From NCBI GenBank assembly GCA_947258875.1, contig CAMYKB010000022.1, forward strand, positions 1 to 62,056: DNA of 62,056 nt. The letters are read 5' to 3'. The position numbers and the translations under genes are program-made. The stretch comes from an uncultured Gammaproteobacteria bacterium. GTDB taxonomy: Bacteria > Pseudomonadota > Gammaproteobacteria > CAMYKB01. The notes beneath the pieces are model-generated. The model was not told the origin of the DNA, searched no databases, and saw nothing but the letters and a program-made list of their open reading frames with translations. Positions 1-62,056 of this stretch are shown piece after piece. The stretch's first letter is position 1. The number at the start of each line of letters is the position of its first letter.

Positions 1-438
1 GTCCGAGTTGAATTGATTGTTAGGTGAAATTTTATCATTTAAATATTTATAAACTTCACCATGTAGTAATTTCCACTGTTTCTCGTAGCGGCTGAATTTA
101 TCCAATTTAGAATCACCAGAAAAGTACAGTACAATTCGTTTGCCCTGATAAATGACTTCAATGTATTTTGTAGGCTGGTGAAATTGGGCCGCATTATCTG
201 ATATTCCTTCAGATGCAAGATTGTTTGATGAAATAAAGAAGTTTTCTATTTCCTTGTTTTTATGATGAGTTAAGGCCTTGGCTTCTAATACTGTATGCGG
301 TTCACCTTTATAGCTTGCGACTCTAGATGGAATAAACCCGATACTAACTTCGTCGTATTTTAAATCTGTATCAGCGGAATCAGAAAATGAAGACTGAAAC
401 AAAGATAGACTTATACATACGATGTAGAAATATTTCAT
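1..438 (-). CDS. Secreted protein of unknown function (3' end outside window)
   Basis: The reverse strand is open from an ATG at 438 to the left edge, so the C-terminus is missing. The first ~20 residues form a signal peptide (MKYFYIVCISLSLFQSSFS), and the rest is a hydrophilic, lysine-rich domain with no motif I recognise. An AGGTG ribosome-binding site lies 4 bases before the ATG. Upstream, the gene is separated from its original 5' flank by the inverted-repeat element at 451-666, which may have replaced its promoter. AT-rich compared with the genes to its right. Function unknown; reality of the gene is supported by the signal peptide and RBS. Confidence 0.6.
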   Translation of the reverse strand, partial: MKYFYIVCISLSLFQSSFSDSADTDLKYDEVSIGFIPSRVASYKGEPHTVLEAKALTHHKNKEIENFFISSNNLASEGISDNAAQFHQPTKYIEVIYQGKRIVLYFSGDSKLDKFSRYEKQWKLLHGEVYKYLNDKISPNNQFNSD

Positions 439-450
439 CTTTCACCTAAC

Positions 451-666
451 GAGGCTGTAGAAAAACCTCAAAATTGGACAAATGTTCGCTCTTTATATAA
501 AAGCATAAAAGGTTAAGTCTATACGATATCTTCATGCAAACTCGATATAAGGCCGTATGCGTAGCATTTAAGGAGATAATATCCTGCGCTCAGGTTAATT
601 AATTTTAATCGCTTAAATCGGCCCACATTTTCATGTCGTGTCATTGTAGGGTTTTTCTACAGCCTC
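451..666. mobile_element. MITE-like element with 17-bp perfect terminal inverted repeats
   Basis: GAGGCTGTAGAAAAACC at 451-467 is repeated in perfect inverse at 650-666, bounding 216 bp with no reading frame. The trinucleotide AAC lies directly outside both ends (448-450 and 667-669), as expected of a 3-bp target duplication. The termini resemble those of IS5/IS1182-type elements, but this is from memory and no transposase is present. Best read as a non-autonomous element. Confidence 0.6.
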
Positions 667-826
667 AACAGTTTAATTAACGAGCCCCCGCGTCTCGTTA
701 TACATTTACAGTAAGATCTCGATTTTCAAGAAAATCATAACAATAAATCAATAGCGTGGCGATCTAGTGTCGCGTTATGCAGGGCAGATAAACCGTGATG
801 GGTTAGTAAAGGTGTTTTCGGAAGTG

Positions 827-857
827 TTTTGTGGCGTGAGAACGGCACGCCACAAAA
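827..857 (-). terminator. Rho-independent terminator-like hairpin
   Basis: A perfect 12-bp inverted repeat (TTTTGTGGCGTG at 827-838, complement at 846-857) with a 7-base loop lies about 70 bp after the stop of the cysteine-repeat gene. The stem is GC-rich at its top and A/T-rich at its base, so it could stop transcription on either strand. The remaining sequence 669-925 holds a short hairpin (TAACGAG, 678-700) and no gene I can support. Confidence 0.55.
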
Positions 858-925
858 ATCACGCCTGCTAGATCGGGCCTGGGTAATCATTGATTATCAG
901 TGGTTCCTTAGCTTGCACTACTGCA

Positions 926-1450
926 CTACTGCTGTACTGGTGCTTTGCACTGTTCCGGATTGGCTTTGCAGAACTCCATGCGTTCCCGCATCTGGGTTTT
1001 GAATTTTTCACACCATTGCGGGTCTTCGGTGCACTTTCTTTGTAGCTGTGCATATTTCTCTTTTTTCTGTTTACATTCTTCCGGATTTTCCATACACCAG
1101 GCCTCGGCACGCTCGCGCATGCCTTCAAATTCCTTGCGCTTTTGCTCACATTCCTGTGGGTTTTTCTTGCACCATTTCTTGAACTCGGCCTTGTGTTCCT
1201 GGAATTTTTTTGCCGCTTCCTTGCGCTGCTTGCACGGCTCGGGGTTGTCGTCACACCACTTCTCAAACTGTGCGCGTTGTTCCGCTATCCGCGCCTTGAC
1301 CGCCTCACATTTGACGGGCTCCTTGGCGCACATTTCCTTGAATTCCGCGGTATCCTCGATACGGTCCTCGGCCCATGCCGCGTTGAAAAGTGCCATTGAA
1401 AATAGCGTGATCAGGCCGAGAATTACGCGATAGTATTGCTTGTTAATCAT
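926..1450 (-). CDS. Secreted protein with six C-x6-C helical repeats
   Basis: 174 residues with a signal peptide (hydrophobic residues 8-27, ending AWA). The mature part is extremely charged (Lys/Glu/Arg/Gln) and helical. It carries six copies of a C-x2-[NDE]-P-x2-C motif, with cysteine pairs at 41/48, 66/73, 94/101, 119/126, 140/147 and 161/168, each usually preceded by an aromatic residue. Spacing between copies is 21-28 residues. Twelve cysteines in pairs, in an exported protein, suggest either a disulfide ladder or binding of metal or cofactor. I know of no named domain. It is transcribed in the same direction as the DsrE-like gene 55 bp upstream and ends before a hairpin. Function unknown. 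Confidence 0.8.
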   Translation of the reverse strand: MINKQYYRVILGLITLFSMALFNAAWAEDRIEDTAEFKEMCAKEPVKCEAVKARIAEQRAQFEKWCDDNPEPCKQRKEAAKKFQEHKAEFKKWCKKNPQECEQKRKEFEGMRERAEAWCMENPEECKQKKEKYAQLQRKCTEDPQWCEKFKTQMRERMEFCKANPEQCKAPVQQ

Positions 1451-1505
1451 GAGCTGGTGTCCTGTATCAAAAGTCTGCTGACAGGGCTGCAGGCATAGTG
1501 GCTGC

Positions 1506-1979
1506 TTACAAACGAATCAGCATATAACCGAGTTCGATGTATGAATTTATCTGTGCAGGTCCTGAAGGCGCCACATCCACATACTCTGGAAATGCTTCAG
1601 CATCAAGGCCATTCCATTCAGCGTATGTCCCGCACACATGGACATCCACGTCATCAGCAGTCAATGACTGTACTTTGCGGTGTTCGTTTTCATAATCCGC
1701 CTTGTTGTTTCGCGCCAGCGCAAACATTTCATTGCCGTGTGTGACCACCGCAATGGCCAGGTCGGGGTGGCGCGCCCGCAGATGCTCGATGTAGCCTTGT
1801 ACCTCGGGTATGGCCTCTGCAAGGTGGTCTTCATCACCGCTGACGATCTCAAATACAATACCGTCAGGTGGTTCACGGGCATCAATAATGGACTGTACCT
1901 GTGTCACAGCATCTTCGGCAAACAGTAACGAGCTGTAAAATAATGCGCAAATGGCGGCGCTAAGCTTAATTAGGTTCAT
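1506..1979 (-). CDS. Periplasmic DsrE-like protein
   Basis: About 157 residues: a signal peptide (MNLIKLSAAICALFYSSLLFA) and a small alpha/beta domain of the DsrE/DsrF-like type. It shows the family pattern of a beta-strand ending in a His-Gly turn (VVTHG) and a later VHVCG turn carrying one cysteine, then a C-terminal GY strand. Family members transfer or bind sulfane sulfur in the cytoplasm; exported versions are common but poorly characterised. The start at 1979 overlaps the stop of the upstream aldo-keto reductase as ATGA, implying translational coupling; an in-frame ATG at 1985 is the alternative. The sulfur role is inferred. Confidence 0.75.
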   Translation of the reverse strand: MNLIKLSAAICALFYSSLLFAEDAVTQVQSIIDAREPPDGIVFEIVSGDEDHLAEAIPEVQGYIEHLRARHPDLAIAVVTHGNEMFALARNNKADYENEHRKVQSLTADDVDVHVCGTYAEWNGLDAEAFPEYVDVAPSGPAQINSYIELGYMLIRL

Positions 1980-3013
1980 GGGCATGGATTGGCCTGGCTC
2001 TGGTGTATGGTTTCTATGTTTTGCAGTATGTCATCGGAGAGTTGGACCGCAAAACTCTCAATATTATCCCTGAGTTGCTGCATGGATGTTGCGCCTATGA
2101 TGGTGCTGGTGACAAATTCACGGCTATTGACGAAGGCCAGCGCCATTTGTGCCGGGTCCATACCGTGATCGCGCGCCAGTTCCACATATTGTGCGGTGGT
2201 CTTGAGGCCTTCGGGGTTATTGTAGCGTGTAAAACGTTCAAATAATGTCAGCCGGGCGCCTGGTGGTCTGGCGCCATCAAGGTATTTGCCACTCAGGACT
2301 CCGAAGCCCAACGGTGAATAGGCCAGCAATCCGGCCTGCTCCCGATGGGAGATTTCCGCGAGCCCGATTTCATACGTCCTGTTGAGCAGGTTATAAGGGT
2401 TCTGGATACTAACAATACGAGGCAGATCATAAGTTTCGGCCAGCCGCAAATATTCCATAGCGCCCCAGGGTGTCTCATTTGAGATTCCGATGTGTCGAAT
2501 CTTGCCTTGTATTACAAATTCAGACAACACGCGCAATGTTTCCTCGATAGTAATGGCGTCGTCCTGTTCTTTATGTGTATAGCCAAGCTTGCCAAAATAG
2601 TTGGTATCGCGTTCAGGCCAGTGTAGTTGATAGAGATCGATGTAGTCAGTTTGCAGCCTGAGCAGGCTGTCATTTAGGGCGTTTTCAATGTGTTGTTTAT
2701 TAAGCTGCGGGCCGCCGCGTAAATAACTCATCCAGTCTGCAGGACCGACGACCTTGGATGCGATGACCAATTTATCGCGGTCGATGCGGCGCTTTAACCA
2801 ACTACCAATGTATTGTTCAGTGAGTCCTTGCGTCTCAGCACGCGGCGGGACCGGATACATTTCAGCCGTATCAATAAAGTTAATGCCGTGTTCTACTGCA
2901 AAATCTAATTGTTCATGCGCCTCGGCCTCGGTGTTTTGTTCGCCATAGGTCATGGTGCCCAGACAAATCAGGCTGACGTCGATATCGGTGTAGCCGAGTC
3001 GGCGATATAGCAT
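1976..3013 (-). CDS. tas: Tas-type NADP(H)-dependent aldo-keto reductase
   Basis: 345 residues, full length and clearly similar to E. coli Tas along the whole chain (GTMTYGEQN, AEMYPVPPRAETQGLTE, QNPYNLLNR). It is a cytoplasmic TIM-barrel oxidoreductase using NADPH. The catalytic tetrad of the family is visible as Asp48, Tyr53, Lys87 and His131. Its physiological substrate is not established; E. coli Tas was found through suppression of a tyrosine auxotrophy. It is the first gene of a two-gene unit with the DsrE-like protein (4-base overlap), and the cysteine-repeat gene may belong to the same unit. Confidence 0.92.
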   Translation of the reverse strand: MLYRRLGYTDIDVSLICLGTMTYGEQNTEAEAHEQLDFAVEHGINFIDTAEMYPVPPRAETQGLTEQYIGSWLKRRIDRDKLVIASKVVGPADWMSYLRGGPQLNKQHIENALNDSLLRLQTDYIDLYQLHWPERDTNYFGKLGYTHKEQDDAITIEETLRVLSEFVIQGKIRHIGISNETPWGAMEYLRLAETYDLPRIVSIQNPYNLLNRTYEIGLAEISHREQAGLLAYSPLGFGVLSGKYLDGARPPGARLTLFERFTRYNNPEGLKTTAQYVELARDHGMDPAQMALAFVNSREFVTSTIIGATSMQQLRDNIESFAVQLSDDILQNIETIHQSQANPCP

Positions 3014-3191
3014 AAGATTAGTTCCTGAAGTTATGGCGTTTTGATGCTAAATCAACGAATCGTCAATTACACACGTAATGCCTATATTGTCCAATAACGC
3101 GCTGCCAATAACCAACTTCAATCCAGCGACCGAATTTCTTGGCCATTTCCAGCAGGTGCGCAACTTCGATGTTTATAGCATTATTAATAAT

Positions 3192-4310
3192 TCAAGAAAA
3201 TAACGTCAACACACCCGTATAACCGTATAAACGATTATGGAAGATTTCGCCGTTGGCGAAAAAACCCGCCAGTGGAAAATCACCCAGTTCATCACGAATA
3301 AACTTGAGCTCTTCAGAATTTTCGCCAAACTGGTAACGGCCGCGGCCCAAGCAGGAATAATAGAGGCCGCCACGAGGCGTATGTCCCATGCGGTTCTTGA
3401 TGTTATGCAACATGCGCAGCATGTCTTCGCGTGCGCTGTTTCCATCTCGGCGGCAAAACATGATTTCCTGACCTTCGTTTAACATATCACCGATGGCCAC
3501 ATATTTTTTCCTGGGGTCGATACCCACCAGGTTGCGCACCATGTAATCGTTGGTGTCAGAGCCTTGAATAGGCAGCCCAGCAAAGATGTAACCGGCAACG
3601 CGGGTCAGGTCCTTGGCGAGCACCTCGCCGATATCATCATTGAAGACGTCGAGGGCGGGATGACCATCGATTTCGAAAATGGTGTTGCGTTCGCAGGATG
3701 TAATGACGTGTTTACCGGCTATGGGAACGCAACCTTGTGTATGGCCTGTTACAACAGGCACATCATCGGAGAACAATACACCACTAACGCCGCCCGTGGT
3801 CGGCTGGTCGGCAATCTGTACATTTATATCATTGGATGATGTCAAACCGCCGACAAAGAATGCTCCGGGGACTACGGCAGCCAGGCGATTGATCAATTGT
3901 GGTGTCACAGGGTTAGTCGGGTCGCCGTGCAGGACACCGAAATGTGAAGCATGCTGTCGGTACCAGGTGTTTTGTGCACCCGTAAAGGCTTCAATACCGG
4001 TACGCTGGTTAGGTATGTTCAGAAAGGAGTCATCCGGGAATTTTGCCAGCATTACGACCAGTGCAGGTTGTTCGTAGTATTCTGTGGCGGTGGTGCAAAT
4101 GCCCATGCCTGTTGTGCCCGTCCAGTGTTCTACGCCGGTCGCTTCACGCAGCCTGTTAAGGATATGACCAAGCTCGGCGCTTAGGATATCGGTGGTGTAG
4201 ACAAAGCCCAGATTGGCGTAAGAGTTGACAGGCCCCAACTGCTCCAGGCAATCATCTACCAGATGATCGGCGTCACCGCCACTGCTATGTCCAAGCTGAA
4301 AAGCGCGCAT
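3192..4310 (-). CDS. FIST domain signalling protein
   Basis: 372 residues with the FIST N domain (roughly 25-215) and FIST C domain (roughly 220-355), including the typical end LYGYTGVLTLF. The family is thought to be an intracellular sensory module for small ligands, perhaps amino acids, often fused or adjacent to histidine kinases and GGDEF proteins; no output domain is fused here. It stands alone between the terminator of cbbP and a small gap before tas. Interestingly its frame stays open for 42 codons after the TGA stop (3191-3063). Cytoplasmic; no signal peptide. Confidence 0.85.
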   Translation of the reverse strand: MRAFQLGHSSGGDADHLVDDCLEQLGPVNSYANLGFVYTTDILSAELGHILNRLREATGVEHWTGTTGMGICTTATEYYEQPALVVMLAKFPDDSFLNIPNQRTGIEAFTGAQNTWYRQHASHFGVLHGDPTNPVTPQLINRLAAVVPGAFFVGGLTSSNDINVQIADQPTTGGVSGVLFSDDVPVVTGHTQGCVPIAGKHVITSCERNTIFEIDGHPALDVFNDDIGEVLAKDLTRVAGYIFAGLPIQGSDTNDYMVRNLVGIDPRKKYVAIGDMLNEGQEIMFCRRDGNSAREDMLRMLHNIKNRMGHTPRGGLYYSCLGRGRYQFGENSEELKFIRDELGDFPLAGFFANGEIFHNRLYGYTGVLTLFS

Positions 4311-4360
4311 GGCATCAGTATGCCGTCAGTTTGAATTTCAGTACAAGGCCCTATGTGAAT

Positions 4361-4393
4361 AAAAAAGCCCCTGCTGCTGGCAGAGGCTTTTTG
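4361..4393 (-). terminator. Terminator of phosphoribulokinase gene
   Basis: AAAAGCCcCTGC / GCAGaGGCTTTTT hairpin with a 5-base loop and T-rich flanks on both strands, 23 bp beyond the cbbP stop. It separates cbbP from the FIST gene, so the FIST promoter should lie in 4311-4360. Confidence 0.8.
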
Positions 4394-4415
4394 TTGCAGT
4401 AAACGGCAGCGCAGC

Positions 4416-5309
4416 TTACTTTTTGCTATTGGTGATCATTTCATGAATGATGGGAGTGAGGATGATTTCCATGGCAAATCCCATCTTGCCGCCGGGCACC
4501 ACGATGGAGTTACGGCGTGACATGAATGAATTATGAATCATGTTAAGCAGGTACGGAAAATCGACATCAAATTTTACCGGGTCCTTGAAACGAACGATGA
4601 CAAAACTCTCGTCGGGTGTCGGGATGTCGCGTGCAATGAACGGATTAGATGTGTCAACCGTCGGTACGCGCTGAAAATTGATGTCGGAATAACCAAACTG
4701 CGGAGTAATAAAGTTCATGTAATCCGGCATGCGGCGCAGGATGGTGTCGGCGATTTCATCTGCCGAATAACCGCGCTCGGCATTGTCACGGTGAATTTTT
4801 TGAATCCACTCCAGATTGACGATAGGCACGACGCCTACGCCCAGATCGACATGCTGGGCAGCATCGGCGTTGTTGGTCTTTACCAGCCCGTGCAGCCCTT
4901 CATAAAACATCAGGTCGGTGCCAGCGGGAATGCCCTCCCAGGGTGTGAATTCACCGGCTTTTTGGTCGCAGCCCAGGCGGGCATTGTGCTCGGCGGCCTC
5001 GTCGTCATTGTGTAGGTAATAGCGTTTCTCACCACCACCATTGTTGCTGTAGTTGCCAAACAATTCTTCGAGTTTGTCGAACAAATTGGCATTTTCACCA
5101 AAGTGACTGAAGAAGTTGTTACCCGCGGCCTCTTGCTTCTGCATTTCGGCCTTCATATCGATACGACTGTAACGATGAAAGCTGTCGCCCTCGATGATCG
5201 CAGGGGTGATCTGTTCGCGTTCGAAGATATGTTCAAAGGCGCGCTTGACGGTCGAGGTTCCAGCGCCCGAAGAGCCGGTCACCGCCACGATGGGGTGTTT
5301 TCTGGACAT
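4416..5309 (-). CDS. cbbP: Phosphoribulokinase
   Basis: 297 residues, the length of the octameric proteobacterial class. The enzyme phosphorylates ribulose 5-phosphate with ATP to give the RuBisCO substrate and is specific to the Calvin-Benson cycle. The P-loop GSSGAGTST is at residues 12-20. Signature stretches IEGDSFHR, FYEGLHG, VNLEWIQKIHRD, DINFQRVP and VDTSNPFIA match the Rhodobacter enzyme. A strong RBS (AGGAG) precedes the ATG. It is monocistronic with its own terminator. RuBisCO is not in this window, but the adjoining SulP/NhaD transport genes fit a role in inorganic-carbon supply. Confidence 0.95.
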   Translation of the reverse strand: MSRKHPIVAVTGSSGAGTSTVKRAFEHIFEREQITPAIIEGDSFHRYSRIDMKAEMQKQEAAGNNFFSHFGENANLFDKLEELFGNYSNNGGGEKRYYLHNDDEAAEHNARLGCDQKAGEFTPWEGIPAGTDLMFYEGLHGLVKTNNADAAQHVDLGVGVVPIVNLEWIQKIHRDNAERGYSADEIADTILRRMPDYMNFITPQFGYSDINFQRVPTVDTSNPFIARDIPTPDESFVIVRFKDPVKFDVDFPYLLNMIHNSFMSRRNSIVVPGGKMGFAMEIILTPIIHEMITNSKK

Positions 5310-5510
5310 GAGTGTTTCTCCTAAACTATATAATTATCAATAAATTGCTGTTGGCGAGCCTCGAGGCCATAATGCTAGACCGCAAACATGGGCCATAAAG
5401 TCGGGCATTCTACCCGAATATGGGTTTGTCAGTCAGACGCCATTAGTAATAGGTGTTGTTCGGTCATCATTATCAATCAGGATGGCTGCATGCTTGAGGG
5501 CCTCTATACG

Positions 5511-5924
5511 TCAATCATGCCCCAGTAACGGGCCAATTTGTAGCAAGATAATGATGACACCGATGCTGCTCATGAAACCTGAGAGCACCGGGTGCGGTAT
5601 TAAATTGATATCTTTACCGAGTTTTAAAATACCCAGCAGAACTTGAAATAGCCCGCCCATAATGACAACGGCGAATGCCAACGCCGGTCCGGCAACGGGG
5701 TCCCGCCCTGTGAGGCAGGTAAAAATTCCGGCCATCACCACGGTCATCGGGCCCATAGGGCCGGAGACCTGTGCGCCAGTGCCGACGAAGATTGCATCAT
5801 AAAGACCTGCGCCGGACGCGACACCGAAGGCCAGCGCCAGGGGCAAGACTACTACGGCAGCGGTTAGCCCACCATAAATATCGTCGTGCAGATTGTTGAA
5901 CTCCAGATTCTGGACAAACTTCAT
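5511..5924 (-). pseudogene. Truncated SulP-family anion transporter
   Basis: About 137 residues matching only the N-terminal third of SulP permeases of the BicA/SulP type (GGLTAAVVVLPLALAFGVASGAG, then SGPMGPMTVVMAGI and PHPVLSGFMSSIGVIIIL). Full-length relatives have ~500-600 residues with a STAS domain. In addition about eight residues (the usual FFAALFGG helix) are missing between IFVG and TGAQ, so even the preserved part is internally deleted. The frame stops just after GPLLGHD. Probably non-functional remnant; a small expressed membrane peptide cannot be excluded. It lies between cbbP and nhaD on the same strand; in cyanobacteria SulP proteins of this sort import bicarbonate with Na+. 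Confidence 0.75.
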
Positions 5925-6021
5925 CTCGATGTGCCCCGAGTTGGTTTTTCTAGGGTGTTCACACAAAGCATCGTATTATGTCACAGCCCACTCGCTGGCT
6001 GTGGTACCAAGTATTCCGAGC

Positions 6022-7458
6022 TCAGAACATACCGGCGTTAAGCCACATATGTACCAGGATACTGGCGGCATAACCCAGCGCAATCACCGGTGTCCATTTC
6101 AAATGACTCATGAAGGTGTATTTACCACGCGCCTGACCCATCAATGCCACACCGGCAGCGGAACCGACCGACAGCAGGCTGCCGCCCACTCCTGCGGTCA
6201 GGGTTACCAGCAGCCACTGGCCGGTCGACATGTCAGGACTCATGGTCAGTACCGCGAACATGACGGGGATATTATCAACAATGGAAGACAATACACCGAC
6301 CGCGATATTGGCCGGGGTAGCACCCCATTGGGTGTACATAACCTCGGAAGTCAGCGTGAGATAACCCATGAAGCCCAGGCCGCCGACGCACATCACCACG
6401 CCGTAGAAGAATAACAAGGTGTCCCATTCCGAACGCGCGATCTTGCTGAAGACATCAAAGGGCACCAGCTCGCCCATTTTGTCGTCGGCCTCGGGATCGT
6501 CTAGCTTGGGAGCAAACTTGCAGGCGATGCGGTTTTTCAGGCAGCTCAACTTGAGGAAAAAACCGAACAGTTGCAGATAACCCAGTCCGGTCAGCATACC
6601 CAGCACCGGAGGCAGGTGTAAAAACGTATGGAAAGACACTGCAGTCACGATGGTAAGCAAGAAGAAGGTAATAATACGCTTTGCGCCGCGCTTCATTTCC
6701 ACGACCTCGTCGCTGGCGGCCGGGTTTTCCTGCGGGATAGCGAAGTGCATGATGGCGGCAGGCACGACGAAGTTGACCAGTGACGGAATAAACAGGTGGA
6801 AGAAGGTGCTGAAGTCCACCATGCCCTTTTGCCATACCATCAGGGTGGTGATGTCACCAAACGGGCTGAAGGCGCCACCGGCATTGGCGGCGACCACAAT
6901 GTTGATACAGGCTACCGACACAAAGCGAATATTGTCACCGCCTACTGCCAGCACCACAGCGCACATGAGTAACGCAGTGGTGAGATTATCAGCCACAGGT
7001 GAGATGAAGAACGCCAAAAAGCCTGTCAACCAGAACAACGTGCGGAAACTGAAACCCTTGCGGACCAGCCATGAACGCAGGGCATCGAATACCTGGCGTT
7101 CATCCATGGCGTTGATATAGGTCATCGCCACCAGCAGGAACAACATCAGTTCGGCATATTCGAGCAGGTTATGGCGCGCCGCCTGTTCGGCGGCGTGATC
7201 AATGCCATTATTGGCATACACCAGGGCAATCAGTGCCCAAATAATACCGGCCGCAATGATCACCGGTTTGGATTTTCGCAGGTGGGTGTATTCTTCGGCG
7301 ATCACCAGCAGGTAGGCGAATACGAACACGCCTAGCGCGACAAAGCCCACCGTGTGTGTGGTGAGATCGAGGTGTTCAGTAGTATTTCCACCCGCCAGGG
7401 CGATGCCGGGTAATGCCAGGGGAAGCAGCGAAGCTGCCAGCGTCAAGATTAATTTCAC
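6022..7458 (-). CDS. nhaD: NhaD-type Na+/H+ antiporter
   Basis: 478 residues, full length, about a dozen hydrophobic segments after an N-terminal signal-like helix. It belongs to the ion-transporter superfamily and exchanges cytoplasmic Na+ (or Li+) for protons, mainly in marine and alkaliphilic bacteria. Conserved family stretches seen: SPVADNLTTALL, NAGGAFSPFGDITTLMVW, SSIVDNIPVMFAVL and GVGGSLLSVGSAAGVALMG. The acidic residues in these repeats are the likely ion site. It sits between a SulP remnant and an SLC13 permease, suggesting that Na+ extrusion is coupled to Na+-driven anion uptake in this block. No obvious terminator follows it. Confidence 0.93.
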   Translation of the reverse strand: MKLILTLAASLLPLALPGIALAGGNTTEHLDLTTHTVGFVALGVFVFAYLLVIAEEYTHLRKSKPVIIAAGIIWALIALVYANNGIDHAAEQAARHNLLEYAELMLFLLVAMTYINAMDERQVFDALRSWLVRKGFSFRTLFWLTGFLAFFISPVADNLTTALLMCAVVLAVGGDNIRFVSVACINIVVAANAGGAFSPFGDITTLMVWQKGMVDFSTFFHLFIPSLVNFVVPAAIMHFAIPQENPAASDEVVEMKRGAKRIITFFLLTIVTAVSFHTFLHLPPVLGMLTGLGYLQLFGFFLKLSCLKNRIACKFAPKLDDPEADDKMGELVPFDVFSKIARSEWDTLLFFYGVVMCVGGLGFMGYLTLTSEVMYTQWGATPANIAVGVLSSIVDNIPVMFAVLTMSPDMSTGQWLLVTLTAGVGGSLLSVGSAAGVALMGQARGKYTFMSHLKWTPVIALGYAASILVHMWLNAGMF

Positions 7459-7567
7459 GTTAGTTATTCCGGAGCTCGCTTTATAACGAGCGTGTTGTAT
7501 TTAAGAAACTTCTGAAAAGTCGTCCATGATATTTCCAGAGGCGAAAACCGGAAATGCGATTTTCGTT

Positions 7568-7596
7568 ATTTTCAATCATTTGTATGATTGGAAAAT
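7568..7596 (-). terminator. AT-rich hairpin after the SLC13 permease gene
   Basis: ATTTTC-AATCAT pairs with ATGATTG-GAAAAT around a 4-base loop, 49 bp beyond the stop of the SLC13 permease and upstream of nhaD. The stem is AT-rich and the T-run is short, so it is a weak terminator or a processing signal. Confidence 0.4.
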
Positions 7597-7644
7597 GGCG
7601 GCACGTCCGTGTGTCGCAGGAGCCTCGACTTGATCAGAGGTTCC

Positions 7645-9615
7645 CTAGAAAACGATATTCATCATCACCAGCATCACAACCAGGAACAATACAGTCATGA
7701 TGCCGCCCGCCTTCATGAAGTCCGGTACGCGGTAACCGGCTGGACCCATAATGAGCGCATTCACCTGGTGGGTGGGGATCAGGAAAGAGTTCGAGGTGGC
7801 GATAGCCACGGTCAGTGCGAATACCGCGGGATTGGCGCCGGCGGCAAGGGCGATATTGACCGCCAGAGGCACCAACAGTACGGTGGCGCCCACATTCGAC
7901 ATCACCAAGGTAAAGAAGGTGGCGAGTATCGCAACCGCAGCCTGCAATCCCCAGATCGGCACATCGCCCAGCAGGCTCAATGTTTGTTCGGCAATCCATG
8001 CCGCGGTGCCGGTGCCTTCCACTGCCATACCCAGTGGGATCAGGCTGGCCAGCAGGAATACGGTTTTCCAGCTGACGGCCCGGTAGGCCTCATCTATACT
8101 TAATACCCCGGAGAGGATCATCCCCAACGCGCCGGTCAGCAACGCAACAGACAGTTTTACTTCGACACCAAATATCCATTTCCCGAATAGAATCAATGAT
8201 AATGCAATGGCGAAAAACACTAACGCGTGCGGAACTTTATGTGGCCGCGATTCTTCGTGCGGGTATTCTGTTGTCACCACAACAAAGTCGCGGTTTTTTT
8301 CCAGGCGTGCCAGGTTTTCCCAGGGCACATGCACTACTAGAGTGTCGCCGGACTGGAACGGGGTGCTGCGCACGCCTTCGGTAATGGTTTCTCCGCCACG
8401 TTGGATCGCAAGCGCAGACAAGCCATAAGTCTTGCGCAGCCACACATCACGCGCAGTTTTGCCTATTAGGTTGGAACTGGGTGGGATTACGATCTCGGCG
8501 ATACCCGCCTTGGCTGGCGAGAGTATATTGGAAAATGTATCCAGATCGGTACGGGGTACGATACCTGCCTTTTCGGTTAGATCGTGCATCGCTGTATCAG
8601 ACGCCAGGAAAGCGAGTACGTTACCTTCTTCGATCACTACATCGCGTGCTAACCCGCCCGGAGCGATACGCAGGCGTGAAGGTGTGCGTACTGCCATGAT
8701 GCGGATTTTGTATTTAGTTTCGATCTTGTCAACGGCCTCACCAATGAGCACGCTGTTGGCAGGCACACGTACTTCGTGCAAGCCATAGGAGAGACCATAC
8801 AGCTCCTTGAAATAGGCCATGGTACTGGCGCCTTCGGTGCCGCCCGTTTTTTCCTTGGTGACAGGCAGGACAAAACGCCCGGCAACAACAAAATAAATAA
8901 TGCCGGTAGCGACCAACGCAAGTCCGATTGGCGTTACCGAAAACAAATTGAAGGTGGCCATTTTCTGGTCGGCCGGTAGCGCTTGATTGGATGTCAGGAT
9001 CAGGTCATTGAGCAGGATCAGGGGACTGGAGCCGATCATGGTGACTGTGCCACCGAGGATGGCGCAAAAACCCATCGGCATCAGAAGCCGAGACATCGGC
9101 AGGCCGGTACGTGAGGAGATGCGACTGACTACCGGAAGAAACAGGGCAGCGGCGCCGACGTTTTGCATAAAGCTGGAAATAATGCCGACGGTGCCGGAAA
9201 TCAACGGGATAATACGTTTTTCAGTACGGCCGCCGATCTGCATGATAAAGCCCGCGACTGTAGTCATGATGCCGGTTTTATCGAGGCCGGCACCGATAAT
9301 CATCACTGCGATAATCGAGATCACGGCATTACTGGAAAACCCATCAAACAGATTTGCTGCAGGAACCAGGGGTTCGGCGATGCCCAGCTTGGGGCCTATT
9401 ATGGTCATCAAACCCAGTAGTACCATGATGCAGATTGCGGCGACATCGACCGGGACGATTTCAAATGCAAACAGGTAGATGGTCAGGAGCAGGATCGCGC
9501 AAACCCATGCCACCGGCGTACTGGGGACAATGCTTGCAAGGTAGATACCGGCGATTACAAAAAGTACGGCGAAGATAATGCGCTTGATTGCCGTGGCGCC
9601 GAGCTTTGCGTGCAT
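7645..9615 (-). CDS. SLC13-family permease with two TrkA_C domains
   Basis: About 656 residues from the ATG at 9615, chosen because GGGG lies ~8 bases before it (another ATG at 9669 is in frame). Two hydrophobic halves (each with the family pattern of ~5 helices and re-entrant loops, e.g. FMQNVGAAALFLPVV and MSNVGATVLLVPLAV) flank a soluble middle with two RCK_C/TrkA_C-like regulatory domains (around 285-370 and 380-460). Such proteins are assigned to Na+-coupled transport of sulfate or carboxylates; substrate here unknown. Shares a 300-bp divergent control region with the SulP gene to its right, suggesting joint regulation. Confidence 0.88.
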   Translation of the reverse strand: MHAKLGATAIKRIIFAVLFVIAGIYLASIVPSTPVAWVCAILLLTIYLFAFEIVPVDVAAICIMVLLGLMTIIGPKLGIAEPLVPAANLFDGFSSNAVISIIAVMIIGAGLDKTGIMTTVAGFIMQIGGRTEKRIIPLISGTVGIISSFMQNVGAAALFLPVVSRISSRTGLPMSRLLMPMGFCAILGGTVTMIGSSPLILLNDLILTSNQALPADQKMATFNLFSVTPIGLALVATGIIYFVVAGRFVLPVTKEKTGGTEGASTMAYFKELYGLSYGLHEVRVPANSVLIGEAVDKIETKYKIRIMAVRTPSRLRIAPGGLARDVVIEEGNVLAFLASDTAMHDLTEKAGIVPRTDLDTFSNILSPAKAGIAEIVIPPSSNLIGKTARDVWLRKTYGLSALAIQRGGETITEGVRSTPFQSGDTLVVHVPWENLARLEKNRDFVVVTTEYPHEESRPHKVPHALVFFAIALSLILFGKWIFGVEVKLSVALLTGALGMILSGVLSIDEAYRAVSWKTVFLLASLIPLGMAVEGTGTAAWIAEQTLSLLGDVPIWGLQAAVAILATFFTLVMSNVGATVLLVPLAVNIALAAGANPAVFALTVAIATSNSFLIPTHQVNALIMGPAGYRVPDFMKAGGIMTVLFLVVMLVMMNIVF

Positions 9616-9921
9616 ATGTGTTACCCCGTGGTTTTGAATGTTGCTCTGAGTGTCATCTCTGGCGGGCAAGATTCATCATGCGCAGTCACAGCACGATCTG
9701 CAGCAAATCAGTTATGAATGAAACCGCCGGATATCCGAACAGCAGGCAGAGAAGTTAACAAAGCGCGTATGCTAGAATTTGCCCGGACCAGTATGTTCGG
9801 TGTTCGCTAACGCAGGTTTGTCTTCTGGTGGTTAAAGCTGTCGGGAAATCCGGATAGTATATAAGAAATATCTTATTTTGTTAAGTCCATAAATATCAGG
9901 CCGCGGGATAGAGAGGATATT

Positions 9922-11697
9922 TTGAAGGGACTAAGAAGGTTCTCCAGCGAATTCAGGCGGCGTTTTACGCCTTTTCTGGCCTGGATCGGAGAAATAAAAA
10001 ACCCAACGACACTGCGTGCGGACATCGTCGCAGGTGTTACCGTCGCCCTGGTACTGATCCCGCAGTCCATGGCCTATGCCCAGCTGGCCGGATTGCCCCC
10101 CTATTACGGTCTTTATGCCTCATTCATACCTGGCATAGTCGCGGCACTGTTCGGCTCGTCACGGCAACTGGCTACCGGGCCGGTTGCTGTTGTCTCGCTG
10201 ATGACGGCGGCGGCGCTAGAGCCGCTGGCGTCCGCTAACCCAGAGTTGTTCATCAGCTATGCCTTGTTGCTGGCGATGATGGTGGGCGTGTTCCAGATGT
10301 CACTGGGTCTGCTGCGTCTGGGGATACTGGTCGACTTTCTCTCGCACCCCGTGGTGATCGGATTTACCAATGCGGCGGCAATCATTATTGGCACTTCGCA
10401 GCTCGGTAAGCTGTTCGGTGTGGATGTGAGTAAAACCGACCATCATTATGAGAAGATCTGGCAAATACTGGTTGAGGCCAGCCAGCATAGTCACATTCCC
10501 ACCGTTGCCATGGCTGTGCTGGCACTGGGGATTATGATCGTGTTAAGGAAATATGCACCCAGGCTTCCTGCCGTATTAACAGCAGTAGCTGTGACGACAT
10601 TTATCTCCTGGGCATTCAAGTTTGAGCAAGCCGGTGGCGCGGTCGTAGGCGCCATCCCGCAGGGCATCCCGTTGCCCAAGCTGCCCGACTTCAACGTTTC
10701 GGTAATGCTGAAGATGTCAGGTGTTGCAGTGGCAATTTCGCTGATTGGGTTCATGGAGGCGATCTCCATCGCCAAGGCCATGGCGGCGCAGACGCGTCAA
10801 CGTCTGGACCCCAACCAGGAATTGGTCGGACAGGGCCTGGCAAACATAACCTCAAGCCTTTTCCAGGGTTATGCCGTCTCGGGTTCGTTCTCGCGTTCTG
10901 CGGTGAATATCAGTGCAGGCGCTGTTACCGGTTTCTCGTCTGTCATTACGGGCGCAGTCGTAGGCATCACATTGCTGGCCTTGACCCCCCTGCTCTATCA
11001 CCTGCCACAAGCCGCGCTCGCGGCTGTCATCATCATGGCTGTCGTTAACCTGGTCAAAATCGAGCCCATCAAGCATGCCTGGAAAGTACAAGTGCATGAT
11101 GGTGTTGTTGCTATCATCACCTTCGTCCTGACACTGGTCCTCGCTCCGCATCTTGAATGGGGCATCATTGTAGGTGTGGTGTTGTCGCTGGGTCTGTATA
11201 TATTCCGTACCATGCGCCCACGCGTTGTGGTGTTGTCACGGCATAAGGATGGCACCTTACGTGATGCCCATATAATGATCCTGCCGACCTGCTCTAATAT
11301 CTCGGTATTGCGTTTTGATGGCGAGCTGTTCTTCGCGAATACCGGTTATTTTGAAAACAAGGTACTGGAACGCGTTGCATCCAAACCTGAGCTGAAATTC
11401 GTCATCCTCGATGCGGAAAGCATTAATGGAATAGATGCCACAGGCGAAGAAATGTTGCGGCAACTTGTCCACCGTCTCGACAGTGCCGGCGTGCAATTGA
11501 TTTTTGCGCGCGCCAAAAGGCAAATTATGGATGCCTTCGAGGACGCCGGGTTTTTTAGATTAGTTAGCAAGGATTATTTCTTTCGCACGCGTACCAGGGC
11601 ATTGCAGTATGCCTGGGAGCAGTTAGGGGATGAGCATGTTCATGATGTGAAGGAGTGTCCGTTGGGATTTGATAAACCGCTTGAGAGTAAGGTGTAG
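9922..11697 (+). CDS. SulP-family anion transporter with STAS domain
   Basis: 591 residues with the complete SulP plan: N-terminal cytoplasmic tail, signature VTVALVLIPQSMAYAQLAGLPPYYGLYASF, ~12-14 membrane helices, and a C-terminal STAS domain (~445-560). SulP proteins move sulfate, bicarbonate or other small anions. The start is a TTG supported by GAGAGGA six bases upstream; no ATG fits better. It is divergent from the SLC13 permease. Near cbbP, sulfate export (a sulfur-oxidation product) or bicarbonate import are both plausible; the sequence alone does not decide. Unlike the remnant at 5511 it is intact. Confidence 0.93.
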   Translation: MKGLRRFSSEFRRRFTPFLAWIGEIKNPTTLRADIVAGVTVALVLIPQSMAYAQLAGLPPYYGLYASFIPGIVAALFGSSRQLATGPVAVVSLMTAAALEPLASANPELFISYALLLAMMVGVFQMSLGLLRLGILVDFLSHPVVIGFTNAAAIIIGTSQLGKLFGVDVSKTDHHYEKIWQILVEASQHSHIPTVAMAVLALGIMIVLRKYAPRLPAVLTAVAVTTFISWAFKFEQAGGAVVGAIPQGIPLPKLPDFNVSVMLKMSGVAVAISLIGFMEAISIAKAMAAQTRQRLDPNQELVGQGLANITSSLFQGYAVSGSFSRSAVNISAGAVTGFSSVITGAVVGITLLALTPLLYHLPQAALAAVIIMAVVNLVKIEPIKHAWKVQVHDGVVAIITFVLTLVLAPHLEWGIIVGVVLSLGLYIFRTMRPRVVVLSRHKDGTLRDAHIMILPTCSNISVLRFDGELFFANTGYFENKVLERVASKPELKFVILDAESINGIDATGEEMLRQLVHRLDSAGVQLIFARAKRQIMDAFEDAGFFRLVSKDYFFRTRTRALQYAWEQLGDEHVHDVKECPLGFDKPLESKV

Positions 11698-11715
11698 TTA
11701 CATACGCCTATTCTA

Positions 11716-12219
11716 GTGTTGTCGGCTGAAACGAAATTGAAGAAAGCGGCCAGTGAAGGAGACTGGATTACAGCTTCCGAAGTTCTGATTTCTGTGACTG
11801 ACAGACTCAATCAGATGGGACAGCATCTTTGGGCGCCTGATCAGGTGTCTGTCTCGGGCTCAAAGAGCCAATATGGCTTGGAAGAATTGCATTTCGTCAT
11901 TTTGGGCGATGTTGTAACCGAGGTGGTATTTATCAAGGAACAAGATAAGTTTTTTTGGCCTGAGATTGACGGCAACGACAGTATTTTTTTCCATAAGTTA
12001 GCCCTCAAGCCAGAGTTTTGCGGCAAAGGTTTCGGGGGAAAAGTACTCTGTCTTATCGAAAAATATGCCAAACAGAATAGCAAGAGCTGGTTGCGTGTTG
12101 ATTGTGATGATTGCGTTAAGTTGAGGGGGTTTTACGAAGAATACAGCTTTAAGTTAGTGGATTGTCGGATAATCGATGGGTTTAACGTGGTGCGATATAA
12201 ATTAGCTATAAATTCGTAG
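11716..12219 (+). CDS. GNAT-family N-acetyltransferase
   Basis: 167 residues with a recognisable GNAT core: a beta-strand FFHKLALKPEFCGKGFGGKVL containing the acetyl-CoA pyrophosphate loop (CGKGFGGK), a following helix, and the LRGFYEEYSFKLVD motif B region. Substrate unknown. No ATG begins the frame; GTG at 11716 or the following TTG could serve, and no strong RBS is visible, so the start is uncertain. It follows the SulP gene by 18 bp and might be cotranscribed. Clearly lower GC than SulP. Confidence 0.7.
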   Translation: MLSAETKLKKAASEGDWITASEVLISVTDRLNQMGQHLWAPDQVSVSGSKSQYGLEELHFVILGDVVTEVVFIKEQDKFFWPEIDGNDSIFFHKLALKPEFCGKGFGGKVLCLIEKYAKQNSKSWLRVDCDDCVKLRGFYEEYSFKLVDCRIIDGFNVVRYKLAINS

Positions 12220-12461
12220 CCTGGGTGTAGCGTAGCGTAACCTGGGTCTTGTGTCGCTAACGTGACGATTGTTTTTGCGGGTATTCGCACCCGCGGGCGA
12301 CGCGCGCGTTCCTTCGCGCGCCCTTCGCTCTCAGCCAAAGCTTTACGATGCTCGGGCGTGACAATGGGAAAATCAAAAAAATTAACCATCAGCGTCCAGT
12401 TCTTCTTGAATTGGTTATTATTCGGTGGGCACATACAAAATAATCAAACATCGGTAATTTT
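12220..12461. other. Non-coding spacer with GC-rich hairpins
   Basis: Contains a GCGCGCG/CGCGCGC palindrome at 12302-12321 and repeated CCTGGGT segments at 12221 and 12241. A 100-codon frame on the reverse strand crosses these repeats, but its composition (Arg/Ala-rich through the palindromes) looks like read-through of repeat DNA, and I do not call it a gene. Confidence 0.4.
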
Positions 12462-12692
12462 ATGGATATGAAAGACGTTTTAACAAATGAATTCGTTGTT
12501 AGATCTGACGAATCAACAGAGAAGTTGAATTTTTACGGCGCTGGTACAGAAGAAGCGCAACCCTTCCCTATCGAGCTTAGGCTTGAAACGCTTCTTGATA
12601 TGGGTCTCGAAGACGCATCTAAGTGGGTGGGAAAGACGATTCTTCTATTAGTGTCCACTATGAGAGAGAAGCTGTTTAGGTTAAAAGACTGA
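12462..12692 (+). CDS. Small protein of unknown function
   Basis: 76 codons starting at ATG 12462, with a second in-frame ATG at 12468. The product is acidic with balanced composition, amphipathic helices (ELRLETLLDMGLEDASKWVG) and a short hydrophobic stretch ILLLVS near the end. No motif recognised and no strong RBS. It sits alone between a GNAT gene and the TRAP binding protein. It could be a genuine small protein or chance; the non-random composition favours the former slightly. Confidence 0.35.
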   Translation: MDMKDVLTNEFVVRSDESTEKLNFYGAGTEEAQPFPIELRLETLLDMGLEDASKWVGKTILLLVSTMREKLFRLKD

Positions 12693-12940
12693 ATTACAAA
12701 ATCTGGTTTTGATTTTTTCCTATCAGATGCAGTCGAGCATCTCGGTGCGTAACCCCGGCTTTGTGTTGTTAAGGCGATGATTGTTGCGTGTGAGTAGCCA
12801 CGGTTCTTTTGATCTTGCCGCGTCAGCTTATTCTGGAATGTAACTACCTATGTGTTTTAATACTATCGGCCGTTATTAAGGCAGTGTTGCGGGCAGGGCG
12901 GCGACGGCGATAAATAAATCCGAATCATTATGGTGAATGT

Positions 12941-14086
12941 ATGAAGCGAAGAGACTTTATCAAGAAGGGCGCAGGTGCCGGTGCGTTGGCGCTGGGTGTT
13001 GTGGGTTGCGGTAAGGAAGCAGAAGAGAGTGCCAACAACACTGCGGCTGTTGCCAGTGAAGCGGCTGGGGTAATGACCGCTGCGCCAGCCGTGGTGTCGA
13101 AAACCTACGAGTGGAAGATGGTAACGACCTGGCCGAAGAATTTTCCGGGGTTGGGCAGTGGCGCAGAATTTCTGGCCAAGCTTATTACGGAGATGTCCGG
13201 TGGCCGTCTCAGGGTGAAGGTTTATGGCGCCAATGAGCTGGTGCCTGCTTTCGAGATTTTTGATGCGGTTGCCAGCGGTACTGCCGAGATGGGTCATGGC
13301 GGTGCCTATTACTGGAAGGGCAAGGACGAGGCGGTACAGTTTTTTTCAACCGTACCCTTCGGCATGACGGCGCAGGAGATGAACGCCTGGCTGTATTACG
13401 GCGGCGGTATGGATTTGTGGAAAGAGGTCTATGAACCTTTTGGTTTATATCCTGCGGCGGCTGGCAATACAGGTGTGCAGATGGGCGGCTGGTTTAACAA
13501 AGAGATCAATTCGGTGGATGACCTCAAGGGGCTGAAGATGCGTATTCCCGGTCTGGGTGGAGAGGTGTTGCGGCGTGCGGGGGGTACGCCAGTTACTCTG
13601 CCAGGCGGCGAAATTTTTACTTCGCTGCAATCGGGTAATATCGATGCTACCGAATGGGTCGGTCCCTATAATGACCTGGCCTTCGGTCTCTATAAGGCGG
13701 CGAAATATTATTACTATCCAGGTTGGCATGAGCCGGGCGCCACGTTGGAATGCTTCACTAACAAGAGCGCTTTAGAAGCGTTGCCCGCCGATTTGCAGAG
13801 TATCGTGATCAATGCTTGCCGCGTCGCCAACCAGGACATGCTTGCCGAGTACACGGCGCGCAACAATGACGCCCTGAATACACTGATTAACGACCACGGC
13901 GTCGATTTGAGGAAATATCCAGACAAGGTGCTCGAAGAGCTGCGGGTACTCTCTGCGCAGGTTGTCAGCGAGGTTGCAGACAAGAGTCCGTTGGCGCAGC
14001 GTATTTATGATTCCTATACACAATTCAAGCAGAAGGCGGTTGCCTGGCATGAGGTCTCGGAGAGGTCGTACCTTAATTCAAGATAG
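12941..14086 (+). CDS. Tat-exported TRAP transporter substrate-binding lipoprotein (DctP family)
   Basis: 381 residues. The N-terminus combines a twin-arginine motif (RRDFIKK, residues 3-9), a short hydrophobic run and a lipobox ending at Cys23, so it should be exported folded and anchored by lipid. The rest is a DctP-family binding protein closest in pattern to TakP-like proteins that bind 2-oxo acids through a cation (KMVTTWPKNFPG, SGTAEMGHGGAYYW, GLKMRIPGLGGEV, TEWVGPYNDLAFGL). It presumably delivers substrate to the DctQ/DctM membrane pair at 18017-19917, which is on the other strand, with two regulatory genes in between. Substrate inferred, not shown. Confidence 0.88.
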   Translation: MKRRDFIKKGAGAGALALGVVGCGKEAEESANNTAAVASEAAGVMTAAPAVVSKTYEWKMVTTWPKNFPGLGSGAEFLAKLITEMSGGRLRVKVYGANELVPAFEIFDAVASGTAEMGHGGAYYWKGKDEAVQFFSTVPFGMTAQEMNAWLYYGGGMDLWKEVYEPFGLYPAAAGNTGVQMGGWFNKEINSVDDLKGLKMRIPGLGGEVLRRAGGTPVTLPGGEIFTSLQSGNIDATEWVGPYNDLAFGLYKAAKYYYYPGWHEPGATLECFTNKSALEALPADLQSIVINACRVANQDMLAEYTARNNDALNTLINDHGVDLRKYPDKVLEELRVLSAQVVSEVADKSPLAQRIYDSYTQFKQKAVAWHEVSERSYLNSR

Positions 14087-14232
14087 CTCTAAAAAATATA
14101 TATCAAACAATGAGTTATAATCTGCATGGGCTCCCTCGAGAGGCTTGCTGCCATGCTGCGGAGGCTTGTTCTATGATCTAGGGGTGTTCATACTAAGTTG
14201 CAGGGAAAGCAACCAGCGGGTGGGTTTGAACA

Positions 14233-15369
14233 GTGAACAGTTTGTTGGATGGCATGCAAGGCGAATTGACCGAAACAATGACAAGCGGTACACAGGAGGA
14301 CACCAACCCCAGGCGACGTTCGAGCGCCATGATCATCGATGATCAGTTTACCGGCCGCAAGATCCTTGAAGAATTGATCCAAGGTATAGATCCTGAGCTT
14401 ATGGTTGAAAGTTTTTCGAGTCCGCTGGAGGCTCTGGAGCGTGTCAACCAACAAATCCCTGATCTGATAATCACCGATTACCGTATGCCAGAACTTGATG
14501 GTGTTGAGTTTATCAAACGTTTGCGCGCGATACCTGAGTGTGAGGACATACCTCTGATTGTTGTTACGGTTGTCGAAGATCCAAGTGTGCGTTATGAGGC
14601 GCTCGATGCTGGGGCGACCGATTTCCTGGTACGACCCATAGATCAACATGAGTGCCGTGCGCGCTGCCGCAACCTGCTGATGATGCGCAAACAGCAAAAG
14701 ATCATAATGAACCGTGCACTGTTGTTGGAAGAGCAGGTTGCTGCGGAGACCCGTGAAATTCGTCTGCGCGAACGCGATTCGTTGTTACGCCTGGCGCGAG
14801 TTTGTGAATATCGGGATGAAGGCTCAGGCAATCACATTCTTCGCATAGGTCGATTCAGCCGCATCATTGCCGAAGCTCTGGATCTCTCTATACGCGAGTG
14901 TGAGGAAGTAGAACTTGCTGCGCCGTTGCATGACATCGGTAGAGTTAGTATTCCTGACCGTATCTTACTGAGTCCGGAAAAACTATCGGTGGAAGATCAG
15001 AAAATCATGCAGTCGCATACCACCATCGGTCACCAGTTGCTGGCTGATAGCCCTTCACGTTACCTGCAGCTGGGCGCGGTTATCGCATTAACACACCATG
15101 AAAAATATGATGGTAGTGGCTATCCGCAGGGCTTGAAGGGCGATGAGATACCGTTGGCGGCGCGGATTGTTGCCGTGGCTGATGTCTATGAAGCGCTCAC
15201 CACAAAACGCGCCTATAAATCTGCCTGGTCGTGCGAAAAGGCGGTCGCCTATATACAAGAGGAATCCGGTAAACATTTTGATCCCGCCTGTGTTGGTGCG
15301 CTTGTAAGCAGAATTGATGCGATCCGTGAAAGCGGGGCAACTTTAAAGGATGAGCTGCCTTCTGGTTAA
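14233..15369 (+). CDS. RpfG-like response regulator with HD-GYP domain
   Basis: 378 residues: receiver domain (~32-150, phosphorylatable Asp82, acidic pair Asp36/Asp37), a coiled linker (150-190) and an HD-GYP phosphodiesterase domain (~185-365) with His233-Asp234, His288-His289-Glu290 and GYP at 296-298. HD-GYP domains hydrolyse cyclic-di-GMP. The receiver's conserved Lys of the K-P motif is Arg134 here (FLVRPID). Start is GTG 14233 after GGTGGG. It is 29 bp upstream of an RpfC-like kinase, the same pairing as RpfC/RpfG of Xanthomonas diffusible-signal sensing; no RpfF synthase is present in the window. Confidence 0.9.
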   Translation: MNSLLDGMQGELTETMTSGTQEDTNPRRRSSAMIIDDQFTGRKILEELIQGIDPELMVESFSSPLEALERVNQQIPDLIITDYRMPELDGVEFIKRLRAIPECEDIPLIVVTVVEDPSVRYEALDAGATDFLVRPIDQHECRARCRNLLMMRKQQKIIMNRALLLEEQVAAETREIRLRERDSLLRLARVCEYRDEGSGNHILRIGRFSRIIAEALDLSIRECEEVELAAPLHDIGRVSIPDRILLSPEKLSVEDQKIMQSHTTIGHQLLADSPSRYLQLGAVIALTHHEKYDGSGYPQGLKGDEIPLAARIVAVADVYEALTTKRAYKSAWSCEKAVAYIQEESGKHFDPACVGALVSRIDAIRESGATLKDELPSG

Positions 15370-15398
15370 GCTTGTGACAAGACACTTCTATAGGTGCT

Positions 15399-18020
15399 AT
15401 GCATCTGTTCACAGATGCAATCAAACATATAGCGACTTCTCCTGACGCCCATTTTATGGCAATAACACAACCTAAATCACCACAGCAAGGTTTACCGCTG
15501 CGTCAGTTGATCACGTCGAGGCTGAGTGACCGCAGCGACATCGAGCCCGAGCAATACATTATACGTATCGGTATTGCTGTAGTTGCCATGTGCTATTTCC
15601 AGATCGGCGCCTTAATCAAGCCCGAAATATTTCAGCCTGAACTGGTTGCGGCGAGCTGGATCATCGGCGCATATTTTGTCTATGCTGTGTCGTTCTTTAT
15701 AACAACACTGTTTTGGCCGCGTAGAACACTATTACGGCCAATGTTTGCCGTTGTGCTGGACATGACAGCTGGCTCAAGCCTGTTGATCGTGGTAGGCATG
15801 AGCGCGACACCTTTTGTCGTCTTATACCTCTGGGCCGTGATTGGCAATGGTTTCCGATTTGGCAATACGATGCTGTTTATTGCCGCCATTGGTGGGTTTA
15901 TTAGTTTTTCTTTGGTGGCATGGTTGAGTCCTTTCTGGAGAGGGCATGGCATCTTTAGTGCGAGCATACTGGTGATGCTGGCAATCCTGCCTGTCTATGT
16001 GGCGGTCCTATTGCGGAAGCTCAACGAGGCGTTGGTCGATGCGCGCCAGGCTAACAAGGCTAAGACGGATTTCCTTGCCAGGATGAGTCATGAAATACGC
16101 ACGCCTCTCAATGGCATCATTGGGCTTAGTGACTTGCTGGCCGATGCGCCACTGGCGAATGAACAGCGTGAAGTGGCTGATGCAATCCAGTCATCCGCAT
16201 ATATATTGCTGGACCTTGTCGAGGATGTGCTGGATATTTCCAGCATCGAGACCGGCAGCAATGTGATTGCGTCGATTGATTTCGACCTGCATCGTGTGGT
16301 TTATGATGAGGTCATTATTTTCAGGCCGCTGATGCGCCAAAAAGGTGTCACACTGTCGGCGAGAATAGCGCCACAAATGCCATATCTGTTGCATGGTGAT
16401 GTACGTAATCTGAAGCAGGTGCTGAATACGTTGTTTGAGAATGTCGCCAGGCATGCTACAGGCGACAACCTGGTGATTTCTATCGCGCCTGTTACTGACA
16501 CAGAGGTCAGTGTCGTCTTGCGTTGTGAAATAAAATGCACGGGCTCCGCAATTCAGCAATTAGCACGTGAAATTGCGCCTGGAGCGGGCAGTCAGTATGA
16601 CAGCAAGTTTGTCTCCGCTGGCGCCGATTCTGGCGCCGAGTTAATCATTACCAAGCGGCTGGTCGAGCTGATGCAGGGCCAGCTGGGTTTCAGCAACAAC
16701 GAAAAATGGAACGATACGCTGTGGCTGGAATTACCCTTTGAGCGCCAACCGCAGCGTATTCCAGAACCAGCGGGTTCGCTTGAGGGTATGAATTTATTGT
16801 TACTGGCCAGCGAGCAACTGGCACAGGAGCTGGACAATCAATTGCTGGCATGGGGCGTTGATGTGCAACCGGAAGTCGATCCAGCCTGCGCATTATCAAC
16901 CTTGATCGGCGCCAACATGCGCGATACACCACACAGGATCGCGCTGATTGAGCGCCGACAGCTGGATATTCCACCCGAGCAATTCGCACTTGCGTTGCAC
17001 GCGGAACCGTCGATTGTGCCATTGTCCCTGATACTCTTCGATAATGATTATGCAGGTATCGATCCGATACCCGGCTACGGATGTGTATTGTCGACGTTGG
17101 CGGACAAGGCACTGCTTTTCAATGCGTTGCATGCTGCTTCTGCTGAACAGAATACGCTAAGAAGTGATCGTCTGCTTGCGCATGAGGAAACCCAAGTACA
17201 GCAAAGTTTTAATATTCTGGTCGCAGAAGATAATGAAATTAACCGTAAGGTCATCAAAGGTATACTGGGTCGGGTAGATCACAATGCCTATATGTTTGAG
17301 GACGGAGAACAGGCCTTGTCCGAGCTGCAGCAGAACTGGCAGGCCTACGATTTGGTGATTCTTGACTTGAATATGCCAGGTAAAACTGGCCTTGAGGTGT
17401 TGCAAGGTTATGACGATGTTGCGGGCAATGCGCGTACGCCAGTTATCATCCTTACTGCAAACGCTACACAGCAGGCACGCGACGAGTGTGCCAGAGCAGG
17501 TGCAGATGCATACCTCGCGAAGCCGGTAAATTCCAAACAACTACTGGATATGGTGGCGGGGCTGGTTGTACCTGGACAACACGAACAACAGGGAATGCTT
17601 TCGCTTGCGGAAGCGATTCAGCCGACATATCTAGAAGGCGATAAGAAGCTCAATGAGGCGCGTCTTGAGGATTTGCGTGAACTGGGCTCAAGCCCAGACT
17701 TTGTGCAAGAACTGGTAGAAGGTTTTGCCAGCGATGGTCGTAATCTGATGCAGCGCTTGCAGGCAGCGATTGATGATAAGGACCATGACGAGTTACGTGA
17801 TGTATTGCATGCACTCAAGGGGGCGGCAGGTCAGCTTGGTGCCACAAGACTTGTGGATAGCTGTTGTCAAATCGATACGATCAAGCCCGAAGAGATGGGT
17901 TCCACCGCATCACAGGTTTTCGCTGACCGCATCAAGGCTTCTTTTGACGAGGCCTGCGAGGCGCTTGAAGAGTATGTGTTGCGCGTTGAGTCCGGGAACG
18001 ATGCCGCGGCCCGGGACTAA
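15399..18020 (+). CDS. RpfC-like hybrid histidine kinase with degenerate ATP-binding domain
   Basis: 873 residues: ~5-6 membrane helices (55-205), dimerisation domain with the H-box His231 (MSHEIRTPLNG), an HATPase-like region (~295-450), a degenerate receiver (~464-585, no phosphorylatable Asp), a true receiver (~605-725, Asp656, Lys708) and a C-terminal Hpt domain (His804 in HALKGAAG). The HATPase lacks normal G boxes: the DxGxG position reads CTGSAI (~380) and GTGLG reads DSGAEL (~410), while the N-box Asn remains. Autophosphorylation may be impaired. Forms an operon with the RpfG-like gene and overlaps the end of the convergent TRAP gene by 4 bp. Confidence 0.88.
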   Translation: MHLFTDAIKHIATSPDAHFMAITQPKSPQQGLPLRQLITSRLSDRSDIEPEQYIIRIGIAVVAMCYFQIGALIKPEIFQPELVAASWIIGAYFVYAVSFFITTLFWPRRTLLRPMFAVVLDMTAGSSLLIVVGMSATPFVVLYLWAVIGNGFRFGNTMLFIAAIGGFISFSLVAWLSPFWRGHGIFSASILVMLAILPVYVAVLLRKLNEALVDARQANKAKTDFLARMSHEIRTPLNGIIGLSDLLADAPLANEQREVADAIQSSAYILLDLVEDVLDISSIETGSNVIASIDFDLHRVVYDEVIIFRPLMRQKGVTLSARIAPQMPYLLHGDVRNLKQVLNTLFENVARHATGDNLVISIAPVTDTEVSVVLRCEIKCTGSAIQQLAREIAPGAGSQYDSKFVSAGADSGAELIITKRLVELMQGQLGFSNNEKWNDTLWLELPFERQPQRIPEPAGSLEGMNLLLLASEQLAQELDNQLLAWGVDVQPEVDPACALSTLIGANMRDTPHRIALIERRQLDIPPEQFALALHAEPSIVPLSLILFDNDYAGIDPIPGYGCVLSTLADKALLFNALHAASAEQNTLRSDRLLAHEETQVQQSFNILVAEDNEINRKVIKGILGRVDHNAYMFEDGEQALSELQQNWQAYDLVILDLNMPGKTGLEVLQGYDDVAGNARTPVIILTANATQQARDECARAGADAYLAKPVNSKQLLDMVAGLVVPGQHEQQGMLSLAEAIQPTYLEGDKKLNEARLEDLRELGSSPDFVQELVEGFASDGRNLMQRLQAAIDDKDHDELRDVLHALKGAAGQLGATRLVDSCCQIDTIKPEEMGSTASQVFADRIKASFDEACEALEEYVLRVESGNDAAARD

Positions 18021-19399
18021 TCGCCGTAGATCACGGCCGGCAACCAGGTGGCAAGTTGCGGCCACAATGAAAGTATAATGAGAGCGCACAGTTGTATGCC
18101 AATGAAGGGAATCACGCCACGATAGATCTGCGCGGTTGATATGGCTGCGGGCGCTACACCGCGCAAGTAAAACAACGCAAACCCGAAAGGCGGGGTAAGG
18201 TAAGACGTTTGCAGGTTGATAGCGATCATAATGCCAAGCCACACCGGATCGAGCCCTAGCGTTAACAATACTGGTCCCACAATCGGTACTACCACGAATG
18301 TAATTTCGATAAAGTCGAGTACAAAACCCAACAGGAACATGACTGCCATCACCGCCAACATAGCGCCGAGCGCACCGCCCGGCAGTTGAGTGAGGAGCTG
18401 GTGTACCGCGTCGTCACCGCCGAAACCGCGAAATACCAGGGAAAAAATCGAGGCGCCGATAAAGATCATGAACACCATACTGGTGATTCGTGTGGTGTTG
18501 CGCATGGTCTCCTGCAGGCGCCGCATTGTGAGTTGCCTGTTGCCAAGCGCCAGCAGCATTGCGCCTGCTGCGCCCACCGCTGCGGCCTCGGTAGGTGTCG
18601 CTACACCGGTGACGATAGAGCCCAGCACGGCAATAATGAGCAGCAAGGGCGGCATCAAGGCCGTGATAATTTTCACTATCAGTTGCCAGGGTGTCAGCTT
18701 GCGTTCCGCGGCAGGGATGGCGGGCATGGTGGTGGGTTTCAGCCATGCTAATGCCGCCAGAAAAATGATATACATCAATACCAGTAGTAAGCCGGGTATG
18801 AGGGCGCCGGCAAACAGATCACCTACAGAAATTGTCCGCGGTGTATAGTCACCCAGATTCAGTTGTGCCTGTTGGTAGGCCGACGATAATACATCGCCCA
18901 GCAATACCAGGATAATGGAGGGCGGGATGATCTGTCCCAGAGTGCCAGAAGCGCAAATAGTGCCGCTGGCGATTTCAGGACTGTAGCCGCGCTTCAGCAT
19001 AGTGGGCAGTGACAGCAAACCCATCGTAACCACCGTTGCACCGACAATGCCGGTGCTGGCGGCCAGCAACATGCCGACCAGTGTTACGGATATGCCCAGT
19101 CCACCGCGTAACGAACCAAACAGTATTGCCATGGTGTCAAGCAGGTTCTCGGCGATGCGTGCGCGTTCCAGCATGACGCCCATGAACACAAACAAGGGTA
19201 CGGCAATCAGGGTTTGGTTGGTCATGATGCCATACAACCGATTGGGCAGGGCGCCCATGAAGGCGGCATCGAAGTTGCCCGTGAGGGTGCCGATCAATGC
19301 AAATGCCAGTGCGGTGCCGCCAAGTGTAAAGGCCACCGGATATCCAGACATTAATACCAGTACAACAGTAACGAACAGTAGCAACGCCATCCACGTCAT
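18017..19399 (-). CDS. TRAP transporter large permease (DctM family)
   Basis: 460 residues, highly hydrophobic with ~12-13 helices, matching the DctM family (GYPVAFTLGG, ASTGIVGATVVTMG, GTLGQIIPPSIILVLLGD, GVATPTEAAAVGA, NLQTSYLTPPFGFALFYLRG). It is the Na+-coupled translocation subunit of a tripartite TRAP importer. Its start overlaps the stop of the small subunit gene as TGATG, showing translational coupling. Its stop overlaps the convergent kinase gene by 4 bp. The binding protein is the Tat lipoprotein at 12941. Confidence 0.93.
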   Translation of the reverse strand: MTWMALLLFVTVVLVLMSGYPVAFTLGGTALAFALIGTLTGNFDAAFMGALPNRLYGIMTNQTLIAVPLFVFMGVMLERARIAENLLDTMAILFGSLRGGLGISVTLVGMLLAASTGIVGATVVTMGLLSLPTMLKRGYSPEIASGTICASGTLGQIIPPSIILVLLGDVLSSAYQQAQLNLGDYTPRTISVGDLFAGALIPGLLLVLMYIIFLAALAWLKPTTMPAIPAAERKLTPWQLIVKIITALMPPLLLIIAVLGSIVTGVATPTEAAAVGAAGAMLLALGNRQLTMRRLQETMRNTTRITSMVFMIFIGASIFSLVFRGFGGDDAVHQLLTQLPGGALGAMLAVMAVMFLLGFVLDFIEITFVVVPIVGPVLLTLGLDPVWLGIMIAINLQTSYLTPPFGFALFYLRGVAPAAISTAQIYRGVIPFIGIQLCALIILSLWPQLATWLPAVIYGD

Positions 19400-19917
19400 C
19401 AGTCAGCTGCTCCACCTTGAAGGGCAATCACCTTGCGGCATAGCATAGAAACGCCCTGTAATAACAATAATATTGCCAGTAACGGAATATATGATTTAAG
19501 CAGATACACCAGTGGCAGACCGCCGGCCTCGCGGGAGCCTTCCATTAATTGCCAGGCATTGATCACATACTCGGTGCTGGACCACAGTATGAAACCGCAA
19601 ACAGGAAACAATAGAAACACGGTACCAATAATGTCCACCCAGTGGCGGGTGCGCGGGGAAAAGCGCTGATAGAAGATATCAACACGCACGTGGGCTTCAT
19701 GTTTCAGGGTGTACGCAGCAGCACCCATGAAGAGCAGCGCATGCATGTAGATAATGGATTCCTGCATTGCGATGCGCCCGAAATCAAAACCGTAGCGCAT
19801 GATCACAACCAGCAGTGTCACGATCACCATCGCCAGGGTCAGCCATGCGATGGTGCGGCCCACCCACTCATTCAATGCATCGATAATATCGGCGATTTTC
19901 GTGAATAAGTTGATCAC
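19399..19917 (-). CDS. TRAP transporter small permease (DctQ family)
   Basis: 172 residues with four membrane helices and the DctQ pattern (WVGRTIAWLTLAMVIVTLLVVIMRYGFDFG, EAHVRVDIFY, TEYVINAWQ). It pairs with the DctM subunit, with which it overlaps by one base (TGATG). It begins 33 bp after the stop of thrB on the same strand, so thrB-dctQ-dctM may be one transcript. The DALNEWVGR start fits family members, and the ATG at 19917 is the first in frame. Confidence 0.9.
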   Translation of the reverse strand: MINLFTKIADIIDALNEWVGRTIAWLTLAMVIVTLLVVIMRYGFDFGRIAMQESIIYMHALLFMGAAAYTLKHEAHVRVDIFYQRFSPRTRHWVDIIGTVFLLFPVCGFILWSSTEYVINAWQLMEGSREAGGLPLVYLLKSYIPLLAILLLLQGVSMLCRKVIALQGGAAD

Positions 19918-19950
19918 GAATGTATATGATTCGCTTGTGTGGACCGCGTG

Positions 19951-20901
19951 TTAGAACGGAGACCCGCTATTGATATGAAAAAGCAATATATTCCTGAATA
20001 CATCCGGATCTTTGATATGGGTAATCTCGCCTTCACGTGGGAAATGCATATCATAGAGGCGTGACAACCAGAAGCGCAGTGCGGCCGCGCGCAACAACAC
20101 GGGCCAGGCCCGCCGTTCTGCATTAGTCAGTTTGCGTTGCTGATCATAGGCTTCGATCAACGCGGACGTTTTCTGCTGATCAATGCTGCCATCGCCATGG
20201 CTACACCAGTCATTGACGGTCACGGCCAGGTCATACAACAGGTCGTCATTGCAGGCATAGTAGAAGTCGATGATACCTGTGAGCCTGTCACCGACAAACA
20301 TGGAGTTATCACGGAACAGGTCGGCATGGATGATGCCTTGGGGCAATCCTTGCGGGCGTTGTTGTTTATGGAATACCAGCTCGCTCTCCAGTAAATATTT
20401 ATCGTCGCCTTGTAGTTGTGTAAGCAATTGTTCGCCAGTGCTCTGGCGCCACTCGTGGCTACGCTGGTTGGCGTGGAAACCTTTGAAGCTTTCAGCGGCG
20501 ATGTGCATCTTGCCGAGTGCGCTGCCGATGACCTGGCATTGTGTGATATTCGGTTCACGCGGCCACTTGCCTTCAAGGCGTTGTACCAATGCAGTCGGCC
20601 TATCCTTGAAAGTCGTTAGATAGTCGCCGTTATGATCGGCAACCGGGTGTGCGCTGGGTATGCCGTGTTCGGCCAGATGACCCATGAGGCCAAGAAAAAA
20701 AGGTAGTCCTTCCACGCTTACGCGCTCAAACAGCGTCAGCACATATTGACCGCGGTCAGCGGGGCCTTTATCGGTAGTAACGAAGTAGTTGGTATTTTCT
20801 ATACCCTCGTTAATACCCTCGAAGTCGACCAGCTGCCCGCAATTGTAACGGCTAAGGAAGTCAACGAGCTCATGTTGTTCAACGCGTGTAAAGACTGACA
20901 T
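19951..20901 (-). CDS. thrB: Homoserine kinase (ThrB, aminoglycoside-phosphotransferase fold)
   Basis: 316 residues, the usual length of the Pseudomonas-type ThrB. It phosphorylates homoserine in threonine biosynthesis. Kinase signatures are present: the catalytic loop GIIHADLFRDN and metal-binding IIDFYYAC; the N-terminus MSVFTRVEQHELVDFLSRY and GINEGIENTNYFV are typical. In Pseudomonas thrB also neighbours polA, as it does here with one gene between. It is on the opposite strand to polA. Confidence 0.93.
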   Translation of the reverse strand: MSVFTRVEQHELVDFLSRYNCGQLVDFEGINEGIENTNYFVTTDKGPADRGQYVLTLFERVSVEGLPFFLGLMGHLAEHGIPSAHPVADHNGDYLTTFKDRPTALVQRLEGKWPREPNITQCQVIGSALGKMHIAAESFKGFHANQRSHEWRQSTGEQLLTQLQGDDKYLLESELVFHKQQRPQGLPQGIIHADLFRDNSMFVGDRLTGIIDFYYACNDDLLYDLAVTVNDWCSHGDGSIDQQKTSALIEAYDQQRKLTNAERRAWPVLLRAAALRFWLSRLYDMHFPREGEITHIKDPDVFRNILLFHINSGSPF

Positions 20902-21017
20902 ACCTGTGCCGATTTAACCTGAAGCGCAACACCATAGTGTTGTGAAATGTCAGGCCAGTGTCTCCTTGTGGATGTGTGGAGATTATAAAATTGAAATAAT
21001 AACAGAATGTGTAACGT

Positions 21018-21755
21018 CTAAAGTTGCAGGATGCGCTCCATCTCTTCAGCCGAGGGCTCGAAACCGCGGCCTTCATAGTGCTTGAAGATAGCATCTACCA
21101 CTTCCTGCGGGTCGTCCATAATTTTGAACAGGTTCATATCTTCCGCGGAGATCGTGCCGGCGGTCACCAGCGTGTCCTGGAACCAGCTAACCAGGCCCTT
21201 CCAGAACTCCGAACCCACCAGGATGATCGGAATGCGGCGGGTCTTGCCGGTTTGTACCAGGGTCAGGATCTCGGCCAGTTCGTCCAGCGTGCCAAAACCG
21301 CCTGGTAGCACCACATAGGCCGAGGCGTATTTCACGAACATCACCTTGCGGCTGAAGAAGTGGCGAAATGTCAGTGCTATGTCCTGAAATTCATTGCCGG
21401 ACTGCTCGTGCGGCAACTCGATATTCAGTCCTACACTGGGCGACTTGCCGGCGAAGGCGCCCCTGTTGGAGGCTTCCATAATGCCCGGTCCGCCCCCGCT
21501 GACCACGGAAAAACCGGCATTGGAAAGGTTCAGTGAGACCTCTTCCGCGAGCTTGTAATAGGGGTGATCGGGCTTGGTGCGCGCCGAGCCAAACACGCTC
21601 ACTGAGGGTTTGATGCGTGCCAGCCGGTCGAAGCCATCAACGAACTCCGCCATGATCTGGAAAATTTTCCAGCTCTCGCGGTTTAACTCACCGTTGGTTA
21701 CTGGCATTAGGCCGCCTTGAAGCGCTCGGGTATCATCAGCCATAGGTTTATCCAT
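21018..21755 (-). CDS. LOG-family (TIGR00730) nucleotide phosphoribohydrolase
   Basis: 245 residues with the Rossmann-like LOG fold and its signature PGGFGTLDELAE plus GSART and GGGPGIMEASNRGA. Family members cleave nucleoside 5'-monophosphates (cytokinin-activating enzymes in plants, PpnN-like in bacteria) and were long mis-called lysine decarboxylases. The N-terminal ~30 residues are polar and poorly conserved, so an internal start (MPVTNGELNR) is possible. It is divergent from polA across a 133-bp control region and precedes thrB with a 116-bp gap containing a CAACAC/GTGTTG hairpin. Confidence 0.88.
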   Translation of the reverse strand: MDKPMADDTRALQGGLMPVTNGELNRESWKIFQIMAEFVDGFDRLARIKPSVSVFGSARTKPDHPYYKLAEEVSLNLSNAGFSVVSGGGPGIMEASNRGAFAGKSPSVGLNIELPHEQSGNEFQDIALTFRHFFSRKVMFVKYASAYVVLPGGFGTLDELAEILTLVQTGKTRRIPIILVGSEFWKGLVSWFQDTLVTAGTISAEDMNLFKIMDDPQEVVDAIFKHYEGRGFEPSAEEMERILQL

Positions 21756-21888
21756 TATTGTTACAGTTACCGGCTTTGACCGGAAAGGATGTGGACCGCA
21801 TGATAACCTTTATGGGCTATGCCGCTCTACTGTCAGAACGGTAACCGCGCCATAAACCCTGTTAATAAATGCAAACACTGAGCAACAG

Positions 21889-24666
21889 ATGCCAAAAAAC
21901 ACAACTAAACCCCTGATCCTGGTCGACGGCTCTTCCTATTTATACCGCGCCTTCCACGCACTGCCACCGCTGACCAATTCCAAGGGCCAGCCCACCGGTG
22001 CGGTATATGGCGTGGCCAACATGCTACGCAAACTCAGGGATGAATATGAGCCGGAGTACATGGCCGTGGTGTTCGATGCCAAGGGCAAGACCTTCCGCGA
22101 CGACATCTATCCTGAATACAAGGCCAACCGCCCGCCGATGCCGGATGAGTTACGTGACCAAATCAAACCCTTACATGAACTGGTCGAGGCCATGGGCTTG
22201 CCGATGCTCATTATTGATGGCGTCGAGGCTGACGACGTTATCGGTACGCTGGCCTATGAGGCCGAGAAGCAAGGCATGCCAGTGTTGATCTCCACCGGCG
22301 ACAAGGACATGGCGCAACTGGTCAACGAACATGTGACACTGATCAATACCATGAGCGATACCACTATGGGTATAAAAGGTGTCGAGGAGAAATTTGGTAT
22401 CTCGCCGGAACGCATCATCGATTATCTGGCGCTGGTGGGTGACAAGGTCGATAACATCCCGGGTGTGCCGGGTGTTGGCCCCAAGACAGCGGTCAAATGG
22501 CTGAAGGAATACGGTTCCATGCTGGGGGTGATTGCGCACGGTGATGATATAAAGGGCAAGATCGGCGAAAAACTGCGCGCCGCAATTAAAGACCTGCCGT
22601 TATCCTATGAACTCGCCACCATCAAGTGCGACGTCGAACTCAAACAAAAACCGCAGGACCTCAAACCAGGCGAACCCGATACCAATAAATTGCTCGCTAT
22701 CTATCAGGAGCTGGAATTCAAGACCTGGTTAAAGGCGCTGGATGCCGAGCGAGATAAACAGGGCCAACAAGATAATCAGTCGGAAGGTAAAACAGACAGC
22801 AAGGCCGGCGACCCGCCCAAAACGAGAACAACAGATGAAAAGAAAACTAAATCCGGCAAGGGAGACTATGCAGCTATCCTCACTCAAAAAGACCTGGATG
22901 CCTGGATTAAACGTTTAAAAGCCGCTGAGTTATTTGCCTTCGATACCGAAACCACCAGCCTCGATTACATGCAGGGCGAAGTCGTCGGCATGTCGTTCGC
23001 CATCGAACCCGGCGAGGCGGTGTACCTGCCACTGGCGCATGACTACCCCGGCGCGCCCGAGCAACTCGATCGCGATGCCACGCTGAAAAAACTAAAATCC
23101 CTGCTGGAAAGTAAAACGCAACACAAGATCGGCCATCACCTTAAATACGACCGCAATGTGCTCGCCAATCACGGCATCGAACTCAACGGCATCAAGCACG
23201 ACACCATGTTGGAATCCTATGTCGTCAATTCCACCGCCAGCCGCCATGACCTTGATACCCTGTGCGAAAATCATCTCGGTCATAGCAATATTCATTTTGA
23301 AGATGTTGCCGGCAAGGGCGCCAAGCAGCTCACCTTCAACCAGGTCGCGCTGGAAGAGGCGATACCCTATGCATCCGAAGATGCAGACATGGTCCTGCGC
23401 CTGCATGAAATCTTCTGGCCGCAACTGCAGGAATTAAAAGAACAATGCAAGCTGTATGAAGACATCGAAATCCCGTTGGTAAACGTGCTGTCGCGCATCG
23501 AACGTAACGGCGTGTTGGTGGATGCTGATTTATTGTTTGAGCAAAGTCACGAACTTGCCGAAAGTATGGACGAGATCGAACGCAAGGCGCATAAATCCGC
23601 GGGCAAGCCCTTCAATCTGGGCTCACCCAAACAAATTCAGGAAATCCTGTTCGAAGAACAAGGCTTGCCGGTGATTCGCAAGACCCCAAAAGGCCAGCCA
23701 TCAACTGCGGAGGACGTGTTACAAGAGCTGGCGCTGGAATACGAACTGCCGGAGCTGATCCTCGCGCACCGTTCAATGAGCAAACTCAAATCCACCTACA
23801 CCGATAAACTGCCGCAGCAGATCGACGCGGATACCGGCCGTGTACATACCTCATATCATCAGGCGGTTGCTTCCACCGGGCGTTTATCGTCATCCGATCC
23901 TAATCTGCAAAATATTCCCATCCGCACCGAGGAGGGCAGGCGCATTCGCCAGGCCTTCATCGCGCCACGTGGCAAAAAAATACTCGCCGCGGATTACTCG
24001 CAAATCGAACTGCGCATCATGGCGCATTTGTCGAGTGATGAAGGTTTATTAAAAGCTTTTGCTGAAGGCAAGGACATCCATGCCGCCACTGCATCGGAAG
24101 TGTTCGGTGTGCCGTTAAAGAAAGTCGAGAACGAACAACGCCGCGCCGCCAAGGCCATCAACTTCGGCCTGATCTACGGCATGTCCGCATTCGGTCTCGC
24201 CAAACAACTCGGTATCGGCCGCGGCGAAGCACAGGAGTATGTCGATCTTTATTTCGAGCGTTATCCTGGGGTCAAGGCCTACATGGACAAAACTCGTGAA
24301 CAGGCCAAGCAACAAGGCTATGTCGAAACCGTCTTTGGCCGTCGATTGTATCTTCCGGAAATCAACTCCCGTAACGCCCCGCGCCGCCAATACGCTGAGC
24401 GCACCGCCATCAATGCCCCCATGCAAGGCACCGCCGCCGACATCATCAAGCGCGCCATGATCGCTGTCGATAACTGGATTCAAAAAACCGACGCACCCGC
24501 AATCATGATCATGCAGGTGCACGACGAACTGGTATTCGAGGTCGAAAGTAAGGCCGTAACCGAAGTGAAAAAGGAAATCATCAAACATATGGAGACGGCC
24601 GCCAAACTCTCCGTGCCGCTTGTGGTTGATGCGGGCGTGGGAAAGAATTGGGACGAGGCGCATTGA
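21889..24666 (+). CDS. polA: DNA polymerase I
   Basis: 925 residues with all three activities: 5'-3' nuclease (1-~285), 3'-5' proofreading exonuclease (~325-520, with the DxE motif FAFDTETTS near 352) and polymerase (~540-925) with motif A DYSQIELR (~701), motif B RRAAKAINFGLIYG and motif C HDELVFE (~878). A lysine- and glutamine-rich flexible linker (~283-325, DKQGQQDNQSEGK...) joins the nuclease to the exonuclease and is longer than in E. coli. It acts in Okazaki-fragment maturation and repair. In E. coli and Pseudomonas it is followed by a small RNA and engB; here about 30 kb intervenes. Confidence 0.98.
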   Translation: MPKNTTKPLILVDGSSYLYRAFHALPPLTNSKGQPTGAVYGVANMLRKLRDEYEPEYMAVVFDAKGKTFRDDIYPEYKANRPPMPDELRDQIKPLHELVEAMGLPMLIIDGVEADDVIGTLAYEAEKQGMPVLISTGDKDMAQLVNEHVTLINTMSDTTMGIKGVEEKFGISPERIIDYLALVGDKVDNIPGVPGVGPKTAVKWLKEYGSMLGVIAHGDDIKGKIGEKLRAAIKDLPLSYELATIKCDVELKQKPQDLKPGEPDTNKLLAIYQELEFKTWLKALDAERDKQGQQDNQSEGKTDSKAGDPPKTRTTDEKKTKSGKGDYAAILTQKDLDAWIKRLKAAELFAFDTETTSLDYMQGEVVGMSFAIEPGEAVYLPLAHDYPGAPEQLDRDATLKKLKSLLESKTQHKIGHHLKYDRNVLANHGIELNGIKHDTMLESYVVNSTASRHDLDTLCENHLGHSNIHFEDVAGKGAKQLTFNQVALEEAIPYASEDADMVLRLHEIFWPQLQELKEQCKLYEDIEIPLVNVLSRIERNGVLVDADLLFEQSHELAESMDEIERKAHKSAGKPFNLGSPKQIQEILFEEQGLPVIRKTPKGQPSTAEDVLQELALEYELPELILAHRSMSKLKSTYTDKLPQQIDADTGRVHTSYHQAVASTGRLSSSDPNLQNIPIRTEEGRRIRQAFIAPRGKKILAADYSQIELRIMAHLSSDEGLLKAFAEGKDIHAATASEVFGVPLKKVENEQRRAAKAINFGLIYGMSAFGLAKQLGIGRGEAQEYVDLYFERYPGVKAYMDKTREQAKQQGYVETVFGRRLYLPEINSRNAPRRQYAERTAINAPMQGTAADIIKRAMIAVDNWIQKTDAPAIMIMQVHDELVFEVESKAVTEVKKEIIKHMETAAKLSVPLVVDAGVGKNWDEAH

Positions 24667-24826
24667 GCGATGTATTTTCTCTTTTGTACTATGGTGTAAT
24701 TTAATTTGTCATCTCATGAATAATTAATTAGTTATTAAAATACAAAGTGTAGTGTGTGCCACTCTTGGGGCATGCATACAGTTAGCGGCCTACGCAGTAC
24801 ATCATGTACTTTTGCTACCGAGGGCA

Positions 24827-25234
24827 ATGGGAATGAAAGAAATATCTGGAATCAATCACGTTGGGATTCGAGTGGCTGACCTAGAAAAGGCGAGAGATTT
24901 TTATGAGCAGCTAGGTTTTGAGTTCATTGTTGGTCCTATTGGTCCCGAGCCAGTGGCTATTATGGAGCACCCTTCAGGTGTGAATATAAATTTAATTCTA
25001 AACGCAGATTCTGGTATTACCGAAAACATACTTATGGATGTACCCGAAAAATACCCTGGTTATACCCACGTAGCATTGGATGTAACTAATATAGAAGCAA
25101 TTAGAGTGGCGTTAAAGGAAATGGGAATTGAAATTACGGAGGGGCCGGTAACTTTACCTAACGGAGGGATAATGTTGTTCATTCGTGACCAAGACAAGAA
25201 TGTGATTGAGTTTCACCAAAATCCGTCACAATGA
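24827..25234 (+). CDS. VOC-family (glyoxalase/dioxygenase fold) protein
   Basis: About 135 residues from ATG 24827 (or 24833, which follows GAGGG). It has the two beta-alpha-beta-beta-beta modules of the vicinal-oxygen-chelate fold: INHVGIRVADLEKARDFYEQLGFEF and a second half ending FIRDQDKNVIEFHQNP. Putative metal ligands are His9-equivalent in INHVG, His in YTHVALDV and Glu in VIEFHQ. Substrate unknown; could be a lyase, isomerase or dioxygenase. First gene of the accessory block after polA; lower GC than polA. Confidence 0.85.
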   Translation: MGMKEISGINHVGIRVADLEKARDFYEQLGFEFIVGPIGPEPVAIMEHPSGVNINLILNADSGITENILMDVPEKYPGYTHVALDVTNIEAIRVALKEMGIEITEGPVTLPNGGIMLFIRDQDKNVIEFHQNPSQ

Positions 25235-25272
25235 CAGCGAATAAGCAACTGTGACCCCGGGTCAACTTACTA

Positions 25273-25355
25273 AGCTAAGGAACAAAAAACGGGGTCAGAG
25301 TACAATTGTTGCTAATATTAGAGAAAATTGTGCTTTGATCCCAGTTTTCTTAGCA
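25273..25355. repeat. Imperfect palindrome of the GGGGTCAGAGTACAATT type
   Basis: GGGGTCAGAGTACAATT at 25291-25307 faces AATTGTGCTTTGATCCC at 25326-25342 (4 mismatches), and the outer GCTAAG...AAAAC arms extend the stem to about 25273-25355. Such GGGGTCAGAGTACAATT palindromes recur in many gammaproteobacterial genomes, sometimes beside REP-associated transposases; that is recalled, not searched. It separates the VOC gene from the acetyltransferase. Confidence 0.65.
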
Positions 25356-25378
25356 CATTATCATGCGCCAAAGTCGAC

Positions 25379-25882
25379 ATGGAATTAACTATCCGAACAG
25401 TAAGAGAGGAGGACGCCGAATCGATCGTTGAACTTCTGAATCCTATCATCCGTGAAGGAATGTACACCGTAATAAGCCAGGAGTTTTCGATAGAGGATCA
25501 AATTGGTTTTATTCGTGGGTTCGCGGACCGGGGTGTATTTAATGTGGCGGTATGTAGTGATACTCAACGAGTGATTGGCTTTCAGGATGTGCAGCCGATG
25601 TTTAACGATATAGACGCTTTTAAGCATGTTGGAGAAATAAGCACGTTTATATCGCTGAACTCGCATAGGAAAGGTGTAGGGAAGGCGCTCAGCCAAGTGA
25701 CTTTTCAGGAAATGAAAGATCGAGGTTATAAAAAAATAATGGCAATGATCAGGGCGGACAATCCAGGCGCACTTGATTTTTATTCCAGCCAGGGATTTGA
25801 GGTTATAGGTAAAGCCAAAAAGCATGCATTCATTAATGGTAAATATATTGATGAGGTGCTGACTGAGAAGTTCCTTGATTGA
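25379..25882 (+). CDS. GNAT-family N-acetyltransferase
   Basis: 167 residues from ATG 25379, which starts the conserved strand MELTIRTVREEDAESIVELLNPI. Motif A is HRKGVGKALSQVTFQEM (R/Q-x-x-G-x-G/A) and motif B is NPGALDFYSSQGFEVIG. Resembles phosphinothricin- or PseH-like acetyltransferases; substrate unknown. Its last 8 bases overlap the next GNAT gene, so the two form a coupled pair. Upstream lies the palindromic repeat at 25273-25355, which may carry its leader. Confidence 0.85.
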   Translation: MELTIRTVREEDAESIVELLNPIIREGMYTVISQEFSIEDQIGFIRGFADRGVFNVAVCSDTQRVIGFQDVQPMFNDIDAFKHVGEISTFISLNSHRKGVGKALSQVTFQEMKDRGYKKIMAMIRADNPGALDFYSSQGFEVIGKAKKHAFINGKYIDEVLTEKFLD

Positions 25883-26414
25883 AAGAATTATTTTGAAACA
25901 AAAATTAGTCATACCTCGAGAAGAATTTCGTGAAACGTACACTTCATTCATTAATGAATTTATATCGCGCGAAGAAGAGTTGATCCCGTTTCCACTACGA
26001 TTCCCACATGAAAACTTTAAAGCGCTTGTTTCCCGATTGGCTGATCAGTCGAAAGGTGTAGGGATTCCAGACGGATTTGTTCCCAGCTCAACCTATTGGT
26101 TAATCGATGAAACCTCGGCTTTGGTGGGAGTATCGAATCTCAGGCACGAACTAACGCCAAATCTTGAGCGAGAAGGTGGGCATATTGGCTTTGGTGTTCG
26201 TCCTTCGTCAAGGCGGCAGGGCTTTGGTTCGCTATTACTGAAAGAGACGCTTCAAGAAGCGCGAGGTATAGGAATCGAAAGACTGCTGGTTGCATGTGAC
26301 AAAAAGAATATTGCATCTGCTGGCACTATCATTGTTAATGGTGGTGTTCTCAGCGACGAGGAGTTTTTGCCAGAACACGGTTTTATTGTTCAGCGATATT
26401 GGATCGACATATAA
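25875..26414 (+). CDS. GNAT-family N-acetyltransferase
   Basis: 179 residues starting with TTG 25875, overlapping the previous gene's stop and preceded by GAGAAG. GNAT core: STYWLIDETSALVGVSNLRHELTPNLEREGGHIGFGVRPSSRRQGFGSLLLKETL, followed by RLLVACDKKNIASAGTIIVNGG. This is the pattern of the YjaB/YitI-like group whose members act on small molecules; substrate unknown. Translationally coupled to the upstream acetyltransferase. Confidence 0.85.
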   Translation: MIERIILKQKLVIPREEFRETYTSFINEFISREEELIPFPLRFPHENFKALVSRLADQSKGVGIPDGFVPSSTYWLIDETSALVGVSNLRHELTPNLEREGGHIGFGVRPSSRRQGFGSLLLKETLQEARGIGIERLLVACDKKNIASAGTIIVNGGVLSDEEFLPEHGFIVQRYWIDI

Positions 26415-26424
26415 GCGAAGCGGG

Positions 26425-26470
26425 TATCCGGCGTTATAGAACGCAATAGTGCAGCGTATTACGCCGGATC
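26425..26470. repeat. REP-like palindrome
   Basis: ATCCGGCGT at 26426-26434 is inverted as ACGCCGGAT at 26461-26469, with partly complementary sequence between. It lies between the acetyltransferase pair and the sulfur oxygenase reductase. It could end the upstream transcript or be a member of a dispersed repeat family. Confidence 0.55.
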
Positions 26471-26553
26471 TAATGTTATAATTATTTGCAAACTTAATAG
26501 CTTCCAACCGTACTGATGTCGTACTACATTGCCTAAGAACCAGGAAATTAATT

Positions 26554-27492
26554 ATGACCATTGATATTAAGAAGTTATTTGATGCTGAGCCAAAATCCCC
26601 GTTGTACGTTGCCATCAATCGCGTGCAGGTCAAGAACGATCCGAATCTCATGAGGATGATGAAGCAGGCCAGCTCCAAGATGTGTCTTGCCACGGCGTTG
26701 ACGCCCGGGTTCAAAGGGTTTGATCTGATGAAACAGCTTGGCGCCTGTCCGATGGGTATGCGCTGGGGTGCAAGCAGTGATATGGGTGAGCAGCTATCAC
26801 ATATCTGGATCGACCAGTTTACGTATTGGGATTCGTGGGAGGCGCATGAAAATTTCCACGAGATTTTTGAAGACGTGGTGGTCGACACCTGCGCGAAATG
26901 CGGTGATGTGTTGTTGGAAGGGCCTGAGGAACCGGTTTTCAGGGTGGTCCATAGCGATCTTCCCAAGTTGGTCTCGATGAATCAATGGCTAAAAAAGAGT
27001 GCTGAAGGTAAGGCCAAGGGTTATGCGGCAGATACCGGTAAAACTGTTACTGTGATGGCGACGCATCGCATTCGCCCGGGTAAGGAGGCGGAATTCGAGG
27101 CGGGTGAAATCGAAACCATGGAAAAACTTAAGGAATCCACCGGCATGATCGGCTTTCAAATCCTTAAACGGATCGGTCTGTCGACCCTGGGCAGTGGTCA
27201 TGCGACCGTTGAATCTCTACTGGAGGATCTTAAGGACAGCTCCGGGAGTAAACTGAAACGCACGGCCGAGGTTTGGGAGGGTTACACCATCCCTGCTGAA
27301 TATCTGGTGATGGTCGAGTGGGAAAGTCTCCAGGATGCACAAGGGAATATGCCGCATGTAAACGTTAAGCCGGAGATCTTGTTCGTGCATGGGCCGAAAG
27401 TCCTGAACAACTGTTTGCATATGCCTAATGTGCGTATGGCGGATTCGATGTTCAGGGAGCAAACCTATCGCGAAATACTCAACAGCAAATGA
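26554..27492 (+). CDS. sor: Sulfur oxygenase reductase
   Basis: 312 residues aligning end to end with archaeal and bacterial SOR. The enzyme disproportionates elemental sulfur with O2 to sulfite, thiosulfate and sulfide in the cytoplasm without external cofactors. All active-site residues have the right spacing: Cys44 (persulfide-carrying), iron ligands His98, His102 and Glu126, and Cys113/Cys116. The tail region HVNVKPEILFVHGPKVLNN is also conserved. AGGAAA precedes the ATG. No TM or signal sequence. It is single-gene, flanked by a REP-like palindrome and a decayed acetyltransferase gene, consistent with acquisition by transfer. Confidence 0.95.
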   Translation: MTIDIKKLFDAEPKSPLYVAINRVQVKNDPNLMRMMKQASSKMCLATALTPGFKGFDLMKQLGACPMGMRWGASSDMGEQLSHIWIDQFTYWDSWEAHENFHEIFEDVVVDTCAKCGDVLLEGPEEPVFRVVHSDLPKLVSMNQWLKKSAEGKAKGYAADTGKTVTVMATHRIRPGKEAEFEAGEIETMEKLKESTGMIGFQILKRIGLSTLGSGHATVESLLEDLKDSSGSKLKRTAEVWEGYTIPAEYLVMVEWESLQDAQGNMPHVNVKPEILFVHGPKVLNNCLHMPNVRMADSMFREQTYREILNSK

Positions 27493-27761
27493 AGGCTGAA
27501 CATTGACTATGTTGTGCATGTAGGGAGTCCTTACGACCCGCCCGCGAAAAATGTAATAGCGGGTAAGATAATGACATCCGGTATTGTATTGCGGTCCGGT
27601 TTCACTGGCTTTCTAATATGCATGTAAAATGGCGATGTAATTGAGGCGCTAGAGGCTGCTGTTAATGCAAATCCTGCCGCTAACAAACGAGACCATCCCG
27701 CCTGCGAAGAGATTGGTCGATCGTGCTTTCCACATCAGAGCCCATCTGAACGGTTGAGCTT

Positions 27762-28080
27762 TTGGGATATACTCACAAGCAGTCCTTCCTGGTTCAACTG
27801 TGCTTCAAGTTCTTTGGTATCAAGGATCTGACAGGATTTTGGGGGGTGATGAAAGACGGAACAGACGAAGTTATCGCGTTCGCTGGTTTATCTTCATATA
27901 CAAAGGACGCGGATGGAGCGGTTTGGCTTGCATGGTTTTGTGTTGCGCCTGTGCTCACTGCGCGCTGATGCTTCGTCCCAGGCGTTCCGGGAACAAGGAT
28001 TGAATGATATGGGCAAGAGTGGGCAGGCGAATACAACTATCGTCCGGTTCACGCAACTCTCTATCGTCTCTGTTCAAATG
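27762..28080 (+). pseudogene. Decayed GNAT acetyltransferase
   Basis: The frame 27762-27965 encodes a fragment typical of an acetyltransferase centre (GFWGVMKDGTDEVIAFAGLSSY, VWLAWFCVAP) and then stops; a later stretch in another frame (EYNYRPVHATLYRLCSNGQ, to ~28080) resembles the C-terminal part of the same kind of protein. There is no convincing start. The preceding 27493-27761 contains no gene I can support. A frameshifted remnant is the simplest reading. Confidence 0.5.
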
Positions 28081-28092
28081 GCCAATAAACGG

Positions 28093-28497
28093 CTACTTGA
28101 TCAGTTTTATTGTTAGTGGGTATTCAAATAATTCGCCATTGCTGGCCTTGATGGTTGCTATGATCACCATCGCGATCCAGAAAATAAGTAATCCAATACC
28201 AAGAAATAGGCCGATTACAACAAAAGCGAGCAGGAAACAGACAATTCCATAGATAGCGACAGAGATTTGGAAGTTAAGCGCATTTTTGCCGTGCGCATCA
28301 ACTAGCGGCGATTGTTCGCGTTTTATCAACCACATCACCAGTGGTGCGATCACGCTTCCGAAAGGTATGACTAAACCAGCCAGGGCGGATAAATGTGTGA
28401 ATATGGCCCAGTTCTTTTCGTCCGCCGCATTCATTCCGCCACCTTGTGACGCGGGGCCCTCAGCTGGAGGTTGTGGCTGATTTTCCTGGTTTTCCAT
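28093..28497 (-). CDS. DUF4870 (Tic20-like) membrane protein
   Basis: 134 residues: a proline- and glutamine-rich cytoplasmic N-terminus, then the DUF4870 core of three helices (WAIFTHLSALAGLVIPFGSVIAPLVMWLIKREQSPLVDAHGKNALNFQIS, then two hydrophobic helices). The family is widespread and of unknown function. A good AGAGAGGTG RBS precedes the ATG. Divergent from the RDD-family gene, another small integral membrane protein. Confidence 0.88.
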   Translation of the reverse strand: MENQENQPQPPAEGPASQGGGMNAADEKNWAIFTHLSALAGLVIPFGSVIAPLVMWLIKREQSPLVDAHGKNALNFQISVAIYGIVCFLLAFVVIGLFLGIGLLIFWIAMVIIATIKASNGELFEYPLTIKLIK

Positions 28498-28686
28498 AAA
28501 ACACCTCTCTTTCAGTTCAATTATTTGGGTCTCTCTAAGTATTAATCAAATACTATATAAGATTGATTATACAGGCTGCTAGGGTGCGATGGAGACGAGT
28601 ATGCACCTAATTGTGAAGATAAAATATATTATGCTGCGCTGCAGGCAGCGTTCACTCAGATTCGTTAGTAATCAAAAAGGAATACT

Positions 28687-29151
28687 ATGAAAGACCCATT
28701 ATCTCCGTATGCGCCACCCAAAAGCTCACTTGAAACAGATTACCAGGAGTCAGCTGAAATTGTTTTGGTGAGTAAGTGGTTACGGCTTGCCAATTTAGTC
28801 ATAGATTATATTGGCTATATGATCCTGGCAGTAATAGTAGGTATTTTGGTCGCTATAATATGGGGTGAAGAAGGGATTAAGTATATGGAGTCGATCCCGG
28901 ATATTGTTTTCGGTGCTCCAATTCTACTCGGATACTATATTTTCTTTGAGTCACTCACAGGAAGAACCCTGGGGAAACTTGTGACCGGCACAAAAGTCGT
29001 AAATGAAAATGGATTAAGGGCTTCATTTGGTCAAATTTTAGGGCGTTCATTCTCCAGATTGATCCCGTTTGAGGTTTTTTCTTTTTTGGGAGAAAAGGGT
29101 CGCGGATGGCACGACAGTTTGCCAAGAACATATGTAGTTAAAAACAGGTGA
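28687..29151 (+). CDS. RDD-family membrane protein
   Basis: 154 residues with an N-terminal polar segment (SPYAPPKSSLET), the family pattern R-x3-xxD at helix 1 (LRLANLVIDYIGYMIL), a second helix pair and the GRTLGKLVTGTKVVNENG loop, ending RGWHDSLPRTYVV. RDD proteins are thought to be ion or small-molecule transport components; function here unknown. AAAAGGAAT lies just before ATG. AT-rich. Divergent from the DUF4870 gene across 190 bp. Confidence 0.88.
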   Translation: MKDPLSPYAPPKSSLETDYQESAEIVLVSKWLRLANLVIDYIGYMILAVIVGILVAIIWGEEGIKYMESIPDIVFGAPILLGYYIFFESLTGRTLGKLVTGTKVVNENGLRASFGQILGRSFSRLIPFEVFSFLGEKGRGWHDSLPRTYVVKNR

Positions 29152-29263
29152 ATGGCTAATAACCAGCTCAAATAGGCTGTCTATACACAGCTTTATTCTG
29201 TGCGTGATAAAGCCCGGTAATCGCACATTAAAATCAATGGAGCCATATATGGGCGCACCATAT

Positions 29264-29902
29264 TTAACTGTTACGTCGATAGATCGTGTGCGCCAGAGAT
29301 TTGGAAAGTGTATCTGCTTCCTGTTCCATAACGCTGGTAATGTTCTGCGTGACAGCATCCCGGGCCAGTCTGAGCAGACTGGGTATGCTCACCGAGCGAC
29401 TCAGCATACTGGTTTCCATGGCATAAAGCCTGAGTATGTCATGTAGCAGGTCCCGGAACTGCGCCTCGCTATAAAGTTCATTTACAGCTGCGCGAAACGA
29501 CGGCTGGTTTTGCCATTGAGCAAGGACGCGATAACTTGTTTGCAGTAGTAGTTCAATACGTTGTTGTCGATAGTGTTCAATGTCCTGATACTGGATTTGG
29601 AAGTTGATAGGGAAGGCAGCCGCTTTGCGCACGAATGATTGATCGATTTCCCGCGCTTCCTGCAACAGGCTGGCCACATGGCCTGGGTCAGGCTCGGCAC
29701 CGGATTGATGTATTTTTGCTGCCTGAGCGATGACCCGCAGGTCTTTCTCCACTTCCTTGCCGACATTAATGTCCAGAAAAGACTGAAAGGGCGGTAATGC
29801 CAATCTGAACAGGGTGTATGCCTTAAGGCCTTCCACGGTGCGCTGGCTGAAGGCCTCCATCATGATGCGGTTCATGGTGCAAAGTACGTTGACCCTGTTC
29901 AT
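29264..29902 (-). CDS. Hypothetical helical protein paired with a methyltransferase
   Basis: 212 residues, almost entirely alpha-helical, rich in Gln, Arg and Leu, with no signal peptide or membrane helix and no cysteine pattern. I do not recognise the family. It starts 13 bp after the stop of the UbiE-like methyltransferase and is surely cotranscribed with it, so it may be a partner or substrate-binding factor. An in-frame ATG at 29872 or 29860 could also be the start. Confidence 0.65.
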   Translation of the reverse strand: MNRVNVLCTMNRIMMEAFSQRTVEGLKAYTLFRLALPPFQSFLDINVGKEVEKDLRVIAQAAKIHQSGAEPDPGHVASLLQEAREIDQSFVRKAAAFPINFQIQYQDIEHYRQQRIELLLQTSYRVLAQWQNQPSFRAAVNELYSEAQFRDLLHDILRLYAMETSMLSRSVSIPSLLRLARDAVTQNITSVMEQEADTLSKSLAHTIYRRNS

Positions 29903-29914
29903 GTTCCCGCCTGG

Positions 29915-30691
29915 TCACTCAGTATCGAGAGGGGCCACTGCGCAGTGATAGCCAATCATGCCGCCTAACAGGGTCTGGCATGAAACGCCCTCAAACCCCA
30001 CCTGAGCAAGCAGTTCTGATAATTCGTCAGCGGAATAAAACATACGTAGGCCATTGATAAAATACTCCTTGCAGCTATGAACAGAAGCAGTGCTACTGAA
30101 TAGCAGGGCGGTAAAGTTCAGGCAAAAACGCAGGTAGACATAATAGCTCCACGCCACGATTCTGTTGGCCGGACGCAGCATATCGCAATGATAGAAGTGC
30201 CCGCCCGGCTTTAGCACTCGCCTGATTTCACGACAGACATCCATGACGCGTAAATGCCGTGAGGCGTACTGCAGGGTGACCACATCGAAATGATTGTCAG
30301 GGAAGGGCAAAGTGTGGACGTCACCAATGCTGCTGTCGATATGCATGCCGAGCTTGCGTGCCGATTCCTGCCCCACCGCTTGCATGGCCTTGCTGCGGTC
30401 GATGGCGTGGACCTGCAGATCTGGATGCTTTTCCAGGAGTGCGATGCCAATGGCGTTGGTGCCGGCACAGACATCCAGTACTTTCTGCCCATCTTGCACA
30501 TCAATGGTGGAGATAAAACGGTTGCGAAACCAGTTCCAGAGGCCAAGGCTGGCCACATGATTGGCGCGGTCATAATAACGGGCAACATCAGCGAAAACTT
30601 CGTCCAGCTCTTCCACCCAAACCCGCCTGAATTGTTGTTCCCGATTGTCCTCCCTGGTAGAGAATGGGATTGCGCGCTCACCGTTGGCCAT
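29915..30691 (-). CDS. UbiE/MenG-like SAM-dependent methyltransferase
   Basis: 258 residues of the class I methyltransferase fold: motif I VLDVCAGTNAIGIALLEKHP, acidic residue after strand 2 (HAIDRSKAM), motif II PFPDNHFDVVTLQYASRHL and motif III RVLKPGGHFYHCDMLRP, with a UbiE-like N-terminus FADVARYYDRANHVASLGLWNWFRN. The C-terminal third (NGLRMFYSADELSELLAQVGFEGVSCQTLLGGMIGYHCAVAP) also matches. It could methylate a quinone or related ring, but motif I lacks the usual GxGxG (reads AGTNAIG). First gene of a two-gene unit. Confidence 0.85.
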   Translation of the reverse strand: MANGERAIPFSTREDNREQQFRRVWVEELDEVFADVARYYDRANHVASLGLWNWFRNRFISTIDVQDGQKVLDVCAGTNAIGIALLEKHPDLQVHAIDRSKAMQAVGQESARKLGMHIDSSIGDVHTLPFPDNHFDVVTLQYASRHLRVMDVCREIRRVLKPGGHFYHCDMLRPANRIVAWSYYVYLRFCLNFTALLFSSTASVHSCKEYFINGLRMFYSADELSELLAQVGFEGVSCQTLLGGMIGYHCAVAPLDTE

Positions 30692-31042
30692 ATTTTTCCT
30701 TAATGTAGTTTATCGTGTTGCTGTAAATATAACAGTGATGGTCCTAGCTTATGCAAATCAGCACGGATAGCAGCGATCAACCAGTCTGCAGGGTTGATGA
30801 GGGCGCCAGGGGAAGTCAGCTAACAATATTTCCTAATACTAGAGGAAACTTCGCTCAGAGCACACTAATATGCAATCCTGGGTCGCTTTAAGTGAAAATG
30901 ATGCGAATGCATCATCCAACCTTTTCGAAAGACGCCCTACTATATTTCCTCGCACTGTCCCGAATGTGGCGTCGTTTCGCTGTGCCCGGGCGTCGTGTAA
31001 ATGGCGGAATTAATCCATAAGACCCACGGTAAGGAGTCGACC
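30692..31042. other. Intergenic control region between divergent genes
   Basis: 351 bp separating the methyltransferase from the universal stress protein. It contains ATGATGC-gaat-GCATCAT (30898-30915) and AT-rich promoter-like stretches, and nothing that looks coding. Confidence 0.4.
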
Positions 31043-31507
31043 ATGAAAAAGGTGTTGCTAGCGGTAGATGATACTAAAGGTTCGATCCGGGCGGCTGAAA
31101 CACTGATGACATTGTACTCGGCAGTTAAGCCTGAGCAGCTGGTGTTGCTCTATGTCGAGAAAATTCTGGGTAGATCATTGGCTGGGGAAGCGCTTGCAAT
31201 CGGTCCCGAACTGGATGAACTGAGGGCGGCCTTAAAGGATACTGACTACCAACAAAAGCTGGACGAAAAGGCCGCGAAAGTCATTGCCTATTTCACGAAA
31301 ATGCTAAACGACGCCGGGATCACCGCAATCAAACCAGTAGTGAAGGAAGGTCACCCATCAGATGAAATTCTCACGACCGCAAAGGAAGAGGCCGTCGAGT
31401 TGATTGTCCTCGGATCGCGGGGCAACCGACACCACGATTTTCTGATTGGCAGTGTTAGTCGCGAGGTCGCCAACACGTCATCTATTTCGGTGCTGCTGGC
31501 GCGGTAA
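31043..31507 (+). CDS. Universal stress protein (UspA family)
   Basis: 154 residues from ATG 31043, selected because AAGGAG lies 7 bases upstream. Single Usp domain with the ATP-binding signature G-x2-G-x(9)-G-S near the C-terminus (GSRGNRHHDFLIGSVSREV) and the N-terminal MKKVLLAVDDTKGS strand. Family members bind ATP and respond to starvation and stress; specific role unknown. Standalone gene. Confidence 0.9.
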   Translation: MKKVLLAVDDTKGSIRAAETLMTLYSAVKPEQLVLLYVEKILGRSLAGEALAIGPELDELRAALKDTDYQQKLDEKAAKVIAYFTKMLNDAGITAIKPVVKEGHPSDEILTTAKEEAVELIVLGSRGNRHHDFLIGSVSREVANTSSISVLLAR

Positions 31508-31764
31508 CGTTGAATCATGGATCTACCCTGGTTTGTCGATAGCTGAAAAACCTGAAAAAAATGGGACAGATTTACTTTCAACAGGGCCGTTAATTGGCAG
31601 TGGCTTAGTGCACCAAGCGGTGTCTCGCTATTCACTATCCTGGGGAAACGTTTTTTTCTTGAGAGAGACTGTGATGTGGGCTGATTCTCACCCTGATTAT
31701 TGCTAGTCCCATCAAACAAGGGAGCCTGCTTTGCGGGAGTGTCCAAGATACTCATTTGCTCTCA

Positions 31765-31790
31765 GGGGCCGAGTGTCGGTATTTTTTACA
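31765..31790 (+). promoter_or_regulatory. Upstream copy of the PEP-CTERM regulatory motif
   Basis: GGGGCCGAGTGTCGGTATT followed by TTTTACA (31765-31790) nearly repeats the element at 32127-32153. No PEP-CTERM gene and no good sigma-54 site follow it, so it is either a distal activator site or a relic of a lost promoter. The region 31508-32126 is otherwise without a supportable gene. Confidence 0.45.
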
Positions 31791-32126
31791 TTTATTATTG
31801 GTCTTCAGCGGATATCTATAATATTTATTATAACTATCAGCTAGTTAAAACAGGGAATCAAGATCATACGCCGCGTGCATCATTTAGGGTGTCGGCAAAC
31901 TTAATCGCTAGGCTTCGGAGATCCAGTGCCCGCATTTTTTATACCTACGCTTATTCTGCTTACAAAGTCTTAGTGATGTTTATGATAAATATCAACTATT
32001 TACAGATATCGTGACGGCCGTGGTTAGCAAGGCCATGAATAGAACAAGTCGTCAAGCCGGGCCTCCTAAAGCATGTGCAGCGCGAATAATGTGACAAGCG
32101 GGCTAACTCAATATTTGGGGGATTTC

Positions 32127-32153
32127 GGGGGCCGGGTGTCGGTATTCATTACA
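32127..32153 (+). promoter_or_regulatory. Activator-site candidate upstream of the PEP-CTERM gene
   Basis: GGGGGCCGGGTGTCGGTATT followed by CATTACA lies ~70 bp upstream of a -24/-12 promoter. A conserved TGTCGG...TTTACA-type element upstream of PEP-CTERM genes, used by the PrsR activator with sigma-54, has been described (recalled). Position and sequence fit such an enhancer site. Confidence 0.55.
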
Positions 32154-32218
32154 CTCAGGCTTGATCGATCAACAGATATTTAGAGTATTTAGTATAGATA
32201 TCAATCACATATGAATTC

Positions 32219-32235
32219 CGGCGCGGTATGTGCAT
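32219..32235 (+). promoter_or_regulatory. Sigma-54 (RpoN) -24/-12 promoter
   Basis: CGGCGCG-GTAT-GTGCA has the invariant GG (32220-32221) and GC (32232-32233) separated by exactly 10 bases, close to the consensus TGGCACG-N4-TTGCA. It would start transcription near 32245, about 44 bases before the PEP-CTERM ATG. Confidence 0.7.
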
Positions 32236-32288
32236 AGTAGAACATCGCAGGACGACGGATTTAACAATTAATTTAGGAGTAGTAAAGA

Positions 32289-32921
32289 ATGCACAAAATA
32301 ACTCAAATATTACTGTTTGCGCTGGTAGCGATGTTTTCTGTACCTGCAAGCGCCGTGCTCATTACGTCAAGTGGTGACGCAGCTCTCGCCGGAAGTGGGC
32401 TTATCGATTTTACGGGGACACCCACTCAAAATGCATCGAGTTTCTCTTTCGGAGACATTACGTTCTCAACAACTGGGGGAACACTTAGGATCGCCCCATT
32501 CGGTGAAGGTGGCAGTGGCTGGATGGGAAGCGGCCAAACTTTGACGACTCGTGATACAACCGCACCCAGCTCTTTAACAATAGATTTCGGCACATCAGTA
32601 TCAGCTTTTGGTATGAACTGGGGGGCTGCTAACCCTAGCTGGAGTGTTGATCTGTATGATACATCAAATAGCCTCTTGGAAAGCCTGGTATTTCTTGGTG
32701 GCAGTACCGGTGCATCTTTTTCCGAATTCTATGGTGCCAGCAATTTGGATATTGCTCGAGTCGAACTCACTACCATTGGTGGCGGTTTTGACTGGGTAAT
32801 TGTTGATGACTTTCAGTATGTCACCAGTGGAGTTAGTCCTGTTCCAGAACCTTCACCCCTCGCTCTCTTGGGTCTAGGCCTTTTGGTTTTGGGTTTTGTT
32901 CATAAAAAGAAGTTATCCTAA
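32289..32921 (+). CDS. PEP-CTERM protein (exosortase substrate)
   Basis: 210 residues: signal peptide (MHKITQILLFALVAMFSVPASA), a Gly/Ser/Thr-rich beta-type domain, and the C-terminal PEP-CTERM sorting signal (~185-210) with VPEP, a hydrophobic helix LALLGLGLLVLGF and the basic tail HKKK. Exosortase cleaves at this signal and the protein is moved to the surface or exopolysaccharide matrix. GGAG lies 8-10 bases before ATG. It has a sigma-54 promoter and a strong terminator, so it is a one-gene unit. No exosortase gene is in the window; it must be elsewhere in the genome. Confidence 0.92.
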   Translation: MHKITQILLFALVAMFSVPASAVLITSSGDAALAGSGLIDFTGTPTQNASSFSFGDITFSTTGGTLRIAPFGEGGSGWMGSGQTLTTRDTTAPSSLTIDFGTSVSAFGMNWGAANPSWSVDLYDTSNSLLESLVFLGGSTGASFSEFYGASNLDIARVELTTIGGGFDWVIVDDFQYVTSGVSPVPEPSPLALLGLGLLVLGFVHKKKLS

Positions 32922-32944
32922 TCTAAATTAGGCAGTGTTTTACT

Positions 32945-32974
32945 GAGCCCCAATCTTTATTGGGGCTTTTTTTA
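32945..32974 (+). terminator. Terminator of the PEP-CTERM gene
   Basis: AGCCCCAAT-cttt-ATTGGGGCT followed by seven Ts, 25 bp after the stop codon: a textbook intrinsic terminator. Confidence 0.92.
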
Positions 32975-32975
32975 T

Positions 32976-33322
32976 GCGTAACGAGCAGTTTGAATTATGC
33001 AAATGAGAGCTCCGCCATTGTCGTTGCGGCGTAAACCTTTCTGTCGAGTTGATAGTTCTAAGCCAGGGCTACCAGGCGACAGGTGAATAAGTGCTGTGCG
33101 GTAAGTTACCCGAAGGCATCGCGGGATCGTAGTTAGTTGTATTGGGCTTGGCACCGGTTGCTCAGTTCAGGGGTGTGTGCGAAATCATGGTCCACACATA
33201 GGCCGAGGAATTCGTTATCTAAGATTGCAGTTAATGCGTTCAATAGAATCGATTCTACTCCGGTCTGCCAGATTTTAGGTGGGAAGTAATAATTCCAGGT
33301 GTCGGCGCTGCCGCTGTCTCGC
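32976..33322. other. Intergenic region with a possible decayed reading frame
   Basis: Between two terminators. On the reverse strand 33324-33133 there are 63 codons of protein-like composition (YYFPPKIWQTGVES, LGLCVDHDFAHTPEL) but no RBS, and the frame begins inside the terminator of the subtilase gene. It may be the remnant of a longer gene; I recognise no family. Confidence 0.25.
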
Positions 33323-33324
33323 AA

Positions 33325-33355
33325 AAAAACAAGGGCCCTACATAGGGCCCTTGTT
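33325..33355 (-). terminator. Terminator of the first subtilase gene
   Basis: AACAAGGGCCCTA (33328-33340) and its perfect complement (33343-33355) around a 2-base loop, followed on the reverse strand by seven Ts. Lies 29 bp beyond the subtilase stop. Confidence 0.9.
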
Positions 33356-33383
33356 GTGCAAGTGTCGTATCGCTTGGTTGTGG

Positions 33384-35042
33384 TTACCGTGCTGCGTCGA
33401 CAGCGCTATCGGCACGTACCATACCGTTGGCGAAGATCACGTTTGGACCAAGTGGATCTGCGGTCGTCGTGATGATCTTACGTACCTCAATGGGTGAGAG
33501 CCCTGGGTTGACGGACTTCACCAGTGCAGCTACGCCTGCAACATGAGGGCCTGAGAACGAGGTGCCGTTGATCAGCTCGTAATCGGTGGCGATTACTGCA
33601 AGATCTATAGATGTCGTTTCAGTTGCAATATCAGCGGCTAAGGCCACGCCATCGGCTTGCGACAAGGATACTGAGGGTCCCGCCGAAGTAACGCTACCGA
33701 GTGTGCCGGCGAACAGGCCCGGTTGGTTGTTGTAGACAATCGTGCCCACAGCGCCTGCAGCTTCGGCATTTTGTACCTTCTCGGAGAAGGCGCATGCGCC
33801 ACGAACAATCAAGGCAACTTTACCCGCGGTGTTCGCTGACAGCGTATCGCCGTTGCAGGCACGGCCAACATCGACAACTTCTACGTTCGTGAGGCCGCCT
33901 ATTGCTGATCCCGACATGCTAATGGTCTCGAATGAACGCATCGTAGGAGAGGTTTCAGCCAGACTAGACTCGCGGCCACAACCGGTACAAGTCGCGACAG
34001 GAATATCAACGCCCGGGCCGGTGACATCCACCCAGCCGCCGACATTGGTAAAGCTGGCAGGTGCGTCGGTGATATCGGTGGCGCCAACCGCAAGCACGGT
34101 ACCGTACGCAGCCGGGAATGACGGTTTCTGGGTAGCCTCGTTGCCTGCCGAAGCAACCAGTACCACGCCAGCAGCGTTCGCGGCCTGGACGGCCGAGGCC
34201 TCAATATTGAAACCAGCGGGTCCGCCGAAGCTCATGTTGATGACATCCACGCCATCGGTCGTTGCTTGTACCAAAGCACCGATAATCGCAGATAATGGGC
34301 AGCCCTGGCTGCAAACACGGTAGGGGCGGATCTTGGCATAGGGTGCGACACCAATTACGCCGAAGTCATTGTCCACAGAGGCGATCACGCTGGCGACGCT
34401 GGTGCCATGACCAAGGTTGGCCGCATCGCTGGGATCGTCGTCATCATCTATGAAGTCGCGTGTGGTACCGCTGTAGCGATCGTCGATGATGTTCGCGGCC
34501 AGGTCAGGGTGGTTGTAGTCGATACCGGTATCGAGTACGCCGACGACCACGCCGGCACCTGTTACGGCGCCGTCACGGACATCCGGTATTGCAATGTCGT
34601 TTCCAGCAGTATTTGTACCATTTGGGGTATTAGGATTTGCAGACGTGCTCCAAACTGCATCGGCATCAACACGATCCACGCCCCAGCCTACGAACTCGGG
34701 GAAGGGGCCGCTCGGGAATCCCGCTGGCAGTGTATGCAGGGTCAATACAGCATCCTCTTCGATCGTCGTGGCGAGTCCGCTACGGCGGACCTCACGTAGC
34801 GCTGCCGGGGACAGGTCTGCAGCCAGTCCATCAATCAACGCCGAGTAATCGAGGACGACTTGTCCGCCGTTGGCGATGACCAGGTCCTTGAGTGCAGCGC
34901 CGTGGCCATTTGCGTGCTGGATGAGGTAGCGCGTGTTCTGCTCGCCAGGTTTAGCGGCGTTAGCAGGCATGATGCCCATGGCGAACACCGCCAGGGACAG
35001 CGATAACACGCTTGCGCTTAAATATTGTGACAGATTATTCAT
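33384..35042 (-). CDS. Secreted subtilisin-like serine protease (S8) with PA insert
   Basis: 552 residues from ATG 35042, chosen for the AAGGAGA RBS. Signal peptide (ending ANA), an I9-type propeptide (~30-105), then the S8 catalytic domain with Asp171 (VLDTGID), His212 (GHGTSVAS) and Ser495 (NGTSFSGPHVAG). A protease-associated (PA) domain (ALIVRGACAFSEKVQNAEAAGAVGTIVYNN) is inserted between the His and Ser blocks. Cys-rich stretches VCSQGCP and CTGCG may form disulfides. Exported protease, probably extracellular. A decayed copy of its 3' end lies at 38504-38611 and a longer relative at 38836. Confidence 0.92.
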   Translation of the reverse strand: MNNLSQYLSASVLSLSLAVFAMGIMPANAAKPGEQNTRYLIQHANGHGAALKDLVIANGGQVVLDYSALIDGLAADLSPAALREVRRSGLATTIEEDAVLTLHTLPAGFPSGPFPEFVGWGVDRVDADAVWSTSANPNTPNGTNTAGNDIAIPDVRDGAVTGAGVVVGVLDTGIDYNHPDLAANIIDDRYSGTTRDFIDDDDDPSDAANLGHGTSVASVIASVDNDFGVIGVAPYAKIRPYRVCSQGCPLSAIIGALVQATTDGVDVINMSFGGPAGFNIEASAVQAANAAGVVLVASAGNEATQKPSFPAAYGTVLAVGATDITDAPASFTNVGGWVDVTGPGVDIPVATCTGCGRESSLAETSPTMRSFETISMSGSAIGGLTNVEVVDVGRACNGDTLSANTAGKVALIVRGACAFSEKVQNAEAAGAVGTIVYNNQPGLFAGTLGSVTSAGPSVSLSQADGVALAADIATETTSIDLAVIATDYELINGTSFSGPHVAGVAALVKSVNPGLSPIEVRKIITTTADPLGPNVIFANGMVRADSAVDAAR

Positions 35043-35215
35043 TATTGTTGTCTCCTTGGGGTTAACAGCTACGAATACTAGCAGGCCAACACGGCGATGG
35101 GCAGAGGTAGATTGCTGTTTTAAACGTTTGAGGCTGTTGCCGTCCCTGGCGGGCAAAAACTACCCTGTAAGCTAGATCAGAAAAGACCCTTAGCAGTTAA
35201 GGAGTATCACAAATG

Positions 35216-35345
35216 GGGTCGGGGACACTGCTGTCCCACTAACGCGTCATTTCCGCGCAGGCGGAAATCCAGTGAATATGAATAGGCTATAAATCAATCG
35301 TTTACTGGATACCCGCCTGCGCGGGGGACAGCAGTGGGTCGGGGA
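35216..35345. repeat. Inverted-repeat element flanked by a 10-bp direct repeat
   Basis: Long complementary arms (ACTGCTGTCCC...CCGCGCAGGCGG...ATCCAGT at 35226-35273 against 35303-35335) surround a 30-bp AT-rich centre. GGGTCGGGGA occurs on both flanks (35216-35225 and 35336-35345). The arms resemble the widespread TCATTCCCGC...GGGAATCCAGT repeats of proteobacteria. Probably a MITE-like or small palindromic element. Confidence 0.6.
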
Positions 35346-35484
35346 GCTTTTGCTACTAGTGAAAGGCGCAATAACGCAGAGCATTGCAGCAAATGGTATC
35401 GTTAATAACATACTGCGTTATGTTTAATGAGGGTTGGGCAAACTGATGATCCAGCTACCGCTATAGACAGAGTATCGCGCAAGA

Positions 35485-35534
35485 TTAACTCTCGGCCCAT
35501 TATAGCTTACTAGGGTATTCGAACCGAGAGTTAA
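35485..35534. repeat. 11-bp perfect inverted repeat with 28-bp spacer
   Basis: TTAACTCTCGG (35485-35495) and CCGAGAGTTAA (35524-35534), with GCGC just outside each arm. It lies 40 bp after the P460 stop on the reverse strand. It may form a large hairpin (3' end of the P460 transcript) or be a small mobile element's ends. Confidence 0.5.
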
Positions 35535-35573
35535 ATGCGCGGATAACAGGCCTTTGCTAGAATTTAAACTTGC

Positions 35574-36035
35574 TTAGTCCCTAAGTCGTGAAAAAACATA
35601 GCCGCTATTTTTCTCTGGAAGGTGGCAGCCAAAACAGGAGGTTCCGCCGTCTTTTGTTAGTCTTGTAGTTTTACTGTTAGCAGCAAAACCTTCAAAGCCC
35701 CAGCCGCCGGTTTTGGGGTATCTATTAACATCTTTGTGCATTACTCCAACTAGCTTGCGTTCGCCTTCCTGAATCGTATTATCTTTTTTTGCATAGTTTA
35801 AAAGATCGAATACTAATACTGAACCATCAGAATAGTTGCCACTGACTAATCCTTGAATTGCCTTTTCATTTCCATACACATGGTGAATACCCTGAAAAGG
35901 CTGCTCTAGAGGATGTCCTGGTTCAATTATCATTGACTTTACATGAGACCAGTTCCGATAGTCATTTGGGTAAGGTACCTTATTCTCATCAGCGTGGCTT
36001 GCGTACGTAAAGGTCAGGGCAAAGCTCGAAGCCAG
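35574..36035 (-). CDS. Cytochrome P460 family protein with non-ATG start
   Basis: The mature domain matches cytochrome P460 (YPNDYRNWSHVKSMI, QGIHHVYGNEKA, GSVLVFDLL, GGWGFEGF) and ends with the haem site CFGCH and a short tail; these enzymes oxidise hydroxylamine or nitric oxide using a lysine-crosslinked haem c. The first ATG in frame (35933) falls inside the conserved domain. Upstream the frame encodes a signal peptide (LASSFALTFTYASHA) without any ATG, GTG or TTG; a CTG at 36035 follows GAGG by 8 bases, and ATA at 36041 is another option. Either a rare start codon or a lost one. Divergent from a MarR regulator. Confidence 0.75.
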   Translation of the reverse strand: MASSFALTFTYASHADENKVPYPNDYRNWSHVKSMIIEPGHPLEQPFQGIHHVYGNEKAIQGLVSGNYSDGSVLVFDLLNYAKKDNTIQEGERKLVGVMHKDVNRYPKTGGWGFEGFAANSKTTRLTKDGGTSCFGCHLPEKNSGYVFSRLRD

Positions 36036-36119
36036 TGTTATTACCTCTATCGTTAATTACCAGTGGTAAGCAGCCTTGCATCTACAACATTGCATGCCTG
36101 TGTAGAGAAGTTGCTTTAA

Positions 36120-36152
36120 ATATTAATAGTATCGGCTCGATACTATTAATAT
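36120..36152. promoter_or_regulatory. 33-bp palindromic operator between P460 and MarR genes
   Basis: ATATTAATAGTATCG and its perfect complement (15-bp arms, 36120-36134 and 36138-36152) with a 3-bp centre. A further half site CGATACTAT lies at 36193-36201 on the promoter -10. The location between divergent genes fits autoregulated control by the MarR protein. Confidence 0.75.
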
Positions 36153-36172
36153 CATGAATAAAATATCCGCGC

Positions 36173-36201
36173 TTGTCAATATGGTATTGATTCGATACTA
36201 T
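36173..36201 (+). promoter_or_regulatory. Sigma-70 promoter for the MarR gene
   Basis: TTGTCA (36173-36178) and TACTAT (36196-36201) with a 17-bp spacer. The -10 lies within the operator half site CGATACTAT, so repressor binding would block it. Transcription would start close to ATG 36208, giving a very short or absent leader. Confidence 0.5.
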
Positions 36202-36207
36202 AAGCAT

Positions 36208-36774
36208 ATGAAAAAGAAGCAGATATATGACTATCTCGAGCGCTTGAGTAACTTGCTGCGAAATGAGGTGCGGCGTGCAGGGGCTGAATACGGATTACAG
36301 CCGGTGCAAGTGGAGGCACTACATTATCTGTCTATATGTAACCGTTATTCTGACACCCCCATGGCGGTTACGGAGTATTTAGGCCAAACAAAAGGCACCG
36401 TGTCGCAGAGCCTCAAGGTGCTCGAGAAAAAAGGTTTCTTAAGCAAGCGCGCTGACAAAAACGATAAGCGGATGATACATTTAAAGTTAACTGGCGCTGC
36501 TAAGAAATTATTGAAAAAAACAATTCCCACACCGCTGTTCAGCCATGCTTGCGAGCATCTTGATGAGCAGTCTCAAATCCGGATCACTAATGGATTGACA
36601 GATATACTTCAGGTGATACAGCGCTCTAATGGCATGAGGTCGTTTGGTGTTTGTCATACTTGCCGCTATAACAAGAAAAACAAAGATGGCAGCAATCTAT
36701 GCAACCTCACACAGGAGTCACTATCTCAGACCGAGTTGCAACTAATTTGCCGGGAGCATGAGAGTGTCGCTTAA
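36208..36774 (+). CDS. MarR-family regulator with C-terminal four-cysteine motif
   Basis: 188 residues from ATG 36208; the frame is open back to ATG 36154 but that would place the promoter inside the gene. Winged-helix domain (~25-130; TPMAVTEYLGQTKGTVSQSLKVLEKKGFLSKRADKNDKRMIHLKLT) followed by a C-terminal extension with C-x2-C-x12-C-x15-C (VCHTCRYN, NLCNL, LICREHE). Four spaced cysteines suggest a zinc or iron-sulfur centre that senses redox state or NO. It faces the cytochrome P460 gene over a strong palindrome, so P460 is the probable target. Function inferred from context. Confidence 0.85.
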   Translation: MKKKQIYDYLERLSNLLRNEVRRAGAEYGLQPVQVEALHYLSICNRYSDTPMAVTEYLGQTKGTVSQSLKVLEKKGFLSKRADKNDKRMIHLKLTGAAKKLLKKTIPTPLFSHACEHLDEQSQIRITNGLTDILQVIQRSNGMRSFGVCHTCRYNKKNKDGSNLCNLTQESLSQTELQLICREHESVA

Positions 36775-37199
36775 ACAGCGTGGCCGTGTGCTTCAACAGC
36801 TTGTCATTGAGAGCCCGGTAGCAATAGAAAAACGCATCTGTGATAAAGAGACATTATTGCCTGTCAGAAAGCTTTATGAGGGTAAGCGGGCGCTGCGCAT
36901 ACCCGGGGTCGTTGGCTGTAGGTATATTGCGTGCAACTCTTTGTAGGGAAGAGTATTGTGCCGGTTTATGGTGCTATATCACAACGGATATGCGCAACTG
37001 CTCGTGCATCTTGCAATCAAGTCATGCACGTTTCATTTATGTCAAAATTTTGTTAAGAAACTGAAATAATCCCGTTCAGAATGATTTAATTGCCCTATAA
37101 TTATCACTTAGGAAGTTTGCAGCCGCCTATTATTCCGCTTGTGCATAAATAGATCGACTTTTTTTGTAATTTGGCATAAAGAGCTATTGAGGTAGTGCT
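36775..37199. other. Intergenic region before the YSC84-like gene
   Basis: A 62-codon frame starts at 36758 inside the MarR gene (GGGAG before ATG) but its product is not recognisable and I do not call it. A TATAAT box at 37096-37101 is a plausible promoter for the lipoprotein gene at 37200. Nothing else is evident. Confidence 0.35.
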
Positions 37200-37769
37200 A
37201 TGGAGAAGGAAAAAATTTTCGCAGTGTTGCTGTTCGCAAGTTTTGTAATGAGCGGTTGCGCCACTCTTGGCGAATCGACACCCCAGGGAAAACGTGAGCA
37301 AGTGTTGGCAATGAAAAGCGAAGCACTAAGCGACCTGTATAAGGTTAAGCCGCAAGCCCGAGCCATGATTGCCGAAGCGCCGGGGTATGCCGCCTTTAGT
37401 AACGCGAACGTGAATCTGATCTTTGCCAGTTTCAGTGGCGGTTATGGTGTTGTTGTGAATAATAAAACCGGCAAAAACACGTATATGAAAATGGGCGAGC
37501 TTGGTATAGGGCTAGGGCTTGGCGTGAAAGATTTTCGTGCAGTGTTTGTATTCCATGACGCTAAGACGATGAACAGGTTTGTGGAGAGTGGCTGGCAGTT
37601 CGGCGGCCATGCTGATGCTGCTGCAAAAGCCAGTGACAAGGGCGCTGCTGCAGGCGGCGAGGCGTTGATTGATAACATAACGATTTATCAGCTTACAAAG
37701 AGTGGTTTGGCACTACAGGCTACCGTCAAGGGGACCAAGTATTGGAAGGATGAAAAGCTTAATTATTAA
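37200..37769 (+). CDS. YSC84/SYLF-domain lipoprotein
   Basis: 189 residues: lipoprotein signal (lipobox VMSGC, Cys19) and a SYLF/YSC84 domain with ARAMIAEAPGYAAFSNANVNLIFASFSGGYGVVVNNKTGKNTYM and LGLGLGVKDFRAVFVFHDA. SYLF domains bind lipids; bacterial versions are envelope lipoproteins of unknown role. The GGTAGTG RBS region is weak. Standalone; moderate GC. Confidence 0.88.
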   Translation: MEKEKIFAVLLFASFVMSGCATLGESTPQGKREQVLAMKSEALSDLYKVKPQARAMIAEAPGYAAFSNANVNLIFASFSGGYGVVVNNKTGKNTYMKMGELGIGLGLGVKDFRAVFVFHDAKTMNRFVESGWQFGGHADAAAKASDKGAAAGGEALIDNITIYQLTKSGLALQATVKGTKYWKDEKLNY

Positions 37770-37956
37770 TGGATATATCTGTTTAGGGAATAAGTGCGCA
37801 TTAAAGCCCTGGATTGAGCTGGCTTATGGGTGGGAAAAATGAAAGAAGAGCGCTTAAATATCGCGGAAAAGATTTTACGGTGACTAAGAGGTTAAAGCAT
37901 CTAATGCTAGGCTTGTTTTTGCTGTTGCGCTATCAGCCCAGCCAGGTGCCGGGCCG

Positions 37957-38364
37957 TTGCTATTAGATGTGCAGAATCAGGTTCGTTGTATAGAAATTGC
38001 ATTGAGTCAATCGATCGAGAAACGTGACCGTAAGACTTTCATGTCGCTGATTGACCCTGATAGCTGTTTTATCGGCTCGTCCGTAATGTATGGGCCGGAA
38101 GAGGTAATGGCTGCATGGCAGGGGTTTTTTGTCGAGGTTGCCGCAAGTGGTGATCTTGCGCTTACCCGCGGTCCCTATAGGTTGGAAACAACGGATAAGG
38201 ATGGTGCCCGACGGATTCTTTGGGGAACCTTCAATTCCGTTTGGCGCCGCAATAGTCAGGGCGCATGGCGTGTTCTGTTTGATGTGGGGAATTCTCCCGA
38301 TGAAAACCCGTCTGATTCAGTCAAAAGCCTTATTGACAGGCCGGTATCCGGGTGTTTCGCGTAA
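37957..38364 (+). CDS. NTF2-like (SnoaL/DUF4440-type) protein, N-terminus probably frameshifted
   Basis: 135 residues from TTG 37957: an NTF2-like fold domain (IEIALSQSIEKRDRKTFMSLIDPDSCFIGSSV, RRILWGTFNSVWRRNSQGAWRVLFDVGNSP), as in small exported or cytoplasmic binding/isomerase-like proteins. Immediately upstream the same frame gives FAVALSAQPGAG, the end of a signal peptide, while its beginning (GTG 37880: TKRLKHLMLGLFLLL) lies in another frame across a T5 tract. The gene therefore probably encoded an exported protein and has suffered a one-base indel, or the TTG is used and the product stays in the cytoplasm. Confidence 0.65.
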   Translation: MLLDVQNQVRCIEIALSQSIEKRDRKTFMSLIDPDSCFIGSSVMYGPEEVMAAWQGFFVEVAASGDLALTRGPYRLETTDKDGARRILWGTFNSVWRRNSQGAWRVLFDVGNSPDENPSDSVKSLIDRPVSGCFA

Positions 38365-38503
38365 CAACAAGCGGGCGATGGAAAATGATAATCTACCGGA
38401 AAATAATTGAATAGCTGGACAGCTAGCTTTTGGCATGACCGATTGTATAAAAAAGTCCCGCATGCAGCCTTTGTCTCCCGATTATCGTGCAGCGTAGTGA
38501 TTA

Positions 38504-38611
38504 CTACCGCGCTGTGCCAACATTCGGTCCAAGCGGTTCGGCAGTCTGCCCGTTGACCTTACGTACCTCAATAGGGGAAAGTCCGGGTTGACCGACTTCA
38601 GCAGCGGCAGC
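38504..38611 (-). pseudogene. Fragment of a subtilase C-terminus
   Basis: The reverse strand encodes QPGLSPIEVRK and EPLGPNVGTAR, nearly the same as NPGLSPIEVRK and DPLGPNVIFAN at the end of the subtilase at 33384. No start and no catalytic part remain. It marks a duplication and deletion of protease genes between the two intact subtilases. Confidence 0.7.
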
Positions 38612-38835
38612 GCATTCTATCGTCCCTGTTCCCCAGTCCCGATCTGTAGTATAAGTATTCCCATATCGAGTATCTTGGATATGCATCGTTATCCCGGCTC
38701 ATTTAGGCATGGGCTAAGCAGGACCTTAAGGTTAATAAGGTGGTTGCGTAATCATCATGATTAGTAAATTGCTATGAGGTTTTGTAGAACGATAAACAAT
38801 AATTTTAATGTTCGAAGCTACGGGAGGTCATAGGT

Positions 38836-41800
38836 ATGAAAAGACTTATTCACATCGCGATAATCGCTCTCACTTTATTTTCGGTATCGAGCTACGCAGG
38901 TCCAACGGAAATAAAACCGAAGGATGTCGCGGCGAAGAAAAAAACCGATATTTATATAGTACAGTTACAGGGCGAGCCCGTATTATCATATGATGGCGGC
39001 TTATCCGGTTTATCCGCTACCAGGCCGGGCAAGGGCAAAAAGATCAATCGTCATAGTCAGGACGTCAAAAAGTATGTCAACTATCTTGACTCAAGACATG
39101 ATGAAGTACTGAATAAAGTAACCACCAGGGATAAGAAGGTATATAACTATCATTATTCTTTTAATGGGTTCGCAGCACGCCTGACGGAAGGCCAACTCGA
39201 AGAGCTGAAATCCAACAAGGATGTGGTAAAAATCTGGCGAGATGAATTACTCAAACCCGCCACTAACTCCACGCCCGATTTCCTCGGATTAACCGGTGGT
39301 CACGAACCATGGTCGAATGGCTATACCGGCGAAGATATTGTAATCGGTATTATTGACTCGGGTATCCAGCCTGACCACCCAAGCCTTGCCGATGTACGCA
39401 CGCCAAAGAAAGGCAATAAAGGTCGGCGGATTCCATACGGCGAACCTCCGGCAAGTTGGAGTGGTACCGGCTGCGATTTTGGAAACATGGACGTCAACCC
39501 ACTTGACACACCATTTAACTGTAATAACAAGTTAATCAAGGCAGAAGCCTTTCATACCTCATTCACTACGTTCAATACCCTGGCCGCAGGCGAATTCCTT
39601 TCGGCCAGAGATAGTGATGGCCACGGCTCTCACACGGCTACCACTGCGGGTGGTAATTATGGCGTTGCGGCCGATATCGACGGTGTTCCTGTGGGTCATG
39701 TTAGTGGCATGGCGCCACGAGCACGCATTGCGGTTTACAAAGTGTGTTGGGATGCGGTAGATCCTGATGACAGCGGCTGTTTTTCCTCCGATTCGATGGC
39801 CGCTATTGATCAGGCCGTGGCCGACGGCGTTGATGTGATTAACTTTTCTATCGGCGGACGAAGCACCAACTTCGCTCGCCCCGATTCAGTCGCATTCCTG
39901 TTCGCCGCTGATGCGGGCGTCTTTGTGGCCACATCGGCAGGCAATGAAGGCCCTGGAGCTGGGACTATCGGCACACCGTCTGGTGTTCCTTGGGTCACCT
40001 CAGTCGCGGCGGCCCAGGATAATGAAGTGTTTGGCAGCGGCGTACTTATAACCGCCCCCACCTCAATTGCAGGGACCTATGAAGGTCTCGAGGGTTCAGG
40101 CCCTGTTCGATTGACTGATACCGGTCCGATCAACGCAAGCATAGTTGCAGCGGATCCATTGGATGGTTGTGGACCTCTGACCAATGGCGGTTTGGTTGAT
40201 GGCAATATCGCCCTCGTGATACGCGGTACTTGCAATTTCAGCGTAAAATACAACAATACTGCAGCTGCCGGGGCACAGGCCATCATCGTGTACAATGATG
40301 GGGCCGATCCCAGTCGAATTGATCCCATCACCATGTCTGCGCCTGACACAAATATACCGGGCATGATGATTGGTTTTCACGATGGCGATCTAATGAATAC
40401 AACACTGACCGGCGGTGAGACAATCACCGGAACCTTGTCGCCAGATATTCTTATTTCCAAGGAAAACACGATTGCCGGTTTCTCTTCACGCGGCGCCAAC
40501 AGTGGTGCTCCGGACATCATAAAGCCCGATTTAGCCGCCCCAGGTGTAAATATCATCGCAGGCGAAACCCTATATCCGAACGCTAATGCAGACGGTGGAC
40601 AATTCTTCCAATCAATCAGCGGGACCTCCATGTCCAGTCCGCACGTGGCCGGTGTGTTTGCGTTGTTAAAGCAAGCTCATCCAGACTGGACACCGGCAAT
40701 AGCAAAGTCGGCGCTAATGACAACGGCACGGCAAAACCTGAAGAAGACCTTTGGTGATGAAGCTGCTGACCCGTTCGATATTGGTGCCGGGCACATTGTG
40801 CCTGATTCGGCATTCGACCCTGGCCTTGCATACAACGTAGGCCTGCTTGAGTACGCAGGATTTACCTGCGGCAACAATGAGCCGATCTTCTCTGAGGGCA
40901 CATGCGATTTCCTGAGTTCGCTCGGCATTTCCTTCGATGGTAGCGATCTGAATCAACCATCTATCGGGATCGGTGAACTCGTTGGCACCCAAACCGTAAC
41001 TAGGACGGTGACAAATGTTGCCAATAACAGGGGCAAGAGGACCTTCAGTGTCTCCATTGATCCTCCCCCAGGGATCGACGTATCAGTGTCACCTTCATCA
41101 ATTAGGTTGAGGCGAGGTGAATCGGCTACCTACCACGTGACATTTACGGTTACTAGCGGCGCCACACTTGATGAGTGGGCATTCGGCTCCATTACTTGGA
41201 AGCACCACGGTAGATACTCTGTTAACCGCGGTAGATACTCTGTCAGAAGCCCGATTGCTGTTCGCCCGGTACAACTGGGCGCCCCGGCACAGGTAAACGG
41301 CAACGGTGTGGAAGGAAACACGAGCTTCGACGTCCAGTTTGGCTATGATGGCGGCTTCCAGGTCTCTATGGACGGATTGGCTGAAGCGGCATATGCCGAT
41401 AATGCTGTTGCCGACGGTGACTACAATATTGAGTATTTCACCGTACCCCCCGGCACAACACTCAGCCGTTTTGCACTCTTTGATGAAGACGTTGGCGCTG
41501 GCGATGGCTCGGACGATCTGGATCTACAGGTCTTCGGCCCCGACACAGCAGGTTTCCCCTTTGTTGGTTCGAGCGGTTCGCCCACTTCGACGGAGGAGGT
41601 GAACCTGTTTAACCCGGCACCCGGTCTCTATGCGGTACTGGTTATTGATTTTGCCTCTGCGCCCGGACCTACCGCCTACTCGTTGTTTGACTTCAATCTC
41701 GACGGTAATGATGCCGGCAATACCACGCTGTCGGCACCTAACACAGCGACACTGGGTAGCTCGGGAGCGGTCACGGTGGATTGGACCGGACTGACACCGG

Positions 41801-41883
41801 GCACCCGCTATCTCGGTAACGTTATACATAGTGATGGTAGCAACACGCTGGGGCAGACATCTGTGCTGATCGATACGCGCTGA
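38836..41883 (+). CDS. Large secreted subtilase (S8) with PA domain and C-terminal beta domains
   Basis: 1015 residues. Signal peptide (ending SYA), I9 propeptide (~38-140), catalytic domain with Asp174, His263 and Ser598 (SGTSMSSPHVAG), a PA domain (~425-530) inserted before Ser, an fn3-like domain as in plant subtilases (GTQTVTRTVTNVANNRG), and a C-terminal beta domain resembling bacterial pre-peptidase domains (~840-960). A tandem repeat GRYSVNRGRYSV occurs near 795. GGGAGG lies 9 bases before ATG. Extracellular protease; closest in architecture to cucumisin-like subtilases of marine gammaproteobacteria. One-gene unit with its own terminator. Confidence 0.93.
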   Translation: MKRLIHIAIIALTLFSVSSYAGPTEIKPKDVAAKKKTDIYIVQLQGEPVLSYDGGLSGLSATRPGKGKKINRHSQDVKKYVNYLDSRHDEVLNKVTTRDKKVYNYHYSFNGFAARLTEGQLEELKSNKDVVKIWRDELLKPATNSTPDFLGLTGGHEPWSNGYTGEDIVIGIIDSGIQPDHPSLADVRTPKKGNKGRRIPYGEPPASWSGTGCDFGNMDVNPLDTPFNCNNKLIKAEAFHTSFTTFNTLAAGEFLSARDSDGHGSHTATTAGGNYGVAADIDGVPVGHVSGMAPRARIAVYKVCWDAVDPDDSGCFSSDSMAAIDQAVADGVDVINFSIGGRSTNFARPDSVAFLFAADAGVFVATSAGNEGPGAGTIGTPSGVPWVTSVAAAQDNEVFGSGVLITAPTSIAGTYEGLEGSGPVRLTDTGPINASIVAADPLDGCGPLTNGGLVDGNIALVIRGTCNFSVKYNNTAAAGAQAIIVYNDGADPSRIDPITMSAPDTNIPGMMIGFHDGDLMNTTLTGGETITGTLSPDILISKENTIAGFSSRGANSGAPDIIKPDLAAPGVNIIAGETLYPNANADGGQFFQSISGTSMSSPHVAGVFALLKQAHPDWTPAIAKSALMTTARQNLKKTFGDEAADPFDIGAGHIVPDSAFDPGLAYNVGLLEYAGFTCGNNEPIFSEGTCDFLSSLGISFDGSDLNQPSIGIGELVGTQTVTRTVTNVANNRGKRTFSVSIDPPPGIDVSVSPSSIRLRRGESATYHVTFTVTSGATLDEWAFGSITWKHHGRYSVNRGRYSVRSPIAVRPVQLGAPAQVNGNGVEGNTSFDVQFGYDGGFQVSMDGLAEAAYADNAVADGDYNIEYFTVPPGTTLSRFALFDEDVGAGDGSDDLDLQVFGPDTAGFPFVGSSGSPTSTEEVNLFNPAPGLYAVLVIDFASAPGPTAYSLFDFNLDGNDAGNTTLSAPNTATLGSSGAVTVDWTGLTPGTRYLGNVIHSDGSNTLGQTSVLIDTR

Positions 41884-41907
41884 TGAACTAACCTGCTTGT
41901 AATTGAT

Positions 41908-41940
41908 AAAAAGCCCGCGGAGTCTCTTCGCGGGCTTTTT
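41908..41940. terminator. Terminator after the large subtilase
   Basis: AAAAAGCCCGCG and CGCGGGCTTTTT around an 8-base loop. A/T tails on both strands allow use by the subtilase and by the convergent lipoprotein gene at 41955. Confidence 0.9.
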
Positions 41941-41954
41941 CATCTCTGCCTGAA

Positions 41955-42374
41955 TCATTTATCAGGATATGGTGAGGATGTAGGTCGCTGACAAAGAAAT
42001 GGAGGCCCGCTGGCCTTGCTGTGATACTCGTACACTTCTCCAGCCGCGCGCAGGCGGATAAGCGCACCCTCGGTGAGCCGTGGCATATAACTCCTGTGTG
42101 GCTTTGGGCACCCGGCACTGCTATTGGGCCAGGTAACTTTTTGAGCGCTGATCAACTCGATATCGTCAATATCGATGGTCAGGCGTTTTGCCAGGTCCTG
42201 GCTCGATATTGCTACCAGGTGATCAAGGAACGAATTATCCGTTATTGAATGATTCCCCGTTGCAAGTGTGGCGTTATCGGCTTTATTGGATTGTTCCTCG
42301 AGCATCTCTGGCGGCTGGGCATTGCATGCAGTCAGTTGGAGCGCCAGCATTATAGTAGCGGCATACGATTTCAT
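41955..42374 (-). CDS. Lipoprotein of unknown function with a WPxxxxGCPxP domain
   Basis: 139 residues from ATG 42374 (GAGG RBS). The signal ends at a lipobox LTAC (Cys17). The C-terminal part VTWPNSSAGCPKPHRSYMPRLTEGALIRLRAAGEVYEYHS matches a small domain found in cyanobacterial and proteobacterial envelope proteins, often written WPDxSLGCPxPG...YEYH; its function is unknown. The two cysteines (GCPKP and PFLC) probably form a disulfide. Shares the terminator with the large subtilase. Confidence 0.75.
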   Translation of the reverse strand: MKSYAATIMLALQLTACNAQPPEMLEEQSNKADNATLATGNHSITDNSFLDHLVAISSQDLAKRLTIDIDDIELISAQKVTWPNSSAGCPKPHRSYMPRLTEGALIRLRAAGEVYEYHSKASGPPFLCQRPTSSPYPDK

Positions 42375-42386
42375 TAGGATCCTCAT

Positions 42387-42877
42387 GATATGTGTTCCAC
42401 GCCCGCAATTCCATCCGATTACCTCACAAACTTCGCAACTGATCCCACCTGCGTCACCTGTAGGAACACCTCCAATACATCGTATTGACCAGGCGATATC
42501 CGTGCTTCGTGACCTAGTTCGCCCGTATTTCGCGTATACCAGGCAGGAGGCCTACACGGTACGCTGCAAACCCAGTTTGTCAATGTGCACAATGATCTCC
42601 TTAACACACAGCCGCGGTGGATCCAGGTAGCATCTTATGATAACACTGTGTCAGCCAGGCCCTATTGCGCTTGAGTAGCTTCCTTGGGTAGCAGGGAACG
42701 AGTACCAGCAGCTCAAGGCAACTAAGAGCAAAGGCCGATGACATTTAAAGTAACAATGGAAATGAGTACCTCTGCACCGGGAACCTTTAAATAAATTTCG
42801 GGCTGGTATGATCAAATTCACTCGAAATTGTCTATATAGATTAGACTATAAGTCAATGTTATGCGGTGTTAGGCATT
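42387..42877. other. Intergenic region with a probable gene remnant
   Basis: On the reverse strand 42607-42419 a short frame reads GELGHEARISPGQYDVLEVFLQVTQVGSVAKFVR, which looks like the end of a secreted beta-rich protein, but upstream the frame degenerates. No RBS or signal sequence remains. The rest up to sdaA shows only AT-rich promoter-like sequence. Confidence 0.3.
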
Positions 42878-44254
42878 ATGGCTATTAGCATATTTGACCT
42901 GTTCAAGATAGGCATTGGGCCATCGAGTTCACACACCGTTGGGCCGATGCGTGCAGCGCGAATGTTTGTTGAAGGATTGCAGCAACAGGGTTTTCTCGAT
43001 TCGATAACGCGCATTAAAGTTGAACTTTTTGGTTCGCTGGGCTCCACGGGTAAAGGTCATGGTACAGACAAAGCCATTATTCTCGGCCTACAAGGCGAGA
43101 CTCCAGAAGGTGTCGATGTTGAAGCAATACCGGGATGTCTTGAACGGGTACGCAGCAATAAATGCCTGACGCTGTCTGGAAACATTAATATCGAGTTTAA
43201 TGTTGCACGCGACCTGGTGTTCCATCGTCAAAAGAGCCTTCCTTATCATCCTAATGGCATGTGTTTCCATGCCATAGATACAGCTCAAAATACCCCTTAC
43301 AAACGGCATTATTATTCAGTTGGTGGAGGATTTGTGGTGGATGAGTCGGCAGCAGGTGCTGATCGAATAATCGAAGATCAGACGGTTCAGCCATACCCCT
43401 TCAAGTCAGGCGCAGAGTTGCTGGAGCTCTGTGCTGAAAACGGCATTTCAATCAGTCAACTGATGCTGCAAAACGAACAGGCGTGGCGGCCTGAAACGGA
43501 TATACGGCAACGGCTTATGGATATCTGGCAGGTCATGCAAGACTGTGTTGCTTGTGGTTGCCGTACAGAGGGTGTGTTGCCTGGAGGAATGAAAGTGAAA
43601 CGTCGAGCAGCGGAGCTTAGCCATCAGCTTGAAAGTGAAGGTAATACAAACAAGGATCCAACGCGCATTATGGATTGGGTGAATCTTTATGCCCTGGCAG
43701 TCAATGAGGAAAACGCAGCCGGTGGACGTGTGGTAACGGCGCCGACAAATGGCGCAGCGGGTATTATTCCTGCAGTATTACATTACTATTATAAATTTTG
43801 CCCTGAATGCAACGACGATGGTGTCGTGCGCTTCCTGCTGACTGCGGGTGCAATAGGTATACTCTATAAGGAAAATGCATCGATATCCGGTGCCGAGGTC
43901 GGTTGTCAAGGCGAAGTCGGTTCAGCCTGTTCCATGGCTGCCGGCGCACTCACCGAGGTGCTGGGTGGAACACCAGAGCAAGTGGAAAATGCTGCCGAAA
44001 TCGGCATGGAACACAATCTGGGGTTGACCTGTGACCCAGTAGGCGGGCTGGTGCAGGTGCCTTGTATCGAGCGCAATGCAATGGCAGCGGTCAAGGCGAT
44101 AAATGCATCACGTATGGCTCTGCGTGGTGATGGCCAGCATTATGTGTCGCTGGATAAAGTGATTAAAACCATGCGCGAGACAGGTGCAGACATGAAAACA
44201 AAATATAAGGAAACCGCCAGAGGTGGACTCGCGGTGAATGTCATCGAGTGTTGA
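42878..44254 (+). CDS. sdaA: L-serine dehydratase (iron-sulfur type)
   Basis: 458 residues from ATG 42878 ([27 protein letters not shown]). Converts L-serine to pyruvate and ammonia using a 4Fe-4S cluster. Both the beta (N-terminal) and alpha domains are fused, as in E. coli SdaA. Cluster cysteines fall in [15 protein letters not shown] and VPCIERN, and the C-terminal end ...GLAVNVIEC carries the regulatory Cys tail typical of the single-chain enzymes. It is followed 37 bp later by ggt on the same strand, suggesting an amino-acid catabolic pair. Confidence 0.95.
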
Positions 44255-44291
44255 CGTTCTGGTTTACAATCAAATACACGATGCCTGATAT

Positions 44292-46031
44292 ATGGTCGCT
44301 ACCTGCAGAGTGTTGACACACGGAGTGCGCGGCTATTTACTCGGCGCGGCGCTCATATTGGTCGCTGCTGGCCTGCCCAGCATTTCATCGGCTTATGATC
44401 GTATCACCGGACAGCCTTTTGCCAGCCGTTCCGAAGTAATAACACAACACGGCATGGCGGCGACCAGTCAGCCCATAGCCACACAAGTCGCTCTCGATGT
44501 TCTCAAGGCAGGGGGTAATGCAGTTGACGCCGCCATTGCCGCTAATGCCACATTGGGCCTGGTTGAGCCTACCGGGAACGGTATCGGTGGTGATCTGTTC
44601 GCGATTGTATGGGACAACAAAACACAGAAGCTATACGGGCTGAATGCAAGTGGGCGCTCGCCACGCAGCCTTACATTAGCTCATTTCAAACAAATGGGTC
44701 TCGACAAGATACCAGCGTATGGCCCGCTGCCGGTCACGGTTCCGGGTACGGTTGACGGCTGGTTCCAACTGCATGAACGCTTCGGAAAGCTTCCAATGGA
44801 ACAGATCCTGGCGCCTGCAATTGGTTATGCGCGCGACGGTTTTCCAGTGAGTGAGCTGATTGCTTTTTACTGGGGTCTCAGTGTGCCGAGACTTGCAAAG
44901 TGGCCGGGTTTCACTGATGTTTTTGCTCCTAATGGGCGCGCGCCTGGCAAAGGTGAAATTTTTAAGAACCCGGCACTGGCTAATACATTAGAGAAACTCG
45001 CCATTGGCGGACGTGATGTTTTCTACAAGGGTGAAATTGCGCACAGCATTGCTAACTATATGAAAAAGCACGGCGGTTTTCTTTCCTATGAAGATCTTGC
45101 TGCGCATCAATCCGAGTGGGTGGAGCCGGTCTCGACCAACTACCGTGGTTATGATGTCTGGGAACTGCCGCCGAATGGCCAGGGTATCGCGGTGTTACAG
45201 ATGCTCAATATCCTGGAAGCATATGATATCAAAAGGATGGGCTTTGGTAGTGCTGAATATCTGCACCACCTGAGCGAAGCGAAAAAAATAGTGTTTGAGG
45301 ACCGTGCAAAATATTATGCTGATATGGCATTCAATAATATTCCGATCAAGCGACTCATATCGAAGAACTATGCGGGTGAGCGGCGCAAATTATTGAATGC
45401 TAAACGCGCCTCTACGACCCTGCAGGCTGGAAGCCCCGCGCTGGAAAATGGCGACACCATTTATCTAACGGTAGCGGACGAGTCCGGTAATATGGTGTCA
45501 TTGATTCAGAGTAACTATCGCGGCATGGGTTCCGGGATGACACCAGATGACCTCGGCTTCATTCTGCAGGACCGGGGTGAGCTGTTTAATCTGGAACCTG
45601 GTCATTTCAACAGCTACGCGCCGGGCAAGCGTCCTTTCCATACCATCATTCCTGCCTTTGTTACCCGTAATGGCAAGCCCTGGTTGAGCTTCGGTGTCAT
45701 GGGTGGTGCCATGCAACCGCAGGGGCATGTGCAGATACTTGTTAATTTGATCGATTTTGGGATGAACCTGCAAGAGGCTGGCGATGCAGCGCGCCTGCGC
45801 CATAGTGGCTCATCGCAACCAACGGGAGAAGCCATGACTGACGGCGGTACGCTAAATCTGGAAACTGGTTTCAGCGACGGTGTTATTGACAAACTAAAGG
45901 CAATGGGTCATCGCGTCGAAATCAGGGCCGGGGGTTATGGTGGTTATCAAGCGATCATGCGCGATCATAAAAATAACGCATACATTGGTGCTTCTGAATC
46001 ACGAAAAGATGGGATGGCGGCAGGCTATTGA
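44292..46031 (+). CDS. ggt: Gamma-glutamyltransferase-family Ntn hydrolase
   Basis: 579 residues: signal peptide (~1-34, ending SSA), then the GGT fold that cleaves itself before the catalytic Thr389 (NGDTIYLTVAD) into large and small subunits. Conserved GMAATSQPIATQVALDVLKAGGNAVDAAIAAN, PLPVTVPGTVDGW, PNGQGIAVLQMLNI and HTIIPAFVT. The periplasmic enzyme hydrolyses glutathione and other gamma-glutamyl compounds; the residue after the nucleophile is Ile where classical GGTs have Thr, as in GGT-like/acylase subfamilies, so substrate is uncertain. Downstream of sdaA. Confidence 0.92.
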   Translation: MVATCRVLTHGVRGYLLGAALILVAAGLPSISSAYDRITGQPFASRSEVITQHGMAATSQPIATQVALDVLKAGGNAVDAAIAANATLGLVEPTGNGIGGDLFAIVWDNKTQKLYGLNASGRSPRSLTLAHFKQMGLDKIPAYGPLPVTVPGTVDGWFQLHERFGKLPMEQILAPAIGYARDGFPVSELIAFYWGLSVPRLAKWPGFTDVFAPNGRAPGKGEIFKNPALANTLEKLAIGGRDVFYKGEIAHSIANYMKKHGGFLSYEDLAAHQSEWVEPVSTNYRGYDVWELPPNGQGIAVLQMLNILEAYDIKRMGFGSAEYLHHLSEAKKIVFEDRAKYYADMAFNNIPIKRLISKNYAGERRKLLNAKRASTTLQAGSPALENGDTIYLTVADESGNMVSLIQSNYRGMGSGMTPDDLGFILQDRGELFNLEPGHFNSYAPGKRPFHTIIPAFVTRNGKPWLSFGVMGGAMQPQGHVQILVNLIDFGMNLQEAGDAARLRHSGSSQPTGEAMTDGGTLNLETGFSDGVIDKLKAMGHRVEIRAGGYGGYQAIMRDHKNNAYIGASESRKDGMAAGY

Positions 46032-46364
46032 TACTGGAAGCACAATATCAGAGAACAATCGTATCTAGCAAAATAGGACGTTAACTCTCGCCAATCGACC
46101 AGTGGCAGGCTAGATTGATCGTCATTCTTGAAGCCGAATTCCCTCTGCGCCATCACAATCCCCGCAGCCTTTTTTTGTTAGTGCCTGCAGTTATCAAATC
46201 AAGGGTATGGATTAATGGCCAGATCTCCGGTCTGTTGGATTAGATCGTCCCAAGAGCAACACCATTTCGCTTAAGTTTAGCCTGTGTTTGTCGATATATT
46301 AGGGAGATGCCCATTAACGCGTGATTCCAGCCAGGCCCACAGGAGTTGCGTACGGAAAGGAATC
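46032..46364. other. Intergenic region
   Basis: About 330 bp between ggt and the K+ channel gene. No coding sequence, terminator hairpin or repeat stands out. Confidence 0.4.
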
Positions 46365-47303
46365 ATGCAAACCGGATTACGTTCACATATCTATCCAATC
46401 CTCGAGATTGCGCATTCAGGTCATCGACTCAGCAGAATATTCGATGTGGTGCTGATTTTGTTGATTGCCTTGAATGTAATGGCAGTTATCCTCGAGTCTG
46501 TCGATAGTCTGTCTGCCCGCTATGGTGAATTCTTTTCATGGTTTGAATTTGTGTCGGTAATCATTTTTTCCATCGAGTACGTTTTGCGCGTCTGGTCCTG
46601 CGTCGAGCATGAGGGAGGAGAATACAAGCTACCGTTAAAGGGTCGTATTCGTTACATGTTGACCCCGATGGCATTGATTGACCTTCTTGCGATAGCGCCG
46701 TTCTATCTCGGTATATTGATACCCCTTGATCTGCGATTTATACGTGCGTTACGGTTGCTTCGAATATTCAAGCTAACGCGCTATTTCTCAGCGCTGGATG
46801 TATTGCTGTCAGTACTGAAAGATGAAGGGCGTGCATTTGGTGCGGCTCTTTTTGTGCTGATAGTTATATTAATCATCGCCTCCAGCGGCATTTATATGTT
46901 TGAACACGAAGCACAACCACAAGCCTTTGGCAGTATTCCTGCTGCCATGTGGTGGGCCGTAGCAACGTTGACGACGGTTGGTTATGGCGATGTTACACCG
47001 ATCACAGTGGGTGGTAAGCTTTTTGGGGCATGTATAACTGTAGTGGGTATTGGTATGGTTGCGCTACCAGCGGGTATTCTGGCATCCGGTTTCTCGGAGC
47101 ATCTGCACACGCGCCAGGAAGAATACGGATCATTGGTGGACGAGGCCTGTGAGGATGGCGTGCTGACGGCGGAAGAACAGTATGCGCTTGAAAAAAGCCG
47201 TCTGGAGTTGGGGCTCAGCAGGGAGGATGCAGAGCGCATTTTTATGCGCGTCGCCAGGGATATGCAGCAACACAGAGTTGAGTGCCCGCATTGTAATCAA
47301 TAG
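46365..47303 (+). CDS. Voltage-gated potassium channel (Kv type)
   Basis: 312 residues from ATG 46365 (AAGGA RBS). Six membrane helices with an arginine-rich S4 (DLRFIRALRLLRIFKLTRYF), a pore loop and the K+ filter TVGYGD near residue 205, and a C-terminal cytoplasmic coil (HTRQEEYGSLVDEACEDG... ) ending in CPHCNQ, a possible zinc-binding pair. Resembles KvAP-like bacterial channels. It controls membrane potential or K+ flux; no regulatory RCK domain is present. Confidence 0.93.
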   Translation: MQTGLRSHIYPILEIAHSGHRLSRIFDVVLILLIALNVMAVILESVDSLSARYGEFFSWFEFVSVIIFSIEYVLRVWSCVEHEGGEYKLPLKGRIRYMLTPMALIDLLAIAPFYLGILIPLDLRFIRALRLLRIFKLTRYFSALDVLLSVLKDEGRAFGAALFVLIVILIIASSGIYMFEHEAQPQAFGSIPAAMWWAVATLTTVGYGDVTPITVGGKLFGACITVVGIGMVALPAGILASGFSEHLHTRQEEYGSLVDEACEDGVLTAEEQYALEKSRLELGLSREDAERIFMRVARDMQQHRVECPHCNQ

Positions 47304-47531
47304 TTGTGGGCAAGCAGCCCTGAGAAGATATCATTGCCTTAGGGTAGACGAAGGCGTATAGGCAGGTAACACGTCCATGATTCGATACAGCTACCAGGTG
47401 CTATATAAAGCCAGTCAAAATTCCATGTCAAATCGTACAGCCGAATGCACAGAAATAGACTACACTTAACGTTACCTGTTGTGCGCGACGTTATTATTGG
47501 AGAATTCGGTTTTCATTTGCGGAGGTGAGTG

Positions 47532-47918
47532 ATGGGTGGCTGGTTATTCATGAGTATACTAATCTTGGTGGCAATGACAGGTATATGGTGGTTTAGGAGT
47601 AACTCGGGTCGCAATAACAAGCAAGCTAAGATGCCCGTTTCAGGAAGATATCACTGTGTCGCTATCAAATACTCCCGTAATGCCTGTAGTGCGATAAAAG
47701 CGTTTGAGGGTAAGCGCTTGCTGCCATCTGAGGCCCCTGCTTTGCCCGTAGACGAGTGCACTGTTTCGGATTGTCTTTGCTGTTTTGTTCACTATAGTGA
47801 TCGACGACATGACCAACGTCGCGACTCATATAGTCATTTAGACCAATCATTCAAGCGAGAAGAAATGCCGGAGCGCCGGTATGGTCCTGATCGTCGCCAG
47901 TCACTGTCATTGCTATAA
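47532..47918 (+). CDS. Small membrane-anchored cysteine protein of unknown function
   Basis: 128 residues from ATG 47532, with GGAGG 6 bases upstream. One N-terminal membrane helix (WLFMSILILVAMTGIWWF), then a cytoplasmic domain with VAIKYSRNACSAIKAFEGKRLLPSEAPALPVDECTVSDCLCCFVHYSDRR and a tail with repeated DRR motifs. The C/EAPxLPxxxC/CxCxFxHxxDRR pattern belongs to a conserved gammaproteobacterial family without known function (recognised by pattern only). Four to five cysteines could bind metal. Confidence 0.75.
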   Translation: MGGWLFMSILILVAMTGIWWFRSNSGRNNKQAKMPVSGRYHCVAIKYSRNACSAIKAFEGKRLLPSEAPALPVDECTVSDCLCCFVHYSDRRHDQRRDSYSHLDQSFKREEMPERRYGPDRRQSLSLL

Positions 47919-48405
47919 TTCTGGGCCAGAGATACCGGCAAAGTCGTCAGCATATGTCTAGTGCTGCGATGAAACATTCTTGGCTTGTTAGGCCGGATCG
48001 CCTCATCGTACTTTGGTGATTAGCGGTTTTTCTGGTCGGCGTTCATTGCGTTATCAGCGGATTTGCAATGTGCCTGTAAGATTCTGAAAAAAGTAATGTG
48101 AATACACAGCTGTTGGTGCTTTGATAATAATTCACCGGCTGGGTTGCTGGATCAAGGCGTGCTGTTCGTTCCTATCTAGGTTACGGTGAGTGTCGGTAAT
48201 GCTGCTATAAATCATAATATTGCTGACATTTACAAGCTGTTTGTTGATTGGGGTCGGGTAAGGCTAATAATTGAGTGATAGGTCGGACTCTCATAAACGA
48301 TATTTTGTTCCTGACGCGCTTTATTGATAGTAATCTAAAGAGCAAATAGCTCGATACGTGACGGCAACAGTTTTTAACGTGTTATCTGAAATTCAAAATC
48401 GCATA
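47919..48405. other. Intergenic region
   Basis: 487 bp of AT-rich sequence without a supportable gene. It contains GAGTGTCGGTA (48188-48198), similar to the PEP-CTERM motif, but without the TTTACA part or a good sigma-54 site. Confidence 0.4.
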
Positions 48406-49092
48406 ATGAAAGTAAATAATCCCAGCGTATTGATAATCTTTTTTATAATTTCGTTTCTCCCAGGCTGTGCAACACAACAACTCTATCCTGAATCGAATTA
48501 TCTTGTATCAGGACCATTTATCGTTCTGGATAGGGAGTTGTTTGTTCCTGGAAGTGACCTTGAATTTATTGCGGATTCTCGCGGACTCACATACGAATTA
48601 GCTTATGTAGTAGATGCACGGCCGGATAACGAAAAAGTCAGCGGCAAGGTTTATGATATACAGGTGACTCGCAGACTCGAACATGCCCATTTCCTTCCGG
48701 CACCACTTGTCGTGCTTGAAGACAGGATTAAAGCAAGTGGCGTGCATCCACCAGGGGATAATAAGCTGATCATAGACAGCTATGATGTCCTATATATTAA
48801 CCCTGTATCAAGAGCTAAGGCTATCGGCTATTTTTTGGCGGTGATATCAATTCCTTTGGCGGTTGCTGTTACTGCAACAGGTAGAAATAAGGTTGACTAC
48901 ATAGCTTGTAATGTTCGTGCGAGATATCGCGGACAACAGATTACTGTCAAGATAGAAAATCATTTTGTGGAAAGGGGCGAATCTTTTAAATTGTTTAAAG
49001 GTGGTACTGATGATCAGTTTAAACTGTTGGTGAATAATTGCTCGGATAAAATAATACAAAAAATGATGGCGATTGAATCATCGCCGAATTAA
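48406..49092 (+). CDS. Lipoprotein of unknown function
   Basis: 228 residues from ATG 48406; lipobox LPGC (Cys20). Low GC and high Asn/Lys/Ile content compared with neighbours, suggesting transfer. It has an internal hydrophobic stretch (AIGYFLAVISIPLAVAVTAT, ~145-165). No motif recognised. A longer frame back to 48358 lacks an RBS. Ends before a shared hairpin. Confidence 0.65.
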   Translation: MKVNNPSVLIIFFIISFLPGCATQQLYPESNYLVSGPFIVLDRELFVPGSDLEFIADSRGLTYELAYVVDARPDNEKVSGKVYDIQVTRRLEHAHFLPAPLVVLEDRIKASGVHPPGDNKLIIDSYDVLYINPVSRAKAIGYFLAVISIPLAVAVTATGRNKVDYIACNVRARYRGQQITVKIENHFVERGESFKLFKGGTDDQFKLLVNNCSDKIIQKMMAIESSPN

Positions 49093-49120
49093 TCAGAGGT
49101 TGCTTAATAATATAAAATCG

Positions 49121-49159
49121 ACGGTCAGCACGGGATTGTAAGAACCCTGTGCTGATCGT
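49121..49159. terminator. Shared hairpin between convergent genes
   Basis: ACGGTCAGCACGGG pairs with CCCTGTGCTGATCGT (few mismatches) around a 10-base loop. Located between the lipoprotein gene and the convergent FadL remnant; no long T-run. Confidence 0.5.
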
Positions 49160-49170
49160 TAATAGAAGGA

Positions 49171-49537
49171 TCAGAACCCATAACCCCGGTTGATGCCGAA
49201 GGACTGTTGGTTCATGTTCAGTTCGCTACCAGGAAGCTCAAGGGTGTTGCCGGAAGCTCGCGCTATGACCGTATTTTCTGGCACGTGCATGTAATGCAGA
49301 CCCAGCTCCCAGTGTTTGTCTAGTCGAAAGTCCATGCCAAAAGTATAATGCTCTTCAACGACTGTCGGCAGGGTTGGTGACCGCGGTCATGGCGCTGCCT
49401 GGGTTGGCTGTAACGGCTCCGCCAAGGCTTTTCTGATAGGCGCCGATCCCGATTAGCTGATACCCGTTAGTGGCGAGGCCATAGCCGGGGAGGGTGAAAG
49501 CAACAGCGGCGAGCAGCTGACCGTGGAATATTTTCAT
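49171..49537 (-). pseudogene. FadL/OmpP1-like outer-membrane protein, middle deleted
   Basis: The N-terminus (ATG 49537) has a signal peptide and ATNGYQLIGIGAYQKSLGGAVTANPGSAMTAVTNPA, typical of FadL/TodX-type transporters, then stops at TGA about 61 codons in. Directly after, in a shifted frame, EEHYTFGMDFRLDKHWELGLHYMHV...GINRGYGF continues to 49171, the usual C-terminal beta-strand end with Phe. The central ~300 residues are gone. An internal deletion has joined both ends out of frame. Confidence 0.75.
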
Positions 49538-49947
49538 TAATACATCTCTCTGATGATTTGATTCTGGGTAGTTGGACTGTTGTGCTAATCTATGATGCGC
49601 TGCAGTGAGCGGAAAGCTGAGCGATAACGAATTACAATAATCATTTCAAAGCAGCACGAAACAGCTACAAACAGGTTGGATTTAGTGGGTTACGGGAGTG
49701 GTGCCAGAACAAAACGGCTAGCACCCTACCATAAAATACAACGGTAGTGTCAATTTGGTGTATAGAATGATAATGGTTCAATCCTCTATCCGGGTTACTT
49801 TACTGCTGAATGCAATAGTAAATGGAGTCATCAGTGGACGTGTCCCTATTAATTATTCAGAGCGTCAAAGGGTATGAGAATAATAGGGGTTTGTGCCGGG
49901 TTGCATGATGCCTTGGTGCATGCGGGGCGCTGTCCGCAACGAATCTA
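49538..49947. other. Intergenic region
   Basis: 410 bp upstream of both the FadL remnant and the AEC transporter gene. Contains GTGGACGTGTCCC (about 49836), a motif often met in dispersed proteobacterial repeats. No gene seen. Confidence 0.35.
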
Positions 49948-50859
49948 ATGCTGACTGTACTTAATACCTTATTGCCGGTCTTTGGGATTATCCTCGCGGG
50001 ATATGTTTTCAAATATGCTGGTTTTCCGGGGCGCCACTTCTGGCCTGCCGCAGAAAAACTTTCATACTACGCGCTTTTTCCTTGTCTGTTGGTCCTGAAA
50101 CTGGCAACAACCGAGCTACAGGGCGAACAGCCATTGTTGATGTCGTTGGCGTTGATCACCGCAGTCCTGGGTGTAACGGCTGGGTTGCTGGTGTTAAGCA
50201 GATTTCTGCCACTCACGGGCAGGACATTCAGTTCGTTGTATCAGGGTAGTATTCGTTTTAATACGTTTGTTGGTTTCGCGGCTGCTGCAGCATTTTATGG
50301 TGATACCGGATTGAGCCTATCTGCAGTAGCTGTTGCAGCGATGATCCCATTAATTAATGTGTTTTGTGTCTTAGTATTACAATACTTCGCACAGAATGTT
50401 CGTGCTGATATCAAGCGCACGCTGCTAGCACTGGTAACCAATCCCTTGATCCTTGCGTGTGCTCTCGGAATTACCCTGAATCTGACAGGGGTTGGGCTGA
50501 ATCGCTCGCTTGCCAATGTTATGACTATTTTCAGCAGCGCTGCACTGCCTCTGGGCCTGTTGAGCGTCGGTGCCGGAATAATACTGACGTCACTGCGCGA
50601 CGACATATTACCCATCGTTCTGGCGAGCTTTATTAAACTTATTGTCTTGCCTTTGCTGGTTTATTTTATATGTCAGGCTTTGGGTGTTGATCGGGTCGCG
50701 ACTCGCATCTCTATTATTTTTGCTTCCTTACCTACAGCGATATCGTCCTATATATTGGCACGGCAACTCGGTGGTGACGCGGAACTCATGGCCTCTATTA
50801 TAACAGTGCAGACCCTGTTGGCAGTGATTACGATGCCGATTGTTCTTACATTTATATGA
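49948..50859 (+). CDS. AEC-family (auxin efflux carrier-like) transporter
   Basis: 303 residues with ten hydrophobic helices in two repeats of five (MLTVLNTLLPVFGIILAGYVFKYAG and FIKLIVLPLLVYFICQALG). The family exports or imports organic acids such as malonate or malate; substrate unknown. The frame opens at ATG 49948 with no strong RBS. Gene stands 33 bp before the Mut7-C gene, so they may be cotranscribed. Confidence 0.88.
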   Translation: MLTVLNTLLPVFGIILAGYVFKYAGFPGRHFWPAAEKLSYYALFPCLLVLKLATTELQGEQPLLMSLALITAVLGVTAGLLVLSRFLPLTGRTFSSLYQGSIRFNTFVGFAAAAAFYGDTGLSLSAVAVAAMIPLINVFCVLVLQYFAQNVRADIKRTLLALVTNPLILACALGITLNLTGVGLNRSLANVMTIFSSAALPLGLLSVGAGIILTSLRDDILPIVLASFIKLIVLPLLVYFICQALGVDRVATRISIIFASLPTAISSYILARQLGGDAELMASIITVQTLLAVITMPIVLTFI

Positions 50860-50892
50860 TGACGTTTTGAGGTTTATTCATAGGTAAAGTGT

Positions 50893-51639
50893 ATGGCAGT
50901 TGCATACTTCAGGTTCTACGAAGAACTGAATGACTTTTTGCCGGCAAAGTGGCGCAAGCTTGAATTTAAGCACTGCTTTGATCGGCGTGCATCCGTGAAA
51001 GACATGATTGAATCTTTTGGTGTTCCGCATACCGAGATAGAAATCATTCTGGTGAACCATGAGTCGGTTGATTTTTCATATATCATGCAGGATGGCGACC
51101 GTGTTAGCGTATATCCTGTCTTTGAGGGTTTTGATGTTACACCGCTGCTTCGTCTGAGACCTCGACCATTACGTAACTCGTGTTTTGTTGTGGACACTAA
51201 TCTGGGCAAGCTGGCGCGTTATCTCAGGCTTTTGGGCCTCGACTGTTTGTACGATAATGCATATACCGACAATGATGTGGCGCTCATGAGTAGTGAGCAA
51301 AAGCGCATTGTACTGACGCGTGATCGGCGGTTATTACAACGCAAAATCATTACGCATGGCTACTTTGTGCGTAGTGTTGCTCCGAAGCTGCAAGTGCTCG
51401 AGGTGCTGCGACGACTCGACCTATATGATCAGCTCAAGCCTTTTTCGCGCTGTACCCGATGCAACGGTGAGCTGGAGTCTGTTGAAAAGCAGTGTATCGA
51501 ACATAGACTTTTACCGAAGACGCAACGCTATTACCATGATTTCAAGCGCTGCAACAATTGCGGCCAGATCTACTGGAAGGGTAGTCACCAAGAACGCGCT
51601 CAAAAAGTTGTGAATGAGCTCATAGCGAGAGTAGAATAA
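50893..51639 (+). CDS. Mut7-C RNase-domain protein with ubiquitin-like N-terminus
   Basis: 248 residues: an N-terminal ThiS/ubiquitin-like domain (Mut7-C ubiquitin, 1-~85) and a C-terminal Mut7-C PIN-like nuclease domain (~95-240) with conserved acids (VDTNLGKLARYLRLLGLD and TRDRRLL) and a zinc ribbon CTRC...CNNC. Proteins of this architecture are predicted RNases of unknown target. Follows the AEC transporter gene. Confidence 0.9.
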   Translation: MAVAYFRFYEELNDFLPAKWRKLEFKHCFDRRASVKDMIESFGVPHTEIEIILVNHESVDFSYIMQDGDRVSVYPVFEGFDVTPLLRLRPRPLRNSCFVVDTNLGKLARYLRLLGLDCLYDNAYTDNDVALMSSEQKRIVLTRDRRLLQRKIITHGYFVRSVAPKLQVLEVLRRLDLYDQLKPFSRCTRCNGELESVEKQCIEHRLLPKTQRYYHDFKRCNNCGQIYWKGSHQERAQKVVNELIARVE

Positions 51640-51749
51640 GACAGCTCCTGCTTGTTTCAACAGCGGCAGAGTGTGTGCCCAAAATTATCAACTCATTGCA
51701 TCCAGATTTAACCTTGGGCCGCTAAACATGAAATCGACCAGATAAGAAG

Positions 51750-51869
51750 ATGTTGTCCCAACCTGTCCTTATCATCAGTAACAAGAACTATTCATCCTGG
51801 TCAATGCGGCCATGGTATCCTGAGGCCGAACAGGAAACAGAAGTTATCAGATCTTCAGCAGTGGGCTAG
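51750..51869 (+). pseudogene. Glutathione S-transferase N-terminal remnant
   Basis: VLIISNKNYSSWSMRPWYPEA is the characteristic start of YfcF-type glutathione S-transferases (usually GNKNYSSWSLRPW); the rest of the ~210-residue protein is missing and the frame soon stops. The remaining sequence of 51640-51945 shows no gene. Remnant of a deleted gene. Confidence 0.6.
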
Positions 51870-51945
51870 TATTGCTGTATAAGGATATTAGGATCGTAGC
51901 TTCGCTGACAAGAACGCAGACATCTGATTGTTTTATGGAGTGGTA

Positions 51946-52359
51946 ATGAGCGAGAATATTTTACAAGTGCTGAAGTCGAGGGAGTTGCAATATAAAACAT
52001 TACGCAACCACTGGGAGACGGTGCAGGAAAAAATTCTTGCTTCGAGCGGTTTGTCGGGGCTGGGGAGTTACTCTGCGACACTGGTTGATGCCAGTTGTAT
52101 TCGCCAGGAAATCTACGGTGTTGTTTCATACCTGCGGTTCAGGCATTGTTTCAAGAAGGCAGTAGTCGAATACGTCATTACGGGCGCTGGTGATGAAAAT
52201 TATCAACGTGGACGTGTTGTCTGCAAGCTGGGCTTCGACATGCTTGGTAATCTGGCAGAACCGTACAACGAATATTCGGTTAACGAGTTTTTATTTGTCA
52301 ATTTTAAAATGTTGTCTCACGTAGTGGACGAGCTTATTCCGACAGAAGAGGATGGATAA
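51946..52359 (+). CDS. Conserved-looking hypothetical cytoplasmic protein
   Basis: 137 residues from ATG 51946, with GGAG 9 bases upstream. No signal or membrane segment; mixed alpha/beta composition with two or three cysteines (ASCIRQEIYG, RFRHCFKK, VVCKLGF). I do not recognise a domain. It lies alone, 150 bp before the DUF302 gene on the same strand. Confidence 0.65.
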   Translation: MSENILQVLKSRELQYKTLRNHWETVQEKILASSGLSGLGSYSATLVDASCIRQEIYGVVSYLRFRHCFKKAVVEYVITGAGDENYQRGRVVCKLGFDMLGNLAEPYNEYSVNEFLFVNFKMLSHVVDELIPTEEDG

Positions 52360-52508
52360 TAATTTCATGCGGTATTAATGGTTGAAGCAACCATCAAGAG
52401 ACAATACATATTCAGGACCTGCGCCCGATAGGGTGCTAGACTTATAACAAGCGCCAGCATACTGGGTCTGGAATTGTACATAACATCTGGCTTACGGGGA
52501 GAGAAACT

Positions 52509-53096
52509 GTGGCAGGGTTGCGAAATTTTTTTGCATTAATCGGTTTTGTCATCGTAGTGGCTATAATCGCTGCGGCTGTTCGTTATTCCTATGTATTTTC
52601 CAGTCTGAGAGATTTTGATTCCAAGGCAGCTTCGGTCTATCTGGATATCGGCCAAAAACTGCTGACAACAGGTGATATTGCTGAAGCGACGGTGTGGAAG
52701 GCCCAGGTTAAAACGGGTGTCTCCGCTGAAGATGTCGAAGAAGCGATTCGCTTGGTTGGCAATGAACTGAACATCAGGAATGTCGGCGAGTTACCCCTAT
52801 CCAGGCAGGTTGAATTGGAGACGGGAAAGGCGGTCCGATATCTGAAAATATTCCAGTTCTGTGACCCACAAACCGCGTTGCGGATGGTCAATCATAGCGA
52901 CGCCTTTGCGGCCTATTTACCTTGCCGAATTAGTGTGGTCGAAGACAGGCAAGGCGGCCTGTGGATCTATACACTAAACATGGATATGCTAATCCATGGT
53001 GGCAAATCGTTGCCCGCAGACGTTCAGGTCGAGGCCGTAAGAATTCGAGACGCCATGCTTGCAATCATGAGTCGTGGTGCAGCAGGTGACTGGTAG
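52509..53096 (+). CDS. DUF302 protein with N-terminal membrane anchor
   Basis: 195 residues beginning at GTG 52509 after GGGGAGAG. One N-terminal helix (FFALIGFVIVVAIIAAAVRYSYV) anchors a periplasmic domain that matches DUF302 (YLKIFQFCDPQTALRMVNHSDAFAAYLPCRISVVEDRQGGLWIYTLNMDMLIHGG). DUF302 proteins are common in sulfur-oxidising bacteria, often near heterodisulfide reductase-like or cytochrome genes; function not established. Two cysteines may pair. Confidence 0.88.
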   Translation: MAGLRNFFALIGFVIVVAIIAAAVRYSYVFSSLRDFDSKAASVYLDIGQKLLTTGDIAEATVWKAQVKTGVSAEDVEEAIRLVGNELNIRNVGELPLSRQVELETGKAVRYLKIFQFCDPQTALRMVNHSDAFAAYLPCRISVVEDRQGGLWIYTLNMDMLIHGGKSLPADVQVEAVRIRDAMLAIMSRGAAGDW

Positions 53097-53185
53097 CACA
53101 CTGTCGGTTGGCGGGTTGTGACGCGACAGTTGCCAGGTTCACGTTTCGGGTTAACAGCAGGTTAAAGCCAGTCACCGTGACGTGC

Positions 53186-53518
53186 TCAGGCGTTATCCCT
53201 GGTACCTTGATGTGGTATGTCGATTTCCTGCACCAACACCCAGGGTGCGACGACAACGGCCCAAAATACAGCATTGCTACTGTGCCAGCGGTGTGCATCA
53301 TGATCGTTGGCTTGCGTAATGGACTGATTATTAAGCAGGGCTTCGACAACAGGCTTGTTGTCTTTAACGAAATGGCTGGCAATGTCTACAAGATCTTGCC
53401 CCTGCGCTACTTTGATAACGACACCACGCGCAAAGTGACGTTGCAATTCCGGCCAGGATAATTTTCCGGTTTCGCTGTTGAGTTGACGGTGGATGTCGAT
53501 TTCAGGTGAATCTTCCAT
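53186..53518 (-). CDS. DUF2288 family protein
   Basis: 110 residues from ATG 53518. Family pattern LNSETGKLSWPELQRHFARGVVIKVAQGQDLVDIASHFVKDNKPVVEALLNNQSI and AVFWAVVVAPWVLVQEI. Small cytoplasmic protein of unknown function found in gammaproteobacteria. Divergent from the broken VOC gene and convergent with the DUF302 gene. Confidence 0.85.
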   Translation of the reverse strand: MEDSPEIDIHRQLNSETGKLSWPELQRHFARGVVIKVAQGQDLVDIASHFVKDNKPVVEALLNNQSITQANDHDAHRWHSSNAVFWAVVVAPWVLVQEIDIPHQGTRDNA

Positions 53519-53568
53519 TTGTCTTCTAGTATAACCTAGAGTTGTGATGACTGGTGCGGGAGGAATGC

Positions 53569-53947
53569 ATGGCCAAGGTGCTTGGGTTGGGCGGAGTTTT
53601 TTTTCAAAAGTCAAAACCCGGCCGCGCTTGCGGCCTGATACCAGCGATGGCTGTTCATGGACGTGGAGGATTATGGTGGTGTCACCTTCAGGTATACAGC
53701 GATGCCAAAAGATGGCTACTCGATCTGGTCACCATTCGATGCCGCCACAGGCTATTTTGATCCGGCCGAAAAGGAATCTATGATCAACCTGGTAGTCGAT
53801 CATCTTGATGAAGCCATGACCCAGGTTGTCGCCGGCGGCGCGCAACAGGTGGGTGCTATCGAAGAGGAAGAATTTGGCCGTTTTGGCTGGTTTATGGATC
53901 CAGACGGTAATAAGGTTGAGCTGTGGGAGCCTGCGGAAAAATCATGA
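53569..53947 (+). pseudogene. VOC-family protein inactivated by frameshift and stop
   Basis: Starts MAKVLGLGGVFF at ATG 53569 and ends GRFGWFMDPDGNKVELWEPAEKS at 53947, the two halves of a ~125-residue glyoxalase-like protein. A run of eight T (53597-53604) carries one base too many; removing it gives FFKSQNPAALAA and then a TGA (53636-53638) where relatives have Trp, followed by YQRWLFMDVEDYGGVTF. So one indel plus one nonsense change. A sequencing error could explain the first but not both. Confidence 0.75.
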
Positions 53948-53987
53948 ACGCGTTAGCTATGATGCTACACGTGGTTGCAAAATACGT

Positions 53988-54425
53988 ATGACTCGCTTAG
54001 CAATGAACTACCGGCAGGCAGCACCGTCGGATTGTGAGTTACTGGCGACGCTTAACCTCCAACTTATTGAGGATGAAGGCCATCTGAGGTCGTTATCTCA
54101 GGCTGAGCTTACCGCGCGGATGTGCGGCTGGTTACGTCGGGGTGAATACCAAGCCATAATCTTTGAAAAAGAGGATCCTGTGGTCTACGCTCTATATAAG
54201 ATTGAACCTGAACAGATTTTCCTGAGGCAGTTCTATGTTGTACGCGATCAGCGCCGTAAAGGCTTGGGACTGCGGGCAATACAGGTTTTGCGCAAGGAGA
54301 TCTGGCCCCAGAACAAACGTCTCTATCTGGAAGTTCTTTGTGGTAATGAAACCGCGTTGGCATTTTACAGAGCTGCAGGGTTTGAGGGTTATCTGGTCGG
54401 TCTGGAGCTACGTCCGGAAGTGTGA
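53988..54425 (+). CDS. GNAT-family N-acetyltransferase
   Basis: 145 residues from ATG 53988 (or ATG 54003). GNAT core: MNYRQAAPSDCELLATLNLQLIEDEGH, then IFLRQFYVVRDQRRKGLGLRAIQVLRKEIW (acetyl-CoA loop RRKGLG) and CGNETALAFYRAAGFEGY (motif B). Substrate unknown; no strong RBS. Its transcript would run toward the hairpin cluster at 54509-54607. Confidence 0.85.
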   Translation: MTRLAMNYRQAAPSDCELLATLNLQLIEDEGHLRSLSQAELTARMCGWLRRGEYQAIIFEKEDPVVYALYKIEPEQIFLRQFYVVRDQRRKGLGLRAIQVLRKEIWPQNKRLYLEVLCGNETALAFYRAAGFEGYLVGLELRPEV

Positions 54426-54484
54426 CGTTTTAAGCGCTTTTGTTGCGCGGGACGTGAACTATTAATTCGTTGCCTGGTCATAGA

Positions 54485-54607
54485 TTGTAAGCGCTCTAGC
54501 CCGGCGCTTCCCGCTTCCCTCCCTGAGCGGGTCTTTGGGCTCGGATCCCCCAAGCCGAGCCATTATACCCCGACGCACCTCCCCAATAGCGTCGGGGTTT
54601 TTTTGTC
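54485..54607 (+). ncRNA. Candidate small RNA at the Spot 42/ErsA position
   Basis: Three consecutive hairpins (CCCGCT/AGCGGG 54509-54531, CTCGG/CCGAG 54539-54559, CCCCGACGC/GCGTCGGGG 54568-54599) end in seven Ts on the + strand, tail to tail with engB. In E. coli and Pseudomonas the sRNAs Spot 42 and ErsA occupy this exact place and orientation. No sequence identity to them is claimed; the promoter is not clear (a TTGCCT box at 54470 is weak). It may alternatively be just the 3' end of the acetyltransferase transcript. Confidence 0.4.
54568..54607 (+). terminator. Intrinsic terminator facing engB
   Basis: CCCCGACGC and GCGTCGGGG around a 13-base loop followed by a T7 run on the + strand. On the other strand no T-run follows, so it serves rightward transcription. 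Confidence 0.88.
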
Positions 54608-54611
54608 CTGA

Positions 54612-55226
54612 TTAATCAACAGCTTCAGTAGAGAAGCCTAACCAGGTATCGAGGACCTCCTGCAATTCTTCAAGTCCCTGGCGTTTGAGTGCCGAAAAGA
54701 CCTGGACACTGGCAACACTAGCAAGAGACGCCAACTCGCGTTGGACCTGTTGCAGTGTATTGAGAGCTGGGCCGCGTTTCAGTTTATCCGCCTTGGTAAG
54801 TAATATATGGATTGGTAAATCGTGGGCTGCGGCCCAGTCCATCATTTGCCGGTCGTAGTCGGTAAGCGGGTGGCGAATATCCATAATGAGCACCATTCCA
54901 CGTAGTACACGGCGTTGGCCAATATAGGCTTCCAGCAGGCGTTGCCATCGCAGGCGTACGGCCTCTGGAACTTTGGCATAACCGTACCCGGGCAGGTCGA
55001 CCAGGCGTTGTCGGGGTGTAATCCGGAAGAAATTGATTAGCTGTGTGCGACCGGGTGTCTTACTGGTGCGCGCAAGCGCCTTTTGCCCGCATAATGCATT
55101 GATTGCACTTGATTTTCCTGCATTTGAGCGGCCAGCGAAGACCACTTCGGCACCTTCGTCCGGTGGCAGTTGCTTGAGTTGGGCCGCGCTCGTCAAGAAT
55201 TCTGCGTTTCGGTAAATGGGGTTCAT
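54612..55226 (-). CDS. engB: Ribosome-biogenesis GTPase EngB (YihA/YsxC)
   Basis: 204 residues with all GTPase motifs: G1 [13 protein letters not shown]2 threonine in [14 protein letters not shown]3 [11 protein letters not shown]4 TKADKL. Essential in many bacteria for large-subunit assembly. Typical length. It neighbours cytochrome c4 and dsbA exactly as in Pseudomonas, which anchors the right-hand conserved segment. Confidence 0.96.
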
Positions 55227-55417
55227 AAGTCAAGCTTCGTTGGGTTACGCACAGTATCAATACAATCTTTGGGGTTAGGAAACCAGCGACTAAGTTTTTT
55301 GCGGCTAAATGACGATTATGGTATACAGAGCAGCCATTTTTGTCCCGTATAATTCGGCATCCACCGGGTCGGAGCGTACAACCGCCAGATCAATACAGTT
55401 CACGAGGTTTTTTCGCA

Positions 55418-56053
55418 ATGAGAAAGTTACTTAACACCATCATAGTCAGCGTCCTACTGACATCTTCACCGCTAATGGCAGCAGAGGGCGGTCATGTTGC
55501 TGCGTCACCCGCGGGCGACAAAGTCGCAGGTGAAACCAAAGCGGCAGCATGCGTGGGTTGCCATGGGGTCGGTGGCGCCAGCACTAACCCGGAATGGCCT
55601 AAACTTGCAGGACAAAACGCCGGCTATATCTACAAGCAGCTGGTCAACTTCAAGAGCAAGGAACGTGACAATGCTGTGATGTACGGTATGGTTGCGGCCT
55701 TGAACGATCAGGACATGCTCGATCTGGCGGCCTACTTCTCCAGCCAGCCGGTTAGTCAGGGTAGTGCCAATATAGACAATGTTGACCGGGGCAGACGTAT
55801 ATATCGCGCCGGTAACCAGAAATCCGGTGTGCCCGCCTGCACGGGCTGTCATGCGCCCAATGGCGCAGGCAATCCGGCAGCTAAGTTCCCCGCGCTTGGG
55901 GGGCAGCACGCAGCTTATGTCACCAGCCAACTCAAGGCCTATCGCAGCGGTGTGCGTAGCAATGACCTGAACGAGATGATGCGTCTGGCGGCCTCCAAGC
56001 TGACCGATAAGGAAATCGAGGACCTCGCACAGTACATTGCCGGGCTCCACTGA
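55418..56053 (+). CDS. Cytochrome c4 (dihaem)
   Basis: 211 residues from ATG 55418. Signal peptide (ending LMA), then two class-I cytochrome c domains with haem sites CVGCH (Cys45) and CTGCH (Cys141), and axial Met in PKLAGQ...AVMYGM and NEMMRLAAS. Periplasmic electron carrier between the bc1 complex and terminal oxidases. Divergent from engB, then dsbA 114 bp on. Confidence 0.94.
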   Translation: MRKLLNTIIVSVLLTSSPLMAAEGGHVAASPAGDKVAGETKAAACVGCHGVGGASTNPEWPKLAGQNAGYIYKQLVNFKSKERDNAVMYGMVAALNDQDMLDLAAYFSSQPVSQGSANIDNVDRGRRIYRAGNQKSGVPACTGCHAPNGAGNPAAKFPALGGQHAAYVTSQLKAYRSGVRSNDLNEMMRLAASKLTDKEIEDLAQYIAGLH

Positions 56054-56167
56054 ACAGATCGGGTGGCGAAACCCGGCTCTGGGCAATGAACTCCGTGCAA
56101 CTAATCTTTACTTGAGTAGTCAGACATTTGAGTATCTATCCATATTTAGCAAGGGGTATATAAAGGG

Positions 56168-56848
56168 ATGAAACACGTAATTTGGCTACTGGGGCTGTCG
56201 TTGCTGGTCTTTAACGCCTGGGCGAATGAGCGCAGCCCTTCGTATATAGAGGGTGTCCACTACGCACAGATAAAACCCGCGGCAATCACCAAGGCGGCTG
56301 AAGGCAAGGTCGAAGTGACGGAGTTGTTCTGGTATGGCTGTCCGCATTGCTTTACGTTTGAACCCCATCTGGAAAAATGGCAGAAGACCAAGCCTGAAAA
56401 TGTCGAGTTTGATCGCATACCTGCTGTATTGAACCCTCGCTGGGAGTCGCATGCCAAGGCCTATTACGCGCTGCAGACCATGGGTGAGCTCGACCGCATG
56501 CACAGTATATTTTTCAAGGCTATTCACCAGCAGCGCCGTAATCTGAAAAGCCTGGATGCCATGGCGCGGTTTTTTGCCCAACATGGTGTCGATGAAGACA
56601 AATTCCGCAAGGCTTACAACTCCTTTGAAGTGAATGTCAAATTCAATACTGATAAACAGCGTGCCAGGCAATATGGTGCGCAGAGTGTGCCTACACTTAT
56701 CGTCAATGGTAAATACCGCACCTCTGCCAGTATGGCGGGTGGCCATCAAGAGGTACTCAAGGTGATCGATTATTTGATTGCTGAAGAGACAAATACGTTT
56801 GCCGAACAAGGTGAGAATAAAACCGCTGAAATTATGCTACCGCAGTAA
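56168..56848 (+). CDS. dsbA: Thiol:disulfide interchange protein DsbA
   Basis: 226 residues: signal peptide (ending AWA), thioredoxin fold with active site Cys58-Pro-His-Cys61 and cis-proline loop SVPTLIVNG. Introduces disulfides in periplasmic proteins such as c4 and the cysteine-repeat protein at 926. Ends before a strong terminator. The polar tail after ~205 is somewhat long. Confidence 0.96.
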   Translation: MKHVIWLLGLSLLVFNAWANERSPSYIEGVHYAQIKPAAITKAAEGKVEVTELFWYGCPHCFTFEPHLEKWQKTKPENVEFDRIPAVLNPRWESHAKAYYALQTMGELDRMHSIFFKAIHQQRRNLKSLDAMARFFAQHGVDEDKFRKAYNSFEVNVKFNTDKQRARQYGAQSVPTLIVNGKYRTSASMAGGHQEVLKVIDYLIAEETNTFAEQGENKTAEIMLPQ

Positions 56849-56868
56849 ATCATCCCGTTAGTTAAAGA

Positions 56869-56898
56869 AAACGGCCCGCCAGAGTGCGGGCCGTTTTT
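56869..56898 (+). terminator. Terminator of dsbA
   Basis: AACGGCCCGC-cagagt-GCGGGCCGTT followed by Ts, 20 bp after the stop. Confidence 0.93.
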
Positions 56899-56973
56899 AT
56901 TATGGATTGTCTGACAGCATGACGAACGCTAATGCCACGCCATGGATGGCTAGGGCAATGTGAGCTGGGAATA

Positions 56974-57050
56974 TGGCGCGCCTGACAGGATTTGAACCTG
57001 TGACCCCCGCCTTCGGAGGGCGGTACTCTATCCAGCTGAGCTACAGGCGC
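56974..57050 (-). tRNA. tRNA-Arg (anticodon CCG)
   Basis: 77 nt on the reverse strand with a complete cloverleaf: acceptor GCGCCTG/CAGGCGC, D arm GCTC...GAGT, anticodon stem CCGCC/GGCGG with loop CTCCGAA (anticodon CCG, reading CGG), T arm ACAGG-TTCAAAT-CCTGT, discriminator G and encoded CCA. Upstream of it on the same strand lies a partial copy of its 5' end (57170-57205). Confidence 0.97.
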
Positions 57051-57169
57051 ATTGTTAGATACTGTACTAGCCATCCCTGGCGATACATTGGAGTTCTTGT
57101 AAACTCCGGCCCGCACAGCCTTGGCAACCGCGCCATCCGTTGTCCTAGCTCCCGCATCCTTGCAGTCGT

Positions 57170-57205
57170 GTACGGGCGTTCGCCCGGCTGAGCTACAGGC
57201 GTGTC
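57170..57205 (-). pseudogene. Partial tRNA-Arg copy
   Basis: CGCCTGTAGCTCAGC (reverse strand) repeats the 5' acceptor/D-arm start of the tRNA-Arg at 57050-57031 (15 of 16 bases) and then diverges into a GGGCG/CGCCC hairpin. A TACAAT box about 20 bases upstream suggests this was the first tRNA of a pair or that the promoter now reads through a broken copy. Confidence 0.6.
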
Positions 57206-57382
57206 AAGCCGCATTGTACCAGCCTTCAGGGTCGAGCAGGATACCGTTATGGCGCACATACGCTTGGTAATTTCGGGGAATCGACGGGTGAAGTGGTCTA
57301 GTTGCTGTGATTACTCTATAATTCGCCGACATTTTTCAAGCCGCCGCCTCTCCGGGTGGCGATTTCTGGATCAGGAGTTATC

Positions 57383-57853
57383 GTGAACGATAAGCAAGTC
57401 ATGTCGAATTTTGTGATAGTGCTGGGCGTATTGGTGTTCATTGCCATCGGCATTTACATTATAGCCAAGGTTGTTACCCCCAATAACTCGGATCGCGATG
57501 ATCCGTTGTTGCGTGGCGCGGTTTTGGAACGCATCCAACCTATTGGCAATGTTAATACAGGCGGTGTTCCGGTAGCCACCGCAGTTGCTCCGGCTGCTGC
57601 CGCCCTCAAAACCGCTAGTGGTGATGTCGTGTACAACGCGGTTTGCGCTGGCTGCCATACGGCCGGTGTTGCCGGTGCGCCAAAATATGGCGACCAGGGT
57701 GCATGGGTAGAGCGTCTCGCGCAGGGTGCCGATGCGTTATATGGCAGCGCCATCAATGGTAAAGGTGTGATGCCTGCCAAGGGTGGCGGAGCGGATTATT
57801 CCGATGACAGCATCAAGGCCGCCGTGGACTATATGGTTAACGCGGTTCAGTAA
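57383..57853 (+). CDS. Membrane-anchored cytochrome c5
   Basis: 157 residues from GTG 57383 (AGGAG 8 bases upstream). An uncleaved N-terminal helix (SNFVIVLGVLVFIAIGIYIIAKVV) tethers a periplasmic domain through an Ala/Val-rich linker; the c5-type domain has haem site CAGCH (88-92) and Met ligand in GVMPAKGG. Electron transfer to oxidases is likely. One-gene unit with its own terminator. Confidence 0.92.
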   Translation: MNDKQVMSNFVIVLGVLVFIAIGIYIIAKVVTPNNSDRDDPLLRGAVLERIQPIGNVNTGGVPVATAVAPAAAALKTASGDVVYNAVCAGCHTAGVAGAPKYGDQGAWVERLAQGADALYGSAINGKGVMPAKGGGADYSDDSIKAAVDYMVNAVQ

Positions 57854-57880
57854 CCTGTCAGTATTTAGACTAGTGAAAGC

Positions 57881-57911
57881 AAAAAGGCGCGGCTTCGGTC
57901 GTGCCTTTTTT
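57881..57911. terminator. Terminator between cytochrome c5 and comM
   Basis: AAAAAGGCGCG and CGTGCCTTTTT hairpin with a TTCG-containing loop (gcttcggt); usable from both convergent genes. Confidence 0.9.
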
Positions 57912-57927
57912 AGTTACTGCGCCTTGG

Positions 57928-59445
57928 TTATTGCATTGGGCGCGCGCGGTCAAGCGTGCGATAGGAAATCGCTTCGCTGAGATGGGGTGCTTTTATATTT
58001 TCACTTTGGGCTAGATCAGCAATTGTGCGCGCAACCTTGAGTATGCGGTGATATGCCCTTGCGGAAAGCTTGAATCGCGCCATCGCCTGATCAAGCAATT
58101 CCACTTCGCATGAAGCAATGCGGCAATGAGTTTCGACTTCGCGATTGTTCATAGCAGCATTAGTGTTGCCTTGTCGCATGAGCTGGGCATCGCGTGCCTT
58201 GCTAACGCGTAGCCGTATTGCATCGCTGCTCTCCTGAGGTTTATCAAGGGGTGCGCGCAATGCTTCTTTAGGTACTTTGAGTACATCGATATGCAGGTCG
58301 ATTCGATCAAGTAGTGGAGCAGAGATGCGCGCGCGGTGGCGCAGCTGCTGGTTGGGCGTGCAACTGCAATTGCTGCGCAGGTCGCAATCATAGCCCTGGG
58401 GGCAGGGGTTCATTGCAGCAATTAGTTGGAACCTGGCGGGAAACTCGGCCTGCCGGGCAGCCCTGGAGATAGTGATGCAACCGGTTTCCAGTGGTTCACG
58501 CAGCACCTCGAGTACGCGGCGGTCAAATTCAGTGAGTTCATCCAGAAATAACACGCCATGGTGTGCCAACGAGATTTCACCCGGTCGCGGGTGCGAACCG
58601 CCGCCCACCAGGGCGACACCGGATGCAGTATGGTGTGGCGCACGAAACGGACGCTGTCGCCAGCGGCGGGCTTCGAGCCCCTGGTGACTGATCGACTGCA
58701 CGGCCGCAGCTTCGATGGCCTCTGTCTCCGTCATCGGTGGAAGCACAGTAAGCAGGCGTGAGGCCAGCATTGTCTTGCCGGTGCCTGGCGGGCCGATCAT
58801 GAGCAGGTTGTGGGCGCCCGCGGCGGCAATTTCCAGGGCGCGTTTGGCGCGGTGCTGTCCACGTACATCGGCGATATCGATGTCGAACTGACTAAGGTTC
58901 GCCTCTGGCTTGTGTTGATGTAGTGGTAGCGTTTTATCTGCAGACAGGTGGGCACAGATATCGAGCAGGTGGTCAGCGGCGTAGACCTTGGCATCACTGA
59001 CCAGTGCGGCCTCGTCTGCATTTTCCCGCGCTACGACGAGTGCGCGTCCAGCACGGGCACAGTGCAGCGCGGCGGGTAATGCACCTTTGACAGGGCGTAG
59101 ATCGCCGTTCAATCCAAGCTCAGCAATAAATTCATAATCGCCCAGCGTGTCCTGGGAGAGTTGCCCGGAGGCAGCCAGTATCCCTAGCGCGATAGGTAAA
59201 TCAAAACGGCCACCTTCCTTGGGCAGGTCAGCGGGCGCCAGGTTTACAGTGATTCGTTTGGCAGGAAAATCATAATGCGCATTGACCAGTGCAGCACGCA
59301 CCCGATCCTTGCTCTCCTTGACCGCGGTTTCCGGCAGACCGACCAAGGATAAGGCAGGCAGTCCATTGGCCAGGTGCACCTCAACACTGACAGCCGGTGC
59401 ATCGATACCTTCCTGGGCACGGCTGTGAATGATTGCGAGTGACAC
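57928..59445 (-). CDS. comM: YifB/ComM Mg-chelatase-like AAA+ ATPase
   Basis: 505 residues: N-terminal Lon-like/ChlI domain (1-~190), AAA+ core with Walker A GPPGTGKT, Walker B GVLFLDEL, and C-terminal Mg-chelatase domain. A four-cysteine zinc element is seen in NPCPQGYDCDLRSNCSC. ComM is a branch-migration helicase that assists natural transformation; the gene is also widely conserved in non-competent bacteria. Convergent with cytochrome c5; ubiK is 75 bp upstream. Confidence 0.95.
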   Translation of the reverse strand: MSLAIIHSRAQEGIDAPAVSVEVHLANGLPALSLVGLPETAVKESKDRVRAALVNAHYDFPAKRITVNLAPADLPKEGGRFDLPIALGILAASGQLSQDTLGDYEFIAELGLNGDLRPVKGALPAALHCARAGRALVVARENADEAALVSDAKVYAADHLLDICAHLSADKTLPLHQHKPEANLSQFDIDIADVRGQHRAKRALEIAAAGAHNLLMIGPPGTGKTMLASRLLTVLPPMTETEAIEAAAVQSISHQGLEARRWRQRPFRAPHHTASGVALVGGGSHPRPGEISLAHHGVLFLDELTEFDRRVLEVLREPLETGCITISRAARQAEFPARFQLIAAMNPCPQGYDCDLRSNCSCTPNQQLRHRARISAPLLDRIDLHIDVLKVPKEALRAPLDKPQESSDAIRLRVSKARDAQLMRQGNTNAAMNNREVETHCRIASCEVELLDQAMARFKLSARAYHRILKVARTIADLAQSENIKAPHLSEAISYRTLDRARPMQ

Positions 59446-59520
59446 CTGCTATTCCCTGATTCCTGTAGCAGGGCGTCACTATAAAGAAGTTCAGGGGCGG
59501 CTAAAGTGAAATAAGTCCGT

Positions 59521-59799
59521 TTACTTTGTGTCCCGGGTCACACCCGTAGCTTTTTCGAGTTCCTGCAGGTGTTTTTCCAGGCTAAGGATCTTCTCCCGGG
59601 TGCGTTCCAGCAGGGCAACCTGCACTTCGTACTCTTCGCGAGTCACCAAGTCCAGCTTCTGGAACATGCCCTCGAGGCCGGCGCGCAGGTTTTTTTCCAG
59701 ATCCTGTTGCGCGCTTTGCAGTCCCTTGGGCAGGGATGCAGCTAATTTACGCGCCCATTCGTCGAGTGTTTTGGCGTTAAGCAATTTCGGGTCGAGCAT
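59521..59799 (-). CDS. ubiK: Ubiquinone biosynthesis accessory factor UbiK
   Basis: 92 residues from ATG 59799, preceded by GGAGA; longer starts at 59811 or 59826 are possible. Helical protein with C-terminal coiled coil (TREEYEVQVALLERTREKILSLEKHLQELE), matching UbiK/YqiC, which assembles with UbiJ for aerobic ubiquinone synthesis. Upstream neighbour is the nitrogen-control region; same strand as comM. Confidence 0.9.
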   Translation of the reverse strand: MLDPKLLNAKTLDEWARKLAASLPKGLQSAQQDLEKNLRAGLEGMFQKLDLVTREEYEVQVALLERTREKILSLEKHLQELEKATGVTRDTK

Positions 59800-59890
59800 A
59801 CCGTTCTCCATGTGCAGTTTAGCCATTATCCCACGTGCTGGCCGGGTTTGCAGTCCTGCGGGGTTGTGGTTGGATCACAACAGCACAAAA

Positions 59891-59920
59891 ATGGTGCGCT
59901 GCTAGGGTTGCACGCACCAT
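59891..59920 (+). promoter_or_regulatory. NtrC-type enhancer site
   Basis: ATGGTGCG (59891-59898) and CGCACCAT (59913-59920) form an inverted repeat with the half-site sequence (GCACCA/TGGTGC) of NtrC sites, 85-110 bp upstream of a sigma-54 promoter. TTGCAC next to the right arm may be part of an additional site. Confidence 0.6.
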
Positions 59921-60002
59921 TAGTGATCGTAACGCAAGGTTTTAGCCGCAAAAAAGCCTGCCCTACGGCCATAAAACCTTATATGACAGTCATGTTCCAT
60001 GT

Positions 60003-60018
60003 TGGCACATTCCGTGCT
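60003..60018 (+). promoter_or_regulatory. Sigma-54 promoter of torF-glnK-amtB
   Basis: TGGCACA-TTCC-GTGCT: a near-perfect -24/-12 element with GG and GC 10 bases apart (60004-60005, 60016-60017). Start of transcription near 60029, about 40 bases before the porin ATG. Confidence 0.8.
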
Positions 60019-60068
60019 CATAACTCCGCTGTAGATTATTTACGACACATATGTCCGAGGAGCAAACA

Positions 60069-60728
60069 ATGAAAGTACTACTTAAAACAACCGCCATCGC
60101 TGCTGCGACCGCAGCGGCATCACTGATGAGCACGCAGGCTGCTGCAGAAGTGGAGGCCAATATCGGTGTCGCCAGTAACTATATCTGGCGCGGCCTGACC
60201 CAAACCTCTGATCAGGCTGCTGTCTCCGGCGGGCTTGATTACAGCAATAATAGCTTTTATGCAGGTACCTGGGCTTCCAATGTGGATTTCAGCGGCCTGG
60301 GTGATGGTTATGAGCTCGATGGTTACTTAGGTTATGCAGGCGAGTTTAACGGTTTTGGTTATGACGTTGGTTACATTTATTACGCCTACCCAGCAATCGA
60401 TGAGGCGGATTTTTCTGAGGTTTATATCGGCGGTAGTTATGGCATCTTCAGCTTGATGGCCAACTTCCAGGTGGATGCGGATTTCACGAATGAAGATTAT
60501 GTGTATATCACCGCCGGGCTTGATTTTGATCTAGGTGGTGATTACGGCCTTGGTCTCTATGTCGGTGATTATGATTTTGGGGATGATGGTGACGGATACA
60601 CTCACTATGGGGCTTCGCTAAGCAAGGGTGATTTTGCGATTGCGATTGATAAGAATGATATCGATACCCTCCCTGGCGATAACACCGATGATCCTCGTGT
60701 AACCGTGAGCTGGAGTAAAACGTTCTAA
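60069..60728 (+). CDS. TorF-family putative porin
   Basis: 219 residues from ATG 60069 (GAGGAG RBS). Signal peptide (ending QAAA) and a beta-barrel of alternating Tyr/Gly strands starting ANIGVASNYIWRGLTQTSDQAAVSGGLDYS (the family signature) and ending in Phe. TIGR02001/TorF proteins often precede glnK-amtB. Strong acidic content on loops. Proposed outer-membrane channel for nitrogen compounds; untested. Confidence 0.9.
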   Translation: MKVLLKTTAIAAATAAASLMSTQAAAEVEANIGVASNYIWRGLTQTSDQAAVSGGLDYSNNSFYAGTWASNVDFSGLGDGYELDGYLGYAGEFNGFGYDVGYIYYAYPAIDEADFSEVYIGGSYGIFSLMANFQVDADFTNEDYVYITAGLDFDLGGDYGLGLYVGDYDFGDDGDGYTHYGASLSKGDFAIAIDKNDIDTLPGDNTDDPRVTVSWSKTF

Positions 60729-60738
60729 GTAACTGTAG

Positions 60739-61137
<399 letters not shown>

Positions 61138-61172
61138 GCGCAGTAATCTGGACCTTTTTAGGAGGGCTTAAA

Positions 61173-62056
61173 GTGGAATCTTCAATATTAGATCTCAGAT
61201 ACGCAATGGATACCTTTTATTTTCTGGTATCCGGTGCGTTGGTGATGTGGATGGCGGCAGGATTCGCCATGCTTGAGGCGGGTCTGGTGCGCGCCAAGAG
61301 TACGGTAGAAATCCTCACCAAGAACGTCGCCTTGTACGCGATTGCGTGCATCATGTATATGCTGGTGGGCTACAACATTATGTACCCCGGTGAGGGCGTG
61401 AATTCCTGGTGGCCGGGTATCAGTTTCTTACTGGGCGCGGATAATGATCCCACTGCGGTACTCGCACAATCCACAGAGGGTTGGTACGACGGTGATTACT
61501 ATTCAGGCATGTCCGACTTCTTCTTCCAGGTGGTGTTCGTGGCGACCGCAATGTCGATTGTCTCCGGTGCCGTGGCTGAGCGTATGAAATTATGGTCGTT
61601 CCTGCTGTTTGCAGTGATCATGACCAGCTTCATCTATCCCATGCAGGGCTACTGGAAATGGGGTGGTGGTTTCCTTGATGGTCTGGGTTTCAGTGACTTT
61701 GCTGGTTCTGGTGTGGTGCATCTAACCGGAGCCTGTGCTGCGTTGGCGGGCGTGATCCTGCTCGGCGCACGCAAAGGCAAATACAATAAGGATGGTACCT
61801 CCAACGCAATTCCGGGCGCTAATATGCCACTGGCTGCGCTGGGCACCTTTATCCTTTGGCTGGGTTGGTTCGGTTTCAACGGCGGTTCGGAGCTCGTGTT
61901 GTCGAACGTAGGAGAAGCCAATGCCGTAGCCCTGGTATTCGTTAACACCAACATGGCCGCAGCCGGTGGTGTCGTTGCTGCACTTATTGCGGCGCGCTTG
62001 ATGTTTGGCAAGGCCGATCTGTCGATGACCTTGAATGGCGCGATCGCCGGTCTGGT
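61173..62056 (+). CDS. amtB: Ammonium transporter AmtB (3' end outside window)
   Basis: 294 codons from GTG 61173 (AGGAGGG RBS) to the right edge, still open. Matches Amt from the first helix (DTFYFLVSGALVMWMAAGFAMLEAGLVRAKSTVEILTKN) through GAVAERMKLWSF, the pore His in GSGVVHLTGACAAL, and LGTFILWLGWFGFNGGS. No cleavable signal peptide precedes it, unlike E. coli AmtB. Last known gene of the sigma-54 nitrogen operon. Confidence 0.96.
   Translation, partial: MESSILDLRYAMDTFYFLVSGALVMWMAAGFAMLEAGLVRAKSTVEILTKNVALYAIACIMYMLVGYNIMYPGEGVNSWWPGISFLLGADNDPTAVLAQSTEGWYDGDYYSGMSDFFFQVVFVATAMSIVSGAVAERMKLWSFLLFAVIMTSFIYPMQGYWKWGGGFLDGLGFSDFAGSGVVHLTGACAALAGVILLGARKGKYNKDGTSNAIPGANMPLAALGTFILWLGWFGFNGGSELVLSNVGEANAVALVFVNTNMAAAGGVVAALIAARLMFGKADLSMTLNGAIAGL

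Follow-up and report, generated by a model that had tools for sequence, protein, structure and literature searches.

A predicted Thioalkalivibrio-type sulfur oxygenase reductase in a carboxysome-bearing gammaproteobacterium

Results

The sor locus and its surroundings

The window analysed here is a stretch of 62,056 nucleotides (positions 1 to 62,056 of contig CAMYKB010000022.1, assembly GCA_947258875.1) from an uncultured gammaproteobacterium of the lineage CAMYKB01. The following features were annotated in it.

4416..5309, minus strand: phosphoribulokinase gene (prk), Calvin cycle context
25376..25882, plus strand: GNAT acetyltransferase gene (Pfam), low GC3, a neighbour outside the SOR system
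25875..26414, plus strand: second GNAT acetyltransferase gene (Pfam), low GC3, likewise outside the SOR system
26426..26469, no strand: imperfect inverted repeat with 13-nt arms (hairpin), located between sor and the GNAT gene preceding it
26554..27492, plus strand: sor, sulfur oxygenase reductase (SOR), 312 aa (Pfam, match to PDB 9rdn, residues, tree)
27749..27957, plus strand: possible remnant of a GNAT-like gene, read by eye only

The sor open reading frame starts with ATG and is translated into 312 amino acids with zero internal stops. It is located 26.5 kb into a 131.7-kb contig alongside polA, engB and yifB, in a genome rated at 98.5% completeness and 0.16% contamination; the core genes on the contig and these quality figures imply that the contig is not a stray one. 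Around sor, positions 24752-29151 of the window, between polA and a ubiE-like gene, contain mostly accessory genes (a glyoxalase, two GNATs and an RDD gene) of low GC3 (0.37-0.43), and this segment looks like a variable region.

Two flanking features had been described from the sequence alone as a palindromic repeat and a decayed gene. The palindrome exists, with arms at 26426-26438 and 26457-26469 that pair at 12 of 13 positions, but it is no repeat: the hairpin has a single copy in the genome, which rules it out as a repeated element, and matches to one arm occur in the window at close to the frequency expected by chance. The hairpin is thus uninformative on mobility. As for the decayed gene, the ~600 bp downstream of sor are without a long intact plus-strand ORF; a GNAT-like fragment can be made out in them by eye, but it was recognised by neither the Pfam nor the PDB sequence search. 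A second palindrome was observed at 25285-25348, with 36-nt arms that are 78% complementary; it contains GGGGTCAGAGTA, present as one exact copy only within the window.

Identity of the sor product

The sor product matches the SOR family PF07682 at 217.9 bits (E 2e-64; cut-off 25 bits) over profile positions 2-300 of 300. Among solved structures, the PDB sequence search ranked first 9rdn, an entry titled 'Sulfur oxygenase reductase' (E 1e-159, residues 1-310 aligned), with the archaeal SOR structures far behind at about 1e-46. Together with the intact reading frame, these matches uphold the original description of the gene as a complete SOR. In a Foldseek search the first ten matches were all SORs (TM about 0.7); however, the AlphaFold model used as the query is of low confidence (pLDDT 60, too weak for active-site geometry), and the sequence match to the solved 9rdn is the stronger evidence for the fold. 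Compared with its relatives, sor has a dN of 0.055-0.2 while synonymous sites are saturated (pS about 0.8), which indicates strong purifying selection. The predicted product of this genuine, intact SOR gene is a cytoplasmic iron enzyme that would oxidise elemental sulfur with O2.

Two clades of SOR in Gammaproteobacteria

A tree of 45 SOR sequences splits into two clades, each fully supported (100/100). The first includes the archaeal and Halothiobacillus SORs, the Halothiobacillus neapolitanus entry 6qpa among them, plus six sampled Gammaproteobacteria. The second includes 9rdn, Thioalkalivibrio, Thiotrichaceae, Chromatiaceae, Ectothiorhodospiraceae MAGs, Milos-ODIII6 and the window SOR. The latter has 69-90% identity to members of its own clade, against 31-32% to SORs of archaea and Halothiobacillus. 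The phylogeny suggested as a check by the sequence-only reading thus places the protein inside the SOR family, grouped with Thioalkalivibrio at 100/100 support; on the other hand, Thioalkalivibrio and Halothiobacillus, treated there as one set of mesophilic SORs, fall in different clades.

The claim that SOR is rare outside thermoacidophiles and a few bacteria proved overstated. Among 369 evenly drawn Gammaproteobacteria genomes, ten encode an SOR above the Pfam cut-off, four of them of the Thioalkalivibrio type (the window's own included), and copies 69-90% identical to the window SOR were found in at least 36 named genomes. This corrects the image of SOR as a thermoacidophile rarity, given that an SOR is encoded by about 3% of the Gammaproteobacteria species sampled and that these enzymes belong to two separate clades. 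The sor gene has already been reported in Thioalkalivibrio (PMC6382920), Milos-ODIII6 (PMC10952691), shallow-vent biofilms (PMC8056087) and marine sediment MAGs (PMC12345210). The window SOR falls in a bacterial branch of the family that was known before and is found in many marine and soda-lake sulfur bacteria; it is itself a new but ordinary member of a known enzyme clade.

The window protein scores 180.7 bits against the NCBIfam equivalog NF047630 (SulOxRed), far under its curated cut-off of 400. What this model covers is apparently the archaeal/Halothiobacillus clade, and it leaves one of the two gammaproteobacterial SOR clades beyond its reach; given the miss of the window member, the Thioalkalivibrio-type clade may be under-named in public annotation. 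In four sampled Gammaproteobacteria (L038, L039, L040, L041), the archaeal/Halothiobacillus-type sor adjoins a Pyr_redox_2 gene, perhaps sulfide:quinone reductase-like.

Two close named systems lie within the second clade. The Thioalkalivibrio-type SOR (TpSOR; 9rdn) has the same length as the window SOR, about 74% identity to it, and the same iron ligands, cysteines and Phe at the second pore position. 9rdn has 89-91% identity to Thioalkalivibrio MAG proteins. Thioalkalivibrio sequences form a subclade of their own (100/100), and the window host represents another lineage. The SOR of Milos-ODIII6 (L037; PMC10952691) is 86% identical to the window SOR and falls in the same subclade. Its host resembles the window host in being a sulfur oxidiser that has carboxysomes and genes for rDsr and Sox, but it is of a different lineage by PolA and the genes flanking its sor are unlike those in the window.

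Active site, pore and chimney

Functional residues were compared using the set given in PMC7398979. All iron ligands (His98, His102, Glu126) and cysteines (44, 113, 116) are at the positions first claimed for them, as verified by script, and C44, H98, H102, C113, C116 and E126 align with C31, H86, H90, C101, C104 and E114 of the Acidianus ambivalens SOR. The archaeal spacing was likewise claimed to be kept. Four spacings are indeed identical (H-H 4, H-C 11, C-C 3 and C-E 10), but the distance from C44 to the first histidine is one residue shorter (54 instead of 55). The iron ligands and three cysteines are invariant in an alignment of 28 members from both SOR clades.

At about 31-32% identity, the Acidianus ambivalens (2cb2) and Halothiobacillus neapolitanus (6qpa) enzymes share with the window SOR these ligands and cysteines as well as the histidines of the zinc site and the first methionine of the pore; H171, H279 and M299 are the window equivalents of H166, H277 and M296. 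Barring truncated rows, the iron ligands, the three cysteines, both zinc-site histidines and this methionine are conserved in the Thioalkalivibrio-type clade, with one row substituted at the H166 position. The second pore methionine is different: in place of the archaeal-type pair M296/M297, the window SOR has M299 and F300, and the M297 position is Phe in all 38 clade rows having that column. The hydrophobic chimney of 2cb2 and 6qpa is not kept either, with S149 at the F141 position and W145 at the F133 position; neither the chimney nor the paired methionines are obligatory for an SOR. Across the clade, the F141 position is variable and mostly polar, the F133 position is Trp, Phe, Met or Leu, and the R99 position is Asp, Thr, Asn or Glu. 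Loops that follow the chimney helix or precede the C-terminal strand are shorter than in 2cb2 and 6qpa.

Such differences, along with the score below the NCBIfam equivalog cut-off, might be expected of an SOR-fold relative that has retained the iron site but come to act as an oxygenase on some other small molecule. We regard this as very improbable, since all three catalytic cysteines are invariant, most named hosts of close copies belong to lineages in which sulfur oxidation is known, and sulfur oxidation is reported for the enzyme of Thioalkalivibrio paradoxus, a member of the clade (PMC6382920). The chimney and pore differences mark a subfamily of SOR rather than non-membership, because they are the same throughout a clade that includes this enzyme reported to be active.

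Codon composition and origin of sor

The position of sor between the hairpin and the presumed remnant had been taken to suggest recent gain. The evidence does not support this: GC3 of sor (0.607) is close to that of polA (0.635) and prk (0.624), the palindrome is unrepeated, and synonymous sites are saturated relative to all sampled relatives. Saturation combined with low dN argues against recent transfer from any sampled lineage, and neither composition nor synonymous divergence from sampled relatives gave a recent-transfer signal; a donor from an unsampled lineage is possible. No flanking DNA around sor common to the window and its relatives was found. A conserved sulfur-gene neighbourhood was also sought and rejected, as the relatives share none with the window and have unrelated neighbours (radical SAM, ChaN/PDZ and GGDEF genes).

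An intact but physiologically idle passenger in the variable region by polA would account for this missing common neighbourhood and for the setting of sor, which is surrounded by low-GC accessory genes, none of them a sulfur partner. Yet purifying selection is strong clade-wide and the codon composition agrees with that of host core genes, so that we give an idle gene very little credence. Another alternative is an SOR of the classic type, disproportionating sulfur with its oxygenase and reductase activities in balance and recently gained from a thermoacidophile or a Halothiobacillus-like donor. It would have the same catalytic residues, but such an origin is refuted by the SOR tree (other clade, 100/100; 31-32% identity), and with the core-like GC3 and saturated synonymous sites this explanation is most unlikely.

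Lateral spread of the Thioalkalivibrio-type clade in general is supported by comparison of SOR and PolA sequences. For instance, the SORs of L002 and L003 are 90% identical to that of the window, where their PolA proteins are 44-45% identical and are placed outside Gammaproteobacteria at 100/100 support in the PolA tree. Milos-ODIII6 also differs in position between the PolA and SOR trees. The AU tests were only in part decisive: holding L002, L003, L011 and L032 together was not rejected (p 0.15), and holding L002, L003 and L011 together was weakly rejected (p 0.045). Binning error in these MAGs is a possible alternative source of the lateral signal.

L002 (4670-6953) and L003 (4668-6953) have in common a 2.3-kb block of a radical SAM gene and sor, with 91.7% DNA identity. 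Since the DNA beyond it differs between the two, the block may have been transferred as a small unit. In L032 (4821-6651; CP070746.1, Desulfobacterales bin36), sor is without codons 1-96, and the end of a DDE transposase ORF coincides with the truncation; the missing codons were not found within the 12.6 kb examined.

Host metabolism and proposed function

The assignment of the host to Calvin-cycle bacteria holds: besides phosphoribulokinase, its genome has an alpha-carboxysome locus in which genes for CsoS2 and CsoSCA come after those for the large and small subunits of RuBisCO. The genome also includes two soxB genes and a single run of dsrA, dsrB, dsrE, dsrF, dsrH, dsrC, dsrK and genes for a DsrL-like oxidoreductase and a DsrO-like ferredoxin. 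The dsrEFH genes and a dsrL-like gene are the mark of oxidative-type dsr, and by its gene content the host operon is assigned to this type. With rDsr and Sox genes present, SOR would be only one among the sulfur routes of the host, and one that, according to PMC12345210, conserves no energy.

By homology, the sor product would form a hollow homo-oligomer in the cytoplasm. Its mononuclear non-haem iron (His98, His102, Glu126) and Cys44 would bind polysulfide, and O2 and water would be used to produce sulfite; sulfide would also be formed, and thiosulfate would arise non-enzymatically. Cytoplasmic oxidation of S0 by the host SOR, proposed from the start, is a reasonable expectation. We consider it very likely that sor encodes a functional single-gene SOR of the Thioalkalivibrio-type clade that supplements rDsr and Sox, presumably by converting excess cytoplasmic zero-valent sulfur to sulfite. 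The enzyme probably acts mostly as an oxygenase, because of the clade-wide pore Phe, the changed chimney and the low reductase activity in Thioalkalivibrio.

Regarding the pore, alanine at the two methionines lowers activity in Acidianus, and the Thioalkalivibrio paradoxus SOR has atypically low reductase activity, as stated in PMC7398979 (citing Veith 2011) and PMC6382920 (citing Ruhl 2017), respectively. We infer that the change of M297 to Phe and the chimney changes may be linked to this low activity. A wider generalization can be offered tentatively, as something possible and rather less than probable: the Thioalkalivibrio-type clade would be an SOR subfamily with a function of its own, in essence that of a sulfur dioxygenase in the cytoplasm, its pore and chimney remodelled by the change of M297 to Phe and the loss of F141. 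Lateral transfer would have carried it, as a single gene added to rDsr/Sox sulfur oxidisers, between Gammaproteobacteria and one or more further phyla. The clade-wide pore changes would offer a simple explanation, open to testing, of why reductase activity is reported to be low in the Thioalkalivibrio SOR.
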